Shown here: positions 1 to 48,216 of the stretch, piece after piece | Position numbering within the stretch: the stretch's first letter is position 1 | How the letters are laid out: every line of letters begins with the position of its first letter | DNA from: Euzebya sp. | GTDB lineage: Bacteria; Actinomycetota; Nitriliruptoria; Euzebyales; Euzebyaceae | Direction: 5' to 3' | Length of the DNA stretch: 48,216 nt | Assembly: GCF_964222135.1 (NCBI RefSeq) | Contig: NZ_CAXQBR010000078.1 | Location: forward strand, 1 to 48,216 | Program-made: the position numbers and the translations under genes | The notes under the pieces: generated by a model | What the model saw: the letters and a program-made list of their open reading frames with translations, nothing else | What the model was told of the DNA's origin: nothing | The model's database searches: none

Positions 1-956
<956 letters not shown>

Positions 957-960
<4 letters not shown>

Positions 961-1778
961 CCGTCTTCCTCGATGCCCTCCGCGAGGCCCGCAGCCGGAA
1001 GATCCTCGCCGTCGGGATCGTCGTCAGCCTCCTCTTCATCGCGCTGTTCTGGCTGGCGTACTCGATCGGGTTCTCCCGCCTCGAGACCGACAACCCCCAG
1101 GACCGCGCGATCGCCGCGACCGCGATGACCGTCCTCGGCCTGTACGCGGTGCAGTTCCTCGCCGCCTTCCTCGCGATCCTGCTGTCGACCGGCGCGATCG
1201 CCGCGGAGGTCGACTCCGGCCGGGCCCTGTCGATCCTGGCCCGCCCGGTGCCGCGCTGGTCCTGGCTGGTCCAGCGCACGGCCGCGTTCGGCAGCCTGGT
1301 GGTCGCCTACGTCGTGGTGATGGTCATCGCCGTCCTCACGATCGCCGCCGGCATCGGCGGGTTCTCGGCGTTGGACCCCGGCCGGGCCATCGCCCTGCTG
1401 ATCGCCGAGGTCGTCTTCCTCATCGCCGCCGGGGTGTGCCTGTCGACGCGGCTGTCCGCCATCGCCGCCGGCGTGGTGGTCGTCGTCGCCTACGGCCTCG
1501 CCTGGCTGGCCGGGATCATCGAGTTCGTCGCGGCCACCCTCGACAACCAGTCGCTCGAGCGCGTTGGCATCGCCATCTCGCTGGTGATCCCGAGCGACGC
1601 CCTGTGGCGCAGCGCCTCGTACTACCTGCAGTCGCCCGCGCTGCTCGCGGCCGGGGACTTCGGGCTCCCGTTCGCCTCGACGGATCCGCCGAGCGGCTGG
1701 CTGGTCCTCTGGGGCCTCGTCTACATCGCGCTGCTCGCCGCCGCAGCGATCTGGTCCTTCCGCCGACGCGACCTGTAG
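957..1778 (+). CDS. ABC-2 family transporter permease
   Basis: This 273-aa integral membrane partner of the preceding ATPase has about six hydrophobic segments, spread through residues 18-40, 60-85, 110-140, 145-165, 175-200 and 245-265. The SGAIAAEVDSGRALSILARP stretch after the second segment is the amphipathic loop seen in ABC-2 permeases of the NatB/NosY type, thought to contact the ATPase. The ATG start overlaps the ATPase stop (ATGA), which fixes the start. The protein ends on a short basic tail (SFRRRDL), as is common for the last cytoplasmic residues. With one ATPase and one permease, the working unit is probably a homodimeric permease with two ATPases. A drug, lipid or ion exporter are all possible. 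Confidence 0.88.
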
Positions 1779-1825
1779 CCCCTCGAACGGGGTGCGTGCG
1801 GGACCGCCGGGTTGGGGACGGTAGG

Positions 1826-2539
1826 ATGAATTCGAACGACTCCGAAAGGCCCGACGTGCAGGTCCGCTTCTACTTCGACCCCCTCTGCCCGTGGTGCTGG
1901 ATCACCAGCTTCTGGCTCGACGAGGTCGCCCCGCACCGAGACCTCGAGGTGGATTGGCGCTCGATCAGCCTGCTGGTCCGCAACGAAGGTCGGGACGTGG
2001 ACCCGGAGTACGCCGAGCGGTACCTGCCGGCCATGCAGCGCTCCTTCGGCCTGCTGCGCATCGTGGAGGCGCTCCGCGCCGACGGGCACGCCGACCGGAT
2101 CCGGGACGTGTACGTCGCCTTCGGCCGCCACTTCCACCAGCCCGACGCCGAGTCGGGCGAGGCGGGGCTCGACTTCGACATCGCCGAGGCGCTCCGGTCC
2201 GCCGGCGTCGACGACGGCTACGCGAAGGCCTACGACGACACCGCCTACGACGCCGCGGTCCGCGCTTCCACGCGCGAGGCGGAGGAGGTGGCCGGCGACG
2301 ACGTCGGCACGCCGATCGTGGCCGTCCAGGTCGGCGACGAGTGGAAGGGCTACTTCGGGCCCGTCATCCCGTCGGTCATCCGCGGTGACGAGGCGCTGCG
2401 GCTGTGGGACGGTCTGGCCGCGCTGGTGCAGACCGAGGGCTTCTACGAGCTGAAGCGCACCCGCACCGTCGGCCCGCAGCTCGAGACCGTGCCCTTGGAC
2501 CAGCGCCGTCCCGCTGGACCAGGTCGGCAGTCGGACTAG
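1826..2539 (+). CDS. DsbA-like CPWC protein, mycothiol-dependent nitroreductase (Rv2466c) family
   Basis: This 237-aa thioredoxin-fold protein has the active-site motif Cys21-Pro-Trp-Cys24 right after the first beta strand (FYFDPLCPWCWITSFWL). The FDPLCPWCWxTS signature is that of the actinobacterial Rv2466c family. Those proteins use mycothiol to reduce their disulfide and can reduce nitro compounds under oxidative stress. The helical insertion (residues about 60-150) and the cis-Pro loop GTPIVAVQ near residue 160 fit the DsbA/FrnE fold. No signal peptide is present, so it should act in the cytoplasm. The ATG at 1826 was chosen because it starts just before the first strand; upstream in-frame codons run inside the permease gene. 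It sits 47 bp after the permease and probably has its own promoter. Mycothiol dependence is inferred from the family. Confidence 0.85.
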   Translation: MNSNDSERPDVQVRFYFDPLCPWCWITSFWLDEVAPHRDLEVDWRSISLLVRNEGRDVDPEYAERYLPAMQRSFGLLRIVEALRADGHADRIRDVYVAFGRHFHQPDAESGEAGLDFDIAEALRSAGVDDGYAKAYDDTAYDAAVRASTREAEEVAGDDVGTPIVAVQVGDEWKGYFGPVIPSVIRGDEALRLWDGLAALVQTEGFYELKRTRTVGPQLETVPLDQRRPAGPGRQSD

Positions 2540-2601
2540 ACCGGACGGGTCATCCGCGGACCTCCTTCAGATCGCCATCCACCCCGCCGATGACGTAGGG
2601 G

Positions 2602-5253
2602 ATGGAGGGTCAGGTGGAGGAGTCGGTCGACGCCCGGTTGGCGCGGGCCTTCCTCGCCGCGCCGAACGGGATGATCGTCGTCGACCGCGACGGCGTGATC
2701 GTCGCGACCAACCGCCGGGCGGCGGAGTTCATGCGCTGCCACGGCCAGGACCTCCTCGGCAACCTCGCACGGGACATGGTCGACCCCGCCGACCTCGCTC
2801 GGAACCTGCCCGCGATGAGCCGCCTGTGGCGCGAGCCCGGGGCGACCGTGACGATGCAGATGGCGTTGCGGGATGTCGACGGCAACCGGCTGCCCGCCGA
2901 GATCAAGGCCAGCCACGACCCCGTGAGCGGCGACGTGGTCATGTACATCGAGGACCTCCACGACCGCCTCCAGGTCCAGGCGCGCCTCGAGACCCTCAGC
3001 CGCTACGACGCCATCACCGGCCTGCCGAACCGGCGCAGCATCCTGGACCAGATCGGCCACCACCTCGCCGACGCGTCACCGGCACGGCCCTGCGCGGTGC
3101 TCGCCGTCGACGTGGACCGCTTCCAGGCCGTCAACGACCTGTTCGGGCAGGAAGCCGGCGACTGGGTCCTCGCCACCCTCGGCGAGCGGCTCGGATCCGT
3201 CGTCGGCCACGCGGACGTCGGCAGGCTCGGCGCGGACGAGTTCGTGGCGGTGGTCCCCGACGTCCCCGACGCCGCCGCCGCGTTCGCGATCGCCCGGCAG
3301 CTGCAGGACGCGGCGTCGCAGGGGATGTCGCGCAACGGCGTCCCGCTCCGCCTGACCGTGACCGTCGGGATCGCCCTCGCCGGCGAGCCGGTGGACCCGG
3401 CCTCGCTGATCCAGCGGGCGGAGATCGCGCTGCACCGCGCCCGCGCCGCCGGGCGGTCCGCCGACCTCGCCGAGAGCGCCGACGTCGCCGAAGCCGTGCG
3501 CGACCTCCGCCTCGAGACCGCTCTGCAGGCGGCGGTCCACGACGACGACCTCGACGTCGCCTTCCAGCCCCTGATCGACATGGCCGGTGAGGTCGTCGCG
3601 GTCGAGGCGCTCGTCCGCTGGCCTGGCAGCGGCGTCTCGGCCGGGCAGATCATCGAGGCCGGCGAGCGCGCGGCGCTGATCGTGCGGGTGGGGGAGTGGG
3701 TGCTCGACCACGCCCTCGCCGCCCTGCCGGCGCTGTCCGCCGCGGCCGGGCGTGACCTGCGGTTGAACATCAACTGGTCCACCCGGCAGCTGAACCGGGG
3801 CGGGCTGGTCGAGACGATCCGGACGGCATGTGACCGCCATGGGCTCGACCCCTCGCGGGTGTGCGTGGAGCTGACCGAGACCGCCGCCATGCTCGACCAG
3901 GCCGCCACCGTGCAGACGCTCCGGGACCTGGCCGCGCTCGGCGTCCGGGTCGCCGTCGACGACTTCGGGATGGGCTACTCCTCGTTCGCCTACCTGCGGG
4001 ACCTGCCCGTCGACGAGGTCAAGCTCGACCGCACCTTCGTGCAGCGGGCCGGCACGGACGCCTCGGCCGCCGACGTGCTGGACGGGATGAGCCGGCTTTG
4101 CCGCGGCCTCGGGCTCGACGTCGTCGGGGAGGGGGTCGAGAACTCCCACGAGCTCGAGCTCGTCCGCAACGCCGGCTGCACCTACTGGCAGGGCTACCTG
4201 GGCGCCCGTCCGATGGCGGCCTCGGAGCTGGTCGAGAAGCTCGCCGCCTGGCCGGACCGGATGGGCTTCGCGCTCGGCTCCGACGAGGACGCCGCTGCCG
4301 CCGACGCGGACGAGCGCGACGTCCTGCAGGCCGTCCGCGGTCTGCTGCGCTACGACGGCAGCGACGTGGCGGGGGCGTTGGCACACCTGCTCGCGGTGCT
4401 CGTCGACGCGCTCGGGTGCGACGTCGGCGTGGCGTGGACGGCCGAGACGGGCGCGGTCGGCCACGGCCTCGCGGTCACCGACGCCGTCGGTGCGGCTCTG
4501 GCCCGGAGCGTCAGCCGGGGCGGCCAATGCGTCCAGCACGCGGTCGCCGACGACCTGCCCGGCGACCTGGTCCGGCGTGCCGGCATCCGCTCGTGGTTCG
4601 CCCTGCCCCTCCACGGCCGTGACGGCGCGGTGCTGGTCGCCCACACCGGCGACCGGGACTTCAGCGGCATCGCCCAGCGCCTCGCCAGGACCGTGCTCGA
4701 GTCGAGCGACGTGCTGTTCAACTCCGCGTCGGCGAAGGAGCGGCTGCGCCGCGAGGCGGCCCAGGCGGCCACCGAGGCGCGCACCGACGGGCTGACCGGG
4801 TTGTTGAACCGGACGGGGTGGGAGGAGGCCGTCGACCACCGGCGTCAGGTCCCCGCCCCCACCGGTGTGGTCATCTGCGACGCGAACGGCTTCAAGGCGC
4901 TGAACGACACGCTCGGCCACGCCTCGGGTGACCGGCTGCTGCGCCGCATCGCCGGCCAGATCGCCCGGTGCACCCCTCCCGGCGGGGTCTCCGCGCGCCT
5001 CGGCGGGGACGAGTTCGGCGTCCTGGTGCCCGGCGCGGCCGACGACGTGCTCGCCGGTCTGGCCCACCGCCTGCGGGAGGCGCTGACCATGACCGTCCCC
5101 GAGACCGGCGGCACGGCGACGGTCGCGGTCGGGACCGCGCTGGCCATCGCCGGGGACGACGTGGACGCGGCGATCGTGCGGGCGGACGCGGCGATGTACG
5201 CCGCCAAGGCGAGCCGGGGCCCACGGTCCCGGCGGGTGGGGTCGGCCGGGTGA
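2602..5253 (+). CDS. PAS-GGDEF-EAL-GAF-GGDEF c-di-GMP turnover protein (copy 1)
   Basis: This 883-aa soluble signalling protein probably makes and/or degrades cyclic di-GMP. Domains in order: PAS (about 10-117); a first GGDEF (about 132-290) whose signature is degenerate, RLGADEF; an EAL phosphodiesterase domain (about 300-550) that keeps EALVRW, NINWSTRQL, ELTETAA, DDFGMGYSS, VKLDR, GEGVEN and WQGY, so it looks active; a short GAF-like sensor (about 571-715); and a second GGDEF (about 728-880) with an intact ARLGGDEFG. No RxxD inhibitory site is visible before the second signature. No membrane segment is visible. The ATG at 2602 has little room for a ribosome site; an in-frame GTG at 2614 preceded by GGAGGG is an alternative start. 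The next gene is a paralogue overlapping by 4 bp. Confidence 0.92.
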   Translation: MEGQVEESVDARLARAFLAAPNGMIVVDRDGVIVATNRRAAEFMRCHGQDLLGNLARDMVDPADLARNLPAMSRLWREPGATVTMQMALRDVDGNRLPAEIKASHDPVSGDVVMYIEDLHDRLQVQARLETLSRYDAITGLPNRRSILDQIGHHLADASPARPCAVLAVDVDRFQAVNDLFGQEAGDWVLATLGERLGSVVGHADVGRLGADEFVAVVPDVPDAAAAFAIARQLQDAASQGMSRNGVPLRLTVTVGIALAGEPVDPASLIQRAEIALHRARAAGRSADLAESADVAEAVRDLRLETALQAAVHDDDLDVAFQPLIDMAGEVVAVEALVRWPGSGVSAGQIIEAGERAALIVRVGEWVLDHALAALPALSAAAGRDLRLNINWSTRQLNRGGLVETIRTACDRHGLDPSRVCVELTETAAMLDQAATVQTLRDLAALGVRVAVDDFGMGYSSFAYLRDLPVDEVKLDRTFVQRAGTDASAADVLDGMSRLCRGLGLDVVGEGVENSHELELVRNAGCTYWQGYLGARPMAASELVEKLAAWPDRMGFALGSDEDAAAADADERDVLQAVRGLLRYDGSDVAGALAHLLAVLVDALGCDVGVAWTAETGAVGHGLAVTDAVGAALARSVSRGGQCVQHAVADDLPGDLVRRAGIRSWFALPLHGRDGAVLVAHTGDRDFSGIAQRLARTVLESSDVLFNSASAKERLRREAAQAATEARTDGLTGLLNRTGWEEAVDHRRQVPAPTGVVICDANGFKALNDTLGHASGDRLLRRIAGQIARCTPPGGVSARLGGDEFGVLVPGAADDVLAGLAHRLREALTMTVPETGGTATVAVGTALAIAGDDVDAAIVRADAAMYAAKASRGPRSRRVGSAG

Positions 5254-8200
5254 CGGTGGGTCGGGTGACGACGGGTCGGGCCACCCCGGGCCGCTCCCGC
5301 GCCGAGGCGCGACTCGCCGGCGTGCTCGACGCCGTGCCGGGTGGCATCGCCGTCCTCGACGCGAGCGGGGTGATCCTCGAGGTGAACGCCGCGCTGGCGA
5401 CCCTCGCCGGTCTGGAGGCCGCTGACCTGGTCGGCCGCAACGGGATCGAGCTGGTCGACCCCGGCGACCTCGACCAGCACCGCCGCAGCATGTGGCGGCT
5501 GTGGCGCGTCCCGGGCGCCTCGGCGACCATGCACATCGGCCTGCGGCGCGCCGACGGGACCGCCATCCCGGTGTCGGTGACCGGTGCGGCGGTCTCGGGC
5601 GACCACGACGCCGATGTCGTCCTCTACGTCGAGGACCAGCGCGACGCCATGGCCGCCGAGGCGCGGGTCGACTACCTGTCCCGCATCGACACCGTCACCG
5701 GGCTGCTCAACCGCCGCACCGTCACCGGGCGGATCGGCACCGCGCTGCGCGCCGCCGACGGCACGGCCCACGTCGCGGTGGTGGTCGTCGACCTGGACCG
5801 CTTCCAGACCGTCAACGACCGGTTGGGCCACACCTTCGGCGACCACGTCCTCTCCACCGTCGCGGCCCGCATGACCGAGGTCTGCGCCGACTCGGAGGTC
5901 TGTGGGAACTCGGCCACCGTCGGGCGGCTCGGCGCCGACGAGTTCGTCGTCGTGGTCGCGCGCGCCGGCGACGTCGACGGGCTCCTCGCCACCGCGCGAG
6001 CCATCCGCCGATCGATCGCCGAGCCGATCCACGCCGGGGACGAGTCGATCCACCTCACCGCGACGGTCGGCATCGCCGTCGAGGCCAACCCGGACGCCCA
6101 CGCCGAGGCGCTCGTGCAACGGGCCGTCATCGCGCTGCACGGCGCCCGCGCCGCCGGTCGGACCGTCGACGTCGCCGACGAGGGCGACGCCCGCGCCGTG
6201 GTCGCCCAGCTCGAGGTCGAGGCCGCCGTGTCCGTCGCGATCCACGACGACGGGCTGTACGTGGTCTTCCAGCCGATCTACGACGCCGCCGACCGCCCGG
6301 TCGCCGTCGAGGCGCTGGTCCGCGCCCACGACGACGCGATCTCCGCCGCCGACATCGTCGCCGCGGCGGAGCGGTCGTCGCTGATACTCGACCTCGGCCG
6401 CGTGGTCCTCGACCAGGCGCTCGCCGCCATGCCGACCCTGGACGCCGCCGCCGGCCGCCCCCTGCAGCTGAACGTCAACCTCTCGGCCCGCCAGATCCAC
6501 GAGCCGACGATCGTCGAGCAGATCCTCGGCGCCGTCCGCCGCCACGGCTTCCCGCCGTCCCAGCTGTGCGTCGAGCTGACCGAGACCGCGGCCATGTCGG
6601 ACCCCACCGCCACCATCGAGGCGCTGTCGGCCCTGCGGCGCGCGGGCGTGTCGATCGCCATCGACGACTTCGGGGCCGGCTACTCGTCGTTCAGCTACCT
6701 CCGCGACCTCCCGGTCGACCGCGTGAAGGTGGACCAGGCGTTCCTCCACCGGGCCGGCGAGGACGCGGCCGCCCGCCAGGTCCTCGAGGGGATGGTCGGG
6801 CTGTGCGCCGGCCTCGGCCTCGAGAGCGTCTGCGAGGGCGTCGAGAACACCCACCAGCGCGACGTGGCCATCGCGGCCGGCGCGACCGGCTGGCAGGGCT
6901 ACCTCGGCTCCCGCCCGCTGCCCGCCGACGAGCTGGCCGCGGTGCTCGTGGCGTCCGGGGGCGCCGAGGACCCGCTGCCCGCCGACGAGCCGGACCAGGT
7001 CGCGGACCTGCTGGCCGATCTCGGCATGGTCGACCTGCTGGTGTTCCGGCGCCTGGGGGAGGGACGGTACGCCCACCTGGGAGGGGTGGGTCGCGGGGCC
7101 GGCTGGGCCGGCGTGGTCGAGATCGACCTCGCCGCGGAGACCTTCGTCGCCGGGGCGCTCGGGCGCAGCGACCGGGTGTTCATCTCCTCGAGCGAACCGG
7201 TCCGCGTCGTCGGGCCGTACTACGCCACCACGAGCCTGGTCGTGGCGACCGACGACGCGCTGGTCGTCCTCGGCCACCCCGACGAGGCCAGACCCCTCGA
7301 CCGCGGCGACCCCCGGGTGGACCGGCGGGGCGCCGCGGCGCTGGCCGAGATCGTCGAGGTGTCCCCCGCCAAGCCCCTCGCCGACGAGCTCGAGGTGCTC
7401 GAAGCGGTCCAGGAGCTCCTCCGCTTCGACGGCGCGGACCTCGGCGAGGCGCTCGCCCACCTGCTGGCTGTCACCTGCGACGCGCTCGGCTGCGACGTCG
7501 GGTTCGCCTGCCTGCCAGACGTGGGCGTCGTCCGGTTCGGCGTCGCCGACGACGTGGACGTGTCGGGCTGCAGCGAGCTCGGCGACGCGCCCCGCTGCCT
7601 GCAGTACGCCGCCGAGGACGACCTGCCCGGCGGCCTGGTCCCGCGCCTCGGCATCCGGTCCTGGTACCTCCTCCCGTTGCACGGCGGGCGGGGCCGCATG
7701 CTCGTCGCCCACACCGCCGACAGCCCGCGGGGCTTCACCGGGTTGTGCCAGCGGGTCGGCCGGACCCTCGCCGAGTCGAGCGACGTGCTGTTCCGCGCCG
7801 CGCAGGCCCGGGAGGAGCTGACCCGGCAGGTGGACCAGGCGGCGTCAGAGGCCCGGACCGATGCGCTGACCGGGCTCGCCAACCGGCTGGGGTGGGACGA
7901 GGCGGTGGAGGAGCTCGCCCACGGCCCCGGCGGGGTCGGCGTGCTGGTCGCGGACCTGGACCGGTTCAAGGAGCTGAACGACACCCACGGCCACGCCGAG
8001 GGGGACCGGGCGCTCAAGGTGGTCGCCAGGGTGCTCGCGGAGGCGGTCGCCGAGGTCGCGCCGTCGGGGGCGCTGGCGGCACGCATCGGCGGGGACGAGT
8101 TCGGCGTCGTGCTGCCGACCGAGGACCCCGTGGTGGTCGAGCAGCTGCGCAGGCGGGTGCGGGACCGGGTCGAGGCGGTCGACGCCGGCGTGTCCTGCAC

Positions 8201-8291
8201 CGTGGGGACGGCCTGGACCGAGGGGGGCGCCGGCCTCGAGGCCGCCCTGATCGCCGCCGATCGGGCGATGTACGCCGCGAAGTTGGGGTAG
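5250..8291 (+). CDS. PAS-GGDEF-EAL-sensor-GAF-GGDEF c-di-GMP turnover protein (copy 2)
   Basis: This 1013-aa paralogue of the preceding gene overlaps its stop as GTGA, so the two are coupled. Domains: PAS (about 20-135), a first GGDEF with degenerate RLGADEF (about 137-310), EAL (about 320-565) with EALVRA, NVNLSARQI, ELTETAA, DDFGAGYSS, VKVDQ, CEGVEN and WQGY. A segment of about 130 residues (566-700) absent from copy 1 follows, then the short GAF-like sensor (about 706-840) and an intact C-terminal GGDEF (ARIGGDEFG, near 945). The extra segment has alternating strands and helices and looks like another GAF-type sensor, but I cannot assign it. The frame is open far upstream inside copy 1; the GTG at 5250 is preferred because of the overlap, with GTGs at 5256 and 5265 as alternatives. 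Confidence 0.9.
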   Translation: MTVGRVTTGRATPGRSRAEARLAGVLDAVPGGIAVLDASGVILEVNAALATLAGLEAADLVGRNGIELVDPGDLDQHRRSMWRLWRVPGASATMHIGLRRADGTAIPVSVTGAAVSGDHDADVVLYVEDQRDAMAAEARVDYLSRIDTVTGLLNRRTVTGRIGTALRAADGTAHVAVVVVDLDRFQTVNDRLGHTFGDHVLSTVAARMTEVCADSEVCGNSATVGRLGADEFVVVVARAGDVDGLLATARAIRRSIAEPIHAGDESIHLTATVGIAVEANPDAHAEALVQRAVIALHGARAAGRTVDVADEGDARAVVAQLEVEAAVSVAIHDDGLYVVFQPIYDAADRPVAVEALVRAHDDAISAADIVAAAERSSLILDLGRVVLDQALAAMPTLDAAAGRPLQLNVNLSARQIHEPTIVEQILGAVRRHGFPPSQLCVELTETAAMSDPTATIEALSALRRAGVSIAIDDFGAGYSSFSYLRDLPVDRVKVDQAFLHRAGEDAAARQVLEGMVGLCAGLGLESVCEGVENTHQRDVAIAAGATGWQGYLGSRPLPADELAAVLVASGGAEDPLPADEPDQVADLLADLGMVDLLVFRRLGEGRYAHLGGVGRGAGWAGVVEIDLAAETFVAGALGRSDRVFISSSEPVRVVGPYYATTSLVVATDDALVVLGHPDEARPLDRGDPRVDRRGAAALAEIVEVSPAKPLADELEVLEAVQELLRFDGADLGEALAHLLAVTCDALGCDVGFACLPDVGVVRFGVADDVDVSGCSELGDAPRCLQYAAEDDLPGGLVPRLGIRSWYLLPLHGGRGRMLVAHTADSPRGFTGLCQRVGRTLAESSDVLFRAAQAREELTRQVDQAASEARTDALTGLANRLGWDEAVEELAHGPGGVGVLVADLDRFKELNDTHGHAEGDRALKVVARVLAEAVAEVAPSGALAARIGGDEFGVVLPTEDPVVVEQLRRRVRDRVEAVDAGVSCTVGTAWTEGGAGLEAALIAADRAMYAAKLG

Positions 8292-8321
8292 GCGCTCGCC
8301 GTCGGGTCGCCGGTGGTGGGT

Positions 8322-8524
8322 GACTGCACGTCGTCGGGCGGCCGGCGGTGGCCGACTGCACGGTGTCGGGTGGGCGGCCGCGGTCAGCTGCACGGTGTCG
8401 TGTGGTCGGCGGTGGCCGACTGCACGTCGTCCAGTGCACGGCGATGGCCGACTGCACGTCGTCCAGGACGGTCCCGGAGAGCGTGCAATCGCGCGGCCGA
8501 CCCAGCCAGACGACGTGCAGTCGG
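8322..8524 (+). repeat. Degenerate GGCCGACTGCACGTCGTC repeat array with an inverted copy
   Basis: The 528 bp between 8291 and 8820 contain no credible gene. They hold five direct copies of a motif close to GCGGTGGCCGACTGCACGTC: cores near 8322, 8351, 8384, 8417 and 8447, at intervals of roughly 29-33 bp. Copies 4 and 5 are the best conserved and copy 3 the worst. An inverted copy, GACGACGTGCAGTCGG, lies at 8509-8524 and can pair with the direct copies as a long hairpin. The array lies between the c-di-GMP genes and the 2-oxoacid dehydrogenase operon. It could be a terminator/processing region, a regulator-binding array or a degenerate minisatellite. Confidence 0.7.
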
Positions 8525-8684
8525 GGGACGGACTGCTCGACGACAGGCAGCCCGTCGCACCAGCCTGGCCGCGGACGTGGCCGTCCCGCCCGTCAGATCG
8601 TCGCCGTCAGCCGGACGCCGCGCGCACATCGTCCGCCATCTGCTGTCAGCACCACCCAGACCGGACGTCTTGTCGTCAGAGGCC

Positions 8685-8714
8685 TTGTCCCCGCGTCGAC
8701 CTGCACCCTAGGTT
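8685..8714 (+). promoter_or_regulatory. Candidate promoter of the 2-oxoacid dehydrogenase operon
   Basis: TTGTCC (8685-8690) and TAGGTT (8709-8714) are separated by 18 bp and match the TTGNCN / TANNNT pattern of actinobacterial housekeeping promoters. They would start transcription near 8721, about 100 nt before the E1alpha GTG. The stretch from 8525 to 8684 shows nothing else. This is a pattern match only. Confidence 0.3.
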
Positions 8715-8819
8715 GAGCCCCGACCCGGCCGTGTCCGGTGCGCCATCCCCACCCCGCGGCCGCCGCGCCAGTGCGATGCTCGTCCCGGCGATCCCGAGCC
8801 GAGCGAGGAGGCCCCCGAA

Positions 8820-9947
8820 GTGAGCGACCCCTCAGGGCAGAGGCCCGACCCGACCGACCTGCTGCCGCCGCAGGAGCCGATCCAGATCCTGGACGACGAC
8901 GGCCACCTCCACGACGTGGAGGGCTACCCGATCGACGACCTGACCGACGACGACCTGCGGGACCTCTACCGGTACATGGTCGTCAGCCGGCGGATCGACA
9001 AGCAGGCGATCAACCTGCAGCGCCAGGGCCAGCTCGGCGTCTACGCGTCCCTGCTCGGCCAGGAGGCAGCCCAGGTCGGCGGGGCCTACGCCCTGCAGGA
9101 GCGCGACTGGGTGTTCCCCTCCTACCGCGAGATGGGCACCGCGATCGTCCGCGGCGTCGACCCGGGCAAGATCCTCCACCTCTTCCGCGGCACCTGGCTG
9201 AGCGACTACGACCCGTACGAGTTCAACTTCGGGCTGCTCAGCATCCCGATCGGCACCCAGGCCCTCCACGCCGCGGGGTTCGCGATGGGTGCGAAGTTCG
9301 ACGGCACGGACCTGGTGGTGATGGCGTACTTCGGGGACGGCGCGACCTCCGAGGGCGACCCGCACGAGGCGATGAACTTCGCCGCGGTCTACGACGCCCC
9401 GTGCGTCTTCTTCGTCCAGAACAACCAGTACGCGATCAGCGTCCCCCTCAGCCAGCAGACCAAGGCCCCGACGATCGCGCACAAGGCGGTCGGCTACGGC
9501 ATGCCGGGCTACCGCTGCGACGGCAACGACGTCCTCGCGACCTACGCGGTGACCAAGCAGGCGGTCGAGCGGGCCCGCCGCGGCGAGGGCCCCTCCCTCA
9601 TCGAGGCCGTCACCTACCGGATGGAGGCGCACACCACCGCCGACGACCCGACGCGCTACCGCACGCCGGAGGAGATGGCGGAGTGGCAGCGGCGCGACCC
9701 GATCGCCCGCTACGAGCGGTTCATCACCGAGCGCGGGCTGATGGACGCCGACCTGAAGGCGGCGATCGACGCCGACGTCGAGGAGCTGGCCGGCAAGATC
9801 CGCGAGGAGATCTACGACGCGCCGCACGGCGACCCCCTCGAGCTGTTCGACCACGTCTACGTCGACCCGATCCCCGACCACGAGGACCAGAAGGTGATGC
9901 TCAGGCGCGAGCTGGACGCGGCGGGCACCACCGGAGAGGAGGCGTAG
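8820..9947 (+). CDS. 2-oxoacid dehydrogenase E1 component, alpha subunit
   Basis: This 375-aa ThDP-dependent subunit decarboxylates a 2-oxoacid and passes the acyl group to lipoyl-E2. The ThDP/Mg motif starts at GDG (172-174), runs through SEGDPHEAMNFA, and ends at Asn201-Asn202 (VQNNQYAIS). The phosphorylation-loop-like region HTTADDPTRYR is conserved. The GTG at 8820 is preceded by AGGAGG at 8806-8811. It is the first gene of a tightly spaced operon (gaps of 4, 2 and 11 bp) with E1beta, E2 and E3. Actinobacteria usually carry out pyruvate oxidation with a homodimeric AceE, and this heterotetrameric E1 type often serves branched-chain 2-oxoacids. I therefore lean to a BkdA/PdhA-type branched-chain enzyme, but pyruvate cannot be excluded. 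Confidence 0.93.
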   Translation: MSDPSGQRPDPTDLLPPQEPIQILDDDGHLHDVEGYPIDDLTDDDLRDLYRYMVVSRRIDKQAINLQRQGQLGVYASLLGQEAAQVGGAYALQERDWVFPSYREMGTAIVRGVDPGKILHLFRGTWLSDYDPYEFNFGLLSIPIGTQALHAAGFAMGAKFDGTDLVVMAYFGDGATSEGDPHEAMNFAAVYDAPCVFFVQNNQYAISVPLSQQTKAPTIAHKAVGYGMPGYRCDGNDVLATYAVTKQAVERARRGEGPSLIEAVTYRMEAHTTADDPTRYRTPEEMAEWQRRDPIARYERFITERGLMDADLKAAIDADVEELAGKIREEIYDAPHGDPLELFDHVYVDPIPDHEDQKVMLRRELDAAGTTGEEA

Positions 9948-9951
9948 GCAG

Positions 9952-10923
9952 ATGGCGATCACCATGGCCCAGGCCCTGAACACCGCCCTCCACGACGCGT
10001 TCGAGAAGGACGACCGGGTCGTCCTGTTCGGCGAGGACGTCGGCACCCTCGGCGGCGTCTTCCGGATCACCGACAAGCTGCAGGAGCGCTTCGGCGCCGA
10101 CCGCTGCTTCGACACCCCCCTCGCCGAGTCCGGCATCGTCGGCACCGCCGTCGGCATGGCCATGTACGGCTACCGGCCGGTGGTCGAGATGCAGTTCGAC
10201 GGCTTCACCTACCCGGCGTTCGAGCAGATCGTCAGCCACGTCGCGAAAATGCGGAACCGGTCGCGCGGCACGGTCACCCTCCCGATCACGATCCGGATCC
10301 CCTACGGGGGAGGGATCGGGGCGGTCGAGCACCACTCTGAGTCCCCCGAGGCCTACTTCGCCCACACGGCCGGGCTGAAGGTCGTCACGCCGGGCACGCC
10401 GAGCGACGGGTACTCCCTGCTGCTCGAGTCGATCTTCTCCGACGACCCGGTCATCTTCTTCGAGCCCAAGCGCCGCTACTGGCTGAAGGAGGACGCGACC
10501 CTGCCGACCGCGACCGAGCCGATCGGCCGGGCCGTCGTCCGCAAGGAGGGGACGACCGCGACCCTCGCCGCCTACGGCCCGATGGTGAAGACCTGCATGG
10601 AGACCGCCCAGGCCGCCGAGGCCGAGGGGTGGGACCTCGAGGTCGTCGACATCCGCTCCCTCACCCCCTTCGACCACGAGACGATCGTCCGCTCGGTCGA
10701 GAAGACCGGCCGGTTGGTCGTGGTCCACGAGGCCGCGGTGAAGCTCGGGTTCGGGGCCGAGGTGGCCGCCCGCATCCAGCAGCACGCCTTCTACTACCTC
10801 GAGGCGCCGGTCCAGCGGGTCGGCGGCTTCGACATCCCCTACCCGGCGGCGATGCTCGAGGAGTACTTCCTCCCCGACGTCGACCGGATCCTGGACGCCG
10901 TCGCCACCACGCTGGAGTACTAG
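9952..10923 (+). CDS. 2-oxoacid dehydrogenase E1 component, beta subunit
   Basis: This 323-aa partner of E1alpha forms the alpha2beta2 ThDP enzyme. The family hallmarks are in place: FGEDVGTLGGVFRIT near the N terminus, the FDTPLAESGIVGTAVGMA segment, EMQFDGFTYPAFEQI, and RIPYGGGIGAVEHHSES, which lines the E1 active site. The C-terminal transketolase domain has VVDIRSLTPFD and VVHEAA. Full length is normal for the family. The ATG at 9952 follows the E1alpha stop by 4 bp and is preceded by GGAGAGGAGGCG, which overlaps the end of E1alpha. Co-transcription with E1alpha, E2 and E3 is essentially certain from the spacing. Confidence 0.93.
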   Translation: MAITMAQALNTALHDAFEKDDRVVLFGEDVGTLGGVFRITDKLQERFGADRCFDTPLAESGIVGTAVGMAMYGYRPVVEMQFDGFTYPAFEQIVSHVAKMRNRSRGTVTLPITIRIPYGGGIGAVEHHSESPEAYFAHTAGLKVVTPGTPSDGYSLLLESIFSDDPVIFFEPKRRYWLKEDATLPTATEPIGRAVVRKEGTTATLAAYGPMVKTCMETAQAAEAEGWDLEVVDIRSLTPFDHETIVRSVEKTGRLVVVHEAAVKLGFGAEVAARIQQHAFYYLEAPVQRVGGFDIPYPAAMLEEYFLPDVDRILDAVATTLEY

Positions 10924-10925
10924 GC

Positions 10926-12332
10926 ATGCCGACCGTGTCGAATTCCGAGACGTCCCGCTCGAGGGACTTCCTGCTCCCCGACCTGGGCGAGGGGCTGACG
11001 GAGGGCGAGATCGTCTCCTGGCTCGTCGCGGTCGGCGACACCGTCGCCGTCGACCAGTACGTCGCCGAGGTCGAGACCGCCAAGGCCGTCGTCGAGGTGC
11101 CCTCCCCCTACGCCGGGACGGTCACCGCCCTGCACGCGGGGGAGGGGGAGGAGGTGGAGGTCGGCGCCCCGCTGATCACCATCGAGGTGGCCGACCCCTC
11201 CGCCGGCCCGCCGGAGGAGCCGACCCCGACCACCCCGGTGGCCGACGACATCCCGGTGGTGGAGGAGGACGGGGCCGACGACGACGAGGACTCCGGCAAC
11301 GTCCTGGTCGGCTACGGCACGTCCGGCGGCAAGGGCTCGCGCCGCCGCCGGGTGACCGCCCGCGGCGACTCCGCCGATGCAGGGGCAGCGCCGGGAGGCT
11401 CGTCGACGCGGGTCGAGCGCGCCACGACCCCGCCGGCCAAGCCGCCGGTGCGGAAGATGGCGAAGGACCTCGGGGTCGACCTGACCACCGTCGAGGGGAC
11501 CGGCCCGGACGGGATCATCACCCGGGCCGACGTCGAGGCGGCATCCGCGGGCGGGCCGGCGGTCCCCGCACCCGAACCCGCCCCGGCGCCGGAGCCCGCC
11601 GAGCCCGTCACGATCCCCTCCGCGCCGGCGGGCGCGCTCGAGGCCGAGCGCGTGCCCCTCACCCAGCTCCGCAAGGCCGTCACCGCGCAGATGACCCGCT
11701 CGCGGCGGGAGATCCCCGAGGCGGTCACGTGGGTGGAGGCGGACGCCACACCGCTGTGGGAGCTGCGCGAATCGCTCAACGACGGCCAGGACGACGTCAA
11801 GGTCTCGGCCCTCGCGATCATCATGCGGATGGTCGTCGCCGGGCTGCGGCGCTTCCCCACCCTCAACGCGTCGCTCGACGTCGAGGCGCAGGAGATGGTG
11901 CTGCACCGCCACGTCAACCTCGGCGTCGCCGCCCAGACCGACCGCGGGCTGGTCGTCCCCGTCGTCGAGGGCGCCGACCGGATGGACATCCTCGCGCTGG
12001 CCACGAGCCTCAACGACCTGGCCGCCACCGCCCGCGCCGGCAAGCTCGCGCCGGACCAGATGCGCGGCGGGACGTTCACGATCTCGAACTACGGGGCCTT
12101 CGGCGTCGACGGCGGCGACATGGTCATCAACCACCCCGAGGCCGCGATCCTCGGCGTGGGTCGCATCCACGACAAGCCGTGGGTCGTCGACGGCGTCGTG
12201 CAGGTCCGGAAGGTCATCACCTACTCGATCGCCTTCGACCACCGCATCATCGACGGCGGCGAGGCGGCCGGGTTCATCCGGTTCCTCGCCGACGTGACCG
12301 AGGACCCGACCCGCCTGCTGGCGTCGCTGTAG
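10926..12332 (+). CDS. Dihydrolipoamide acyltransferase (E2) of 2-oxoacid dehydrogenase complex
   Basis: This 468-aa core enzyme moves the acyl group from E1 to CoA. A single N-terminal lipoyl domain (about 10-90) carries the lipoylated lysine Lys53 in ETAKAVVEV. An acidic, Pro-rich linker follows, then a peripheral-subunit-binding domain (PVRKMAKDLGVDLTTVEGTG...GIITRADV, about 170-205) that holds E1/E3. A Pro/Ala/Glu-rich second linker leads to the acyltransferase domain (about 235-468), which ends with the catalytic DHRIIDGG motif (His and Asp) near residue 440. The ATG at 10926 is 2 bp after the E1beta stop. One lipoyl domain, against two or three in many actinobacterial AceF/SucB proteins, again fits a branched-chain-type complex. 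Confidence 0.93.
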   Translation: MPTVSNSETSRSRDFLLPDLGEGLTEGEIVSWLVAVGDTVAVDQYVAEVETAKAVVEVPSPYAGTVTALHAGEGEEVEVGAPLITIEVADPSAGPPEEPTPTTPVADDIPVVEEDGADDDEDSGNVLVGYGTSGGKGSRRRRVTARGDSADAGAAPGGSSTRVERATTPPAKPPVRKMAKDLGVDLTTVEGTGPDGIITRADVEAASAGGPAVPAPEPAPAPEPAEPVTIPSAPAGALEAERVPLTQLRKAVTAQMTRSRREIPEAVTWVEADATPLWELRESLNDGQDDVKVSALAIIMRMVVAGLRRFPTLNASLDVEAQEMVLHRHVNLGVAAQTDRGLVVPVVEGADRMDILALATSLNDLAATARAGKLAPDQMRGGTFTISNYGAFGVDGGDMVINHPEAAILGVGRIHDKPWVVDGVVQVRKVITYSIAFDHRIIDGGEAAGFIRFLADVTEDPTRLLASL

Positions 12333-12343
12333 GGCCCGGACCG

Positions 12344-13750
12344 ATGGCTGACCACGACGTCATCGTCCTCGGCGGCGGACCCGGCGGGTACGCCTCCGCC
12401 CTGCGCGCCGCCGTGCGCGGCCTGTCCGTCGCGATGGTGGAGGCCGACCGCGTCGGCGGCACCTGCCTGCACTGGGGGTGCATCCCCTCGAAGGCCATGC
12501 TCCACGTCGGCGGCATCCTCGACGAGGCGCGCGACGCCGAGCGGTTCGGCCTCGACCTCACGGTCGGCGGCATCGACGTTGAGCGGATGGCCGCGTTCCG
12601 CCAAGGCGTGCAGGACCAGCTCACCTCAGGCCTCGAGGGGCTCGTGAGGGCCCGCGGGATCACCCACCTCACCGGCTGGGGCACGGTCGGTCCCGACGGG
12701 CACACCGTCACGGTCACCGGCGACGACGGAGAGCGGGCCCTCACCGCCGACCACGTCGTGATCGCCGTCGGCTCTGCGGTCCGGTCCCTCCCCGGGGTCG
12801 AGGTCGACGGCGATGTCGTGATCACCTCCGACACCGCGACCCACCTCACCCGCATACCCGAGCGGGCGCTGGTGATCGGCAGCGGCGCGGTGGGGCTCGA
12901 GTTCGCCAGCCTGTTCCGCTCCCTCGGCGCGTCGGAGGTGACCGTCGTCGAGGCGCTCGACCGGATCGCCCCGCTCGAGGACGTCGACGTCTCGACTGCC
13001 CTCGCCCGGGCGTTCCGCAAGCGGGGCATCACCACGGTGGCCGGGACCACCGCGACCGACGTGACCGCCATCGACGGTCCCACCGGCACGGCCGCCACCG
13101 TGAGCCTGTCCGATGGCGACGCCCACGTCGTCGACACCGTCCTGGTCGCGGTCGGCCGACGCCCCCGCACCGAGGGGATCGGCCTGGACGACCTCGGGGT
13201 CCTCGACGAGCGCGGGTACGTCGTCGCCGACCCGTCCGGCCGGACCGCGGTCGACGGCGTCTGGGCGGTCGGGGACGTGCTCGCACCGCCGTCCCTCGCC
13301 CTCGCCCATGCCGCCTTCGCCGAGGGGTTCGCCGTCGCCGACCAGATCGCGGGCGAGCGCGTCACCCCGGTCGACCACACCCTCGTCCCGCGGGTCACCT
13401 ACTGCACGCCCGAGGTGGCGAGCGTCGGCCTGACCGAAGCCCAGGCCCGCGAGCGCCACGGCGACGCCGTCACCGCCACCACCACGAGCATGCGCGGGAA
13501 CGCGAAGGGGATCATCCACGGCTCGGACGGGTTCGTGAAGGTCGTCGCCGGCGGCCCGGAGGGGGCGGTGCTCGGCGTCCACGTCGTCGGCCCGCACGCG
13601 ACCGACCTGATCGCCGAGGCCCAGCTCATCACGGCGTGGGAGGCCCTGCCCGCGGAGGTCGCCGCGCTCGTGCACCCGCACCCGACCGTCGCCGAGGCCA
13701 TCGGCGAGGCCCACCTCGCCGCCGCGGGCCTCCCCTTCCACACGCACTGA
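12344..13750 (+). CDS. lpdA: Dihydrolipoyl dehydrogenase (E3)
   Basis: This 468-aa FAD flavoenzyme reoxidises dihydrolipoamide on E2 with NAD+. The N-terminal FAD motif VLGGGPGGYASALRAA is followed by the redox-active disulfide Cys41/Cys46 in GGTCLHWGCIPSK. The second Rossmann motif for NAD is VIGSGAVGLEFASLF. The FAD-binding WAVGDV segment and the C-terminal dimer motif HPHPTVAE with catalytic His446-Glu451 are complete. The ATG at 12344 lies 11 bp after the E2 stop. It is the last gene of the operon, which makes the complex self-sufficient instead of sharing a housekeeping E3. The downstream gap (13751-13859) holds only a small CCAGGTC/GACCTGG inverted repeat (13802-13829). Confidence 0.94.
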   Translation: MADHDVIVLGGGPGGYASALRAAVRGLSVAMVEADRVGGTCLHWGCIPSKAMLHVGGILDEARDAERFGLDLTVGGIDVERMAAFRQGVQDQLTSGLEGLVRARGITHLTGWGTVGPDGHTVTVTGDDGERALTADHVVIAVGSAVRSLPGVEVDGDVVITSDTATHLTRIPERALVIGSGAVGLEFASLFRSLGASEVTVVEALDRIAPLEDVDVSTALARAFRKRGITTVAGTTATDVTAIDGPTGTAATVSLSDGDAHVVDTVLVAVGRRPRTEGIGLDDLGVLDERGYVVADPSGRTAVDGVWAVGDVLAPPSLALAHAAFAEGFAVADQIAGERVTPVDHTLVPRVTYCTPEVASVGLTEAQARERHGDAVTATTTSMRGNAKGIIHGSDGFVKVVAGGPEGAVLGVHVVGPHATDLIAEAQLITAWEALPAEVAALVHPHPTVAEAIGEAHLAAAGLPFHTH

Positions 13751-13859
13751 CCACGCATGCCGCGGCGGAGCTGGACCACGTGATCTGCCCCGCCGACTGC
13801 ACCAGGTCGGTGTGATCGGCTAGACCTGGCCGCGACGAACCCGCTGCCCGGAGGTGATG

Positions 13860-14492
13860 GTGGACCGCGACCGCGACCGCGACCCGAGCCGACCGCGGCT
13901 CTGGGTTGCCCTCGCCGGCGCGGTCGTCGTGTGCGTGGCGGTGCTGGGCCTGGCGGTGCTGCTCGACGCGGGCGGGCCGGCGGGGCATGACGGCGTGGCC
14001 CTGCCCTCCGGGTCGGTCGTGCTCATGCGGCACACCGCGACCGACACCTCCCAGACCGACGCCGACCCGACCGCCCGCGGCAGCTGCGCGCAGCAGCGCA
14101 ACCTCTCCGCGGCCGGGGTCGCGCAGGCCCGGGCGATCGGCGAGGCCATCGGTGCGCGCGACGTCGCGGTCGACGCGGTCCTGGCGAGCCCGTTCTGCCG
14201 GACCGTCGACACCGCGGTCGCCCTGGGGCTGGGGGAGGTCGAGGCCACCGACCTCCTGCTGTCGCTCACCGCCGCTCCCGACCGGCGCACGGCCGACTGG
14301 CTGGTCGCGGAGGCGACCCGGCTCATCGAGGTCCACCTCGGCGGGGACGACATCGCGGTCATGGTCACCCACACCCAGAACATCGAGGCGCTCACCGGCG
14401 AGCTGGTCGAGGAGGGCGGCGCTGTGGTCCTGACCGCGGGGGAGGGAGGCGCGCTGGCCGTCGGGGGTGTGATCGCCCCGGACGACTGGTAG
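13860..14492 (+). CDS. Membrane-anchored histidine phosphatase (SixA/phosphoglycerate mutase superfamily)
   Basis: This 210-aa protein belongs to the histidine phosphatase superfamily. A basic N terminus with a DR repeat and one membrane segment (about 14-35) precede the catalytic domain. The phospho-acceptor motif reads LMRHTAT (RHG has become RHT). The second arginine lies in LASPFCRTVDTA and the second histidine in MVTHTQNIEALTG, so the catalytic set is present. It should face outward, anchored by its N terminus. GGAGGTGAT at 13850-13858 matches the anti-Shine-Dalgarno almost perfectly and best fits the GTG at 13860; a GTG at 13854 and ATG at 13857 are in frame but too close. The substrate is unknown. 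It ends 19 bp before the convergent SDR gene. Confidence 0.8.
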   Translation: MDRDRDRDPSRPRLWVALAGAVVVCVAVLGLAVLLDAGGPAGHDGVALPSGSVVLMRHTATDTSQTDADPTARGSCAQQRNLSAAGVAQARAIGEAIGARDVAVDAVLASPFCRTVDTAVALGLGEVEATDLLLSLTAAPDRRTADWLVAEATRLIEVHLGGDDIAVMVTHTQNIEALTGELVEEGGAVVLTAGEGGALAVGGVIAPDDW

Positions 14493-14511
14493 CCGCGCCG
14501 TCCGTCCCGGG

Positions 14512-15297
14512 TCAGCCCTCCGCGCCGAGGACGTGGCGTTGCAGCCCGCGCATCCCCTCGAGCCAGCGGTCCCGGTCGCCGGTCCGGTTCTGCTCCATCC
14601 GGGCGACGTCGGGGTGGGGGAGGATCAGGAACCGCTCCTCGGCCAGCCCGCGCACCACGGCCTCGGCGACGTCCTCGGGCTGGATGACGCCGAGGGCGGT
14701 CAGACCCTTCCCGCCCGGCCGGGTCCGGAGCTCGGCCACCATCGGGGTCTCGACGAACATCGGGCACAGGCACGAGACCCCCAGCCCGTCGTCGCCGTGG
14801 GTGATCGCGAGCCACTCCGCCAGCGCCACGACGGCGTGCTTCGAGACCGAGTAGGGCGCCGCCCCGATGTTGGTCAGCAGCCCCGCGGCGCTGGCCGTCT
14901 GCAGCAGGTAGCCGCCGCCGCGCTCGAGGGCGCCCGGCAGCCAGGCCCGCACCGCCCACACGTGGGCCATCACGTTGACGCGCCAGGCGACGTCCCAGTC
15001 GGCGTCCGGCGCCTCCACCCCGCCGTCGGTGCCGACCCCGGCGTTCAGCACCAGCAGGTCGATCGGCCCGACGGCGGCCTCGGCCTCGGCCAGCATCGCC
15101 GCGTTCGCCTCCGCCCCCGCGCCGACGTCGCAGGCCACGGCGGTCCCGCCGATCTCGTCGGCCACCGCGCCGGCGGTCCCCGCGTCGAGGTCGGCGACGA
15201 CCACCCTCGCACCCTCCGCCGCGAACCGGCGGCACAGGGCCGCCCCGATCCCTCGACCGCCACCGGTCACCAACGACGTCCTGCCCTGCAGCTCCAT
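14512..15297 (-). CDS. SDR family NAD(P)-dependent oxidoreductase
   Basis: This 261-aa classical short-chain dehydrogenase has the cofactor motif TGGGRGIG near residue 11, Asp-containing second strand VVADLDAG (suggesting NAD preference), NAGVG, the catalytic serine in LQTASAAG and the YSVSKHAVV motif with catalytic Tyr and Lys. The C terminus has a loose substrate loop (EDVAEAVVRGLAEERFLILPHPD) of the kind often annotated as a generic SDR. The start was set at ATG 15297 because the conserved fold begins at once (MELQGRTSLVTGG); the longer open frame upstream has no homology-like content. A TACGCT hexamer lies exactly 6 nt before the ATG on this strand, so the mRNA may be leaderless. The substrate is unknown. 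Confidence 0.88.
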   Translation of the reverse strand: MELQGRTSLVTGGGRGIGAALCRRFAAEGARVVVADLDAGTAGAVADEIGGTAVACDVGAGAEANAAMLAEAEAAVGPIDLLVLNAGVGTDGGVEAPDADWDVAWRVNVMAHVWAVRAWLPGALERGGGYLLQTASAAGLLTNIGAAPYSVSKHAVVALAEWLAITHGDDGLGVSCLCPMFVETPMVAELRTRPGGKGLTALGVIQPEDVAEAVVRGLAEERFLILPHPDVARMEQNRTGDRDRWLEGMRGLQRHVLGAEG

Positions 15298-15303
15298 CGC
15301 GGC

Positions 15304-15309
15304 AGCGTA
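15304..15309 (-). promoter_or_regulatory. -10-like hexamer TACGCT of the SDR gene
   Basis: TACGCT (TANNNT pattern, reading on the minus strand) ends 6 nt before the ATG at 15297. That spacing would put the first transcribed base at or next to the start codon, giving a leaderless message, and no Shine-Dalgarno sequence is visible. Confidence 0.4.
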
Positions 15310-15356
15310 CCGGCGGTCGGGGTGAGACCCGGTGTCGCGCTGGTCACCCCCTCCAC

Positions 15357-15397
15357 TGTGTCGGTACGCCGGTCGTGGTGGCGTGCGTGCCGACACA
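15357..15397. promoter_or_regulatory. Inverted repeat TGTGTCGGTACG / CGTGCCGACACA
   Basis: Two 12-bp arms (15357-15368 and 15386-15397) pair with a single G-T type mismatch around a 17-nt loop. The element sits between the divergent SDR and kinase-like genes, close to four 9-bp repeats, so an operator is as likely as an RNA hairpin. Confidence 0.5.
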
Positions 15398-15426
15398 GCG
15401 CGTGGACCGGGCCGGTGCACGTGGGG

Positions 15427-15462
15427 CTGATGTGGCTCATGTTGACGATGTGGCTGATGTGG
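15427..15462 (+). repeat. Four tandem 9-bp repeats (CTGATGTGG consensus)
   Basis: CTGATGTGG, CTCATGTTG, ACGATGTGG and CTGATGTGG follow each other without gaps. The outer two copies are identical. The array ends 16 bp before the ATG at 15479, in the divergent promoter region between the SDR gene and the kinase-like gene. Confidence 0.75.
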
Positions 15463-15478
15463 GGCACCGTGGTGGCCT

Positions 15479-16987
15479 ATGGGCGACGTCTTCCCCACGG
15501 CCCTGCAGCGCACCTCCGACGAGCGGTGGGTGACGCTGGACGTCGTCGTGCGCGAGGACGACCGGACCGTCGCGCGGATCCCCGAGAGCCCCGGGATGGC
15601 GGCCGCCATCCGCCTCGACGGCGGCGAGGCCCACGACCTGCGGCTCCGCGCCCTCCTCGCGAGCCCCCCGCCCGACGCCGGCCGCGGGGTCCACATCAGC
15701 TGGCCGGTCGACCTCCTCCACGACCTCGACGGGCGGGTGGTCGGCTACACGTCCCGCCGTCACACGTCGGGCCGGACGTTCCCGCTCGCGGAGTTCGTCG
15801 ACCCCGCCCGCCGCGCGGAGATCGCGCCCCTCGCGACCCGCCGCCACCTCCTCCGGGTCGCCCGGAACGTGGCGACGGCGGTGGCCGCCCTCCACCACGC
15901 CGGACACGCCCGGATCGACCGCTCGCAGTTCCGCGTCGACGACCGCGGCCGGGTGGTGGTGGTCCGCGTCGACGAGCTGGTCCCCGACGCCGCCGCCGGG
16001 CAGCGGACGGACGACGAGCGCCGCCTCGCCAACCTGATGGTCCGACTCCTCGACGGCCAGCCGTGGCCGACCGGCGAGGTGACCGCGCTGCTGGCCACCG
16101 CGTCCTCGCCCGGCGCGCCCGCGCCGCCTGCGACGGCGTGGTTCCACGCCCTCCGGCAGGCCGAGCGGGAGCTGCCGCCCGCCCCGCAGGTCGCCCGCCC
16201 CTCGCCGCAGGCCCCGGAGACCACCGCGGTCGCCAGCCGGGACCTCGCGAGCGCCCTCCGCGAGGCCCGGACCCCGCGCACCGAGCCCGCCCACCCGGGA
16301 CCCCGTGACACCGGGTCCGCGGCGCCGGAGGTCGGCCCTGCGCCGACCGTCCCCTCCCCACCCGCTGCCGCCGAGGAGGGGGACGACCCGGAGACGCCGC
16401 CCCGCCCTCCTGAGGGTCCACCCCCGCGTCCCGCCCTCCGGCACACCGACCTCGGTGCCGGCCGGCCGACGTTCGCGCTGGCGGTCGGGCTGTTCACCGG
16501 GGTGGTCGCCAGCGTGGCGCCGTTCCTCGTGTTCCTCGCCGTCCTCGCGTCGATGGTGCTGGCTCGCGCGGTCCAGGTCGCCCTGCGCCGCTCGAGCCAC
16601 GGGCCGCACCAGACCGTCGCCATCGCCCTCAGCCGCCTGGTGCCGTTCGCGACCGGCGGGATCGCCTTCGGGGCGTTCATCCTCCTCGACCTGCTGCTCG
16701 TCCTCGGGCTGTGCATGGCCCTCGCCGAGCTGCTGTTCGACTACGGGCCGGGCTTCACCCTCACATGGATCCAGCAGCTCCCGGAGGTCCCCGGCCTGGT
16801 CCGGGCGTTCGCCTTCGCGGTGGCGGCCCTCGGCGGCACGGCCGTCGGCGGACCGGTGTACGACCGGGTGCGCGAGACCGGGCGGCGTCGCGCGATCGCC
16901 CTGCCCGCCGTGGCCCTCGCCGTGGCGGCGGGCGCGCTCGCGTTCGACGCGACCGTCGTCTGGTGGCCGCTCCCGATCGTCGCCTGA
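15479..16987 (+). CDS. Membrane protein with degenerate protein-kinase-like N-terminal domain
   Basis: This 502-aa protein has no confident family assignment. Residues 1-235 follow the layout of bacterial HHH/YegI-type kinase-like proteins: ISWPVDLLHDLDGRVVGYTSRR resembles the hinge and N-lobe exit, and TAVAALHHAGHARIDRSQF with DDRGRVVVVRVDEL resembles the catalytic and metal-binding loops. The usual HxD...N and DFD residues are replaced, so catalysis looks lost. Residues 235-325 are a Pro/Glu/Arg-rich linker. Four hydrophobic segments follow (about 330-362, 385-420, 440-462 and 470-500). A cytoplasmic pseudokinase domain carried by a membrane domain is my reading. The ATG at 15479 lies 16 bp after the 9-bp repeats; no clear ribosome site is visible. 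The product may regulate a neighbour or scaffold a complex. Confidence 0.65.
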   Translation: MGDVFPTALQRTSDERWVTLDVVVREDDRTVARIPESPGMAAAIRLDGGEAHDLRLRALLASPPPDAGRGVHISWPVDLLHDLDGRVVGYTSRRHTSGRTFPLAEFVDPARRAEIAPLATRRHLLRVARNVATAVAALHHAGHARIDRSQFRVDDRGRVVVVRVDELVPDAAAGQRTDDERRLANLMVRLLDGQPWPTGEVTALLATASSPGAPAPPATAWFHALRQAERELPPAPQVARPSPQAPETTAVASRDLASALREARTPRTEPAHPGPRDTGSAAPEVGPAPTVPSPPAAAEEGDDPETPPRPPEGPPPRPALRHTDLGAGRPTFALAVGLFTGVVASVAPFLVFLAVLASMVLARAVQVALRRSSHGPHQTVAIALSRLVPFATGGIAFGAFILLDLLLVLGLCMALAELLFDYGPGFTLTWIQQLPEVPGLVRAFAFAVAALGGTAVGGPVYDRVRETGRRRAIALPAVALAVAAGALAFDATVVWWPLPIVA

Positions 16988-17051
16988 TCCCGCGGGAGGG
17001 CTGGACGTGGCCCCCGCGCAGGAGTAGCCTCCGCGACGCAATGCTGTAGGA

Positions 17052-17112
17052 CGCACCCGCACATCCCCCCGCCGACCCTCCCTGTGGTCGGCGTGCGCGA
17101 GGATCGGGTGCG
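17052..17112 (+). terminator. Nested hairpin downstream of the kinase-like gene
   Basis: An inner stem GCCGACC/GGTCGGC (17071-17077 with 17086-17092, 8-nt loop) lies inside an outer stem CGCACCCG/CGGGTGCG (17052-17059 with 17105-17112). No U-tract follows. It may terminate the upstream gene or be a structured 5' leader of the reductase gene at 17209. The rest of the 16988-17208 gap shows nothing I can name. Confidence 0.45.
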
Positions 17113-17208
17113 GTCGTCGTCAGGCTCCACGGCCGCCCGGTCGTGCGCGCGGCGTCGCAGGCTCCCGGCCCCCTCGTGCGGTTGCGCGCTCGAGAACGGA
17201 GGACCCCC

Positions 17209-17892
17209 ATGCGTGCACTCGTCTACTACGTGGCCACGAGCCTCGACGGCTTCATCGCCGACCCCCAGGACCGCTACGACGCGTTCGTCGTCGATGACGA
17301 CCTCCTGGCCTTCCACACCGGCTACCTGGACCGCTTCGACGCGGTCGTCATGGGCCGCCGGACCTACGACATCGGGCTGGCGCTCGGCGTCACCAGCCCG
17401 TACCCCCAGATGGCCGAGCAGGTCGTGTTCTCCCGGACGCTGACCCGGTCGCCCGATCCCGCCGTCACCGTCACCAGCGACGACCCCGTCGCGGCCGTGC
17501 GGGCCATGAAGGCCCAGGACGGCGGGGACATCTGGCTGTGCGGCGGAGGTGACCTGGCCGCCCAGCTGCTCGCCGCCGACCTGGTCGACGAGCTCGTGGT
17601 CAAGCTCAACCCGTTCGTGATGGGCGACGGCATCCCGCTGTTCGCACCGCACACCGCGGCCACGCGGTGGCACCACGCGTCGACCGAGACGGCCGGCGAC
17701 CTGGGCATCCAGGTGCTGACCTACCACCGGTCACCGACAGCCGTCCGACCGCCACGCCGCGACCGCCGCGGCGCCGGCCGCGGACGGCACGGGCGCCCCC
17801 CGACCCCACGCGAGCGCGCCGGCGGTCCGCCCCGGCGCACCCCGCCGCGGGCCATCCAGGCCGCGCGCGCGAGCCGTCGCGGCAACCGGTAG
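17209..17892 (+). CDS. Dihydrofolate reductase/RibD C-terminal domain family protein
   Basis: This 227-aa protein has the DHFR-like fold of the RibD reductase family: YYVATSLDGFIAD at the N terminus, AVVMGRRTYD, VVFSRTL, IWLCGGGDLAAQLL and DELVVKLNPFVMGDGIPLF. These are the NADPH- and substrate-site landmarks of stand-alone YwjB/YyaP-type reductases, whose substrate is usually unknown. The ATG at 17209 is preceded by GGAGG at 17198-17202. The conserved domain ends near residue 178 (QVLTYHRS). The last 50 residues are an Arg/Pro/Gly-rich tail with no fold signature; either a genuine basic tail or read-through of a lost stop codon would explain it. It is convergent with the CapA-like gene. Confidence 0.82.
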   Translation: MRALVYYVATSLDGFIADPQDRYDAFVVDDDLLAFHTGYLDRFDAVVMGRRTYDIGLALGVTSPYPQMAEQVVFSRTLTRSPDPAVTVTSDDPVAAVRAMKAQDGGDIWLCGGGDLAAQLLAADLVDELVVKLNPFVMGDGIPLFAPHTAATRWHHASTETAGDLGIQVLTYHRSPTAVRPPRRDRRGAGRGRHGRPPTPRERAGGPPRRTPPRAIQAARASRRGNR

Positions 17893-17921
17893 GCGGCGCA
17901 CCCAGCGGACACCCCCCCCCG

Positions 17922-17948
17922 CCACCCCCTACCCCGGTGGAGGGGTGG
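17922..17948. terminator. Bidirectional terminator-like hairpin
   Basis: CCACCCCCTACC pairs with GGTGGAGGGGTGG with one bulge and one G-U pair. It lies in the 63-bp gap between the convergent reductase and CapA-like genes, where a terminator shared by both strands is expected. Confidence 0.45.
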
Positions 17949-17955
17949 GGTCGCC

Positions 17956-19260
17956 TCATCCCCGCTCGTAGTGGGGCCGCGGCGGCGGGGGAGGGGGCTC
18001 GTGGACGTCCGGCGGTCCGGGCGGCGGCGACAGCGGCACGCCGAGGTACCCGAGCGTCCGCTGGGCCGACGCGGCCAGCACGCCGGCGGCGTCGGGGTCG
18101 GCCAGCACCACGTGGTAGCGGTCGTCGACCCACGTCGGCTGCGCGTGCACGGCGACCACGCGCCAGCCGGTCCGGGAGTCGCTGAACTCGAGGGTCACGA
18201 CCGCGCCGTCGCGCCGCTCGGTCGGGCGCTGCCCGGACAGGAAGTTGCCCAGGCCGTAGACCACCGGGCGGCCGGCGATCCACTCGACCGGCTGGACGAC
18301 GTGGGCGTGGTGGCCGATGATCGCGTCCACCGCGCCGTCGCCGAGGACTGCGGCGGCCACCTCGCGCTGGGACGTCGTCGGGGTGTGGACGTACTCCGCA
18401 CCCCAGTGGAGGCTCGCGATCACGACCTCCGCGCCGGCGGCTCGCAGGGACCGGGCCCGATCGAGGATCACCGTCGGGTCGATGCGGAGGACCGACCACT
18501 CGTGGCCTCCCGGCGCGGGCAGCCCGTTCAGGCCGTAGGTCGCCGAGATCAGCCCGACCGCGATGCCGTCGACGTCGAGGAGCCGGAGGCCGCGCCACTC
18601 ATCCTCGCTGCGGTACATGCCCTCGTGGGCGACCGCCGCCGCGTCGAGGGCCGCGAGGGTCTGGACGACCCCGTCGAACCCCTGGTCGGCGGAGTGGTTC
18701 GACGCCGTCGAGCAGGCGTCCCACCCGGTCGTGGCGATCCCGGCGGCCAGCTCCGCGGGGGCGTTGAAGCGCGGGTACGAGCTGTAGGGGCCATCCGGGT
18801 CGAGGGGCACCTCGAGGTGGCAGACGGCCAGGTCGGCGGCGGCGATGTCAGCCGCCGCCGCGGCGAGCTGGGGCGCGAAGTCGAACCCGCCGCCCGGCAG
18901 CGCCGCCCGCGTGCGCACGGGAGTGTGGATCAGCAGGTCACCGGTGGCCGCCACGGTGAACGTGCGGTACGGCTGCGTGGGCGGGCGGGTGTAGCGGTCG
19001 GGCGTGGTCCGCTGCCGGACGACCGACGGACCCGTCCACGGCGTGGGCGCCGGCGCGGCCATCTCGGTGACGTGGCCGGCGATCCCCAGCGCGGGACGGG
19101 CGGTCTCCACGGCGACGGCGTGCGGCGCCGCGGACGCGCCCACGGCGAGCGCGGCCACCAGCACGGCCACTGCCGTGCCGAGGGCGGTCGTCGCGACGAC
19201 GTCCCGCTGGCGGTCCACCTCTCGAGCGTACGAGGTGTCCGTCGTCATCCCGGGGCCCAT
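17956..19260 (-). CDS. CapA family protein (metallophosphatase-like, poly-gamma-glutamate synthesis type)
   Basis: This 434-aa protein has an N-terminal membrane segment or signal anchor (about 20-50) and a CapA/PgsA-type calcineurin-like domain. Metal-site motifs appear in order: ATGDLLIH, VCHLEVPL, TASNHSADQG, IASLHWGAEY and IIGHHAHVVQP, followed by YGLGNFLSG. All the usual acidic and histidine ligands are there. Homologues are tied to poly-gamma-glutamate capsules or to outer-surface phosphoesterases, but no CapB/CapC gene is in this window, so a stand-alone enzyme outside the membrane is more likely. A Pro-rich tail (residues 415-434) ends the protein. The first ATG (19260) is used; ATG 19248 is 4 codons in and equally plausible. 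Confidence 0.85.
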   Translation of the reverse strand: MGPGMTTDTSYAREVDRQRDVVATTALGTAVAVLVAALAVGASAAPHAVAVETARPALGIAGHVTEMAAPAPTPWTGPSVVRQRTTPDRYTRPPTQPYRTFTVAATGDLLIHTPVRTRAALPGGGFDFAPQLAAAAADIAAADLAVCHLEVPLDPDGPYSSYPRFNAPAELAAGIATTGWDACSTASNHSADQGFDGVVQTLAALDAAAVAHEGMYRSEDEWRGLRLLDVDGIAVGLISATYGLNGLPAPGGHEWSVLRIDPTVILDRARSLRAAGAEVVIASLHWGAEYVHTPTTSQREVAAAVLGDGAVDAIIGHHAHVVQPVEWIAGRPVVYGLGNFLSGQRPTERRDGAVVTLEFSDSRTGWRVVAVHAQPTWVDDRYHVVLADPDAAGVLAASAQRTLGYLGVPLSPPPGPPDVHEPPPPPPRPHYERG

Positions 19261-19301
19261 CGGCCTGCCCCGCGCAGGGCGATCGACCCGAGGGGTCCCG
19301 A

Positions 19302-19381
19302 CCCGCGGCGAGGTCCCCCCGACGAGAGCCCCGCCCGGCGCCGGAGGACCGGTGCCGGGCGGGACCTCACCTCGCCGCGGG
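19302..19381 (-). terminator. Large two-tier hairpin after the baeRF gene
   Basis: The outer stem CCCGCGGCGAGGT/ACCTCGCCGCGGG (19302-19314 with 19369-19381) is a perfect 13 bp. The inner stem CCCGCCCGGCGCC/GGTGCCGGGCGGG (19330-19342 with 19351-19363) is 13 bp with one mismatch and an 8-nt loop. It lies 24 bp beyond the stop of the baeRF gene (minus strand) and 41 bp upstream of the CapA-like start, so it probably ends the former transcript. It is longer than an ordinary terminator. Confidence 0.65.
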
Positions 19382-19405
19382 GTTCGGGCGACGAGGGCGT
19401 GGCAG

Positions 19406-20512
19406 CTAGCCGCGGAGGCTGGCCGCCAACCCGTCGGTCACCTCAGCCACCGCGTCGACCAGCGCGACGACCGTCGCGCCGGTCGCCGCCGCGCCGCGGA
19501 GCGCCACGTCGACCAGCGGCGCGCGCGTCGCGGGCAGGTCGAGGGCGTGGAGGGTGCCGGAGTCCGCCGCCACCTGCTCGGGGCGGTCCCCGAAGTGGGC
19601 GGTGATGCCGTCAGCGCTGTCGTGGTGGACCAGGAGGGTGTCGACGCGTCCCTCGAACAGCATCTCGAGGACCTGCTCGCGGCCGGTCACGCCGTTCCCC
19701 CGCTCGACGGCGGCCAGCACGTCCCGCTGGGCGTCGGCGCGCCGGCGGGCGGCCTCGCGGCGCACCGCGGCGTCGACGGCGGTGTGCACCGCGTCCTCGG
19801 ACCCGTCCTCGGCGCGGCCGCCGGCCTCGAGGTCGACGATGTGGTCGGCGATCTCCTGCGGCAGCTGGTCCACCAGCCGCGACAGGGCGTCGGGCGGCCC
19901 GCCGGTGACCATCACGAGCTCGATCCCGGTCGCCCGCACGATATCGGTCAGCGCCTCGGTGACCGACTCGATGTTGTCGTCCCGGTGCTCGTCGGCGCGC
20001 TGCTGGAAGCGGCGCTGCGACCACCCGCCGGGGTTCGACTTGGTCACATGGCTCTTGGTGCCCTGGATCGTGCCGTGCTGGGTGACGCCCTGGGCCTGCA
20101 CGACGTCGATGTCGGCGCCGATCCGGTCGAGCACGACCAGGACGTGGGGCACCCATGCCTGCTGGGCGGCGAGCAGCCGACCGAGGGAGGGGAGGGGCCC
20201 GCCGACCACGTCCTCACCGATCTCGTCGGCCAGGTGCCAGACGCGGTCGCCGTCCTCGGCATCCCCGCCGACCACGCCGACGAGGGTGCGGCCCTCCGCG
20301 TGGCCGTGGGCTTCGAGCGCGGCGACCATGCGGTCGGCGGCGTCGTCGCCCGCGACCTCCGCCACGGCGCGCCGCACGTTGGAGAGCGCGGTCTCGAACC
20401 GCTGGGCCGCGTCCTGCACGGCGCTGGTGGTGGGCACGTAGGCGGTCGCGTCGGCGGTGGCCAGGTAGCGCTGGAGGATCGGGTCGGTCGTCAGGGTGGT
20501 CGCGTCGGTCAT
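19406..20512 (-). CDS. Vms1/Ankzf1-type (baeRF family) peptidyl-tRNA hydrolase-like protein
   Basis: This 368-aa protein matches the layout of the bacterial archaeo-eukaryotic release-factor (baeRF) family: an N-terminal alpha/beta region with LVVLDRIGADIDVVQA, the signature HVTKSNPGGWSQRRFQQRAD (residues about 155-175), a helical EHRDDNIESVTEALTDI, a middle domain with VMVTGGPPDALSRLVDQLP, and a C-terminal L7Ae-like domain (VDTLLVHHDSADG). In eukaryotic Vms1 the equivalent loop releases peptides from stalled ribosomes; the role of bacterial members is less clear and is inferred here from fold. Four-G-rich sequence before the ATG acts as ribosome site. It is divergent from the GAF-ANTAR gene, a pairing that suggests stress or translation-rescue control. 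Confidence 0.82.
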   Translation of the reverse strand: MTDATTLTTDPILQRYLATADATAYVPTTSAVQDAAQRFETALSNVRRAVAEVAGDDAADRMVAALEAHGHAEGRTLVGVVGGDAEDGDRVWHLADEIGEDVVGGPLPSLGRLLAAQQAWVPHVLVVLDRIGADIDVVQAQGVTQHGTIQGTKSHVTKSNPGGWSQRRFQQRADEHRDDNIESVTEALTDIVRATGIELVMVTGGPPDALSRLVDQLPQEIADHIVDLEAGGRAEDGSEDAVHTAVDAAVRREAARRRADAQRDVLAAVERGNGVTGREQVLEMLFEGRVDTLLVHHDSADGITAHFGDRPEQVAADSGTLHALDLPATRAPLVDVALRGAAATGATVVALVDAVAEVTDGLAASLRG

Positions 20513-20567
20513 GGGACCCCCCTACCCACCGTCCGCGGGGTCTGACGCGGGTGGACGGGCGGCGAGA

Positions 20568-20573
20568 TAGATT
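20568..20573 (+). promoter_or_regulatory. -10-like hexamer TAGATT before the GAF-ANTAR gene
   Basis: TAGATT lies 9 nt before the ATG at 20583. It predicts a transcript with at most a few leader bases. No clear -35 element or ribosome site was found. Confidence 0.3.
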
Positions 20574-20582
20574 CCCGGGGTC

Positions 20583-21314
20583 ATGGATCCCCGGGAGAAC
20601 CGCGACCGCGAGCTGCTGCAGCTGCTGGTCCGCTTCGCCACGACGGTCGTGACCGACTACACCGCCGAAGCCGCGCTCGACCGCCTCGTTGCGCAGGTCC
20701 CCGAGCTCCTCGAGGTCGACGGGGCCGGCATCATGCTCGAGGACGACGCCGGCGAGCTGCGGTTCGTCTCGGCGTCGGACGACATGGTGCGCCTGATCGA
20801 GGAGTACCAGATCCAGACCGGCCAGGGCCCCTGCGTCAGCGCCTACGTCGCCGGCGAGCACGTCGCGATCGACGACCTCGCCGACGAGACCCCGTTCCCC
20901 GACTTCGCCGACGTGGCCATCAACGGCGGCCTGCGGGCCGTCCACAGCTTCCCGATGCTGCTCGGGGGCCGACGGGTCGGGGCGCTGAACCTCTACCGCG
21001 AGAAGCCCGGTCCCCTCCCCGAGGACGGGATCGAGCTGGGCCAGCTGTTCGCCGACGTCGCGACCGCCTACCTGTTCAGCGCGCGCGCGCAGGGGAGGCT
21101 GACCAGCCAGATCGAGGGGCTGCGGCAGGCGATCGCAGAGAACGGCGCCGTCGACCAGGCGAAGGGCGTGCTGATGCACACCTTCGACCTCGACGACCGG
21201 GAGGCCTTCGGCGCGCTCCGCCGCTTCGCGAGGGCCAACCGGCGGCGCGTGCTGGACGTCGCCCAGGACGTCATGTCGGGGACCCTCGTCCCGTCGGACA
21301 TCATCCCCGGCTGA
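20583..21314 (+). CDS. GAF and ANTAR domain-containing regulator
   Basis: This 243-aa cytoplasmic regulator has a GAF sensor (about 15-165; LLEVDGAGIMLED, QTGQGPCVSAYVAGE, FPMLLGGRRVGALNLYRE) joined to a C-terminal ANTAR RNA-binding domain (about 175-235; IEGLRQAIAENGAVDQAKGVLM...DREAFGALRRFARANRR). ANTAR proteins act by binding paired hairpins in nascent RNA and preventing termination. The GAF cysteine (GPC) might sense a ligand or redox state, but nothing shows which. The gene is divergent from the baeRF gene and lies 102 bp before the sigma factor gene on the same strand. A nearby dual-hairpin ANTAR target was not recognised. Confidence 0.88.
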   Translation: MDPRENRDRELLQLLVRFATTVVTDYTAEAALDRLVAQVPELLEVDGAGIMLEDDAGELRFVSASDDMVRLIEEYQIQTGQGPCVSAYVAGEHVAIDDLADETPFPDFADVAINGGLRAVHSFPMLLGGRRVGALNLYREKPGPLPEDGIELGQLFADVATAYLFSARAQGRLTSQIEGLRQAIAENGAVDQAKGVLMHTFDLDDREAFGALRRFARANRRRVLDVAQDVMSGTLVPSDIIPG

Positions 21315-21341
21315 GCAGGGCACGTTTGACGTAGCGGCGTC

Positions 21342-21357
21342 TGGTCAATCCTGACCA
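21342..21357. promoter_or_regulatory. Palindrome TGGTCA-ATCC-TGACCA upstream of the sigma gene
   Basis: Perfect 6-bp arms around a 4-bp centre, 60 bp before the sigma-factor GTG. The position fits an operator. TTGACG at 21326 lies just upstream and could be a -35 element, but no convincing -10 follows. Confidence 0.45.
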
Positions 21358-21416
21358 CACGCGCCCGACCCCCGCGCGAAGAGACCACATACGTCTGATC
21401 GCACAGGGAGGTCCTT

Positions 21417-22184
21417 GTGTCAGCACTTCTGCACGACGCAGCCCAGCAACGCCTCACGAAGGACGAGCTCCACGAGTTGGTGCTCCGCTACCAGGACGAG
21501 GGCGACGACCGCGACGCCGAGGCGGTCCTCGTCCAGATCGAGCCGCTCATCCTCTCGCGGGTCCGCCGCGTGCTGCGCCGCACGACCGAGTTCGACGACC
21601 TCTACCAGACCGCCCGCATGGCGGCGTTCCGCGCGATGGAGCGCTGGCGCCCCGACGGCGGTGCCTCGTTCACCACCTACGCCACCCGCACGATGGACGG
21701 CTCGCTCAAGCGGTACTTCCGCGACCGCATGTGGGACGTCCACGTCACCCGCGCGGCGAAGAACCGCTCGCTGCGGGTCACCACCTTCAAGCGCCACTTC
21801 GAGTCCGACCACGGCCGGTCCCCGACCCTCCCCGAGCTCGCCGACTTCAGCGGCATGACCATCGAGGAGGTCCACGAGGGCCTCGAGGCCGCCGGCGCCT
21901 ACACCTCGGACTCCCTCGACGTCCCCGTCGGCGAGGACGGCGCCGAGCTCGGCGACCTGATCCCCGACGAGCAGCCCACGACCGACCGCGAGCTGCTGAT
22001 GGACGTCTACGAGGCGATCCGCGACCTGCCCGACCGGCAGCGCCGCATCGTCTACCTCTCCTACTTCCGCGGCCTGACCCAGCGGGAGATCGCCAAGCGG
22101 GTCGGCTGCAGCCAGATGCACGTCTCCCGTCTGCTGCGCCGCAGCCTGAAGGCGGTCCGCGAGGACCTGGTCGTCGACGAGTAG
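21417..22184 (+). CDS. RNA polymerase sigma factor, SigB/SigF/FliA group
   Basis: This 255-aa sigma-70 family protein has regions 2-4. Region 2 reads FDDLYQTARMAAFRAMERWRP and FTTYATRTMDGSLKRYFRD, the core-binding and -10 recognition helices. Region 3 (LRVTTFKRHFESDHGRSPTLPELADFSGMTIEEV) and region 4 (LPDRQRRIVYLSYFRGLTQREIAKRVGCSQMHVSRLLRRSLK) complete it. The FxGLTQxEIAxxxGxSQMHVSRLLRRSL pattern is the SigB/F type used for general stress. The GTG at 21417 is preceded by GGGAGG. No anti-sigma or anti-anti-sigma gene is adjacent, unlike typical sigF loci, so its control may be transcriptional, through the palindrome at 21342. Confidence 0.92.
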   Translation: MSALLHDAAQQRLTKDELHELVLRYQDEGDDRDAEAVLVQIEPLILSRVRRVLRRTTEFDDLYQTARMAAFRAMERWRPDGGASFTTYATRTMDGSLKRYFRDRMWDVHVTRAAKNRSLRVTTFKRHFESDHGRSPTLPELADFSGMTIEEVHEGLEAAGAYTSDSLDVPVGEDGAELGDLIPDEQPTTDRELLMDVYEAIRDLPDRQRRIVYLSYFRGLTQREIAKRVGCSQMHVSRLLRRSLKAVREDLVVDE

Positions 22185-22232
22185 GCCGACGCCCAGCCCA
22201 CCTGCTGGATGACCGGTCCCCCAGGGCCGGGC

Positions 22233-22271
22233 CCACGGCCCCCACCGAGCAGACCGCGGTGGGGGCCGTGG
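22233..22271. terminator. Bidirectional terminator, perfect 15-bp stem
   Basis: CCACGGCCCCCACCG (22233-22247) and its exact complement CGGTGGGGGCCGTGG (22257-22271) flank a 9-nt loop between the convergent sigma and metallo-hydrolase genes. It should serve both strands. A 12-bp direct repeat GTGCGTCTGCGG (22271-22282 and 22291-22302) follows and overlaps the stem end. Confidence 0.75.
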
Positions 22272-22302
22272 TGCGTCTGCGGGCACGTGGGTGCGTCTGC
22301 GG

Positions 22303-23328
22303 TCAGCCGGTCGCGTCGGGGGAGGGGGCGGTGAACGTGATCGTCGGACCGTCGTCGTCGCGGGTCAGCTCACCGCGGGCGGCGAGCAGCTCGAGGTGGG
22401 CGGCGGTCTCCCACGTCGCCAACACCTTGTTGAACAGGTCGAGCTGCTCGAACGGCGTCTCCCGCCGCGTCCAGCCGAGCCGGCCGGCGACCTGGTAGGC
22501 GTCGGCGGTCCCGCCGGGTCCGATCGCCGCGACGCAGTGCGCCAGCCGCGTGTCGTGGTGCGCGGTCAGCTCGTCGACCCGGCCGGCCAGGTCGGTGAAC
22601 GGCTCGCCGTGGGCGGGCAGGACCAGATCCACGTCCATCGTCCGGACCCGGGCGAGGGAGGACAGGAAGTCCGCCAGCGCCATCCGGTTGGTGATGCTCT
22701 CGAAGCCGATGGAGGGGGTGATGTGCGGCAGGACGTGGTCGCCGGAGAAGAGCACCCGCCTGCCCTCGTGCTCGAAGCACAGGTGGCCGTTCGTGTGCCC
22801 GGGTGTGTGGATCGCGTGGATCGGCTCGGATCCTCCGTCGTAGCGGTCCCCGTCCTCTGCCCAGTGGATGGGCTCGTCCCAGTCGACGGGCTCGAGGGAG
22901 GGCGGTTCCACCTCCCGGTTGTCCGCCAGCTCCGCGCCGCCGTGGCGGCGCAGCTGCGCCAACCGCTCGCGCCACGCCGCGTACGGGTCATCGACGACGC
23001 TCTTGAACGAGTCGGTCTCGTGTGTCCCCAGCCAGTAGCCACCGGCCCCCGCCCGGACCAGCTCCGTGGCCTGCCCGACGTGGTCGTAGTGGATGTGGGT
23101 GACCAGGATCCGGCGGACGTCGCCGATCTCCGCGCCGGCCGCGGCCAGGCCGGCGTCGACGGCTTCCCGCGCGAGCGGGGAGTCCCACCCGGCGTCGATC
23201 ATCGTCACCCCGTCCCCGTCCTCGATCAGGTAGGTGTTTATCGCGCGGAGCCCGTCGTGCGGCAGCGGCACGGGGGCGCGGTGCACGCCGGGCAGGACGG
23301 TCTCGACGACGGGGTCGCTCCAGGTCAT
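22303..23328 (-). CDS. MBL-fold metallo-hydrolase
   Basis: This 341-aa metallo-beta-lactamase-fold hydrolase has the Zn motif LVTHIHYDHVG, the second-histidine segment IHTPGHTNGHLCF, the bridging Asp in VLFSGDHVLPH and the final LVLPAHGEPF. A C-terminal helical extension of about 90 residues (VDELTAHHDTRLAHCVAAIG...FNKVLATWETAAHLELLAARGEL) matches the winged-helix-like tail of the YflN/LACTB2 group, which act on thioesters, lactones or nucleic acids. The N-terminal VHRAPVPLPHDGLRAINTYLIED is typical of these enzymes. The start ATG 23328 is used. An inverted repeat CTGACT-GG-AGTCAG lies 24-37 bp upstream and may be an operator. The substrate is not inferable. Confidence 0.85.
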   Translation of the reverse strand: MTWSDPVVETVLPGVHRAPVPLPHDGLRAINTYLIEDGDGVTMIDAGWDSPLAREAVDAGLAAAGAEIGDVRRILVTHIHYDHVGQATELVRAGAGGYWLGTHETDSFKSVVDDPYAAWRERLAQLRRHGGAELADNREVEPPSLEPVDWDEPIHWAEDGDRYDGGSEPIHAIHTPGHTNGHLCFEHEGRRVLFSGDHVLPHITPSIGFESITNRMALADFLSSLARVRTMDVDLVLPAHGEPFTDLAGRVDELTAHHDTRLAHCVAAIGPGGTADAYQVAGRLGWTRRETPFEQLDLFNKVLATWETAAHLELLAARGELTRDDDGPTITFTAPSPDATG

Positions 23329-23351
23329 GGCTCCGCAGTCTGCCCGATCTG

Positions 23352-23365
23352 CTGACTGGAGTCAG
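23352..23365. promoter_or_regulatory. Palindrome CTGACT-GG-AGTCAG upstream of MBL gene
   Basis: Perfect 6-bp arms with a 2-bp centre, between the MBL start (23328) and the stop of the pseudo-receiver gene (23399). The size and position suit a TetR- or GntR-type operator; no such regulator gene is adjacent. Confidence 0.4.
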
Positions 23366-23398
23366 TTCAGGTGGTGTGTCGTCGACCTCCCGGGTCGC

Positions 23399-24055
23399 TC
23401 ACGACACCCCGTGCCGTCGGCACCACGCGCGCAGGTAGCCGGCCTTGGCGCCGAGCCAGTGGTGGAGGAGGGACTGGGTCACGTCGTGGTCCTCCGCGAG
23501 ACCGAGGTCGGCCCGCACGAGGGGGGCGAAGCGGGACGGGCTGCTCTGCACGGTCCGGGTGCTGAAGCCGGTGGCGCGGGCGATGTCAGCCCACGTGCTG
23601 GCGCGGTCCACCACGACGGCGCGGGCCAGGCCGCGCAGCAGCGCGCTCTGCGACAGCACGGCGTGCAGGCCGGTCCGCTGGTCGTCGACGACGAGGTCGG
23701 GGTGCGCGCCGCCGCGGGCGACGGCGGCGAGCACGGCGGCGAGGGTCCCCGGCGCCATGTCGGCAGGGACGCGACCCGCGACGGCCGGGTGGTCCATCGC
23801 CTCGATCGCGACGTCCGGGTCGCAGGCCCGGCCGAGCAGCACGACCGGCGCGGCGATCACCGACGCGAGCCTCGCGACCGCATCGGGGAGGTCGGGTCCC
23901 GCCCACGCCGCCACGAGCAGGACGTCGACCGACCCGGGCGCACCGCCGACCTCCACCGGCCGTGCCACGACGTCGGGACCGTCCGGCTCGCTCGTCAACC
24001 CACTCGCGATCAGCGCCGCCGACGGCGCCACGACGCCGACGTCGACCACGCCCAC
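23399..24055 (-). CDS. Pseudo-receiver/HTH regulator A (NarL-like)
   Basis: This protein of about 218 aa has the strand-helix rhythm of a receiver domain (VGVVDVGVVAPSAALIASGL; VDVLLVAAWAGPDLPDAVARL; APVVLLGRAC; VAGRVPADMAPGTLAAVLAAVA), but the phospho-acceptor Asp position reads AAW and the switch lysine is missing. The C-terminal half carries an HTH (STWADIARATGFSTRTVQSSPSRFAPLVRADL) and a helical tail (VTQSLLHHWLGAKAGYLRAWCRRHG). It is a paralogue of the next gene upstream on the same strand. The start was placed at GTG 24055 by alignment with that paralogue; GTG 24139 is in frame and 2 bp after the paralogue's stop. It is probably a phosphorylation-independent DNA-binding protein. Confidence 0.68.
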   Translation of the reverse strand: MGVVDVGVVAPSAALIASGLTSEPDGPDVVARPVEVGGAPGSVDVLLVAAWAGPDLPDAVARLASVIAAPVVLLGRACDPDVAIEAMDHPAVAGRVPADMAPGTLAAVLAAVARGGAHPDLVVDDQRTGLHAVLSQSALLRGLARAVVVDRASTWADIARATGFSTRTVQSSPSRFAPLVRADLGLAEDHDVTQSLLHHWLGAKAGYLRAWCRRHGVS

Positions 24056-24141
24056 GCCCCGATCCGACGGTCGGACCCGCGAGGCCAGCACCGGACCGCC
24101 GCGCGAACGATCCTCACCACCGCGACGCCTCCCACCCACGC

Positions 24142-24846
24142 CTACGCCCGACCCCCCGCGCAGGCCGGGTGCCGCCGGCACCACGAGCGCAGGTACGCCG
24201 ACTTGGTGCCGAGCCAGTGGTAGAGCAGGGGCTGGGTCACGTCGTGCCCCGCCGGCAGGTCCAGGTCGGCGCGGACGAGGGGGGCGAAGCGCCGCGGGGC
24301 GGTCTGCACGGTCCGGATGCTGAACCCGCTGGCGCGGGCGATGTCCGACCACGTCGTGGCGCCGCCGACCGCGATCGCGCAGGCGACCGTGGCCATCAAG
24401 CGGTTGTCCGCCAGCGCCTCGGCCAGCGTCGGCCCGGCGGGCGCGACGTCCACCACCGCGGGGTGCGGGCGGCGGTCCGCCACCGCGACGAGGGCTGCGG
24501 TGAGCTCCTCCGGCTCGATGTCGGCGCGGACGACCCCGACGACCTGCGGGTGGCCGAGGGCCTCGTCGATGAACGCGGCGTCGACCGACCCGCGTCCGAG
24601 GACCAGGACCGGCGCGTCGCTGCGATCCGCCAGCCAGGCCACCGCGTCCAGCAGGTCGAAGTCACGGCCGACGTGCACCGGCCAGTACGTCGACACGAGC
24701 GCCACGTCCGCGACCGGTGACGGGACCGGCTCGTCGGCGTGCACCGCCACGGGATCGACCGCCGCGCCCGAGGCCGAGGAGCGCAGCGCCCGCACGATCA
24801 GACCGGCCACGGGGGAGAGCACGGCCACGTCGACGGCGCCGCCCAC
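24142..24846 (-). CDS. Pseudo-receiver/HTH regulator B (NarL-like)
   Basis: This 234-aa paralogue of regulator A has a receiver-like N terminus (VGGAVDVAVLSPVAGLIVRAL; VADVALVSTYWPVHVGRDFDLLDAVAWL; APVLVLGRG; VVGVVRADIEPEELTAALVAVA). The third strand ends in VSTYWP where an Asp would be phosphorylated, so it cannot work as a classic response regulator. The C terminus has the same HTH-plus-tail (TTWSDIARASGFSIRTVQTAPRRFAPLVRADL, VTQPLLYHWLGTKSAYLRSWCRRHP). GTG 24846 is preceded by GGAGG with a 7-nt gap, which fixes the start; the open frame continues far upstream. It is divergent from the histidine kinase gene, sharing the promoter region with the 14-bp-phased repeats. Confidence 0.7.
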   Translation of the reverse strand: MGGAVDVAVLSPVAGLIVRALRSSASGAAVDPVAVHADEPVPSPVADVALVSTYWPVHVGRDFDLLDAVAWLADRSDAPVLVLGRGSVDAAFIDEALGHPQVVGVVRADIEPEELTAALVAVADRRPHPAVVDVAPAGPTLAEALADNRLMATVACAIAVGGATTWSDIARASGFSIRTVQTAPRRFAPLVRADLDLPAGHDVTQPLLYHWLGTKSAYLRSWCRRHPACAGGRA

Positions 24847-25048
24847 CCCTCGACCTCCGGATCGTCCCGACACGCCCCACCCCTCACCGACCGCGCCCCA
24901 CCCCTCGCCCACCCCACCTCGACCCGCAGCGCCGGAGGGGTGGTTCGGGGGGAACGGGACGTGCCCGCTCCCCCCAGCCCCCCCAGGAGCGTTGGACCAG
25001 GTCCCAGGAGGATCGCCCGGACCGGCGAGGCGCACAACGGGGGCCGGA

Positions 25049-25097
25049 CCATGTCTGCTACAACGTGTCGGTGACGACGTGTCCGCGGGGACATGTC
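25049..25097 (+). promoter_or_regulatory. Four YRTGTC sites phased at exactly 14 bp
   Basis: CCATGTC (25049), ACGTGTC (25063), ACGTGTC (25077) and ACATGTC (25091) start exactly 14 bp apart, and the last lies inside the palindrome GACATGTC. The array ends 37 bp before the histidine kinase ATG and is 200 bp from the divergent regulator B start. The other part of this 288-bp gap (24847-25048) holds C-rich low-complexity DNA with a repeated GCCCCACCCCTC and no gene. Confidence 0.65.
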
Positions 25098-25134
25098 GAC
25101 GGCGCCGTACGGTCGCGTCTGGGGAGGTGGGACG

Positions 25135-26349
25135 ATGCGCAGCCACGTGGCGGTTCAGGACCTCGATCTGGCGGCGGCGGTCACCGCGGGGCCGTCCTAC
25201 TGGGGCTGGCAGCCGGTCGCCGGACCGGAGGTGGCGGCGGCGCTCGCCGAGGTCCTCCTGACCGCGATGGTCGCCAGCACCGCCACCGCGGCGCTCCTCG
25301 GCCAGTCGGCGACCGGCATCGCCACCGCGTCGCTGGTCGCCGGCGTGTGGGTCGCCCTCGGGCTGTGGCTGGTCCTCGGTCTCAGGGCGGGGCACCGGCT
25401 GCCGCGGCTGGGTCTGGTCGTGGCCGCCCGCCTGACGGCCCTCTCCGCCGTGGTCGGCCTGTGGGGCGTCGCGCACGGCGGGGACATCCGCCTGCTGGCC
25501 CTGTTCCCCCTCGGCGCGGCCGTCGGCCTGGACGCCTTCATCACCCTCCGCTCCCTGGGCGTGCCGGTCGACCCGCGGCAGGCCGCCGCCGCGGTGGCGC
25601 TGAGCGGCGGCCACGCCGGCCTGGTGCTCGGCCTGGTCGGCCTGTCGGTGACCGGGCTCGCCGGGTTCACCGCTGCCCAGGGCCTGGCGCTGTACGTCGC
25701 GGTCGTGGTGAACGTCGCGGTGGCCATGGCCGCCGTCGCCGGCGCGCAGCGCGTCGCGGTGGCCGTCGATGCCGGTCTGGCGCGCCACCGGGCCGACGAG
25801 GCCCTGCGCCGCGCCAACTGGATCCACGACGAGGTCTGCGGGATGCTGATCCCCGTCCGCCAGTCGATCCGGTCCGGGCTGCTCGACGATCCGGGCGAGA
25901 TCGTGGCCCGCCTCGACGACATCGACTTCGAGCTGCGCCAGCTGCAGCTGTCCGAGGCCGCCAGCCACCACCACCTGAGCATCGCCGACCTGGTGCAGAT
26001 CTGGGGTCGGCGCATCCAGGGTGCCGGCGTCGAGCTGGTCGCCCCGCCGTGGGAGGTGACCAGCCGGACCCTCGACGCCGCCGACCAGCACCGCCTGTCG
26101 CGGCTGCTCGGGGTCGCCGTGCCGAACGCCCTGGCCGCGAAGGCATCACGCATCACGATCACCGCGGAGTGCGACGACCGGGGGCTCCACGTCGCGGTCA
26201 CCGACGACGCCGGTGGCTTCGACACCTCAGCCCTGCCGCCGGGCCACGGCCTCCACCGGCTCCGCGAGGAGTTCGGCTCGGCGATCGCGGTGTCCGCCGA
26301 CGGGTCGGGCACCACGGTCGCCACCACGCTGACCGGAGCGGTCCGGTGA
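25135..26349 (+). CDS. Membrane sensor histidine kinase, NarL-partner (HisKA_3) type
   Basis: This 404-aa kinase has six or seven hydrophobic segments in residues 30-215 and a cytoplasmic catalytic part. The phospho-accepting His231 lies in RANWIHDEVCGMLIPVRQSI, the HisKA_3-like dimerisation helix. The ATPase domain is short, with the N-box Asn331 (VAVPNALAAKASRITI), G1 VTDDAGGFD and G2 GHGLHRLREEFG. The sensor region is a polytopic membrane domain with no periplasmic loop large enough to bind a ligand outside, so an intramembrane signal is more likely. The ATG at 25135 follows GGAGG by 7 nt. The response regulator starts 37 bp downstream. Confidence 0.85.
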   Translation: MRSHVAVQDLDLAAAVTAGPSYWGWQPVAGPEVAAALAEVLLTAMVASTATAALLGQSATGIATASLVAGVWVALGLWLVLGLRAGHRLPRLGLVVAARLTALSAVVGLWGVAHGGDIRLLALFPLGAAVGLDAFITLRSLGVPVDPRQAAAAVALSGGHAGLVLGLVGLSVTGLAGFTAAQGLALYVAVVVNVAVAMAAVAGAQRVAVAVDAGLARHRADEALRRANWIHDEVCGMLIPVRQSIRSGLLDDPGEIVARLDDIDFELRQLQLSEAASHHHLSIADLVQIWGRRIQGAGVELVAPPWEVTSRTLDAADQHRLSRLLGVAVPNALAAKASRITITAECDDRGLHVAVTDDAGGFDTSALPPGHGLHRLREEFGSAIAVSADGSGTTVATTLTGAVR

Positions 26350-26386
26350 CGACCGCCCACGACCCGTCCCCCGAGGGGTGCGCCCC

Positions 26387-27115
26387 ATGACCCACAGCCT
26401 GATCGTCGACGACCGCCGGTTCATCGCCGAGGCCTACCGGAGCCTCCTGGTCGACGTCGGCCACGACGTGACCGTCCAGACCGACCCGACGGCGGTGACC
26501 GCGGCGTCCCTCCGGGAGGACCCACCCGACATGGCGTTCGTGGACCTGTCCTTCCCCGACCACGAGCTGAACGGCCTCGACGTCCTGCTCGCGCTCCACG
26601 ACGAGGTCCCGCAGGCGAGGGCGGTGATCCTGACCCAGGCCGACGCCCCGTTCCAGGAGCTGCTCCGCTGCGCCTGGGACGCCCTGCCCCTGGCCGGTGC
26701 GATCTCGAAGGACCTGCTGCCGGCGGACTTCGCGCGGGCGGTCCGGGCGCTCGAGGCGGGCGAGGTGGTCGTCGACCCGCTCATCAAGCTCTACCTGCCG
26801 GCCCGCCGGCGGACCGAGCGGACCCTCGACGCCTACGGCCGGCTGATGGCCCACGCCGGCCACGCCGAGCTCTGGGTCGCGCTCGCCACCGCCGAGGACC
26901 CGCCGGACTACGCGACGTTGGCGGCCCAGCTCGGCAAGAAGCACAACACGATCAAGAACTACCGGGACGACCTGGCCACCTACCTGATGGCGTTCGGCAT
27001 GGACACCGGCACGTCCCTCGTCGACCTGCACCGCTTCGCGCGGACCTGCCGCCCGCTGCTGCTCCGCGCCGCCGCCCCCCACGTCCGCGGTCGCGTCGCC
27101 GGGGGTGCGCGATGA
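26387..27115 (+). CDS. Response regulator with receiver and HTH output domain
   Basis: This 242-aa partner of the preceding kinase has an intact receiver: Asp8-Asp9 (LIVDDRR), phospho-acceptor Asp53 (MAFVDLSFPD) and Lys108 (AISKDLL), with ILTQAD at the switch strand. The output half (about 130-242) carries an HTH (DYATLAAQLGKKHNTIKNYRDDLATYL) and a helical tail (FGMDTGTSLVDLHRFARTCRPLLLRA). The same arrangement occurs in the two pseudo-receiver proteins on the other side of the kinase, so all three seem to belong to one regulator family. ATG 26387 has GAGGGG 8-10 nt before it; GTG 26378 is an alternative. The stop overlaps the next gene (ATGA). Confidence 0.87.
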   Translation: MTHSLIVDDRRFIAEAYRSLLVDVGHDVTVQTDPTAVTAASLREDPPDMAFVDLSFPDHELNGLDVLLALHDEVPQARAVILTQADAPFQELLRCAWDALPLAGAISKDLLPADFARAVRALEAGEVVVDPLIKLYLPARRRTERTLDAYGRLMAHAGHAELWVALATAEDPPDYATLAAQLGKKHNTIKNYRDDLATYLMAFGMDTGTSLVDLHRFARTCRPLLLRAAAPHVRGRVAGGAR

Positions 27116-27963
27116 CCTCCGCCGACACCACCCCGCACGACGGCCACGCGGCAGACGACGTCCCGACCGCCCCTCCCACCCCGCCGGGCACCGCGCGGCG
27201 CACCCCGTGGGTCCGGGCCGGCATCGCCGTCGTCATCGTGCTCGGCGTCGCCGCGATGGCCGCGATGGCGCTGCGGGAGGCCCAGCCGGTGCGCCTCTCC
27301 GAGCGGTTCCCGGCTGACTACGTCGGACCGGTCTGGTTGACCCTCGAGGGAGACGACCGCAGCTACGAGGTGCGCGTCGAGTGGGGGCGGCTCAGCCGCA
27401 GCTTCACCCACACCGGCCCGGAGGAGCGGACGTACTTCTTCGACCGGGGCACGGCGATCTACGGCCGATCGGGTCCGCTGCAGGTCGAGGTCACGCCCGG
27501 CACGGATGTCGAGTTCGGCTTCGGGCCAGCCCCCGCCGGCGGCATCGACGTCGGCGGGGAGCCCTGGGACGTCGCGCCCATCCCGACCGAGGACCGGGTG
27601 GGCCCCAACCGACCCGCCTCCGCCGACGACCCGGTCGCGAGCGCCGAGGTCGACGAGACCATCACCTACGGCCTGCTGGTGGAGGGGGTCGGGGTGCGCG
27701 CGGCGCCGGACCTCGAGGCGGAGACCGTCACGATGGTCCGCCACGGCGACCGGCTGGACGCCCGGTGCTGGGTCGAAGGCCAGCAGATGACGAACTCCAA
27801 CCTGCAGGACCCCTCCGACGACGCCGCGGCCTACACCTCCCGCGTGTGGTTCCTGGTCGACACGCCGGAGGGGGAGGGGTTCATCGCCGATGCGTGGTTC
27901 AGCCGGTCCGCCGACGACGGCCGCCTCGGCCTCGAGGAGTGCGACGGGACGCCCACCGGATGA
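27112..27963 (+). CDS. Membrane-anchored SH3-like domain protein (copy 1)
   Basis: This 283-aa protein has a short cytoplasmic Pro/Thr-rich N terminus, one membrane segment (about 38-56), and an extracytoplasmic part. Residues 70-150 form a beta-rich domain of unknown family (VWLTLEGDDRSYEVRVEWG...TYFFDRG). Residues 180-275 look like a bacterial SH3 domain: YGLLVEGVGVRAAPDLEAETVTMVRHGDRL and SRVWFLVDTPEGEGFIADAWFSRS, with a Cys pair (ARCW, LEEC). The start overlaps the response regulator stop and its own stop overlaps the next gene, so it lies in the two-component operon. A role in sensing or binding the cell wall is plausible but unproven. Confidence 0.75.
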   Translation: MTSADTTPHDGHAADDVPTAPPTPPGTARRTPWVRAGIAVVIVLGVAAMAAMALREAQPVRLSERFPADYVGPVWLTLEGDDRSYEVRVEWGRLSRSFTHTGPEERTYFFDRGTAIYGRSGPLQVEVTPGTDVEFGFGPAPAGGIDVGGEPWDVAPIPTEDRVGPNRPASADDPVASAEVDETITYGLLVEGVGVRAAPDLEAETVTMVRHGDRLDARCWVEGQQMTNSNLQDPSDDAAAYTSRVWFLVDTPEGEGFIADAWFSRSADDGRLGLEECDGTPTG

Positions 27964-28718
27964 CCGCCCGCACCGGGGGAGGCGGGGGCGCGCGCCACCT
28001 CCGCCACCTGCTGGTCGGCGCGCTGGTCGCCGTGGCCGTCGGGGCGGTCGCCGGCATCCGCCTCCCGGCGGCGGACGTGCGCGCCGCCTCGTCGTTCGTG
28101 ACCGCCGACGTGCGGGCGGGCGGGCACGTCGTGATCGCGGTCGTGGACCCGGCCGACAACCACGTCGTCGATCTGCGCTACGGCAGCCGCCGCACGTCCT
28201 TCGGGCTGTCGGCCGGCGACACCGACGCCGTCGTCGCCGTCCCGGTGCTGGCGGAGGGCGCCGACCTGCAGGTGGAGGTGGAGCCGGGAGCGCCGATCAC
28301 CGTCCGCCCGCACGCCGGCCCCGCGGACACCCGGGTCCGGTGGACGCCGGTGCGGGTGCCGACCGAACTGCCCGCGCCGATCCCGCTCGATCCCGCCACC
28401 GGGTTCGCCACCGCCGCCGTCGACGAGACCGACACCTACGGCCTGCGCCCCCGCGGTGTGGCCCTCCGCACGGCCCCCTCGACCGGGGCGCCGGTGGTCG
28501 AGGAGGTCTTCCACGGCGAGATCCTGCGGGCCCGGTGCTGGGCGCGCGGCGACGTGGTCGGCGACGGGCACGAGGCCAACCGGCGGGGGGAGTACGTGAG
28601 CGACGTGTGGATCCGCGTCCGCACGTGGGCGGACGAGCGGGCGTGGATCCCCGACACCCGCTTCGCGCGGACCGGCGCCGGGGGGCTCGGGCTGCCGCCG
28701 TGCGCGGAGCTCAGCTGA
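27960..28718 (+). CDS. Secreted or anchored SH3-like domain protein (copy 2)
   Basis: This 252-aa paralogue of the previous gene has an N-terminal hydrophobic segment (about 13-38), a beta-rich domain (VIAVVDPADNHVVDLRYGS...) and the same SH3-like C terminus (TYGLRPRGVALRTAPSTGAPVVEEVFHGEIL, SDVWIRVRTWADERAWIPDTRFAR). The Cys pair (RARCW, LPPCAEL) is at the same places, so an extracellular disulfide is likely. The start codon overlaps the copy-1 stop (ATGA). Its stop overlaps that of the convergent PAS gene by 8 bp within TCAGCTGA. It is probably the last gene of the operon that begins with the histidine kinase. Confidence 0.75.
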   Translation: MTARTGGGGGARHLRHLLVGALVAVAVGAVAGIRLPAADVRAASSFVTADVRAGGHVVIAVVDPADNHVVDLRYGSRRTSFGLSAGDTDAVVAVPVLAEGADLQVEVEPGAPITVRPHAGPADTRVRWTPVRVPTELPAPIPLDPATGFATAAVDETDTYGLRPRGVALRTAPSTGAPVVEEVFHGEILRARCWARGDVVGDGHEANRRGEYVSDVWIRVRTWADERAWIPDTRFARTGAGGLGLPPCAELS

Positions 28719-30111
28719 CGGGAGCCGTTGGCTGGGTCGTCGGCTGGGCGGCGAGGTGGCCGATGCGCTCGAGCTCGCGTCGGACCGCGGCGACCCGGGC
28801 CCGGTCGCGGCTGCCGGCGGCGACGGTGTCGACGTCGCCGAACGCGCCGAGCTCCTGGCGGGCGGTGCCCACCTGCGCGCTGATCGTGCCGAACAGCTCC
28901 ACGACGGCGCCGCCGATGTGGGCGCGCGCCCCCTCGATCCGGCCGTCGACCGCGAGCACCCGGATGGACTCGAGCTCGGTGCGGACGTGCCCGGCGTGGG
29001 CGGCCAGGCTGGTCAGCAGGCCGCCGAGTCGCTCCTGCAGGCCGAGCAGGTCCTCGACGCTGTCGACGAGGCAGCGCGTCAGGACCCGCAGGTCGGCGCC
29101 CGCGCCGCCGTCGCCGGTCGCGAGCAGCTCGCCGATGAACACCGTCGCCATCTCGGTCTGCAGGTTGCTGACCGCGATGCGGAACCCGAGGTCACCGAGG
29201 AGGTCGACGGCGCGGTCGATGTCACCGCCGAGGGCCTCGATCTGGGGGCGGATGGTCGTGAAGTGGCCCCGCATGATCCCGGCCACCGCGCTGAGGGTGG
29301 CGCCTCGCACCCCCAACCGGTCCGAGGCCAGCTGGGCGTTGAGGCTGAACAGGCGGATCTGCTCGGCCAGGCCCAGCACGTACTCCGACCGGTCCGCCAG
29401 GGTGCGGTTGAGCGTCGCGTAGGCCTCGATGTCGCGCAGCAGCTGGACGAGGAAGTCGTGGACGGTGGTGCACGCGTCGAGCAGCCCGTGGAGGTCGGCG
29501 CGCTCGTGCGCACCCCCGCCGTGGCGGCGGCCGTGGGCGCCCGCCGTGCCGAGGGCGGCCTGCCGTGCGGTCACCTCGGCGGTGAACCCGGCTCGCATGA
29601 ACGCCTCGTAGCCGTCGAAGCCGGCCTCGGCGAGGCGCTGGGCCAACCGCTCGGCCGCGGCGTCCATGCCCCGCTCGTGCGCGCGGGGCCGGCCGTCCAG
29701 GTCGACGAGCCGTTCGATCTCGCGGAGCTCGGCGTACAGCGGGACGACCAGGCCGAACACGTCGCTGGTGGGCTTCAGCCGGATCGACAGGTAGCCGCCG
29801 TCGATCGGCACCACGGAGGCCATCACCCAGTAGTGGCACCCGTCCGCGGCCATGTTCTTCACGTAGGCGGCGATCGGACGGCCGGACTGGATGAAGTCCC
29901 ACAGCAGCCGGAACACGGCGCGCGGCATGTCGGGGTGACGGATGATGTTGTGGGGGCTCCCGACGAGCTGGCCCTCTCCGTAGCCGCTGATGCGGGTGAA
30001 GACCTCGTTGCCCGAGAGGATCCGGCCCTTCAGGTCGGTCGTCGAGAAGAACAGCTCCTCGACGCCGAAGGGCCGTTCCCTCCCGGTCGGCTGCGGTGCG
30101 GTTCGTTCCAT
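28711..30111 (-). CDS. PAS domain protein with degenerate chemoreceptor-like helical domain
   Basis: This 466-aa soluble protein starts with an Aer-like PAS domain (about 15-130): FFSTTDLKGRILSGNEVFTRISGY, HNIIRHPDMPRAVFRLLW, AYVKNMAADGCHYWVMA. Those motifs are typical of redox-sensing PAS domains of aerotaxis receptors. A long helical region follows (about 140-450). The segment LAEQIRLFSLNAQLASDRLGVRGATLSAVAGIMR imitates the receptor hairpin tip, where the usual sequence has LLALNAAIEAARAGE..GFAVVA.EVR, but the charged and conserved residues are changed. No HAMP domain or membrane segment is present. It may signal to an unidentified partner instead of CheW/CheA. No chemotaxis genes are nearby. 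Confidence 0.75.
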   Translation of the reverse strand: MERTAPQPTGRERPFGVEELFFSTTDLKGRILSGNEVFTRISGYGEGQLVGSPHNIIRHPDMPRAVFRLLWDFIQSGRPIAAYVKNMAADGCHYWVMASVVPIDGGYLSIRLKPTSDVFGLVVPLYAELREIERLVDLDGRPRAHERGMDAAAERLAQRLAEAGFDGYEAFMRAGFTAEVTARQAALGTAGAHGRRHGGGAHERADLHGLLDACTTVHDFLVQLLRDIEAYATLNRTLADRSEYVLGLAEQIRLFSLNAQLASDRLGVRGATLSAVAGIMRGHFTTIRPQIEALGGDIDRAVDLLGDLGFRIAVSNLQTEMATVFIGELLATGDGGAGADLRVLTRCLVDSVEDLLGLQERLGGLLTSLAAHAGHVRTELESIRVLAVDGRIEGARAHIGGAVVELFGTISAQVGTARQELGAFGDVDTVAAGSRDRARVAAVRRELERIGHLAAQPTTQPTAPVS

Positions 30112-30248
30112 CCGTGGTCCCTGGTCCGGACCCGCGACGATGCGGGTGACGGCGCCAGATCGGACGATCGGCCCGCCGGTTGAGGGGTTCGGGTGAACTC
30201 CCGTGAACGGGACTCACCGGTGGTCACCGGGTGGTGACGTGCGGGCCG

Positions 30249-30254
30249 TACCCT
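30249..30254 (+). promoter_or_regulatory. -10-like hexamer TACCCT of the small membrane gene
   Basis: TACCCT ends 6 nt before the ATG at 30261. This fits a leaderless mRNA, and no ribosome site is present. Confidence 0.4.
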
Positions 30255-30260
30255 GTCGGC

Positions 30261-30458
30261 ATGCGACGTCGCGCCGCCCTCACCGCCTCGGTCGCCATCG
30301 GCGTGCTGGTCGTCCTGGCGCTCGCCGGCCAGGGGCGGCTGTCGGGACCGATCCTCGTCTCGGTGACGTCGCGGCACGGGATCCACCTGGGCGACCTGCT
30401 CGTGGTCCTGGCCGGCGTGACGGCGATCGCCGCGGTGATCCGGCTGGCCCGCCGCTGA
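30261..30458 (+). CDS. Small two-segment membrane protein
   Basis: This 65-aa hydrophobic protein has two membrane segments: residues 5-25 (ALTASVAIGVLVVLALAG) and 47-61 (GDLLVVLAGVTAIAAVI). They are joined by a polar stretch (SVTSRHGIHLGD), and the C terminus is basic (RLARR). ATG 30261 is chosen because the hydrophobic part starts right after it and a -10-like hexamer stands 6 nt before it; a GTG at 30231 would add ten unlikely residues. It ends 9 bp before the MBL gene, so the two are probably co-transcribed. No family is recognised. Confidence 0.62.
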   Translation: MRRRAALTASVAIGVLVVLALAGQGRLSGPILVSVTSRHGIHLGDLLVVLAGVTAIAAVIRLARR

Positions 30459-30467
30459 GGGTCAGCC

Positions 30468-31211
30468 GTGCAGCCCACCGTGATCGACGTCGCCCCCGGC
30501 ACCCACCGGATCCGGGCGTCCCACACCAACGCCGTGCTGATCACCGACGGTGCGGACGCGACGCTGATCGACACGGGGTACCCGCGCGATCGCGAGCTGA
30601 TCGAGTCCGCGCTGCGTGAGGTCGGGCGGCGGCCGGCGGACCTGTCGGCCGTCCTGCTCACCCACGCGCACGCCGACCACCTGGGCTGCGCGGCGTGGCT
30701 CGCCGAGACCTGGGGCGTGCCCGTCCACTGCCACGTCGACGAGGCCCCGCACGCCCGCGGCGAGGTGGACCAGGTGATCGGTGAGCGCGACATCCTCCCG
30801 CACATCTGGCGGCCGGGGGTGCTGGCCTTCACCCTCAACGCGGTCACCAGGGGAGGGTTGCGCCCACGCCGCCTGCGGGAGGTCACCACGTTCGCCGACG
30901 GCGAGGTCGTCGACGTCCCGGGCCGTCCCGTCGCGGTGCACACCCCCGGTCACACCAGCGGCCACGCCGGGTTCCACCTGCCCGACCGCGGGGTGCTGGT
31001 CACCGGCGACGCGCTGACGACCGTCGACGTGTGGGACCACCGGCGCCGGGGGCCGCAGACCCTCCGGCCGGCGTTCAACCACGACCACGAGCGGGCGCTC
31101 GCGTCCCTCGAGCGGTACGCGGCGCTCGCCGCCGACGTCGTCCTGCCCGGTCACGGCCGCCCCTACCGGGGGACGCCGGCGCAGGCGGTGGCCGAGGCGC
31201 GGTCCCGCTGA
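30468..31211 (+). CDS. MBL-fold metallo-hydrolase
   Basis: This 247-aa metallo-beta-lactamase-fold protein has LLTHAHADHLG (Zn site), VHTPGHTSGHAGFHL, VLVTGDALTT and VVLPGHGRPY. The histidine and aspartate ligands are complete. It is shorter than the MBL protein at 22303 and lacks its helical extension. A 30-residue stretch (EVDQVIGERDILPHIWRPG...) between the Zn sites is the substrate-loop region. The GTG at 30468 is 9 bp after the small membrane gene. The small size and lack of a signal peptide point to a cytoplasmic hydrolase, such as a glyoxalase II-like thioester hydrolase or lactonase. Confidence 0.85.
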   Translation: MQPTVIDVAPGTHRIRASHTNAVLITDGADATLIDTGYPRDRELIESALREVGRRPADLSAVLLTHAHADHLGCAAWLAETWGVPVHCHVDEAPHARGEVDQVIGERDILPHIWRPGVLAFTLNAVTRGGLRPRRLREVTTFADGEVVDVPGRPVAVHTPGHTSGHAGFHLPDRGVLVTGDALTTVDVWDHRRRGPQTLRPAFNHDHERALASLERYAALAADVVLPGHGRPYRGTPAQAVAEARSR

Positions 31212-31244
31212 CGGCGCCCCCTCCCACTGGCCGCTGACCCAGTT

Positions 31245-31366
31245 CCCAGATCTGAGCTGTAGCTCAGCCGGCGGGCCTGGACCCCAGATCCGAGGGTCCT
31301 GCGCCGGACGCTTTACCACAGATCTGAGCCGCAGCTCCGCCGGCGGTGGTGAACCCCAGATCTGGG
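31245..31366. promoter_or_regulatory. Four CCCAGATCTGAG-type sites upstream of the PASTA gene
   Basis: CCCAGATCTGAG (31245-31256), CCCAGATCCGAG (31283-31294), CACAGATCTGAG (31317-31328) and CCCAGATCTGGG (31355-31366) are spaced 38, 34 and 38 bp. The last is a perfect 12-bp palindrome. Copies 1 and 3 share a following AGCTCNGCCGGCGG. The array lies 54 bp before the ATG at 31421, in the region between the MBL and PASTA genes. Confidence 0.7.
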
Positions 31367-31420
31367 ACCTGTGTGGTGGACGTCTCAGGTCCCTTCGGGA
31401 CCGGCCGATCGGAGAGCCGC

Positions 31421-32422
31421 ATGGCCACCACGCGTGCGCGGACAGCCGGGCCGGTCGTCGACCGGGCCGCAGGCGTCCGCGACCCCGGGATGCGGCGGAC
31501 CGACCGGCACCTGCTCGGGCTCCCCGCCGCGCGCCCGCGCACGGTCGACCTCGACGACACCGCCGACCTCGGCGCCGTCGCCCGGATCGTCTACGTCGCT
31601 CCCGCAGACGGCTCCCGGGAGGCGCGCACGATGCCTGCCCCGATCCCCGCCGAGCCCCTCCCGGTCGAGCCGAAGGCGATCGGGGTGATCGTCGTGGTGC
31701 TGGCGATCATCGCCGGCATCCTGCTCGCCACGGCCGGCGGACCGGATGCCGAGCTGGTGAGCGACACGCCGTCCGTCGTGCCCCTCCCGCCCGAGGTGGC
31801 CGCCCCGATCGCGGCCGGCGACCAGGTGCGCGTCCCGATGGACCTCATCGGCGAGCCGCTCGAGGACGCCATCGACGAGCTGCAGGCCTCCGGACTGCAG
31901 GCCGCCGGCGAGCACGTCTTCGCCACCGCCGATGGCCGTGTGCCCGTCGTCACCGGCGTCGCGCCCCGCTCGGGTGCGCTCGTGCCGGCCGGCAGCGCGG
32001 TCACCCTGACCGCCGAGCTGCCCGCTGCCCCCTCCACCCCGACCCCCGGGCCGGAGGCCTCGGACCGGACTGACCCCTCCGACGACGAGCCGGTGCCGTT
32101 CGCCGTCGAGCTAATCGCCGGCAGCCCCGCGGGGTCCGGCTGCACCCCGGGGCCGGGTCCCCTCCCCGACGGGCAGTGGGTCGTCCTGGTGGACGGCGTC
32201 GACGACGCCGGCATCGCCGTGGACCTCGTCTGCTACGACAGCGCGACCGGCACGGTCACGAACGAGAGCCCGCAGCTGCGGACCGTGGCCCTGGCTGCCG
32301 ACGCCCCCCTCACCTGCGGTGACGAGCGCTGCACCCGGGCGGACCTGGACGACGCCATGGTGGCGGTGCTCGAGACCCGCGGCGGGAGCGCCCGCGCCGT
32401 CCACGTGCTCCTGAACGGCTGA
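31421..32422 (+). CDS. Membrane-anchored PASTA-domain protein
   Basis: This 333-aa protein has a basic N terminus of about 85 residues, one membrane segment (about 86-106), and one PASTA domain (about 135-205; VRVPMDLIGEPLEDAIDELQASGL...VTGVAPRSGALVPAGSAVTLTAE). PASTA domains bind peptidoglycan fragments. Residues 225-333 form a separate extracellular domain with four Cys (SGCTPGPG, DLVCYDS, LTCGDERCTR), likely disulfide-bonded. There is no kinase domain, so this is not a PknB-type kinase. The ATG at 31421 is preceded by GGAG; a GTG at 31346 is inside the operator array and unlikely. It is followed by the convergent SGNH-like gene. Confidence 0.75.
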   Translation: MATTRARTAGPVVDRAAGVRDPGMRRTDRHLLGLPAARPRTVDLDDTADLGAVARIVYVAPADGSREARTMPAPIPAEPLPVEPKAIGVIVVVLAIIAGILLATAGGPDAELVSDTPSVVPLPPEVAAPIAAGDQVRVPMDLIGEPLEDAIDELQASGLQAAGEHVFATADGRVPVVTGVAPRSGALVPAGSAVTLTAELPAAPSTPTPGPEASDRTDPSDDEPVPFAVELIAGSPAGSGCTPGPGPLPDGQWVVLVDGVDDAGIAVDLVCYDSATGTVTNESPQLRTVALAADAPLTCGDERCTRADLDDAMVAVLETRGGSARAVHVLLNG

Positions 32423-32480
32423 TCAGGCCCCACCCCTCACCCGGTTCGCACAGGGCCCCGGAACTGGATGGCAGCGGCGG

Positions 32481-33449
32481 TCAGCTCGCCGGCGCGCCCG
32501 GTGGCTCCGCCAACCCAAGTACCCGGAGGCGGGCGGTGACCCGCTCGGCGAGGTAGGCCTGGCCGGCGGCGGTCAGGCCGGTCCCGTCGGCGGAAACGGA
32601 CCGGTCGGCGTTGCCGTCACCGGCGGGGGCGGCGACCGTGCCGGTGCCCGTGATCCACTGCTCCGCCAGCGGGTCGATGAAGGGGATGTTCCGGCGGCGG
32701 GCGGCCGCCTCGATCGAGTCGCGCACCGCGAGCACCTCCGCCGGCGGGGAGCCCTCGTGCCAGATCGGCCCGACGACGACGAGCTGGGTGTCGCGGCTGG
32801 TCAACAGGATGGTGTCGAACAGCTCGTCGGCGGCCGGTCGCACCGCGGCGATCGCGTCGGCGTCGTCGGCGCCGCCGGCGATGACCATGAGCCCCGGCGG
32901 GTCGGTCTCGAGGATGGCCGCCTCGGCCGCGGCGGCGAACGCGTCGCCCGACGGATCGACGTAGGCGCCGGTGCCGCCGGCATCGACGACGTCCCAGCCG
33001 GTCAGCTCGGACAGGTCGGTCGCGTACCCCTCCTCTCCGTCGGGTCCGACGGCGTAGCGGTCACCGAGCACGACGGCGCGCCTCGAGCCGGCGACGGACG
33101 CCGTGGCGGTGTCCGAGGGGGCAGGAGTGGCCGTCGCTGGTGCATCGGTGCCCGGTGGGGTGGCGGTCGTGACGGCTGCGGGGGGCTCCGGCGCAGCGGC
33201 GGTCCGGTCCGGCGTGGGCTCCTCGTCCACGTCGACCGGGCCCTCGCTGGCAACACCGACCTCGACGTCTGACCCGCTGCCCGGCCGGTACATCGCCATC
33301 ACGCCGAACAGCACCACCACCCCGATCACCGCGAGGGCGAACCGCAGACCCTCGGACCGCGCCCACCGGCTGCGGCGGCGACGTTGGCGGCGATCGGACC
33401 CCGAACGTCCTTGCCCCGTCCTGGACCGCCCTCGTGAAGTCCCCACCAC
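32481..33449 (-). CDS. SGNH/GDSL-fold protein, catalytic residues replaced
   Basis: This 322-aa protein has a very basic cytoplasmic start, one membrane segment (about 37-54), a Thr/Pro/Ala-rich linker, and an SGNH-like domain (about 120-322). Block I reads VVLGDRYAVG: the catalytic serine of GDS is Arg131. Block III reads VIAGGADD. Block V reads ADGTGLTAAGQAYL, with Asp288 kept but the catalytic His replaced by Gly291. The fold is recognisable (VVVGPIWHEGSPP; AARRRNIPFIDPLA) while the esterase or acyltransferase chemistry looks lost. It faces the outside, probably as a cell-wall binding or scaffold protein. The start is at GTG 33449; a GTG at 33446 is also possible. Confidence 0.72.
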   Translation of the reverse strand: MVGTSRGRSRTGQGRSGSDRRQRRRRSRWARSEGLRFALAVIGVVVLFGVMAMYRPGSGSDVEVGVASEGPVDVDEEPTPDRTAAAPEPPAAVTTATPPGTDAPATATPAPSDTATASVAGSRRAVVLGDRYAVGPDGEEGYATDLSELTGWDVVDAGGTGAYVDPSGDAFAAAAEAAILETDPPGLMVIAGGADDADAIAAVRPAADELFDTILLTSRDTQLVVVGPIWHEGSPPAEVLAVRDSIEAAARRRNIPFIDPLAEQWITGTGTVAAPAGDGNADRSVSADGTGLTAAGQAYLAERVTARLRVLGLAEPPGAPAS

Positions 33450-33587
33450 CTCATCCTGTCAGATCTCCTGGGTTCCCCTCCCCGATCTGCAGCGACGCCC
33501 GTTCCGCCCCCTCGAGTGCACCTCGACGGGTATGCCACAGCCGGCGTCCGGCTGTGGACGACGGCGACCGGGACGCGTCCAGGGTCC

Positions 33588-33593
33588 TAGACT
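33588..33593 (+). promoter_or_regulatory. -10-like hexamer TAGACT of the coiled-coil gene
   Basis: TAGACT is followed by exactly 6 nt and then the ATG at 33600, with no ribosome site. It fits a leaderless transcript. Confidence 0.4.
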
Positions 33594-33599
33594 CCCTGC

Positions 33600-33893
33600 A
33601 TGGCCGGTGCCCCCGACGACGACCTCCGCACGATGCTGCGGGAGTTCCGCGCCAGCGTCTCAGCGCAGCTCGACGACCACGGCCGGCGGTTGGACCGCCT
33701 CGAGGCCCGCATGGGCGGGCTTGAGGGGCGCATCGATGGGCTCGAGGGGCGCGTGGATGGGCTCGAAGGGCGCATGGTCGAGCTCAGGGATGAGGTGCGG
33801 GACCGCACCCGCACGATGGAGACCGCGATCCTGAACGCCATCCGGGACCTCGCCCGCGATGTCGACCGACGGCTGACGGCGCTCGAGGGGTAG
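33600..33893 (+). CDS. Small coiled-coil protein
   Basis: This 97-aa protein is almost entirely helical. Its centre is a regular heptad repeat, RLDRLEARMGGLEGRIDGLEG followed by RVDGLEGRMVELRDEV, encoded by 21-bp tandem repeats of similar sequence (about 33695-33780), which implies expansion by slippage. Leu, Ile and Met fall at the hydrophobic positions. It should form a dimeric or trimeric coiled coil. No domain family is recognised, and no signal peptide or membrane segment is seen. The ATG is at 33600. It lies 92 bp before the M23 peptidase gene; that gap (33894-33985) has no recognised element. Confidence 0.7.
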   Translation: MAGAPDDDLRTMLREFRASVSAQLDDHGRRLDRLEARMGGLEGRIDGLEGRVDGLEGRMVELRDEVRDRTRTMETAILNAIRDLARDVDRRLTALEG

Positions 33894-33985
33894 CGCCACG
33901 CCATCGCGCTGGCGGTGCGGTCCTGGCCGGACATGCAGGCGCGGCGGCTCAGCGGCAGTCGTGATGTGCCGATGGCGGTCGGGTC

Positions 33986-34624
33986 ATGCCGTCTTCCTCC
34001 CACTTCCCAGGCTCCACCCACGCCCGCCCACTGCGCACGACCGTCGTGCTCGCGATGACCGCCGTGCTGGCCCTGCCCACCCTCGTACCCACCAAGCCGG
34101 TCGTCGCCGAGGTCCCCGCCGCGCCACCGGCCGTCGTCGCCCCGACCCTGCCATCGCCTGCCGACGTGCTGGCCCAGGCGGCCGCCGCTCCTGACGCCCG
34201 GCAGGCCGTCGCCCCCGTCCGACCCGAGACCGCCGGGGGCTGGACTCCGCCCGTCGACGCCGAGGTGACGTCGGGGTTCGGCACCCGCACCCACCCGATC
34301 TCGGGGAGCGCACGGCACCACGACGGGTTCGACTACCCCGCCCCGGGCGGCACGACGATCCGCGCCGTCGCCGACGGCGTGGTCGCCTCCGCCGCTTGGC
34401 AGGGCGGGTACGGCACCACGGTCGTCATCGACCACGGCGGCGGACTGACCACGTTGTACGCCCACCAGTCGACGACCGCCGTCGCGGCGGGTCAGCCCGT
34501 CGGGGCGGGCGACGTCATCGGCGCGGTGGGCTCGACCGGCGCCTCCACCGGTGCTCACCTGCACCTCGAGGTGCGCATCGACGACACCGCCGTCGACCCG
34601 GCGGCCTACCTCGCGACGCACTGA
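33986..34624 (+). CDS. Secreted M23 family peptidase (LytM-like)
   Basis: This 212-aa protein has a signal peptide (about 1-40; LRTTVVLAMTAVLALPTLVPT) and a C-terminal M23 peptidase domain (about 90-212). The zinc ligands are complete: His112 and Asp116 in HHDGFDYP, and His193 in HLHLE, with His191 nearby as the general base. SGFGTRTHP and VIDHGGGLTTLYAHQS are the usual flanking motifs. It probably cuts peptide crossbridges of peptidoglycan outside the membrane. No LysM or other wall-binding domain is present. The ATG at 33986 is used; the ribosome site is weak. It is convergent with the HNH gene. Confidence 0.9.
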   Translation: MPSSSHFPGSTHARPLRTTVVLAMTAVLALPTLVPTKPVVAEVPAAPPAVVAPTLPSPADVLAQAAAAPDARQAVAPVRPETAGGWTPPVDAEVTSGFGTRTHPISGSARHHDGFDYPAPGGTTIRAVADGVVASAAWQGGYGTTVVIDHGGGLTTLYAHQSTTAVAAGQPVGAGDVIGAVGSTGASTGAHLHLEVRIDDTAVDPAAYLATH

Positions 34625-34708
34625 CCGGACACGCCGTCCCGCACGTGCTGCAGTGTCCACGGCGGCCCGGTGGTCTCACTCGAGGCCCGGGACGTCCGCA
34701 TCGACGGG

Positions 34709-36106
34709 TCATGGGTCGTGGCCGGCAGTGGTCCGCCAGCCGTGGAGGGCGAGGAGTCGCCGCCGGGTCTGCACGGCAGCGTCGATCCCACGGTGCAGCG
34801 TCGCGTCGATGGTGAGCTGCCGTCGTCCGCAGCCGTCGGGCTGAGGAGTCAGGTCGTCGTGTCCTCGTCGACGGTTGTCGGGGTCGGTGGCGATGGTCCG
34901 GCCATCGGGGTCGAGCCATCGTCGTCGACCGGGCGGGCCGGTCAACCGGTAGCCGCCACGGGTCTTCTCGCGGTGGTGGGCCGAGCACAGCCAGGCGAGC
35001 TGGTCCAGCACCGTCCGGTGGGTTTCGGCCCACGGTGCGACGTGATCGATCTCCAACAGGTGGCTCGACCTACAGGTAGGTACTTCACATTCATACCCCC
35101 GGGCCTCGAGCGCGGTGCGCTGGTGGGCGGTGGCCTGACGGCTGAGGTGGGTGACGTTGGCCACGTCGACGCCGTCGCGGATCACGACCGCCAGCTCGGC
35201 GTCGGGGATGAGCGGCAGCACCGCCGACACCGGCACCCGCCCGACGCCGGCGATGTCACAGGTCTCACCCGCGAGGGCATGGCCGCGTCGCAGGGCGGCG
35301 GCGTCGACGGTGACGATGACCTTCTGCTGGCGACCACGGCCACTGCCGGTGGGCGGGCTGGCAGGGGCCTCGCCATCGGTGGTGGCGTCGCCGGCCTGGT
35401 CGCCGTCGACGCCCGGTGTCGTGCCGGCCGCGGCGAGCACGTCGAAGAGCGCGTCGAAGCGGTAGGCCCCATCGTCCTCACGCCGCCCCTCCGCACGCGC
35501 AGCCCTGAACCGGTGGTCGTGGGCGGCGCGGAGGGCGGCGTCGAAGCGGGCGCCGAAGTCGGCGGGACCGGAGATGAACGTCTTCCACTCACCATCAGAC
35601 TCCCGCCACGACCGACACGTCCGCCGGCGCCAGTGCAGCTGCCGGGTTGCCTCCGGGTCCGGATCGGCGTTCGCTCGGGTGTCACGGCAGGTGCGCCGCA
35701 GATCCTCCGCCGACTGCTGGGATGCCGCCGTCACCAGCGACCCTGCCGCTTCCGGCGCGGCCGTGACCGCGTCAGCGATCGCGTCGACCTGGGCCTCTGA
35801 CAGCGCACCCTGGCGGACCGCGTCAGCCACCTCGGGCTGGTCGGTCAGCCGGGTCGAGGTGCGGTGCCGCTGGCGGGCCTGGGACTGCGTGGTCCCGGTC
35901 GCTTTGGCGAGCGTGACCGTGTCCGTGCGGCGGGCCATCGCGGTCACCATCCCGTCGACCAGCCGCTTGGCCTGACCGAGGTCCGCCACCACCCCACCCA
36001 CGTCGGCATCGGCGATCGCGTCAGGGTCCAGCCGTGCCGCGAGGTGCTGGAGGTCCGTGACGAGATCGGTCACCTCCACCGGCTCCACCACCCCACTCCT
36101 GACCAT
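34709..36106 (-). CDS. HNH endonuclease with N-terminal DUF222-like (13E12) domain
   Basis: This 465-aa actinobacterial-type protein has a helical DUF222-like domain (about 10-260) and a C-terminal HNH motif: Cys-rich YECEVPTCRSSHLLEIDHVAPWAETHRT, then LAWLCSAHHREKTRG. The first His of the HNH triplet and the Cys pair for zinc are present. Members occur in many copies in mycobacteria and relatives and can move between genomes, but no terminal repeats were found here. The ATG at 36106 is used because a TATGGT hexamer lies exactly 6 nt upstream. A GTG at 36091 (AGGAG before it) is an alternative. DNA cleavage is inferred from the motif. Confidence 0.87.
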   Translation of the reverse strand: MVRSGVVEPVEVTDLVTDLQHLAARLDPDAIADADVGGVVADLGQAKRLVDGMVTAMARRTDTVTLAKATGTTQSQARQRHRTSTRLTDQPEVADAVRQGALSEAQVDAIADAVTAAPEAAGSLVTAASQQSAEDLRRTCRDTRANADPDPEATRQLHWRRRTCRSWRESDGEWKTFISGPADFGARFDAALRAAHDHRFRAARAEGRREDDGAYRFDALFDVLAAAGTTPGVDGDQAGDATTDGEAPASPPTGSGRGRQQKVIVTVDAAALRRGHALAGETCDIAGVGRVPVSAVLPLIPDAELAVVIRDGVDVANVTHLSRQATAHQRTALEARGYECEVPTCRSSHLLEIDHVAPWAETHRTVLDQLAWLCSAHHREKTRGGYRLTGPPGRRRWLDPDGRTIATDPDNRRRGHDDLTPQPDGCGRRQLTIDATLHRGIDAAVQTRRRLLALHGWRTTAGHDP

Positions 36107-36112
36107 GCGATC

Positions 36113-36118
36113 ACCATA
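36113..36118 (-). promoter_or_regulatory. -10-like hexamer TATGGT of the HNH gene
   Basis: TATGGT on the minus strand is followed by 6 nt and then the ATG at 36106. A leaderless transcript is likely. The rest of the gap to 36206 shows nothing. Confidence 0.4.
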
Positions 36119-36205
36119 CGCAGGGGGTGCGACACACCACCGCCGCCTACATCCACATCTCCAGCTGGCTGAGCAGACGTCCGCCGCGAGCGGTCACCGC
36201 CGCAG

Positions 36206-37837
36206 TCAGTGGTCGAGGTCGGCGAGGACGGCCATGGCGGCGTTGCGGCCGTTGATGGCCATCACGCTGCCGCCCGGGTAGGTGCCGGCGCCGCAGAGGT
36301 ACACGCCGTCCATCGGGGTCCGGGCGGGCAGCCGTCGGTCCCACATGTGCTCGGGGAGGCACTCGCCCTGGAAGATGTGGCCGCCGGTCAGGCCGACCTC
36401 GGCCTCGATGTCGGGGGGACCCATGACCTCCATCGCCACGATCGACTCGGCGAAGCCGGTCGTGAACCGGCCGATCGACTCGATGACGACATGGCCGACC
36501 CGCTCCCGCCAGGCGTCCCACCCGCGCCCGTCGGCCCACCGGTAGGGGACGTACTGGGCGAAGACGCTCATGACGTGGCGGCCCGCGGGGGCGATGGAGG
36601 GGTCGAAGGCGGTCTGGATGTAGTCCTCGGTCCACACCCGATCCGACAGACGGCCCGACCGGGCGGCGTCGAAGGAGGCCTGCCACTCCTCCCGCGACAG
36701 CGGCGTGTTGATCTGGGCGCGGTGGTGCGGCTCGTCGGTGCCCGGCCGGGCGGTGAAGTCCGGCGCGTGGGCGAGTGCCAGAGAGACCTTGACCGTGCAC
36801 CCCTCGATCGGCACGGCCTCGACGGCGGCCGCCCACCCCTCCTCCGCCGCGTCACCGAGCAGCCGGCGCGTCACGACGGGATCGGCGTTCGCCACGACCA
36901 CCGGTGCGGCCACCAGCGTCCCGTCGTCCAACCGCACCCCCGCGCCAGGGTCGATCGCCGCGACCGGCACGCCGGCGGCGACCACCGCGCCGGCCTCGAC
37001 CGCCGCGTCGTGCAGCAGGAAGGAGACCATCCCCATCCCTCCCTCGACGAAGCCCCACGTCCCCGGCTTGTCGGGATCGATCCGGCCGGAGGAGTGGTGG
37101 AAGTGGATCGACGCGGTCCCGGGGTCGAAGGGGCTCGCGTTGGTGCCGATGACGCCCTGGCCCATGAGGGCGAGCTTGAGCCGCTCGTCGGTCAGGTACC
37201 GGTCGAGGAGCTCAGCCTGGGACCACTCGAACAGCAGCCCGTGCACGTCCGGGTCGCCGTCGACGCGGTCCATCAGCTGCTCGCGGGTCGGTGCGTCGCC
37301 GATCCACACGTCGCCCAGCCACCCATCGGCCTCCGACAGCGGGCGGAGCGCATCCGCCGCCCGGGACACCAGCGAACCCATCGCCCGGTACCCGTCGACA
37401 TCGGCGGGCGCGAACCGGCGCAGCTCGGCGACGCAGCGGTCGTGGTCCTCCCACAGCTGCACCGACGAGCCGTCCTCGAAGGGGACGAACATGCCGCCCT
37501 CGGCCGCGGTCCAGCGGAACCCTCGCGCGACCAGCCCGAGCTCGTCGATCACCAGCGGGTGCAGCAGCCCGGCGAGGTAGGCGCACGGCGAGACCCGGTA
37601 GCCGGGCCACGGCTCCTCGAGGGTGCAGGCGCCGCCGATGCGCTCGCGGGCCTCGAGCACCAGCACCGCCTTGCCGGCCCGGGCCAGGTAGGCCGCGGCG
37701 GCCAGCCCGTTGTGGCCGGCACCGACCACCACGACGTCCCAGCGACGGGCGGCCAGCTCGGACAGCGGGGCGGGCAGCCCGATCCGTCCGAGGACGTCAG
37801 CAGCAGCACGGGAGGGGGAGGGTGGCACCACGCTCAC
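36206..37837 (-). CDS. FAD-dependent oxidoreductase, phytoene desaturase/PYROXD2-like
   Basis: This 543-aa flavoprotein has the N-terminal dinucleotide motif VVVGAGHNGLAAAAYLARAG followed by LEARERIGGACTLEEPWPG, as in COG1233 phytoene dehydrogenase-related enzymes. The C-terminal FAD-closing motif GVYLCGAGTYPGGSVMAINGRN is complete. The middle part (VYGIG-type WAFVEGGMGMVSFLLHDAAV, YVPYRWADGRGWDAWRERVG) matches the PYROXD2 type and not carotenoid CrtI. No other carotenoid gene is in the window. The start at GTG 37837 overlaps the stop of the upstream gene (GTGA), so the pair is coupled. The substrate is not known. Confidence 0.87.
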   Translation of the reverse strand: MSVVPPSPSRAAADVLGRIGLPAPLSELAARRWDVVVVGAGHNGLAAAAYLARAGKAVLVLEARERIGGACTLEEPWPGYRVSPCAYLAGLLHPLVIDELGLVARGFRWTAAEGGMFVPFEDGSSVQLWEDHDRCVAELRRFAPADVDGYRAMGSLVSRAADALRPLSEADGWLGDVWIGDAPTREQLMDRVDGDPDVHGLLFEWSQAELLDRYLTDERLKLALMGQGVIGTNASPFDPGTASIHFHHSSGRIDPDKPGTWGFVEGGMGMVSFLLHDAAVEAGAVVAAGVPVAAIDPGAGVRLDDGTLVAAPVVVANADPVVTRRLLGDAAEEGWAAAVEAVPIEGCTVKVSLALAHAPDFTARPGTDEPHHRAQINTPLSREEWQASFDAARSGRLSDRVWTEDYIQTAFDPSIAPAGRHVMSVFAQYVPYRWADGRGWDAWRERVGHVVIESIGRFTTGFAESIVAMEVMGPPDIEAEVGLTGGHIFQGECLPEHMWDRRLPARTPMDGVYLCGAGTYPGGSVMAINGRNAAMAVLADLDH

Positions 37838-40641
37838 TCGGGCACCGCAGGCCGCATCGTCGCGCCGGCGCGTGACGCCAGCACCCCTGCGAGGTGGTGG
37901 AGGTGGTCCTCGACGTCGGGGTGGTGGTCGTAGGTCGAGTGGCCGCGGACGGGCACGGTCCGCCCGGCCGCCCGCCGCCACCTCGCCGGATCCGCCACCA
38001 GCAGCTCGACCCGACGCGGCGGCGAGAGGTCGGTCGCGGCGCACGCCGCGCAGCCGTCGACGGCGGCGACCGACGGCAGGCCGGTCAACAGCGGCCACCC
38101 ACGGGCCAGGGCGGCCGGGTCGGGCTCGGCGACGCCGTCGACGGTCCAGAACGGGAAGGCGAACGGCTCGGTCATGCCGAACAGGTGGTGCCAGCTGTGC
38201 ACCCGCCCCTCCACGACGTCGAACAGCGTCCGCCCCTCCGCGTCGGTGAACGTGCCGCGGAAGAACCGCTCGTAGAGGATCGCGAGCGGGCTGCCCCAGG
38301 TCACCAGGGCCACCCGGTCGCGCCTGGCGGGGTCCAGCTGGGCGACGGCGGCCGCGGCCACGACCGTCCCCTGGCTGTGCGAGCCGAGCAGGACCCGCAG
38401 GTCGTGGGGGCTCCCGGTCAGGAACTCGATGCGCTGGCGCAGGTTCGGCACGACGGCCTCGGCGTAGCACGGCGGCGCGAAGGGGTGGGTGACCCGCGGC
38501 AAGAACGTCGCGACGTCCCAGATCCGGCCGATGTCCCGCCGCTGGTTCCGGTCCCTCGTCGCCGACCAGATCACCCGCACCGCCAGCAGCGGGACGGCGA
38601 CCGCCAGCCACAGCGACGCGGTCGGCACCCACCCCCAGGCACCCCAGTCCGCGCGACGCACCCACGGCCCGACGATGAGCACACCCAGCACGACGACCGA
38701 CACGACGCCGACGACGCCGAGCACCTCCCCCACGAAGCGCACCAGCCGCGAGGTCAGCCACGCCTTCCCGATGTCGGCCGTCCGGGCGTCACCGTCGTCG
38801 TCCAGCGGCACGTCGCCCCAGGCGGCGCGCAGGTTGGCGCGGACGTCGGCGTGCGGGGGACGGTCCGCCTCCCGTCCCGCCCACCCCGCGTACACCCCGA
38901 CCGCGAGGAAGGTGAGGAGCAGCACCACGACCACCGCGACGGCGGTGGCGGTCCACCACCACGGCAGGACGAGCTCGACGTCGCCGGCGAAATCGACCGC
39001 CTCCCTCGGCGGGACGTGCTCGCCGAGCAGGTCCAGCACCGCGGCGTGGATGCCCGCGCCGACCGCCATGGTCATGAACAGGCTCAGCACCGCGATCGTC
39101 ACCGCCGACAGGTTCCCGGCGATCGGTCCGGTGTCGAGCGGCCCGTGGTCCGCCCGCCGGCGGGGGACCCGCTCGAACGACGTGACGGCCAGGGCGGCGA
39201 CCAGCACCACCTGGAGGACCGCCACCGCCAGCAGCCACAGGTACGGGCCGGCGAAGACCCCCGGGAACAGGCTCGCCCCGAACGGTCCGAACGCCATCCC
39301 GTCGCTCGTCAGCGTCGCCGGCGCCGCGTACGACGCGGAGGCCCCGGTCACGCCCACGAGCGGCCACGTCAGCCCCCAGCCCAGCAGGACCCCGCCGACC
39401 GCCAGCCGCCAGTTGGGCCCGAACGCCCGCGTGTCGGGGGCGGGCACGGCTTCCGGGGTGTCCGACGACGGAGTGGCGCGTGACCGCCGCAGCCACCACC
39501 CGACCAACCCCGCCCCACCGACCAGGCCGACGACCTTCCAGCCCGGCGCGCCGGCGGCGATCCCGTCGAGCAGCGTCATGCCGCACACCACGCCGAGCAG
39601 GCCCATCCCTCCCAGCCGGAGGAGGGTCAGGGCCCTGCCGAGCCGCCGGTCCGGCCGCGGGACGACGATGGCCGGGAGCGCCACCACGACGCCCGCGGCC
39701 AGCACCACCGCGGCGCTGGCCACCGCGGCGGCCAGCCAGGCGGCCCGGGTGCCGGCACCCGCGTCGAGGTCGCCGAGGACCGCCCAGGCCGACAGCGACA
39801 GCGATCCCGTCACCCAGGCGAGGCCGGCGCTGACGTGCAGGGCGCGGAGGCGCGAGGCCGGCCACGCGCCGTTCCAGAACTGCGGGTCGGTCAACGCGGT
39901 CGGCTCGGCGTCCCCCGCGGATGGGCGGCCGGTGGGCGGCGTGCCCTCCAGCTGGATCGTCGCGTAGCGCCCGGCGCGCCACAGCCCGATGACGAACGCG
40001 GCGGCGATGACCGCGGCCACGCCGAGGCGGCCGAGGACGTCGTCGGCGAACAGCCGGAACGGGGCCAGCCAGACCGGCGCGCCCTCGGTGCCCCCCAGGC
40101 ACGCGGCGCCGAACCCACCGCACTGCAGGGCCAGCAGGTCCATCCCGATCCCGCAGACCGTGCCGGTCACGACCAGGGTCATGGTGAGCGCGAGCACGCG
40201 GCAGACCGCCCGGTGGGCGGCACCACGGCGGAGGGTGTGGCGGGCGGCGTCGTCGCTCGCGTGCATCCGCCCGGCGAGGTTGAACAGCGCGAAGGGGAGG
40301 AGCAGCACCCAGAAGGCGTGGCGGACCGACCCGGAGGTCTGACCACCCCAGGCGAGGACCTCGCGGACGTGGAGGGGTGGGTCGGCGCCGGGGTCGCGGT
40401 CCGGGGGCGTCGGGCCGAGCTCGCCGACGACCGGGTCGTGGGCTCGCCAGAACCCGGCCTTGTCGTCCCCGCCGACCAGCACGGGCGACAGGTCCCCGGT
40501 CATGTCCTGCGGGGTCGCCCCGCCCACGCCGTGCACCCGCACCTCGACGACCGACCCGTCGGGGTACTCCGGGTACTCCCAGTCGGGCCTGGTCCAGCCC
40601 TGCCCTCGTGCTCCTGTCCCGGCTGTGCGTCCCACCGCCAC
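37834..40641 (-). CDS. Large integral membrane protein with alpha/beta-hydrolase-like domain
   Basis: This protein of about 935 aa begins with the pattern VEVRVHGVGGATPQDMTGDL, a signature of an actinobacterial family of membrane hydrolase-like proteins. Many hydrophobic segments fill residues 110-720. Near the C terminus, LLGSHSQGTVVAAAAVAQL is a serine-hydrolase nucleophile elbow (G-x-S-x-G), followed by LVTWGSPLAILYERFF and, near the end, HSTYDHHPDVEDHLHHL, which has the candidate catalytic His. The open frame starts further upstream; GTG 40641 has GGAGGGAGG before it and was chosen. It overlaps the next gene by 4 bp. A lipase or ester hydrolase acting at the membrane is suspected from the motif only. 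Confidence 0.72.
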   Translation of the reverse strand: MAVGRTAGTGARGQGWTRPDWEYPEYPDGSVVEVRVHGVGGATPQDMTGDLSPVLVGGDDKAGFWRAHDPVVGELGPTPPDRDPGADPPLHVREVLAWGGQTSGSVRHAFWVLLLPFALFNLAGRMHASDDAARHTLRRGAAHRAVCRVLALTMTLVVTGTVCGIGMDLLALQCGGFGAACLGGTEGAPVWLAPFRLFADDVLGRLGVAAVIAAAFVIGLWRAGRYATIQLEGTPPTGRPSAGDAEPTALTDPQFWNGAWPASRLRALHVSAGLAWVTGSLSLSAWAVLGDLDAGAGTRAAWLAAAVASAAVVLAAGVVVALPAIVVPRPDRRLGRALTLLRLGGMGLLGVVCGMTLLDGIAAGAPGWKVVGLVGGAGLVGWWLRRSRATPSSDTPEAVPAPDTRAFGPNWRLAVGGVLLGWGLTWPLVGVTGASASYAAPATLTSDGMAFGPFGASLFPGVFAGPYLWLLAVAVLQVVLVAALAVTSFERVPRRRADHGPLDTGPIAGNLSAVTIAVLSLFMTMAVGAGIHAAVLDLLGEHVPPREAVDFAGDVELVLPWWWTATAVAVVVVLLLTFLAVGVYAGWAGREADRPPHADVRANLRAAWGDVPLDDDGDARTADIGKAWLTSRLVRFVGEVLGVVGVVSVVVLGVLIVGPWVRRADWGAWGWVPTASLWLAVAVPLLAVRVIWSATRDRNQRRDIGRIWDVATFLPRVTHPFAPPCYAEAVVPNLRQRIEFLTGSPHDLRVLLGSHSQGTVVAAAAVAQLDPARRDRVALVTWGSPLAILYERFFRGTFTDAEGRTLFDVVEGRVHSWHHLFGMTEPFAFPFWTVDGVAEPDPAALARGWPLLTGLPSVAAVDGCAACAATDLSPPRRVELLVADPARWRRAAGRTVPVRGHSTYDHHPDVEDHLHHLAGVLASRAGATMRPAVPE

Positions 40642-40682
40642 CGCTGACCCTCCCTCCACCGGAGGTCGCTCGTGGTCGGATC

Positions 40683-40805
40683 CTAGAACCGCCGGCTGCC
40701 AGCCGTCAGCACCCCGTCCGGGCACGACGGGTCGGGGCCGTCCGCATCGGACAGGGCCGAGGTGATGGCCTCCTGGACGACGGCCTCGACGTTCATGGCG
40801 GTCAT
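40683..40805 (-). CDS. Possible small ORF divergent from vapBC
   Basis: This 40-codon frame starts at ATG 40805 (a second in-frame ATG lies at 40796) and ends at TAG 40683. The product is acidic with a predicted N-terminal helix (MNVEAVVQEAITSALSDAD) and a Pro/Gly-rich tail. It would share the palindrome at 40811 with vapB and lies upstream of the membrane hydrolase gene on the same strand. No family is recognised and coding is unproven. Confidence 0.25.
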   Translation of the reverse strand: MTAMNVEAVVQEAITSALSDADGPDPSCPDGVLTAGSRRF

Positions 40806-40810
40806 GCCGG

Positions 40811-40824
40811 TGCATCATGATGCA
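40811..40824. promoter_or_regulatory. Perfect palindrome TGCATCATGATGCA, vapBC operator
   Basis: A perfect 14-bp palindrome with a related half-site (TGATGCTATGATGC, 40832-40845) a turn and a half further on. It overlaps the -35 position of the promoter whose -10 lies at 40838. VapB antitoxins usually autoregulate by binding such palindromes. Confidence 0.6.
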
Positions 40825-40837
40825 GCGATCGTGATGC

Positions 40838-40843
40838 TATGAT
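40838..40843 (+). promoter_or_regulatory. -10 hexamer TATGAT of vapBC
   Basis: TATGAT is one base from the TATAAT consensus and is followed by exactly 6 nt and the GTG at 40850. The message should start at or next to the start codon and be leaderless. Confidence 0.55.
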
Positions 40844-40849
40844 GCGTCC

Positions 40850-41107
40850 GTGCGCACCACGATCACGCTCGATCCCGACACCGCAGCGCTCGTGCGCCAG
40901 GAGATGCGACGGCGCGGGGTGACGTTCAAGGAGGCGGTGAACAGCGCCATCCGAGCAGGGCTGACCAGGTCGCCGAGCCCCGCCGAGCCGTTCCGCACGC
41001 GTGCGGTCCCCATGGGCACGCCAGCCGTGAACCTCGACCGGGCCCTCCAGATCGCCGGTGAGCTCGAGGATGAGGAGCTCATCCGTCGGATGCGGGTCGG
41101 CAAGTGA
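40850..41107 (+). CDS. VapB-type antitoxin
   Basis: This 85-aa protein starts with a ribbon-helix-helix-type DNA-binding segment (RTTITLDPDTAALVRQEMRRRGVTFKEAVNSAIRAGL, 1-42) and ends in an acidic/basic tail (IAGELEDEELIRRMRVGK) that would wrap the toxin. The GTG at 40850 is 6 nt after TATGAT. The stop overlaps the toxin start by 4 bp (GTGA). It probably neutralises VapC and represses the pair at the palindrome 40811. Confidence 0.85.
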   Translation: MRTTITLDPDTAALVRQEMRRRGVTFKEAVNSAIRAGLTRSPSPAEPFRTRAVPMGTPAVNLDRALQIAGELEDEELIRRMRVGK

Positions 41108-41529
41108 CCCTGGTCGACGCGAACGTCCTGCTCTACGCCGTCAACGCCGATGCGCCCCACCACGCCGAGGCGGCCGACTGGTTGGACGGCGAGCTCAACG
41201 CCGGACGTCCGGTGGGGTTCGCCTGGATCGCGCTCCTGGCATTCGTGCGGCTGTCGACCAAGATCGGGCTGTTCCCCTCGCCGCTGCCGGTCGCGGAGGC
41301 GCTGGCCCAGGTCGAGGCCTGGGTGTCACACCCGGCGGCGGTCGTCGTCGAGCCCACGACACGCCACGTGACGGTCCTGGCCGGCCTCCTCGCAGAGGTC
41401 GGGACCGGCGGGAACCTCGTCAACGATGCGCACCTGGCCGCCCTGGCGGTGGAGCACGGTGCGGACGTGGTCAGCTACGACACCGACTTCGGCCGGTTCG
41501 AGGGTGTCGTGGTGCGCCGACCTCGTTGA
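41104..41529 (+). CDS. VapC-type PIN-domain toxin
   Basis: This 141-aa PIN-domain ribonuclease has VDANVLLYAVNAD (first Asp), HHAEAADWLDGEL, LVNDAHLAALAVEHGADVV (second Asp) and SYDTDFGRFEGV (third Asp). The sequence pattern GFAWIALLAFVRLSTKIGLFPSPL matches the sub-family called TA system VapC-family toxins. It should cleave RNA, often a tRNA or rRNA loop, when VapB is degraded. The GTG at 41104 overlaps the vapB stop. It ends 66 bp before the MFS gene and lies on the left edge of the GntR regulon. Confidence 0.87.
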   Translation: MTLVDANVLLYAVNADAPHHAEAADWLDGELNAGRPVGFAWIALLAFVRLSTKIGLFPSPLPVAEALAQVEAWVSHPAAVVVEPTTRHVTVLAGLLAEVGTGGNLVNDAHLAALAVEHGADVVSYDTDFGRFEGVVVRRPR

Positions 41530-41561
41530 CCTCCGCGTCCACGGTCGTCGCGGGACCGCGT

Positions 41562-41581
41562 GCATGATGTATACGACATGC
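41562..41581. promoter_or_regulatory. GTATAC operator 1 (GCAT-N3-GTATAC-N3-ATGC)
   Basis: GCATGATGTATACGACATGC is a 20-bp near-perfect palindrome: only the two positions between each outer GCATG and the GTATAC core break symmetry. It lies 15-34 bp before the MFS start. Sites 2 and 3 share its core and spacing. Confidence 0.6.
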
Positions 41582-41595
41582 CGAGGACGCGTAGC

Positions 41596-42819
41596 ATGTC
41601 CCGCATGTCCGGTCGACGAGATGCAGGCCCGACGGTGGTGGCCACCGCGGTCGTCGTCGTCTGCGTGCTGCCGGTGTTCCTCACCGGCGGGATGGTCACC
41701 CAACTGCGCGAGGACCTGGCCCTCGACGTGAGCGCGATCGGCGTCGCCATGTCGGCCTTCGTCGCCGCCCAGGCGCTCTGCTCCCGATCGCTCGGGCGAC
41801 GCGCGGACCGGATCGGCGCCGCGGCCGCGCTGCGGATCGCGACCGGCATCGCGCTCGCCAGCTCGGTCCTCCTCGCCACGCTCGTCACCGACGTCGTCGG
41901 CCTGACCGTCGCGCTGTCGCTGGCGGGCGTCGCCAACGCCCTCGGCCAACCGGCGGCCAGCCGGCTGCTCTCCCGGGTCGTCGGCGAGCGCCGCCAGGGG
42001 CTCGTCTTCGGCATCTACCAGTCCTCCAAGCCGATCGCGGGCTTGCAGGGCGGGTTGGCCGTGCCGGCCATCGCGCTGACGGTGGGGTGGCGGTGGGCCT
42101 ACGCCGTCGCGGCCGTCGCCACCGTCCTGTTGTTGGTCCACCTCCTCCGATCGCCCGCGGAGGACGCGAGCGAGGGCCGGACACCGCCTCCCGTCGCATC
42201 CGACCGCCCGCGCGCCGCCGGCGCCCGGCCGACCCTCGACCGGTCGGTGCGGGTGCCCCTGCTGATCGGCGCGGCGCTCGGCTTCGGCGCGGTGAAGGTG
42301 TTCGCCACGTTCGTGGTCGACGGTGGCGTCGAGGCCGGTCTGTCCCCGGCGACAGCCGGACTGGTGCTCTCCGCGGCCAGCGCCCTCGCGGTCGCCTCGC
42401 GCCTCACCGTCGGGCTGGTGGCCGACCGGCGCAGCGGCCACCAACTCGGGATGGTCGCGGCGATGCTCGGGGTCGGCAGCCTCGGCTTCGTCCTGCTGGC
42501 CCTGTCGCGACCCGGACCGGTCGTGGCCGGCGCGCTGGTCGTCGCCGCCGGCGCGTGGGGCTACAACGGCCTGTTCTACCTCTCGGTCACGCGTCTGCTG
42601 ACCGCGGCGCCCGGGACGATCACCGGCCTCGTGCTCTCGAGCTCCTCGGTCGGAGGGGTGCTCGCGCCGTTGGCCTTCGGGCTGGTCGTCGACCGGTGGT
42701 CCTACACCGTCGGGTGGGGCGCGACCGCCGCGTGGGGCCTGGTGGCGGCGGGGATGCTGCGGGTGGCGCACCTCCGCACGGCCGCGCCGACCACCGTGCC
42801 CGCGACGGGAGGATCGTGA
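41596..42819 (+). CDS. MFS transporter
   Basis: This 407-aa member of the major facilitator superfamily has about 12 membrane segments. The cytoplasmic loop 2-3 motif GRRADRIGAAAALRIATG and the mirrored VADRRSGHQLGMVAAM between segments 8 and 9 are typical. The chemical class is unknown; no domain indicates sugar or organic acid. Several in-frame starts exist (GTG 41560, ATG 41578, 41596, 41605); 41560 and 41578 lie in the operator, so 41596 (GAGG 9 nt before it) is preferred. The stop overlaps the GntR start (TGATG). It is the first gene of the operon with the GntR regulator and the LctP-family permease. Confidence 0.85.
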   Translation: MSRMSGRRDAGPTVVATAVVVVCVLPVFLTGGMVTQLREDLALDVSAIGVAMSAFVAAQALCSRSLGRRADRIGAAAALRIATGIALASSVLLATLVTDVVGLTVALSLAGVANALGQPAASRLLSRVVGERRQGLVFGIYQSSKPIAGLQGGLAVPAIALTVGWRWAYAVAAVATVLLLVHLLRSPAEDASEGRTPPPVASDRPRAAGARPTLDRSVRVPLLIGAALGFGAVKVFATFVVDGGVEAGLSPATAGLVLSAASALAVASRLTVGLVADRRSGHQLGMVAAMLGVGSLGFVLLALSRPGPVVAGALVVAAGAWGYNGLFYLSVTRLLTAAPGTITGLVLSSSSVGGVLAPLAFGLVVDRWSYTVGWGATAAWGLVAAGMLRVAHLRTAAPTTVPATGGS

Positions 42820-43493
42820 TGGGCCGCCTGCACCCCCTGGAGCAGCCGCCGATCCTCCGCGACCGGGTCTACGCGACCCTCGAGGAGCTGATCATCGACC
42901 GGACGCTCGCGCCGGGCTCCCGGCTGCTCGAAGGCGAGCTCGCCGAGCAGCTGGACGTCAGCCGCAACCCGGTCCGCGAGGCGCTGACCATGCTGGCCCA
43001 CTCGGGCTGGGTCGATCTGCGGCCGCGCATCGGCGCGGTCGTCCACACCCCGACGGCGAAGGAGGTCGACGACTTCTTCACCGTCCGCGGGGCGCTCGAG
43101 GAGGAGTCCGCGCGGCTGGCCGCGGTCAAGGCGACGCCCGGCGACGTCGCGGACCTCCGAGGTCTGCTCGCGGACGGGTGGGTCAGCGTCGCCGCGGAGG
43201 ATCCGGCCGGGATGTCCACGGCCAACGCCGCGTTCCACGCGCGGGTCGGACGGGTCGCCGACAACCGGGTGCTCGACGAGGTCCTCGCCCTGATGAAGAA
43301 GCGTCTGCGGTGGTACTTCAGCTCTGTCGCCACCGCCCGCGGCGCGGGGTCCTGGGAGGAGCACGCCCGGCTCATCGATGCCCTCGACGCCCACGACACC
43401 GGCGCCGCCGCGCAGGTCAGCCGGGACCACACGCGCGCCACCGCCGAGCTGTACCGCGACACCGCCGCCGCGGACCCCGCCGACCGGACGTGA
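42819..43493 (+). CDS. GntR family regulator with FCD domain (copy 1)
   Basis: This 224-aa repressor or activator has an N-terminal winged HTH (about 10-80; VYATLEELIIDRTLAPGSRLLEGELAEQL, VSRNPVREALTMLAHSGWVDLRPRIGAVVHTP) and a C-terminal FCD ligand domain (about 90-215) with metal-site residues such as NAAFHARVGRVADN and WEEHARLIDAL. FCD regulators often answer to organic acids. The ATG at 42819 overlaps the MFS stop by one base and its stop overlaps the permease GTG. It is a close paralogue of the gene at 45176, judged by eye to be well over half identical in the HTH part. Confidence 0.9.
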   Translation: MGRLHPLEQPPILRDRVYATLEELIIDRTLAPGSRLLEGELAEQLDVSRNPVREALTMLAHSGWVDLRPRIGAVVHTPTAKEVDDFFTVRGALEEESARLAAVKATPGDVADLRGLLADGWVSVAAEDPAGMSTANAAFHARVGRVADNRVLDEVLALMKKRLRWYFSSVATARGAGSWEEHARLIDALDAHDTGAAAQVSRDHTRATAELYRDTAAADPADRT

Positions 43494-45082
43494 ACGCCTC
43501 CGCGGTCACGCCCGTGACGTGGCTCCTCGCCGCGACCCCTGTCGTGGTGCTGTTCGCCACCGCGCTGGTGCGGCGCATCGCGACCCACCACGCCGCGCTG
43601 GCCGTCGCGGTCCTCACCGCGGTCATCGGGGTGACGGCCTTCGACGCCGGCGGCGCGGTCCTCGGCGTGGCGGTCGGGAAGGGCCTGTGGCTCGGGCTCT
43701 GGATCCTCTGCGTCGTCTGGCCCGCGCTGCTCCTGTACGGCGTGGCCCGCGCCGGCGGTCTCGAGCAGATCGGCCGGACCGTCGCCGCGCTCCTGCCCCG
43801 GCGTCGCGAGCGCCTCCTCCTCCTCGCCTGGGTCCTCCCCTCGTTCATCCAGGGCGTGGCCGGGTTCGGCACACCGATCGCGGTCAGCGCGCCCCTGCTG
43901 CTCGCCGCCGGGTGGTCCCCGGTCCGCGCCGTCGTCTACCCGCTCATCGGCTACCACTGGTCGGTCACGTTCGGGTCGATGGGCTCGTCGTTCTACATGG
44001 CCGCCCTGACCGCGGAGCTCGGGCTGGCCGACCAGACGGCGTTCGCGCTGCTCGCCTCGACGGCGCTCGCGATCCACTGCGTGGTCGCGGGCGCCCTGGT
44101 GCTGTGGCTGGACGGCGGTCTCGCCGCGGTCCGGGAGGGACTGCGCATGCTCGTCGTCGCCGGCGCGGCCATGGGTGGTGCGCTCGTCGGCGTGGCCCTC
44201 GTCGTCCCCGCGGTCGCCAGCCTCGCCGCCGGCACGGTCGGTCTGGCCACCGTCCTCGTCCTCTCGTCGCTCCGCGGAGCCGATCGGCGCACGCGACCGA
44301 TCCTCGGTGCCAGCGCGGACCACCCGGTCCTGGACGAGGGGCAGCGGACCTCTGCGACCACCTCGATCGCCGCCTTCGCCCCCTACCTCTGGTTGCTCCT
44401 CACGGCGCTCCCGGTGTTCCTCGTCCCGGCGTCGCGCAGCTGGGTCCGAGCCAACCTGCTCGTCGCGCCCGGCTTCGGCGAGACGGCGACGGGCCTCGGG
44501 TGGGTCAACGCCGCGGTCACCGACTACACCCCGATCGCCCTGCTCGGCCACCCGGGGTCCTACGTCGCCCTGGCCGCGGCCCTGGGGTACCTGACGTACC
44601 GCGCCGTCGGGCTCCTCGGCCCGGGCGGGAACCGCATCCTCCGGCCGTGGCTCGCGTCGCTGCCGAAGAGCTCGACGTCGATCGCCAGCCTGGCCGTCCT
44701 CGCCACGGTCATGGCGGACACGGGCATGGTGGCGGTCCTGGCCGAGGGGATCGCCGGCGTGGCCCGTGGCACCTTCCCGGCCCTGTCGCCGGTGGTGGGC
44801 GGCATCGGCTCGTTCATCACGGGATCCACCACGACGTCGAACGCGCTCTTCGCGGGGCTGCAGCTGCAGATCGCCGAGCGCCTCGACGTCGCGCCGACCG
44901 TCCTGCTCGCCGCCCAGACCGTCGGGGGCAACGTCGGCAACGCGGTGGCGCCCGTCGTGATCCTCATCGGCGCGACCACGATCGGCGACCCCGACGTGCT
45001 CGGGACCGTCCTGCGGCGCTGCCTGCCCGCGGCGGGGGTGCTGTTCGCCGTCGCGGCGCTCATCACGCTGCTGCGCGTGTGA
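43490..45082 (+). CDS. L-lactate permease (LctP) family transporter
   Basis: This 530-aa integral membrane protein has about 12-14 segments. FIQGVAGFGTPIAVSAPLL, HWSVTFGSMGSSFYMAAL, LPKSSTSIASLAVLATVM and GSFITGSTTTSNALFAGLQL are family signatures of LctP/LldP/GlcA-type 2-hydroxy acid permeases. Family members move lactate or glycolate with protons. In this context a sulfonated or phosphonated 3-carbon acid is a possible substrate. The GTG at 43490 overlaps the regulator stop (GTGA). The next gene starts after a 93-bp gap holding operator 2. Confidence 0.85.
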   Translation: MNASAVTPVTWLLAATPVVVLFATALVRRIATHHAALAVAVLTAVIGVTAFDAGGAVLGVAVGKGLWLGLWILCVVWPALLLYGVARAGGLEQIGRTVAALLPRRRERLLLLAWVLPSFIQGVAGFGTPIAVSAPLLLAAGWSPVRAVVYPLIGYHWSVTFGSMGSSFYMAALTAELGLADQTAFALLASTALAIHCVVAGALVLWLDGGLAAVREGLRMLVVAGAAMGGALVGVALVVPAVASLAAGTVGLATVLVLSSLRGADRRTRPILGASADHPVLDEGQRTSATTSIAAFAPYLWLLLTALPVFLVPASRSWVRANLLVAPGFGETATGLGWVNAAVTDYTPIALLGHPGSYVALAAALGYLTYRAVGLLGPGGNRILRPWLASLPKSSTSIASLAVLATVMADTGMVAVLAEGIAGVARGTFPALSPVVGGIGSFITGSTTTSNALFAGLQLQIAERLDVAPTVLLAAQTVGGNVGNAVAPVVILIGATTIGDPDVLGTVLRRCLPAAGVLFAVAALITLLRV

Positions 45083-45103
45083 CCCGACCCACCTCCGCCG
45101 CCC

Positions 45104-45123
45104 GCATCGCGTATACCTGATAC
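45104..45123. promoter_or_regulatory. GTATAC operator 2 (GCAT-N3-GTATAC-N3-ATAC)
   Basis: GCAT-CGC-GTATAC-CTG-ATAC has the spacing of site 1. It lies 53 bp before the GTG of the second GntR gene, in the only gap between the permease and that gene. Confidence 0.55.
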
Positions 45124-45175
45124 GTCAGCAACGGGGGGTCCCTCCCGTCGAACGTCAGCGCGAGGAGGTACTGCC

Positions 45176-45847
45176 GTGAGCGAGGTCCGCATCCCGCCCC
45201 TCGAGCAGTCGCCCGTGCTCCGCGACCGGGTCTATGAGACCCTCGAGGAGCTCGTCATCGACGGCACCCTCGCGCCCGGCGCCCGGCTGCTCGAAGCGGA
45301 GCTCGCCGAGCAGCTCTCGGTCAGCCGCAACCCCGTCCGCGAGGCCCTCACCCTGCTCGCCCACTCCGGCTGGGTGGACCTGCGACCGCGGCAGGGCGCG
45401 GTCGTGCACCGCCCGACCCGGAAGGAGATCGAGGACTTCTTCCAGGTCCGGACCGTCCTCAAGGTCGAGGCGGCCCGCCTGGCCGCGATGAACGCGACCG
45501 AGGCCGACGTGGACATCCTGAGGGATCTGGTGGCACAGGGCAGCGCGCAGATGGCCCGAGATGACCTCAAGGCCAGCCTCGCCACGAACAGCGCGTTCCA
45601 CGAGGAGGTCGGGCGCATCGCGGCCAACGCGGTCCTCGACGAGGTCACCACGCTGATGAAGAAGCGGCTGCGCTGGTACCTGAGCCCGGTCGTGCGGATG
45701 CGCGGCCTCCGCTCGTGGGAGGACCACCGCGCCCTGGTCGACGCGATCGCCGCGGGCGACGCCGACGCGGCCACCGCCACCATGCGCCGGCACTGCGCCA
45801 CCGCAGAACGGCTCTACCGCGAGCACGTCGCCGGCCTGACCGGCTGA
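45176..45847 (+). CDS. GntR family regulator with FCD domain (copy 2)
   Basis: This 223-aa paralogue of the gene at 42819 has a winged HTH (about 12-82; VYETLEELVIDGTLAPGARLLEAELAEQL, VSRNPVREALTLLAHSGWVDLRPRQGAVVHRP) almost identical in its recognition helix (SRNPVREALT) to copy 1, and an FCD domain with NSAFHEEVGRIAAN and WEDHRALVDAI. The GTG at 45176 has AGGAGG 7 nt before it. It sits alone between operator 2 and the region of operator 3. An identical recognition helix suggests that both proteins bind the same GTATAC sites, while different FCD domains could answer to different ligands. Confidence 0.9.
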   Translation: MSEVRIPPLEQSPVLRDRVYETLEELVIDGTLAPGARLLEAELAEQLSVSRNPVREALTLLAHSGWVDLRPRQGAVVHRPTRKEIEDFFQVRTVLKVEAARLAAMNATEADVDILRDLVAQGSAQMARDDLKASLATNSAFHEEVGRIAANAVLDEVTTLMKKRLRWYLSPVVRMRGLRSWEDHRALVDAIAAGDADAATATMRRHCATAERLYREHVAGLTG

Positions 45848-45881
45848 CGTCCCCCGCATCCCCTCGGATGTGACGGGGGTG

Positions 45882-45896
45882 TTTCCATCGTGGAAA
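45882..45896. promoter_or_regulatory. Palindrome TTTCCA-TCG-TGGAAA upstream of the decarboxylase
   Basis: A perfect 6-bp inverted repeat with a 3-bp centre in an AT-rich patch. It lies 35 bp after the GntR stop and 5 bp before the GTAT array. The arms resemble the TGGAAA-type half sites of some IclR operators, but no IclR gene is in the window. Confidence 0.5.
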
Positions 45897-45901
45897 ATCC
45901 G

Positions 45902-45928
45902 GTATCTCGTATCTTGTATACCGTTGAC
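45902..45928. promoter_or_regulatory. GTATAC operator 3 with three GTAT units at 7-bp spacing
   Basis: GTAT recurs at 45902, 45909 and 45916, exactly 7 bp apart; the last is a full GTATAC (45916-45921) followed by TTGACA (45924-45929), a possible -35 element. If the RNA polymerase uses that -35, a protein on GTATAC would block it. The first gene of the decarboxylase operon starts at 45984. Confidence 0.55.
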
Positions 45929-45983
45929 AAGTCCCTCGGATGGGTGGAGTGTCTGGATCCCCACCCCCGGCAGAGGGACATCG

Positions 45984-46535
45984 ATGACCGCTCTCGTCGC
46001 ACCAGTCGACGCACCGCCCCGCAGTTGGACCGCCACCCTCCTCGACGGCCTGGAGGCCGCTGGCGTCACCCACCTGCCCTACCTCCCCGACAAGCCGCTC
46101 GCGACGGTGGTCACCGACGCCGAGCAGCGCGACGGGCTGGTCACGATCCCCCTCACCCGCGAGGAGGAGGGGGTGGGCATCGCCGTCGGGCTGAACCTCG
46201 CCGGACGCCGGTCCGCGCTGATGATGCAGGCGAGCGGGATGGGCAACAGCCTCAACGCGATCGGGTCGGTCGCGATGGCCCAGCGCATCCCGCTCCTGCT
46301 GGTCGTCACCGAGCGCGGCGGACTGGGTGAGACCGTCTCGACCCAGGTCCCCTTCGGCGCGGCGCTGCCACGGGTGCTCGACGCGATGGCCGTCCGCTGC
46401 GTGCCCCTGACCGACGCCGAGGATGTGGAGGAGACGACGCGCCTCGCCGCCGAGCTCGCCTTCACCTCACGCCAGGTCGTCGTCCTGCACGTCACCGCCG
46501 GCATGATCAAGGGACGCCGGGGAGGGGTCGCCTGA
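45984..46535 (+). CDS. comD: Sulfopyruvate decarboxylase-like ThDP enzyme, alpha (Pyr-domain) subunit
   Basis: This 183-aa subunit matches the ComD half of the split decarboxylase: LLDGLEAAGVTHLPYLPDKPL, then LTREEEGVGIAVGLNLAG with the conserved Glu that activates ThDP, SALMMQASGMGNSLNAIGS and the strand LLLVVTERGG. In ComDE the Pyr and PP domains are separate proteins. The family decarboxylates 3-sulfopyruvate to sulfoacetaldehyde; related single-chain enzymes act on phosphonopyruvate, so specificity is not settled. ATG 45984 has AGAGGGA 5-12 nt before it; the frame is open further upstream across the operator and was not used. The stop overlaps the beta subunit start (TGATG). Confidence 0.78.
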   Translation: MTALVAPVDAPPRSWTATLLDGLEAAGVTHLPYLPDKPLATVVTDAEQRDGLVTIPLTREEEGVGIAVGLNLAGRRSALMMQASGMGNSLNAIGSVAMAQRIPLLLVVTERGGLGETVSTQVPFGAALPRVLDAMAVRCVPLTDAEDVEETTRLAAELAFTSRQVVVLHVTAGMIKGRRGGVA

Positions 46536-47149
46536 TGGCCGTCGACCGCGCCGCCGCCGTCACCGAGCTGGTCGCCCGCCTGGCCGACACCGACCTCGTC
46601 GTGGCCGCCCTCGGGAACCCCGCCTACGACCTGTACGACGCCGGCGACCGCCCGGGGAACGTCTACCTGTGGGGCGGGATGGGCCTGGCTCCCTCCATCG
46701 GCCTGGGGGTGGCCCTCGGCCGTCCGGACCGACGCGTCGTCGCCATGGAGGGCGACGGCGGCGTGCTGATGAACTTGGGCGCCCTCGCGAGCATCGGCTC
46801 GCTGGCCCCGCCGAACCTGATCACGATCGTCTGGGACAACCGCAGCTTCGAGCTGACCGGCGGCCAACCCACGGCCACGACCGACGGGGCCACCGACCTC
46901 GCCGCCGTCGCGACGGGCTGCGGCATCCCGGCCGTCCGGACCGTCGCGGACCTCGACGCCTTCACGACCACGATCGACGAGGCCCTCACCTCCCCCGGGC
47001 CGTGGTGCCTGGTCGTCGACACCCTCCCGACCCCCGCCGACCGGGTCAAGCCGCTCGCCGCGCTGCGCCGCCGCTTCGTCCGCACCGAGGAGTTCACCGA
47101 CCTGGCCAGCGGAACGGCGAGCGGAACGGCAACCGGAGCGGTCGCGTGA
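46535..47149 (+). CDS. comE: Sulfopyruvate decarboxylase-like ThDP enzyme, beta (PP-domain) subunit
   Basis: This 204-aa subunit holds the ThDP diphosphate/Mg motif: MEGDGGVLMNLGALASIGSL with WDNRSFELTGG, the GDG...N pattern. GNPAYDLYDAGDRPGNVYLWGGMGLAPSIGLGVAL is typical of ComE. The last 20 residues (LASGTASGTATGAVA) are a low-complexity tail. The ATG overlaps the alpha stop, and its own stop overlaps the aldehyde dehydrogenase start (GTGA), so three genes are coupled. With ComD it should form one alpha/beta active site. Confidence 0.8.
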   Translation: MAVDRAAAVTELVARLADTDLVVAALGNPAYDLYDAGDRPGNVYLWGGMGLAPSIGLGVALGRPDRRVVAMEGDGGVLMNLGALASIGSLAPPNLITIVWDNRSFELTGGQPTATTDGATDLAAVATGCGIPAVRTVADLDAFTTTIDEALTSPGPWCLVVDTLPTPADRVKPLAALRRRFVRTEEFTDLASGTASGTATGAVA

Positions 47150-48216
47150 CACCCCCCGCGGCCACGCTCGACGCGCGGTTCGCCCTCGCGGTGGGGGAGG
47201 GGCCTGCCCCCGACCGCCCGCTCCTCCCCGTCCAGGACCCCTACCGCGGCGACACCGCCTTCTGGGTCGCCCGCGCCAGCGCCGAGGACGTGCAGTCCGC
47301 GGTCCGGCTTGCCCGTGCCGCGCTCGCCGACCCGCTGCCCGCCCACCGCCGGTCCGCGGTGCTCGACACCGCCGCCGACCTGGTCGACGACGCCGCCGAG
47401 GACCTGACCCGCCTCCTCGTCCGCGAAGCGGGCAAGCCCCGCCGTGCCGCCGCCGGCGAGGTCGCCCGGACCGCCGAGACGCTGCGGTGGAGCGCCGGGG
47501 AGGCGCTGCGGATCACCGGTGAGGCGATCCCCCTCGACGCCGCAGCCGCCGGGGAGGGCCGGCTGGCGTTCACCCTCCGCGAACCCGTCGGCGTGGTCGC
47601 GGCCATCACCCCGACCAACGCGCCCCTCAACCTGGCGGCCCACAAGGTCGGTCCGGCCCTCGCCGCCGGGAACGCCGTCGTCCTCAAGCCGCCGGACGCC
47701 ACCCCGTGCACGGCCCTCGCGCTGCGCGACCTGCTGCTCGCCGCCGGCCTGCCCGCGGCCTGGTTCAGCGTCGTCGTCGGGGGCGGTCTCGGACAGGCGC
47801 TGGTCGCCAACCCCGACGTCGACCTGATCACCTTCACGGGCAGCGTCGAGACGGGTCGGCACATCCGCGCGGCCGCCGGCATCCGCGACGTCATGCTCGA
47901 GCTCGGCGGCAACAGCCCCGTGATCATCCACGCCGACGCCGACCTCGACCGGGCGGTGGGCGCGTGCACCGCGAAGGGCTTCGCCGGCGCCGGGCAGGCG
48001 TGCACGTCGGTGCAGCGGATCATCGCCCACCGCGACGTCGCCGAGGAGGTCGCTCGCCGCCTCGTCGCCGCGGTCGCCGAGCTGGGCGACGGCGACCCCG
48101 ACGACCCCGCCACCACGGTCGCGTCCCTCCGCGACGACGAGTCCGCCGACCGGGTGCGGTCCTGGGTCGCCGAGGCCGTGCAGCGCGGCGCCCGCCTCCT
48201 CACCGGCGGACGGCGG
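47146..48216 (+). CDS. Aldehyde dehydrogenase family protein (3' end cut by window)
   Basis: The visible 357 residues are the N-terminal three quarters of an NAD(P)-dependent aldehyde dehydrogenase. TPTNAPLNLAAHKVGPALAAGN, then VVLKPPDATP, FTGSVETGRHI, the active-site Glu in LELGGNSPV and the catalytic Cys in GAGQACTSVQRI are all present. The NAPLNLxxHKVxPAxAAGN pattern is shared with lactaldehyde, phosphonoacetaldehyde (PhnY-type) and related dehydrogenases. After a ComDE-like decarboxylase the natural substrate is sulfoacetaldehyde (or phosphonoacetaldehyde), oxidised to the carboxylate. The GTG at 47146 overlaps the beta-subunit stop by 4 bp. The gene continues past the window. Confidence 0.88.
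   Translation, partial: MTPPAATLDARFALAVGEGPAPDRPLLPVQDPYRGDTAFWVARASAEDVQSAVRLARAALADPLPAHRRSAVLDTAADLVDDAAEDLTRLLVREAGKPRRAAAGEVARTAETLRWSAGEALRITGEAIPLDAAAAGEGRLAFTLREPVGVVAAITPTNAPLNLAAHKVGPALAAGNAVVLKPPDATPCTALALRDLLLAAGLPAAWFSVVVGGGLGQALVANPDVDLITFTGSVETGRHIRAAAGIRDVMLELGGNSPVIIHADADLDRAVGACTAKGFAGAGQACTSVQRIIAHRDVAEEVARRLVAAVAELGDGDPDDPATTVASLRDDESADRVRSWVAEAVQRGARLLTGGRR

Follow-up and report, generated by a model that had tools for sequence, protein, structure and literature searches.

The window, the whole stretch of 48,216 nucleotides analysed here, corresponds to Euzebya sp. contig NZ_CAXQBR010000078.1 and carries on its forward strand two adjacent, related genes encoding c-di-GMP proteins. 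Copy 1 (2602..5253, +) encodes 883 amino acids in the order PAS-GADEF-EAL-GAF-GGDEF from an inferred start codon, with a GTG 12 bases further on as a possible alternative. Copy 2 (5250..8291, +) encodes 1013 amino acids in the order PAS-GADEF-EAL-X-GAF-GGDEF and most likely starts at an inferred GTG at 5250; its mechanically called open reading frame (ORF) begins at 4968, within copy 1. The genes join in an overlapping GTGA, where the GTG of copy 2 shares bases with the TGA of copy 1, and this overlap probably couples their translation. Both frames have a third-position GC of 96-97%, as for coding DNA of such a genome, the overall GC of both copies is similar to that of the window, and the long antisense ORFs across the pair appear to be high-GC shadows. 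Identity between the copies is 48% over PAS-GGDEF-EAL and 50% over GAF-GGDEF; by domain, it is highest in EAL (56%) and GAF (57%) and lowest in PAS and the GGDEFs (42-47%), the C-terminal GGDEF standing at 47%. An earlier note on this DNA had called the two ORFs tandem paralogues, which agrees with these results, its coordinates and frames being correct.

Pfam detected two GGDEF stretches (196-217 bits, cut-off 23.8), one EAL (199 and 201 bits, cut-off 31.3) and one N-terminal PAS in each copy. All domains lie on the forward strand. The PAS domains, whose ends are approximate, occupy 2632..2976 in copy 1 (PAS_4, PAS_8 and PAS above cut-off) and 5310..5639 in copy 2 (PF00989, 43 bits), and are followed by a first GGDEF (3001..3459 and 5685..6161, by Pfam and motif inspection) and an EAL (3520..4212 and 6225..6917, by Pfam and alignment). 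The GAF, delimited by alignment to the X-GAF family described below, spans 4303..4782 in copy 1, where X is missing, and 7368..7850 in copy 2, and the C-terminal GGDEF, delimited by motif inspection, spans 4780..5217 and 7851..8285. The GAF of copy 1 scored 15.4 bits, below the Pfam cut-off of 22.4, and that of copy 2 was unreported; the aligned GAF region of the homologue L039 reached 29.0 bits, above the cut-off, and the second sensor is therefore counted as a GAF by homology. Among the 25 listed of 28-29 NCBIfam families per copy, the general GGDEF and PAS-box models alone passed their cut-offs. The GGDEF-EAL-GAF-GGDEF order proposed earlier thus holds in both copies, with the addition of the N-terminal PAS, which had been overlooked.

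The eight positions that we take to be catalytic in EAL domains (E335, N391, E423, D453, D454, K474, E510 and Q530 in copy 1 numbering) are identical in both copies and align with their counterparts in 5m3c and 4rnh, two GGDEF-EAL proteins of solved structure; the metal and catalytic ligands being retained on alignment, both EAL domains indeed appear intact, as had been suggested. In both copies the first GGDEF carries GADEF instead of the GG(D/E)EF cyclase motif, and its description as degenerate was accurate. Both C-terminal domains, by contrast, retain GGDEF, the metal Asp, D-x-x-x-FKxLND and GHxxGD, and the claim of an intact motif behind a GAF-type sensor likewise stands at the level of sequence. 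The RxxD product-inhibition site (I-site), which is common in diguanylate cyclases although not required, is absent from all four GGDEFs of the pair; the C-terminal ones carry PPGG and PSGA at its place.

The likely consequence of the GADEF motif can be judged from published cases. According to a passage in PMC11575326, four V. fischeri cyclases had drastically weaker effects once Ala replaced the second Gly of their motif, two of the resulting motifs being exactly GADEF, and a passage in PMC3359988 reports that G287A in V. cholerae CdgA (again GADEF) abolished the tested effects; the wording in a passage of PMC12900916 is altered and/or lost activity. A passage in PMC12805831 still counts a Bordetella protein carrying GADEF among putative cyclases, so the motif does not prove that cyclase activity is dead.

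Copy 2 is longer than copy 1 by 130 residues, with an alignment gap at about residues 570-710 of copy 2. The extra segment of about 130 residues reported earlier is therefore present, yet it looks like an ancestral domain missing from copy 1, not like a later gain of copy 2. This segment, domain X (6993..7367, +), carries conserved GxGRGxGWAG and GPYY motifs and has no Pfam family at E<=1. Since Foldseek and VIA applied to the whole X-GAF-GGDEF model probed mainly the GGDEF, X was modelled separately, giving a pLDDT of 82. The best match of this model was the GAF 3o5y (Z 10.8, rmsd 3.8 Å over 120 residues), with holin T, LuxR-type, MYC3 and GATOR1 entries also listed; Foldseek returned no match to X alone at E<=0.001. 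X is a real domain, predicted to have a probable divergent GAF fold. The X-GAF profile found nothing better among solved chains than a histidine kinase at E 0.038, matched in the GAF part. X of copy 2 contains no cysteine, and the GAF has cysteine within a CxQ motif. For the X-GAF-GGDEF model, the top Foldseek matches were the bacteriophytochrome diguanylate cyclase IsPadC (5llw, 5llx and 6et7, E 1e-17 to 1e-20). Judged by the aligned ranges, X corresponds to what we take to be the GAF domain of IsPadC and GAF to its PHY domain; the whole-chain rmsd is 15.6-16.9 Å, with a different domain orientation, identity is about 20%, and no bilin-binding feature is shown for X-GAF.

The module is not confined to copy 2. 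The order contains six clear X-GAF relatives, and a search of genome contigs gave 16 X-GAF loci, 3 of them on the same contigs as three of the six. X precedes this GAF in all 16 loci, with the frame broken inside the module in L116 and L118. A GGDEF stands behind the module in 12 of the 16, none does in 3, and the contig ends in 1; X-GAF alone occurs in L111, L112 and L117. The X-GAF-GGDEF relatives, found in Actinomycetota and Chloroflexota (for example L036-L038, L040, L104, L105, L108, L113-L115 and L119), share the order of copy 2, and their aligned rows are 29-41% identical to it. Unlike the pair, they have no in-frame EAL, except for L103, an Ilumatobacteraceae MAG locus with EAL-X-GAF-GGDEF. 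The I-site is present in 10 of 12 scored family members having an intact GGDE[F/L] motif, and the GGDEF is decayed in L039 and L041. L103 retains the I-site, and among the GGDEF-EAL proteins of the Euzebya genome outside the pair it is missing from 12 of the 17 whose motif could be scored; the loss is thus not necessarily linked to fusion. Five further rows of the order search scored weakly. Three of them were taken as chance matches, L042 and L044 because they fall within or opposite genes of other kinds, L043 because its frame measures 93 codons.

The two copies are sisters in both halves. In the C-terminal tree (15 of 19 rows; L106, L111, L112 and L117 omitted as incomplete) their grouping has support 100/99. 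In the N-terminal tree, which contains the two copies and 19 of 28 paralogues from this one species (9 omitted as short or divergent), they are sisters among these paralogues with support 100/100, the bootstrap being unsettled. The C-terminal branch of copy 1 is longer than that of copy 2 (0.89 vs 0.35), which could reflect relaxed constraint. When the C-terminal half was compared with the whole genome, the two matches at E<=1e-30 were the copies themselves; a separate own-genome comparison of the copies covered EAL-bearing ORFs. The profiles were built from 28 of 30 loci for GGDEF (L077 has a stop and L087 is partial) and 30 of 30 for EAL. With the pair included, the 5.06 Mb genome has 51 GGDEF and 37 EAL matches, and among the 51 these two are the only ORFs with two GGDEFs. 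In the 29 other genomes of the order (<=31 candidates per genome scored), no full-length match to copy 1 was found at E<=1e-100, and in all three congeners dsbA and PDH E1 alpha adjoin without the pair. A mobile-element origin was set aside, with no X-GAF relative confirmed in viral contigs, no plasmid match of copy 2 at E<=1e-60 and a window-like GC.

Because X-GAF sits mostly in X-GAF-GGDEF cyclases, and X accompanies this GAF in every locus, copy 2 is most simply read as a PAS-GGDEF-EAL phosphodiesterase fused to an X-GAF-GGDEF cyclase, followed by tandem duplication and loss of X from copy 1. An insertion peculiar to copy 2 would be less simple, since X precedes the same GAF in 16/16 loci. 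Five other places hold related GAFs that match the profile but not its X part, and at a sixth, G002:C15, the match runs from inside X (<=35 candidates per genome scored); loss from copy 1 is thus the simplest history, not the only one.

The architecture had been considered uncommon. It is uncommon nearby, in the 29 genomes of the order and in the genome itself, but a characterised precedent exists in Cph2 of Synechocystis PCC 6803. As described in passages of PMC5812497, Cph2 has a sensor, a degenerate GGDEF that is most probably non-functional, an EAL active by complementation, a GAF (CBCR) and a C-terminal GGDEF that is a light-dependent cyclase, and thus resembles both copies in joining GGDEF-EAL-GAF-GGDEF in one chain with a degenerate first GGDEF. 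That text writes the layout with CBCR in place of GAF; the strings GGDEF-EAL-GAF-GGDEF, EAL-GAF-GGDEF, GGDEF-EAL-GGDEF and GGDEF-EAL-PAS-GGDEF were not found in the open-access literature searched. Cph2 differs from the pair in its N-terminal GAF-GAF phytochrome module, replaced here by a single PAS, in the bilin-binding GAF before its last GGDEF, where copy 2 has the tandem X-GAF with a cysteine-free X, and in that two overlapping genes are present here. To our knowledge, neither CC3396 of Caulobacter nor XOC_2335 of Xanthomonas has a second sensor-GGDEF unit at its C terminus. Both resemble the pair in having a degenerate GGDEF beside an EAL: in passages of PMC4823724, CC3396 carries an inactive GEDEF, which binds GTP and activates the adjoining EAL, and XOC_2335 has a natural GADEF and conserved EAL residues, both motifs being needed in vivo.

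Taken on motif state and comparison, each protein is probably, in our view, a bifunctional c-di-GMP enzyme composed of a phosphodiesterase unit A and a cyclase unit B, which would have arisen by fusion first and tandem duplication afterwards. In unit A (PAS-GGDEF-EAL), the PAS would sense a signal and the EAL would cleave c-di-GMP, and the GADEF domain, presumably no longer making c-di-GMP, would probably bind GTP and regulate the EAL. Unit B, GAF-GGDEF with or without X, would be a diguanylate cyclase switched by its GAF-type sensor; because it lacks the product-inhibition site, its output would be limited by the tethered EAL, not by feedback. Copy 2 keeps the full tandem sensor, and copy 1, having presumably lost X, would be expected to respond to a different cue or a simpler one.

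It is possible, though unlikely, that both proteins are net phosphodiesterases, with catalysis confined to the EAL and both GGDEFs serving to sense GTP or c-di-GMP or to hold the dimer together. GGDEF-EAL proteins usually have one active domain, in many cases even where both motifs look good (a passage in PMC11575326), conservation between the copies is higher in the EAL than in the second GGDEF (56% vs 47%), and the X-GAF-GGDEF relative of the congeners G001 and G002 has a GGDEF decayed to GVAEF. However, the C-terminal motif has stayed canonical in both copies despite 47% identity, which suggests use, and most scored relatives combine an intact motif with an I-site, as in ordinary cyclases. 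We find it very doubtful that the pair is a lineage-specific expansion with no special function and copy 1 degrading, even in a genome so rich in such proteins and with congeners lacking the pair at this place. Copy 1 does lack X and shows faster evolution in its C-terminal half, but both frames are open with coding-type third-position GC, and all eight EAL positions are kept; the copies have diverged to about 50% identity, so the duplication is no recent event, and since frames and EAL residues survived this divergence, both genes seem to be maintained. A two-gene switch, in which the proteins would form hetero-oligomers whose opposed activities, under the control of different inputs, give a bistable or toggling output, is highly improbable. 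Overlapping genes, the same architecture and the differential loss of one sensor domain would suit it, and PAS, GAF and GGDEF domains commonly dimerise; nevertheless, no evidence points to an interaction, to reciprocal gating or to positive feedback, the site for c-di-GMP feedback is missing from all four GGDEFs, and nothing seen in this analysis supports the bistable device that the earlier note had envisaged.

The most novel component of the finding is the X-GAF module, a sensor of a type that has been little described, which adds a domain that has no model in the Pfam copy used. We would advance as a speculative and rather unlikely extension that X-GAF is an unrecognised cyclase-controlling sensor module of Actinomycetota and Chloroflexota, arranged like phytochrome GAF-PHY with no bilin site, and here welded to a GTP-gated phosphodiesterase and duplicated into coupled, feedback-free two-way enzymes differing mainly in X. 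If this were true, two proteins would read one signal, each with a set point of its own. The pair also forms a natural experiment on joining synthesis and degradation units, as separate cyclase relatives exist, one sensor is missing in one copy and the I-site is lost from both; how opposed activities within one c-di-GMP protein avoid cancelling each other is thereby made directly testable.

The paralogous genes, both on the forward strand, are flanked upstream by a gene for a DsbA-type oxidoreductase, which ends at 2539, and downstream by a pyruvate dehydrogenase (PDH) E1 alpha gene at 8820, each named from its translation. Copy 1 occupies 2602-5253 (883 aa) and copy 2 extends to 8291 (1013 aa), with inferred start codons; the GTG at 5250, where copy 2 probably opens, overlaps the copy 1 TGA at 5251-5253. 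Pfam searches found PAS, GGDEF, EAL and a second GGDEF domain in each copy, and the two proteins could be aligned end to end, interrupted by a single long gap opposite residues ~570-710 of copy 2. This bears out the tandem paralogues with two GGDEF domains each described in the earlier note, and the gap corresponds to its extra segment of copy 2 (X).

To identify relatives of X, copy 2 residues 564-706 were searched against 30 genomes of the order, which gave, besides the window, five weak rows and six clear relatives. Each of the six encodes X-GAF-GGDEF in an open frame (446-591 codons), and two of them, the congener loci L039 and L041, end in a domain that has degenerated to GVAEF. A profile built from an alignment of seven X-GAF sequences recovered 16 loci in genome_contigs, three of them (L107, L109, L110) on the same contigs as three of the order relatives. 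X and GAF were present together at all 16 loci and were followed by GGDEF in 12; GGDEF was absent from L111, L112 and L117, and L118 is cut by a contig end. An EAL domain precedes X-GAF at a single locus of the 16 (L103, an Ilumatobacteraceae MAG). At the class level, at least 10 of 66 genomes matched at E<=1e-10, with the whole profile at no fewer than seven places, the window's included, and the GAF part only at five places beyond copy 1; the match on G002:C15, in a congener, starts inside X. In the phylum draw (best five candidates per genome), at least 11 of 396 genomes matched at E<=1e-25, and no open frame longer than 711 aa occurred outside the window among these matches. Since X and GAF occur together in the six relatives and at all 16 loci, X appears to belong to an older module, and it is copy 1 that has gone without it.

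Locus L119 is a further X-GAF-GGDEF, and L120-L122 carry X-GAF with no GGDEF in the same frame; by eye, the codons ahead of X-GAF in these three resemble the shadow of a different gene lying upstream, possibly one for a sensor kinase, which suggests that the module may feed outputs other than GGDEF. The X-GAF-GGDEF relatives at L045 (8994-10331) and L046 (9176-10540), in two congeners, end in a decayed GVAEF domain; genes for lipoamide dehydrogenase and a further E2 lie ~6 kb away. At L106, a separate GGDEF-bearing frame (1225-3918) stops shortly before an X-GAF-GGDEF gene begins (3930-5024), a neighbourhood that could give rise to fusions.

The copy 2 X-GAF-GGDEF model (mean pLDDT 88.7) had the phytochrome-activated cyclase IsPadC as its top Foldseek matches; in the aligned ranges X falls on the IsPadC GAF and the copy 2 GAF on its PHY, although whole-chain rmsd was 15.6-16.9 Å. 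Modelled alone, X (pLDDT 82; no cysteines) returned nothing at E 0.001 with Foldseek, and structure comparison gave a best Z of 10.8, with an rmsd of 3.8 Å over 120 residues. Most of the structural matches listed are GAF domains, by title or by their known classification, but holin T, LuxR-type and MYC3 chains also match at Z 8.5-9.5. On these models, X is probably a divergent GAF.

When 30 EAL-bearing loci of their own genome are compared, each copy has the other as its closest relative, in the N-terminal and C-terminal half alike. They are joined at 100/100 in an N-terminal-half tree of own-genome paralogues and at 100/99 in a C-terminal-half tree that includes relatives from other genomes; for the C-terminal half, no own-genome match beyond the copies reached E<=1e-30. 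Among the scored candidates in 29 other genomes of the order, none matched copy 1 over its whole length at E<=1e-100. In all three congeners dsbA and PDH E1 alpha are adjacent without the pair, ~0.3-1.2 kb apart, with small ORFs between them in two; in one (G003), a GGDEF-EAL gene with 33% identity to copy 1 lies ~9 kb off, outside this interval. The simplest history would be fusion, then tandem duplication, then loss of X from copy 1.

Eight EAL positions, taken as the catalytic ones, are retained in both copies, identical between them, and align with those of 5m3c and 4rnh, GGDEF-EAL proteins of solved structure, so the EAL domain does look intact, as first supposed. The motifs were also read correctly: the first GGDEF is GADEF in both copies, and the C-terminal one is canonical, with its DxxxF...ND and GxxxGD motifs. 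None of the four GGDEF domains has an RxxD I-site. Of 12 scored X-GAF family members whose GGDE[F/L] motif is intact, 10 have this site. But L103, likewise fused to EAL, has it too, and it is missing from 12 of 17 other own-genome GGDEF-EAL proteins with a scorable motif. In four V. fischeri cyclases, a change of the second motif Gly to Ala, as in the first GGDEF here, is reported to have drastically lowered their effects, giving exactly GADEF in two cases (PMC11575326); in V. cholerae CdgA it reportedly abolished the effects that were tested (PMC3359988). One Bordetella protein carrying GADEF nonetheless goes under the name of a putative cyclase (PMC12805831), which speaks against a flat verdict. 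Dead GGDEF domains can be regulatory: the GEDEF of CC3396 is described as binding GTP and activating its own EAL, and XOC_2335, which has a natural GADEF, as requiring both motifs (PMC4823724).

The N-terminal unit is probably a phosphodiesterase under PAS control, its first GGDEF catalytically dead and perhaps GTP-sensing, and the C-terminal unit a cyclase under GAF control. Synechocystis Cph2 has the same domain order; its first GGDEF is described as most probably non-functional, its EAL activity as shown by complementation, its CBCR-GGDEF part as active in a light-dependent manner and the role of its N-terminal photosensor as poorly understood (PMC5812497). By analogy with Cph2, each chain would set c-di-GMP by two cues.

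Across the 5.06 Mb genome, the pair included, 51 GGDEF matches (50 above the cut-off) and 37 EAL matches point to a rich c-di-GMP network. On G000:C107 (44958-47105, minus strand), a weak GGDEF and an EAL share a 633-codon frame, with a separate 300-codon GGDEF frame ~0.5 kb beyond, apparently like parts as unfused neighbours. Directly after copy 2, the window holds five 32-bp tandem repeats with the core CCGACTGCACGTCGTC (8300-8463) and an inverted core copy at 8509-8524. Allowing up to one mismatch, the core is present at 25 sites genome-wide, against 2 for the reversed control; several are again paired, 32 bases apart, and the repeats are a dispersed family.

Follow-up and report, generated by a model that had tools for sequence, protein, structure and literature searches.

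Does a GTATAC-centred motif that recurs in front of three neighbouring genes mark a single regulon, which protein would read it, and is the operator new? An earlier note on the DNA presented here had proposed one autoregulated GntR regulon with a novel operator, based on sites between 41562 and 45928 of the window, by which we mean the whole stretch of 48,216 nucleotides that was analysed.

Proposed operator sites and gene layout

The sites and the genes around them are arranged as follows:

Operator 1, 41562-41581: GCATGATGTATACGACATGC, that is GCAT-N3-GTATAC-N3-ATGC, after the stop of the PIN gene, before the start of the MFS gene and directly 5' of its ribosome-binding site
MFS transporter, 41596..42819, + strand: first gene of unit 1; PF07690, 122.9 bits
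gntR1, 42819..43493, + strand: GntR/FCD regulator, PF00392 and PF07729; start overlaps the MFS stop
lctP, 43490..45082, + strand: lactate-permease-family transporter, PF02652, 188.8 bits (TIGR00795 score under its cut-off); start overlaps the gntR1 stop
Operator 2, 45104-45123: GCATCGCGTATACCTGATAC, that is GCAT-N3-GTATAC-N3-ATAC, about 52 bp 5' of the gntR2 start
gntR2, 45176..45847, + strand: GntR/FCD regulator, PF00392 and PF07729; predicted single-gene unit
Operator 3, 45902-45928: GTAT-N3-GTAT-N3-GTATAC-N3-TGAC, with the core part 45909-45928 being GTATCTTGTATACCGTTGAC, about 55 bp 5' of the comD-like start
comD-like gene, 45984..46535, + strand: thiamine-diphosphate decarboxylase alpha subunit; TIGR03845, 125.2 bits, below the cut-off of 147.95
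comE-like gene, 46535..47149, + strand: thiamine-diphosphate decarboxylase beta subunit, PF02775; TIGR03846, 134.1 bits, below the cut-off of 221.5
Aldehyde dehydrogenase (ALDH), 47146..48216, + strand: PF00171, 333.7 bits; cut by the contig end at 48216

All three site sequences lie exactly where the earlier note had placed them, and the further GTAT that it saw 7 bp upstream of site 3 is present at 45902-45905, giving operator 3 three GTAT half-sites in 7-bp steps (45902, 45909 and 45916). Outer boxes flank the core on both sides at operators 1 and 2 (two of the three sites); the right arm of site 3 is TGAC, which does not fit ATRC, and GYAT is found at five of the six outer positions of the three sites. 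TTGACA, at 45924-45929, adjoins operator 3. The placement in intergenic gaps likewise holds: 41530-41595 (66 bp), 45083-45175 (93 bp) and 45848-45983 (136 bp) precede the MFS, gntR2 and comD-like genes, respectively. The MFS start was picked by a GAGGA ribosome-binding site at 41583-41587, with 41578 and 41605 as alternative starts. A simple scan found no sigma-70 promoter and no terminator, so any overlap of operator and promoter is read from distance only. Further upstream, a 14-bp perfect palindrome, TGCATCATGATGCA (window 40811-40824), precedes a small gene of the VapB type and the gene for a PIN-domain toxin (40850-41529); it is probably the toxin-antitoxin operator.

The core is as rare as had been claimed. 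The window holds exactly three copies of GTATAC against 0.5 expected, a number that 0 of 100 dinucleotide shuffles of the window reached, and pattern searches of the 5.06 Mb genome place the hexamer at only 14 positions; from the 11 other copies, about 0.01 would be expected per 4.4 kb stretch. The extended GYAT-N3-GTATAC occurs in the 5.06 Mb genome at these three sites only (its reversed-pattern control gives 0 matches), and the full GYAT-N3-GTATAC-N3-ATRC, with up to two mismatches, again matches only there; at three mismatches this four-part motif reaches background level. The excess in the window, with the extended motif confined to the three sites, is therefore far beyond chance. On contig C86 of the same genome (about 1286-1299 of locus L016), GTATAC sits within a longer palindrome, TTAGGTATACCTAA, flanked by the inverted words GGCAGG/CCTGCC next to a gene start; this resembles an operator belonging to a different regulator, possibly one for metals.

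Since the start and stop codons of MFS, gntR1 and lctP overlap, these genes are predicted to form one transcription unit, and the layout resolves into three predicted units (MFS-gntR1-lctP; gntR2; comD/E-like-ALDH) with one site before each. The name ComD given earlier to the first gene of unit 3 stands insofar as its product and that of its neighbour are ComDE-like thiamine-diphosphate decarboxylase subunits; because both TIGR03845 and TIGR03846 scores fall below the curated NCBIfam cut-offs, sulfopyruvate decarboxylase is unproven. Unit 3 probably runs on into contig C12 of the source genome (L144, reverse strand), which carries an ALDH C-terminus, ABC ATPase, permease, binding protein, gamma-glutamyltransferase (GGT), LLM oxidoreductase and M24 peptidase. 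We infer the join from an inexact overlap, of 138 bp at 94% identity, between the ALDH end on C12 and the end of the window; this level of identity suggests strain variation in the assembly. C12 was also searched for weak sites, defined as a GYAT or ATRC arm together with a core carrying no more than one mismatch, and has none.

The core and the 7-bp step among relatives

Related loci in other organisms bear on whether the motif follows the regulator. Among 80 relatives of the regulator, taken from other species, 37 of the FCD-GntR genes have GTATAC within 260 bp upstream, and the density upstream of the 80 genes is 1.97 per kb versus 0.16 per kb elsewhere in the loci (about 12-fold); the GTATAC core thus accompanies FCD-GntR genes across phyla. 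After all GTATAC copies of the relatives' loci had been merged by similarity into 96 independent site clusters, GTAT was found exactly 7 bp outside GTATAC in 14 clusters versus about 0.5 expected. A second, lower maximum lies at 14 bp (4 of 96), and the other offsets have 0 to 2 clusters; ATAC at -5, seen in 17 clusters, is the 7-bp step again, in the form of GTATAC-N-GTATAC or half of it. The outer boxes of the window are therefore a recurring feature of this FCD branch rather than a coincidence among three sites.

A search of 60 related genomes, made without selection for GntR genes, found GTAT-N3-GTATAC at only six other places. Four of them have an FCD-GntR gene no more than 8.5 kb away; LLM and ABC genes adjoin one of the four (G057), and GGT and ALDH genes adjoin two (G050 has such genes). 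In G050, two GTATAC-N-GTATAC double sites stand 495 bp apart (L049:16738-16750 and 17233-17245), and their contig also carries FCD-GntR, GGT and two ALDH genes. In many Actinobacteria, GTAT-N3-GTATAC is also present some 8 kb from the regulator gene, as at L069:16158, L126:16100, L076:16040 and similar Micromonosporaceae loci, lying in L069 and L126 upstream of a probable ABC-importer binding-protein gene. The combination GntR-GGT-ABC(-LctP) has the look of a regulon of wide distribution, for which no published description was found. Several relatives with LctP neighbours (L050, L051 and L072), on the other hand, have no GTATAC.

In Mycobacterium sp. 236 (L055), both promoters of the related locus carry GTATAC. 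One copy lies at the start of an isochorismatase-gntR unit (7291), and the other, as GTATAC-N3-ATAC at 8734, lies 27 bp 5' of an ABC transporter-GGT-LLM unit whose counterpart on C12, directly after the ALDH end, is 55 to 66% identical. The fetched Mycobacterium locus has one regulator. In Pseudonocardia sp. CNS-139 (L113), ABC, LLM and M24 genes of the C12 type (61 to 75% identity) lie near a gntR with a broken frame, and GTATAC is found 68 bp 5' of the segment of the gene that could be matched; this nearest-in-sequence gntR is split over two reading frames (L113:7380-7942), which reflects either a true mutation or an error in the sequence. A same-order relative, G023 (52% GntR), was dropped as a source of promoter orthology, its neighbourhood being different. 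ComD relatives were also sought in 396 genomes of the phylum, where nine, the source genome included, reached the threshold; the fetched stretches of three other ComD loci (L145-L147) had no matching regulator, lctP, MFS or GGT gene and no GTATAC, and comDE-like genes were not found beside related regulators in other genomes.

Two regulators and a proposed regulon

Both regulators belong to the FadR/FCD group, with PF00392 (GntR) and PF07729 (FCD) above cut-off in each; they are 61% identical, and their GntR domains begin at residue 14 to 16. The recognition helix is indeed the same in the two proteins, as the earlier note had it (identical stretch SRNPVREALT), but by itself this is weak evidence for one regulon, since scan patterns for the helix, one of them VSR[NI]PVREA, matched hundreds of GntR relatives. 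The metal-binding residues N138, H142, H184 and H206 of GntR2 are invariant in an alignment of six proteins. In the tree, the GntR of Mycobacterium sp. 236 clusters with GntR1 and GntR2 (support 97/94), and GntR1 pairs with the Mycobacterium protein and not with GntR2 (98/94), which rules out a very recent duplication. A third, less similar FCD-GntR gene of the source genome also has GTATAC just 5' of its probable start (contig C68, 13987-13992, equal to L015:1288), there without a GYAT box at -7; the core alone therefore cannot tell which regulator binds.

Given the rarity of the motif and a site before each predicted unit, we accept one GntR (FCD) regulon; together with the comparative data, site rarity and positions lend good support to the autoregulated regulon that had been proposed, with autoregulation through gntR2 and probably gntR1. 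In the model that we favour, a regulator dimer would sit on the GTATAC core, and extra GYAT half-sites in outward 7-bp steps would seat neighbouring dimers and raise affinity. Binding near the promoters would most likely repress units 1, 2 and 3, and probably the ABC-GGT-LLM genes of C12, until the zinc-containing FCD domain took up a small acid and the repression was lifted, so that import and breakdown of the acid would switch on together. Binding itself, repression over activation, dimer cooperation and the inducer are the parts of this model that we infer. As a whole, operators of one regulon under a local FCD GntR (gntR2, gntR1 or both) and an acid-relieved repression, it is in our judgement the likely explanation by a wide measure.

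The two paralogues may nevertheless have divided their work, with one of them (e.g., GntR2) binding the operators while GntR1 answers another signal or acts elsewhere. We regard this as a serious but minority possibility: at 61% identity, and with GntR1 beside the Mycobacterium protein in the tree, the copy is not very recent, and the fetched Mycobacterium locus shows a single regulator, but the recognition helices are identical, the two units that contain a gntR are preceded by the same class of operator, and no other motif stood out in the gaps. Activation in place of repression appears unlikely. CitO, an FCD protein, is described as inducing its target promoters (PMC4746285), and operators 2 and 3, at 52-55 bp before the start codons, are at a distance compatible with either mode; operator 1, however, abuts the MFS ribosome-binding site, a position that fits blocking, and the autoregulated FCD protein Atu1419, with the same core, is a repressor (PMC7797058). 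Scarcely any weight attaches to the reading of GTATAC as a mere -10-like promoter element or chance AT-rich promoter DNA: although AT-rich hexamers are to be expected in short gaps 5' of genes, such as those that hold the sites, the promoter scan finds none, TATACG and TATACC lack the final T of a -10 box, the inverted GYAT/ATRC arms are foreign to promoters, and the extended motif is found in the genome only at these sites while its core tracks FCD-GntR genes across phyla.

The regulated genes point to uptake of a compound that is an organic acid or resembles a sulfonate, and to its decarboxylation and oxidation, although this guess at the substrate is tentative and could readily prove wrong. 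A pathway for a sulfonate or a gamma-glutamyl compound is possible but unproven. Three weak hints speak for a sulfonate: C12 encodes ABC parts of the taurine/sulfonate type, the decarboxylase resembles ComDE, and the Mycobacterium locus has a TauE-type exporter gene. Searches of the literature for sulfolactate with GntR, TTGTATACAA with GntR, GGTATACC with UxuR and a GGT-GntR-sulfonate regulon found nothing useful.

Comparison with known GntR-family operators

The regulon is real, but its type is already known, and the operator is a variant of the site known for this repressor family. The claim of a novel operator accordingly falls: FadR-subfamily operators follow the consensus NyGTM-N0-1-KACNy (Suvorova et al., 2015, PMC4494728), which GTATAC fits exactly as GTM-N0-KAC; the palindrome of GT and AC, 2-3 nt apart, that characterises a FadR-type operator is present at all three sites. 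Accessory boxes have been published too: in the GntR family, additional half-sites of lower strength occur at 7-12 nt from the centre of the site (PMC4494728). The centre of the outer GYAT box here lies 8 nt from the core centre, inside that range, and the outer boxes of the window and of the relatives show the half-site likeness that sets accessory boxes apart from control positions. As in the FadR subfamily, sites stand before the regulator's own gene and before transporter genes (PMC4494728). The published consensus boxes, however, are TKGT/ACMA, whereas the outer boxes here are GYAT/ATRC in fixed 7-bp steps.

The same core is occupied in a solved structure: Atu1419 of Agrobacterium fabrum (VanR group, FCD) was crystallized on ATGTATACAT and is an autoregulated repressor controlling its own and neighbouring catabolic genes (PMC7797058). 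Atu1419 matches GntR2 with an E value of 4e-14 and shares with GntR1 and GntR2 the FCD domain and the GTATAC core; its zinc residues N137/H141/H192/H214 correspond to N138/H142/H184/H206 of GntR2, and in our reading of the pairwise alignment its Arg45, the residue in contact with the G of GTATAC, pairs with Arg51 of GntR2. Atu1419, shown to be a tetramer, controls different genes, and we noticed no 7-bp outer boxes in the accessible text (PMC7797058). HypR of Streptomyces was set aside as a comparison, its consensus, CTNTGC(A/C)ATGTCAC, being different.

Operator 3, with several GTAT-containing half-sites in tandem, resembles the operator of NanR of E. coli, in which three dimers bind (GGTATA)3 and cooperate by means of a 32-residue N-terminal extension (PMC8012715). 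The NanR repeats are direct copies of GGTATA, whereas the core here is the palindrome GTATAC, and the 32-residue extension is absent from both GntR1 and GntR2; the NanR-type combination of direct repeats and long extension is thus not found. Conceivably, both paralogues jointly fill a composite operator of 7-bp steps, as stacked or mixed dimers. Such a packed arrangement would differ from the single palindromes of FadR sites and from the repeats of NanR, and it would extend through this FCD branch from Actinobacteria to Burkholderiales and Bradyrhizobium, but we consider this rather improbable.

What these data add to published knowledge is the exact position of the extra half-site, 7 bp outside the core and, less often, at 14 bp. 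This strict step in the FCD branch is the part that may deserve attention. The analysis also yields a precise operator for an uncharacterised FCD branch that, in many Actinobacteria and some Pseudomonadota, is found with genes for GGT, ABC importers and lactate permeases. Set beside the FadR-subfamily sites of Suvorova et al., the fixed 7-bp spacing turns their unexplained 'additional boxes' into a concrete problem, the packing of FCD dimers along DNA.
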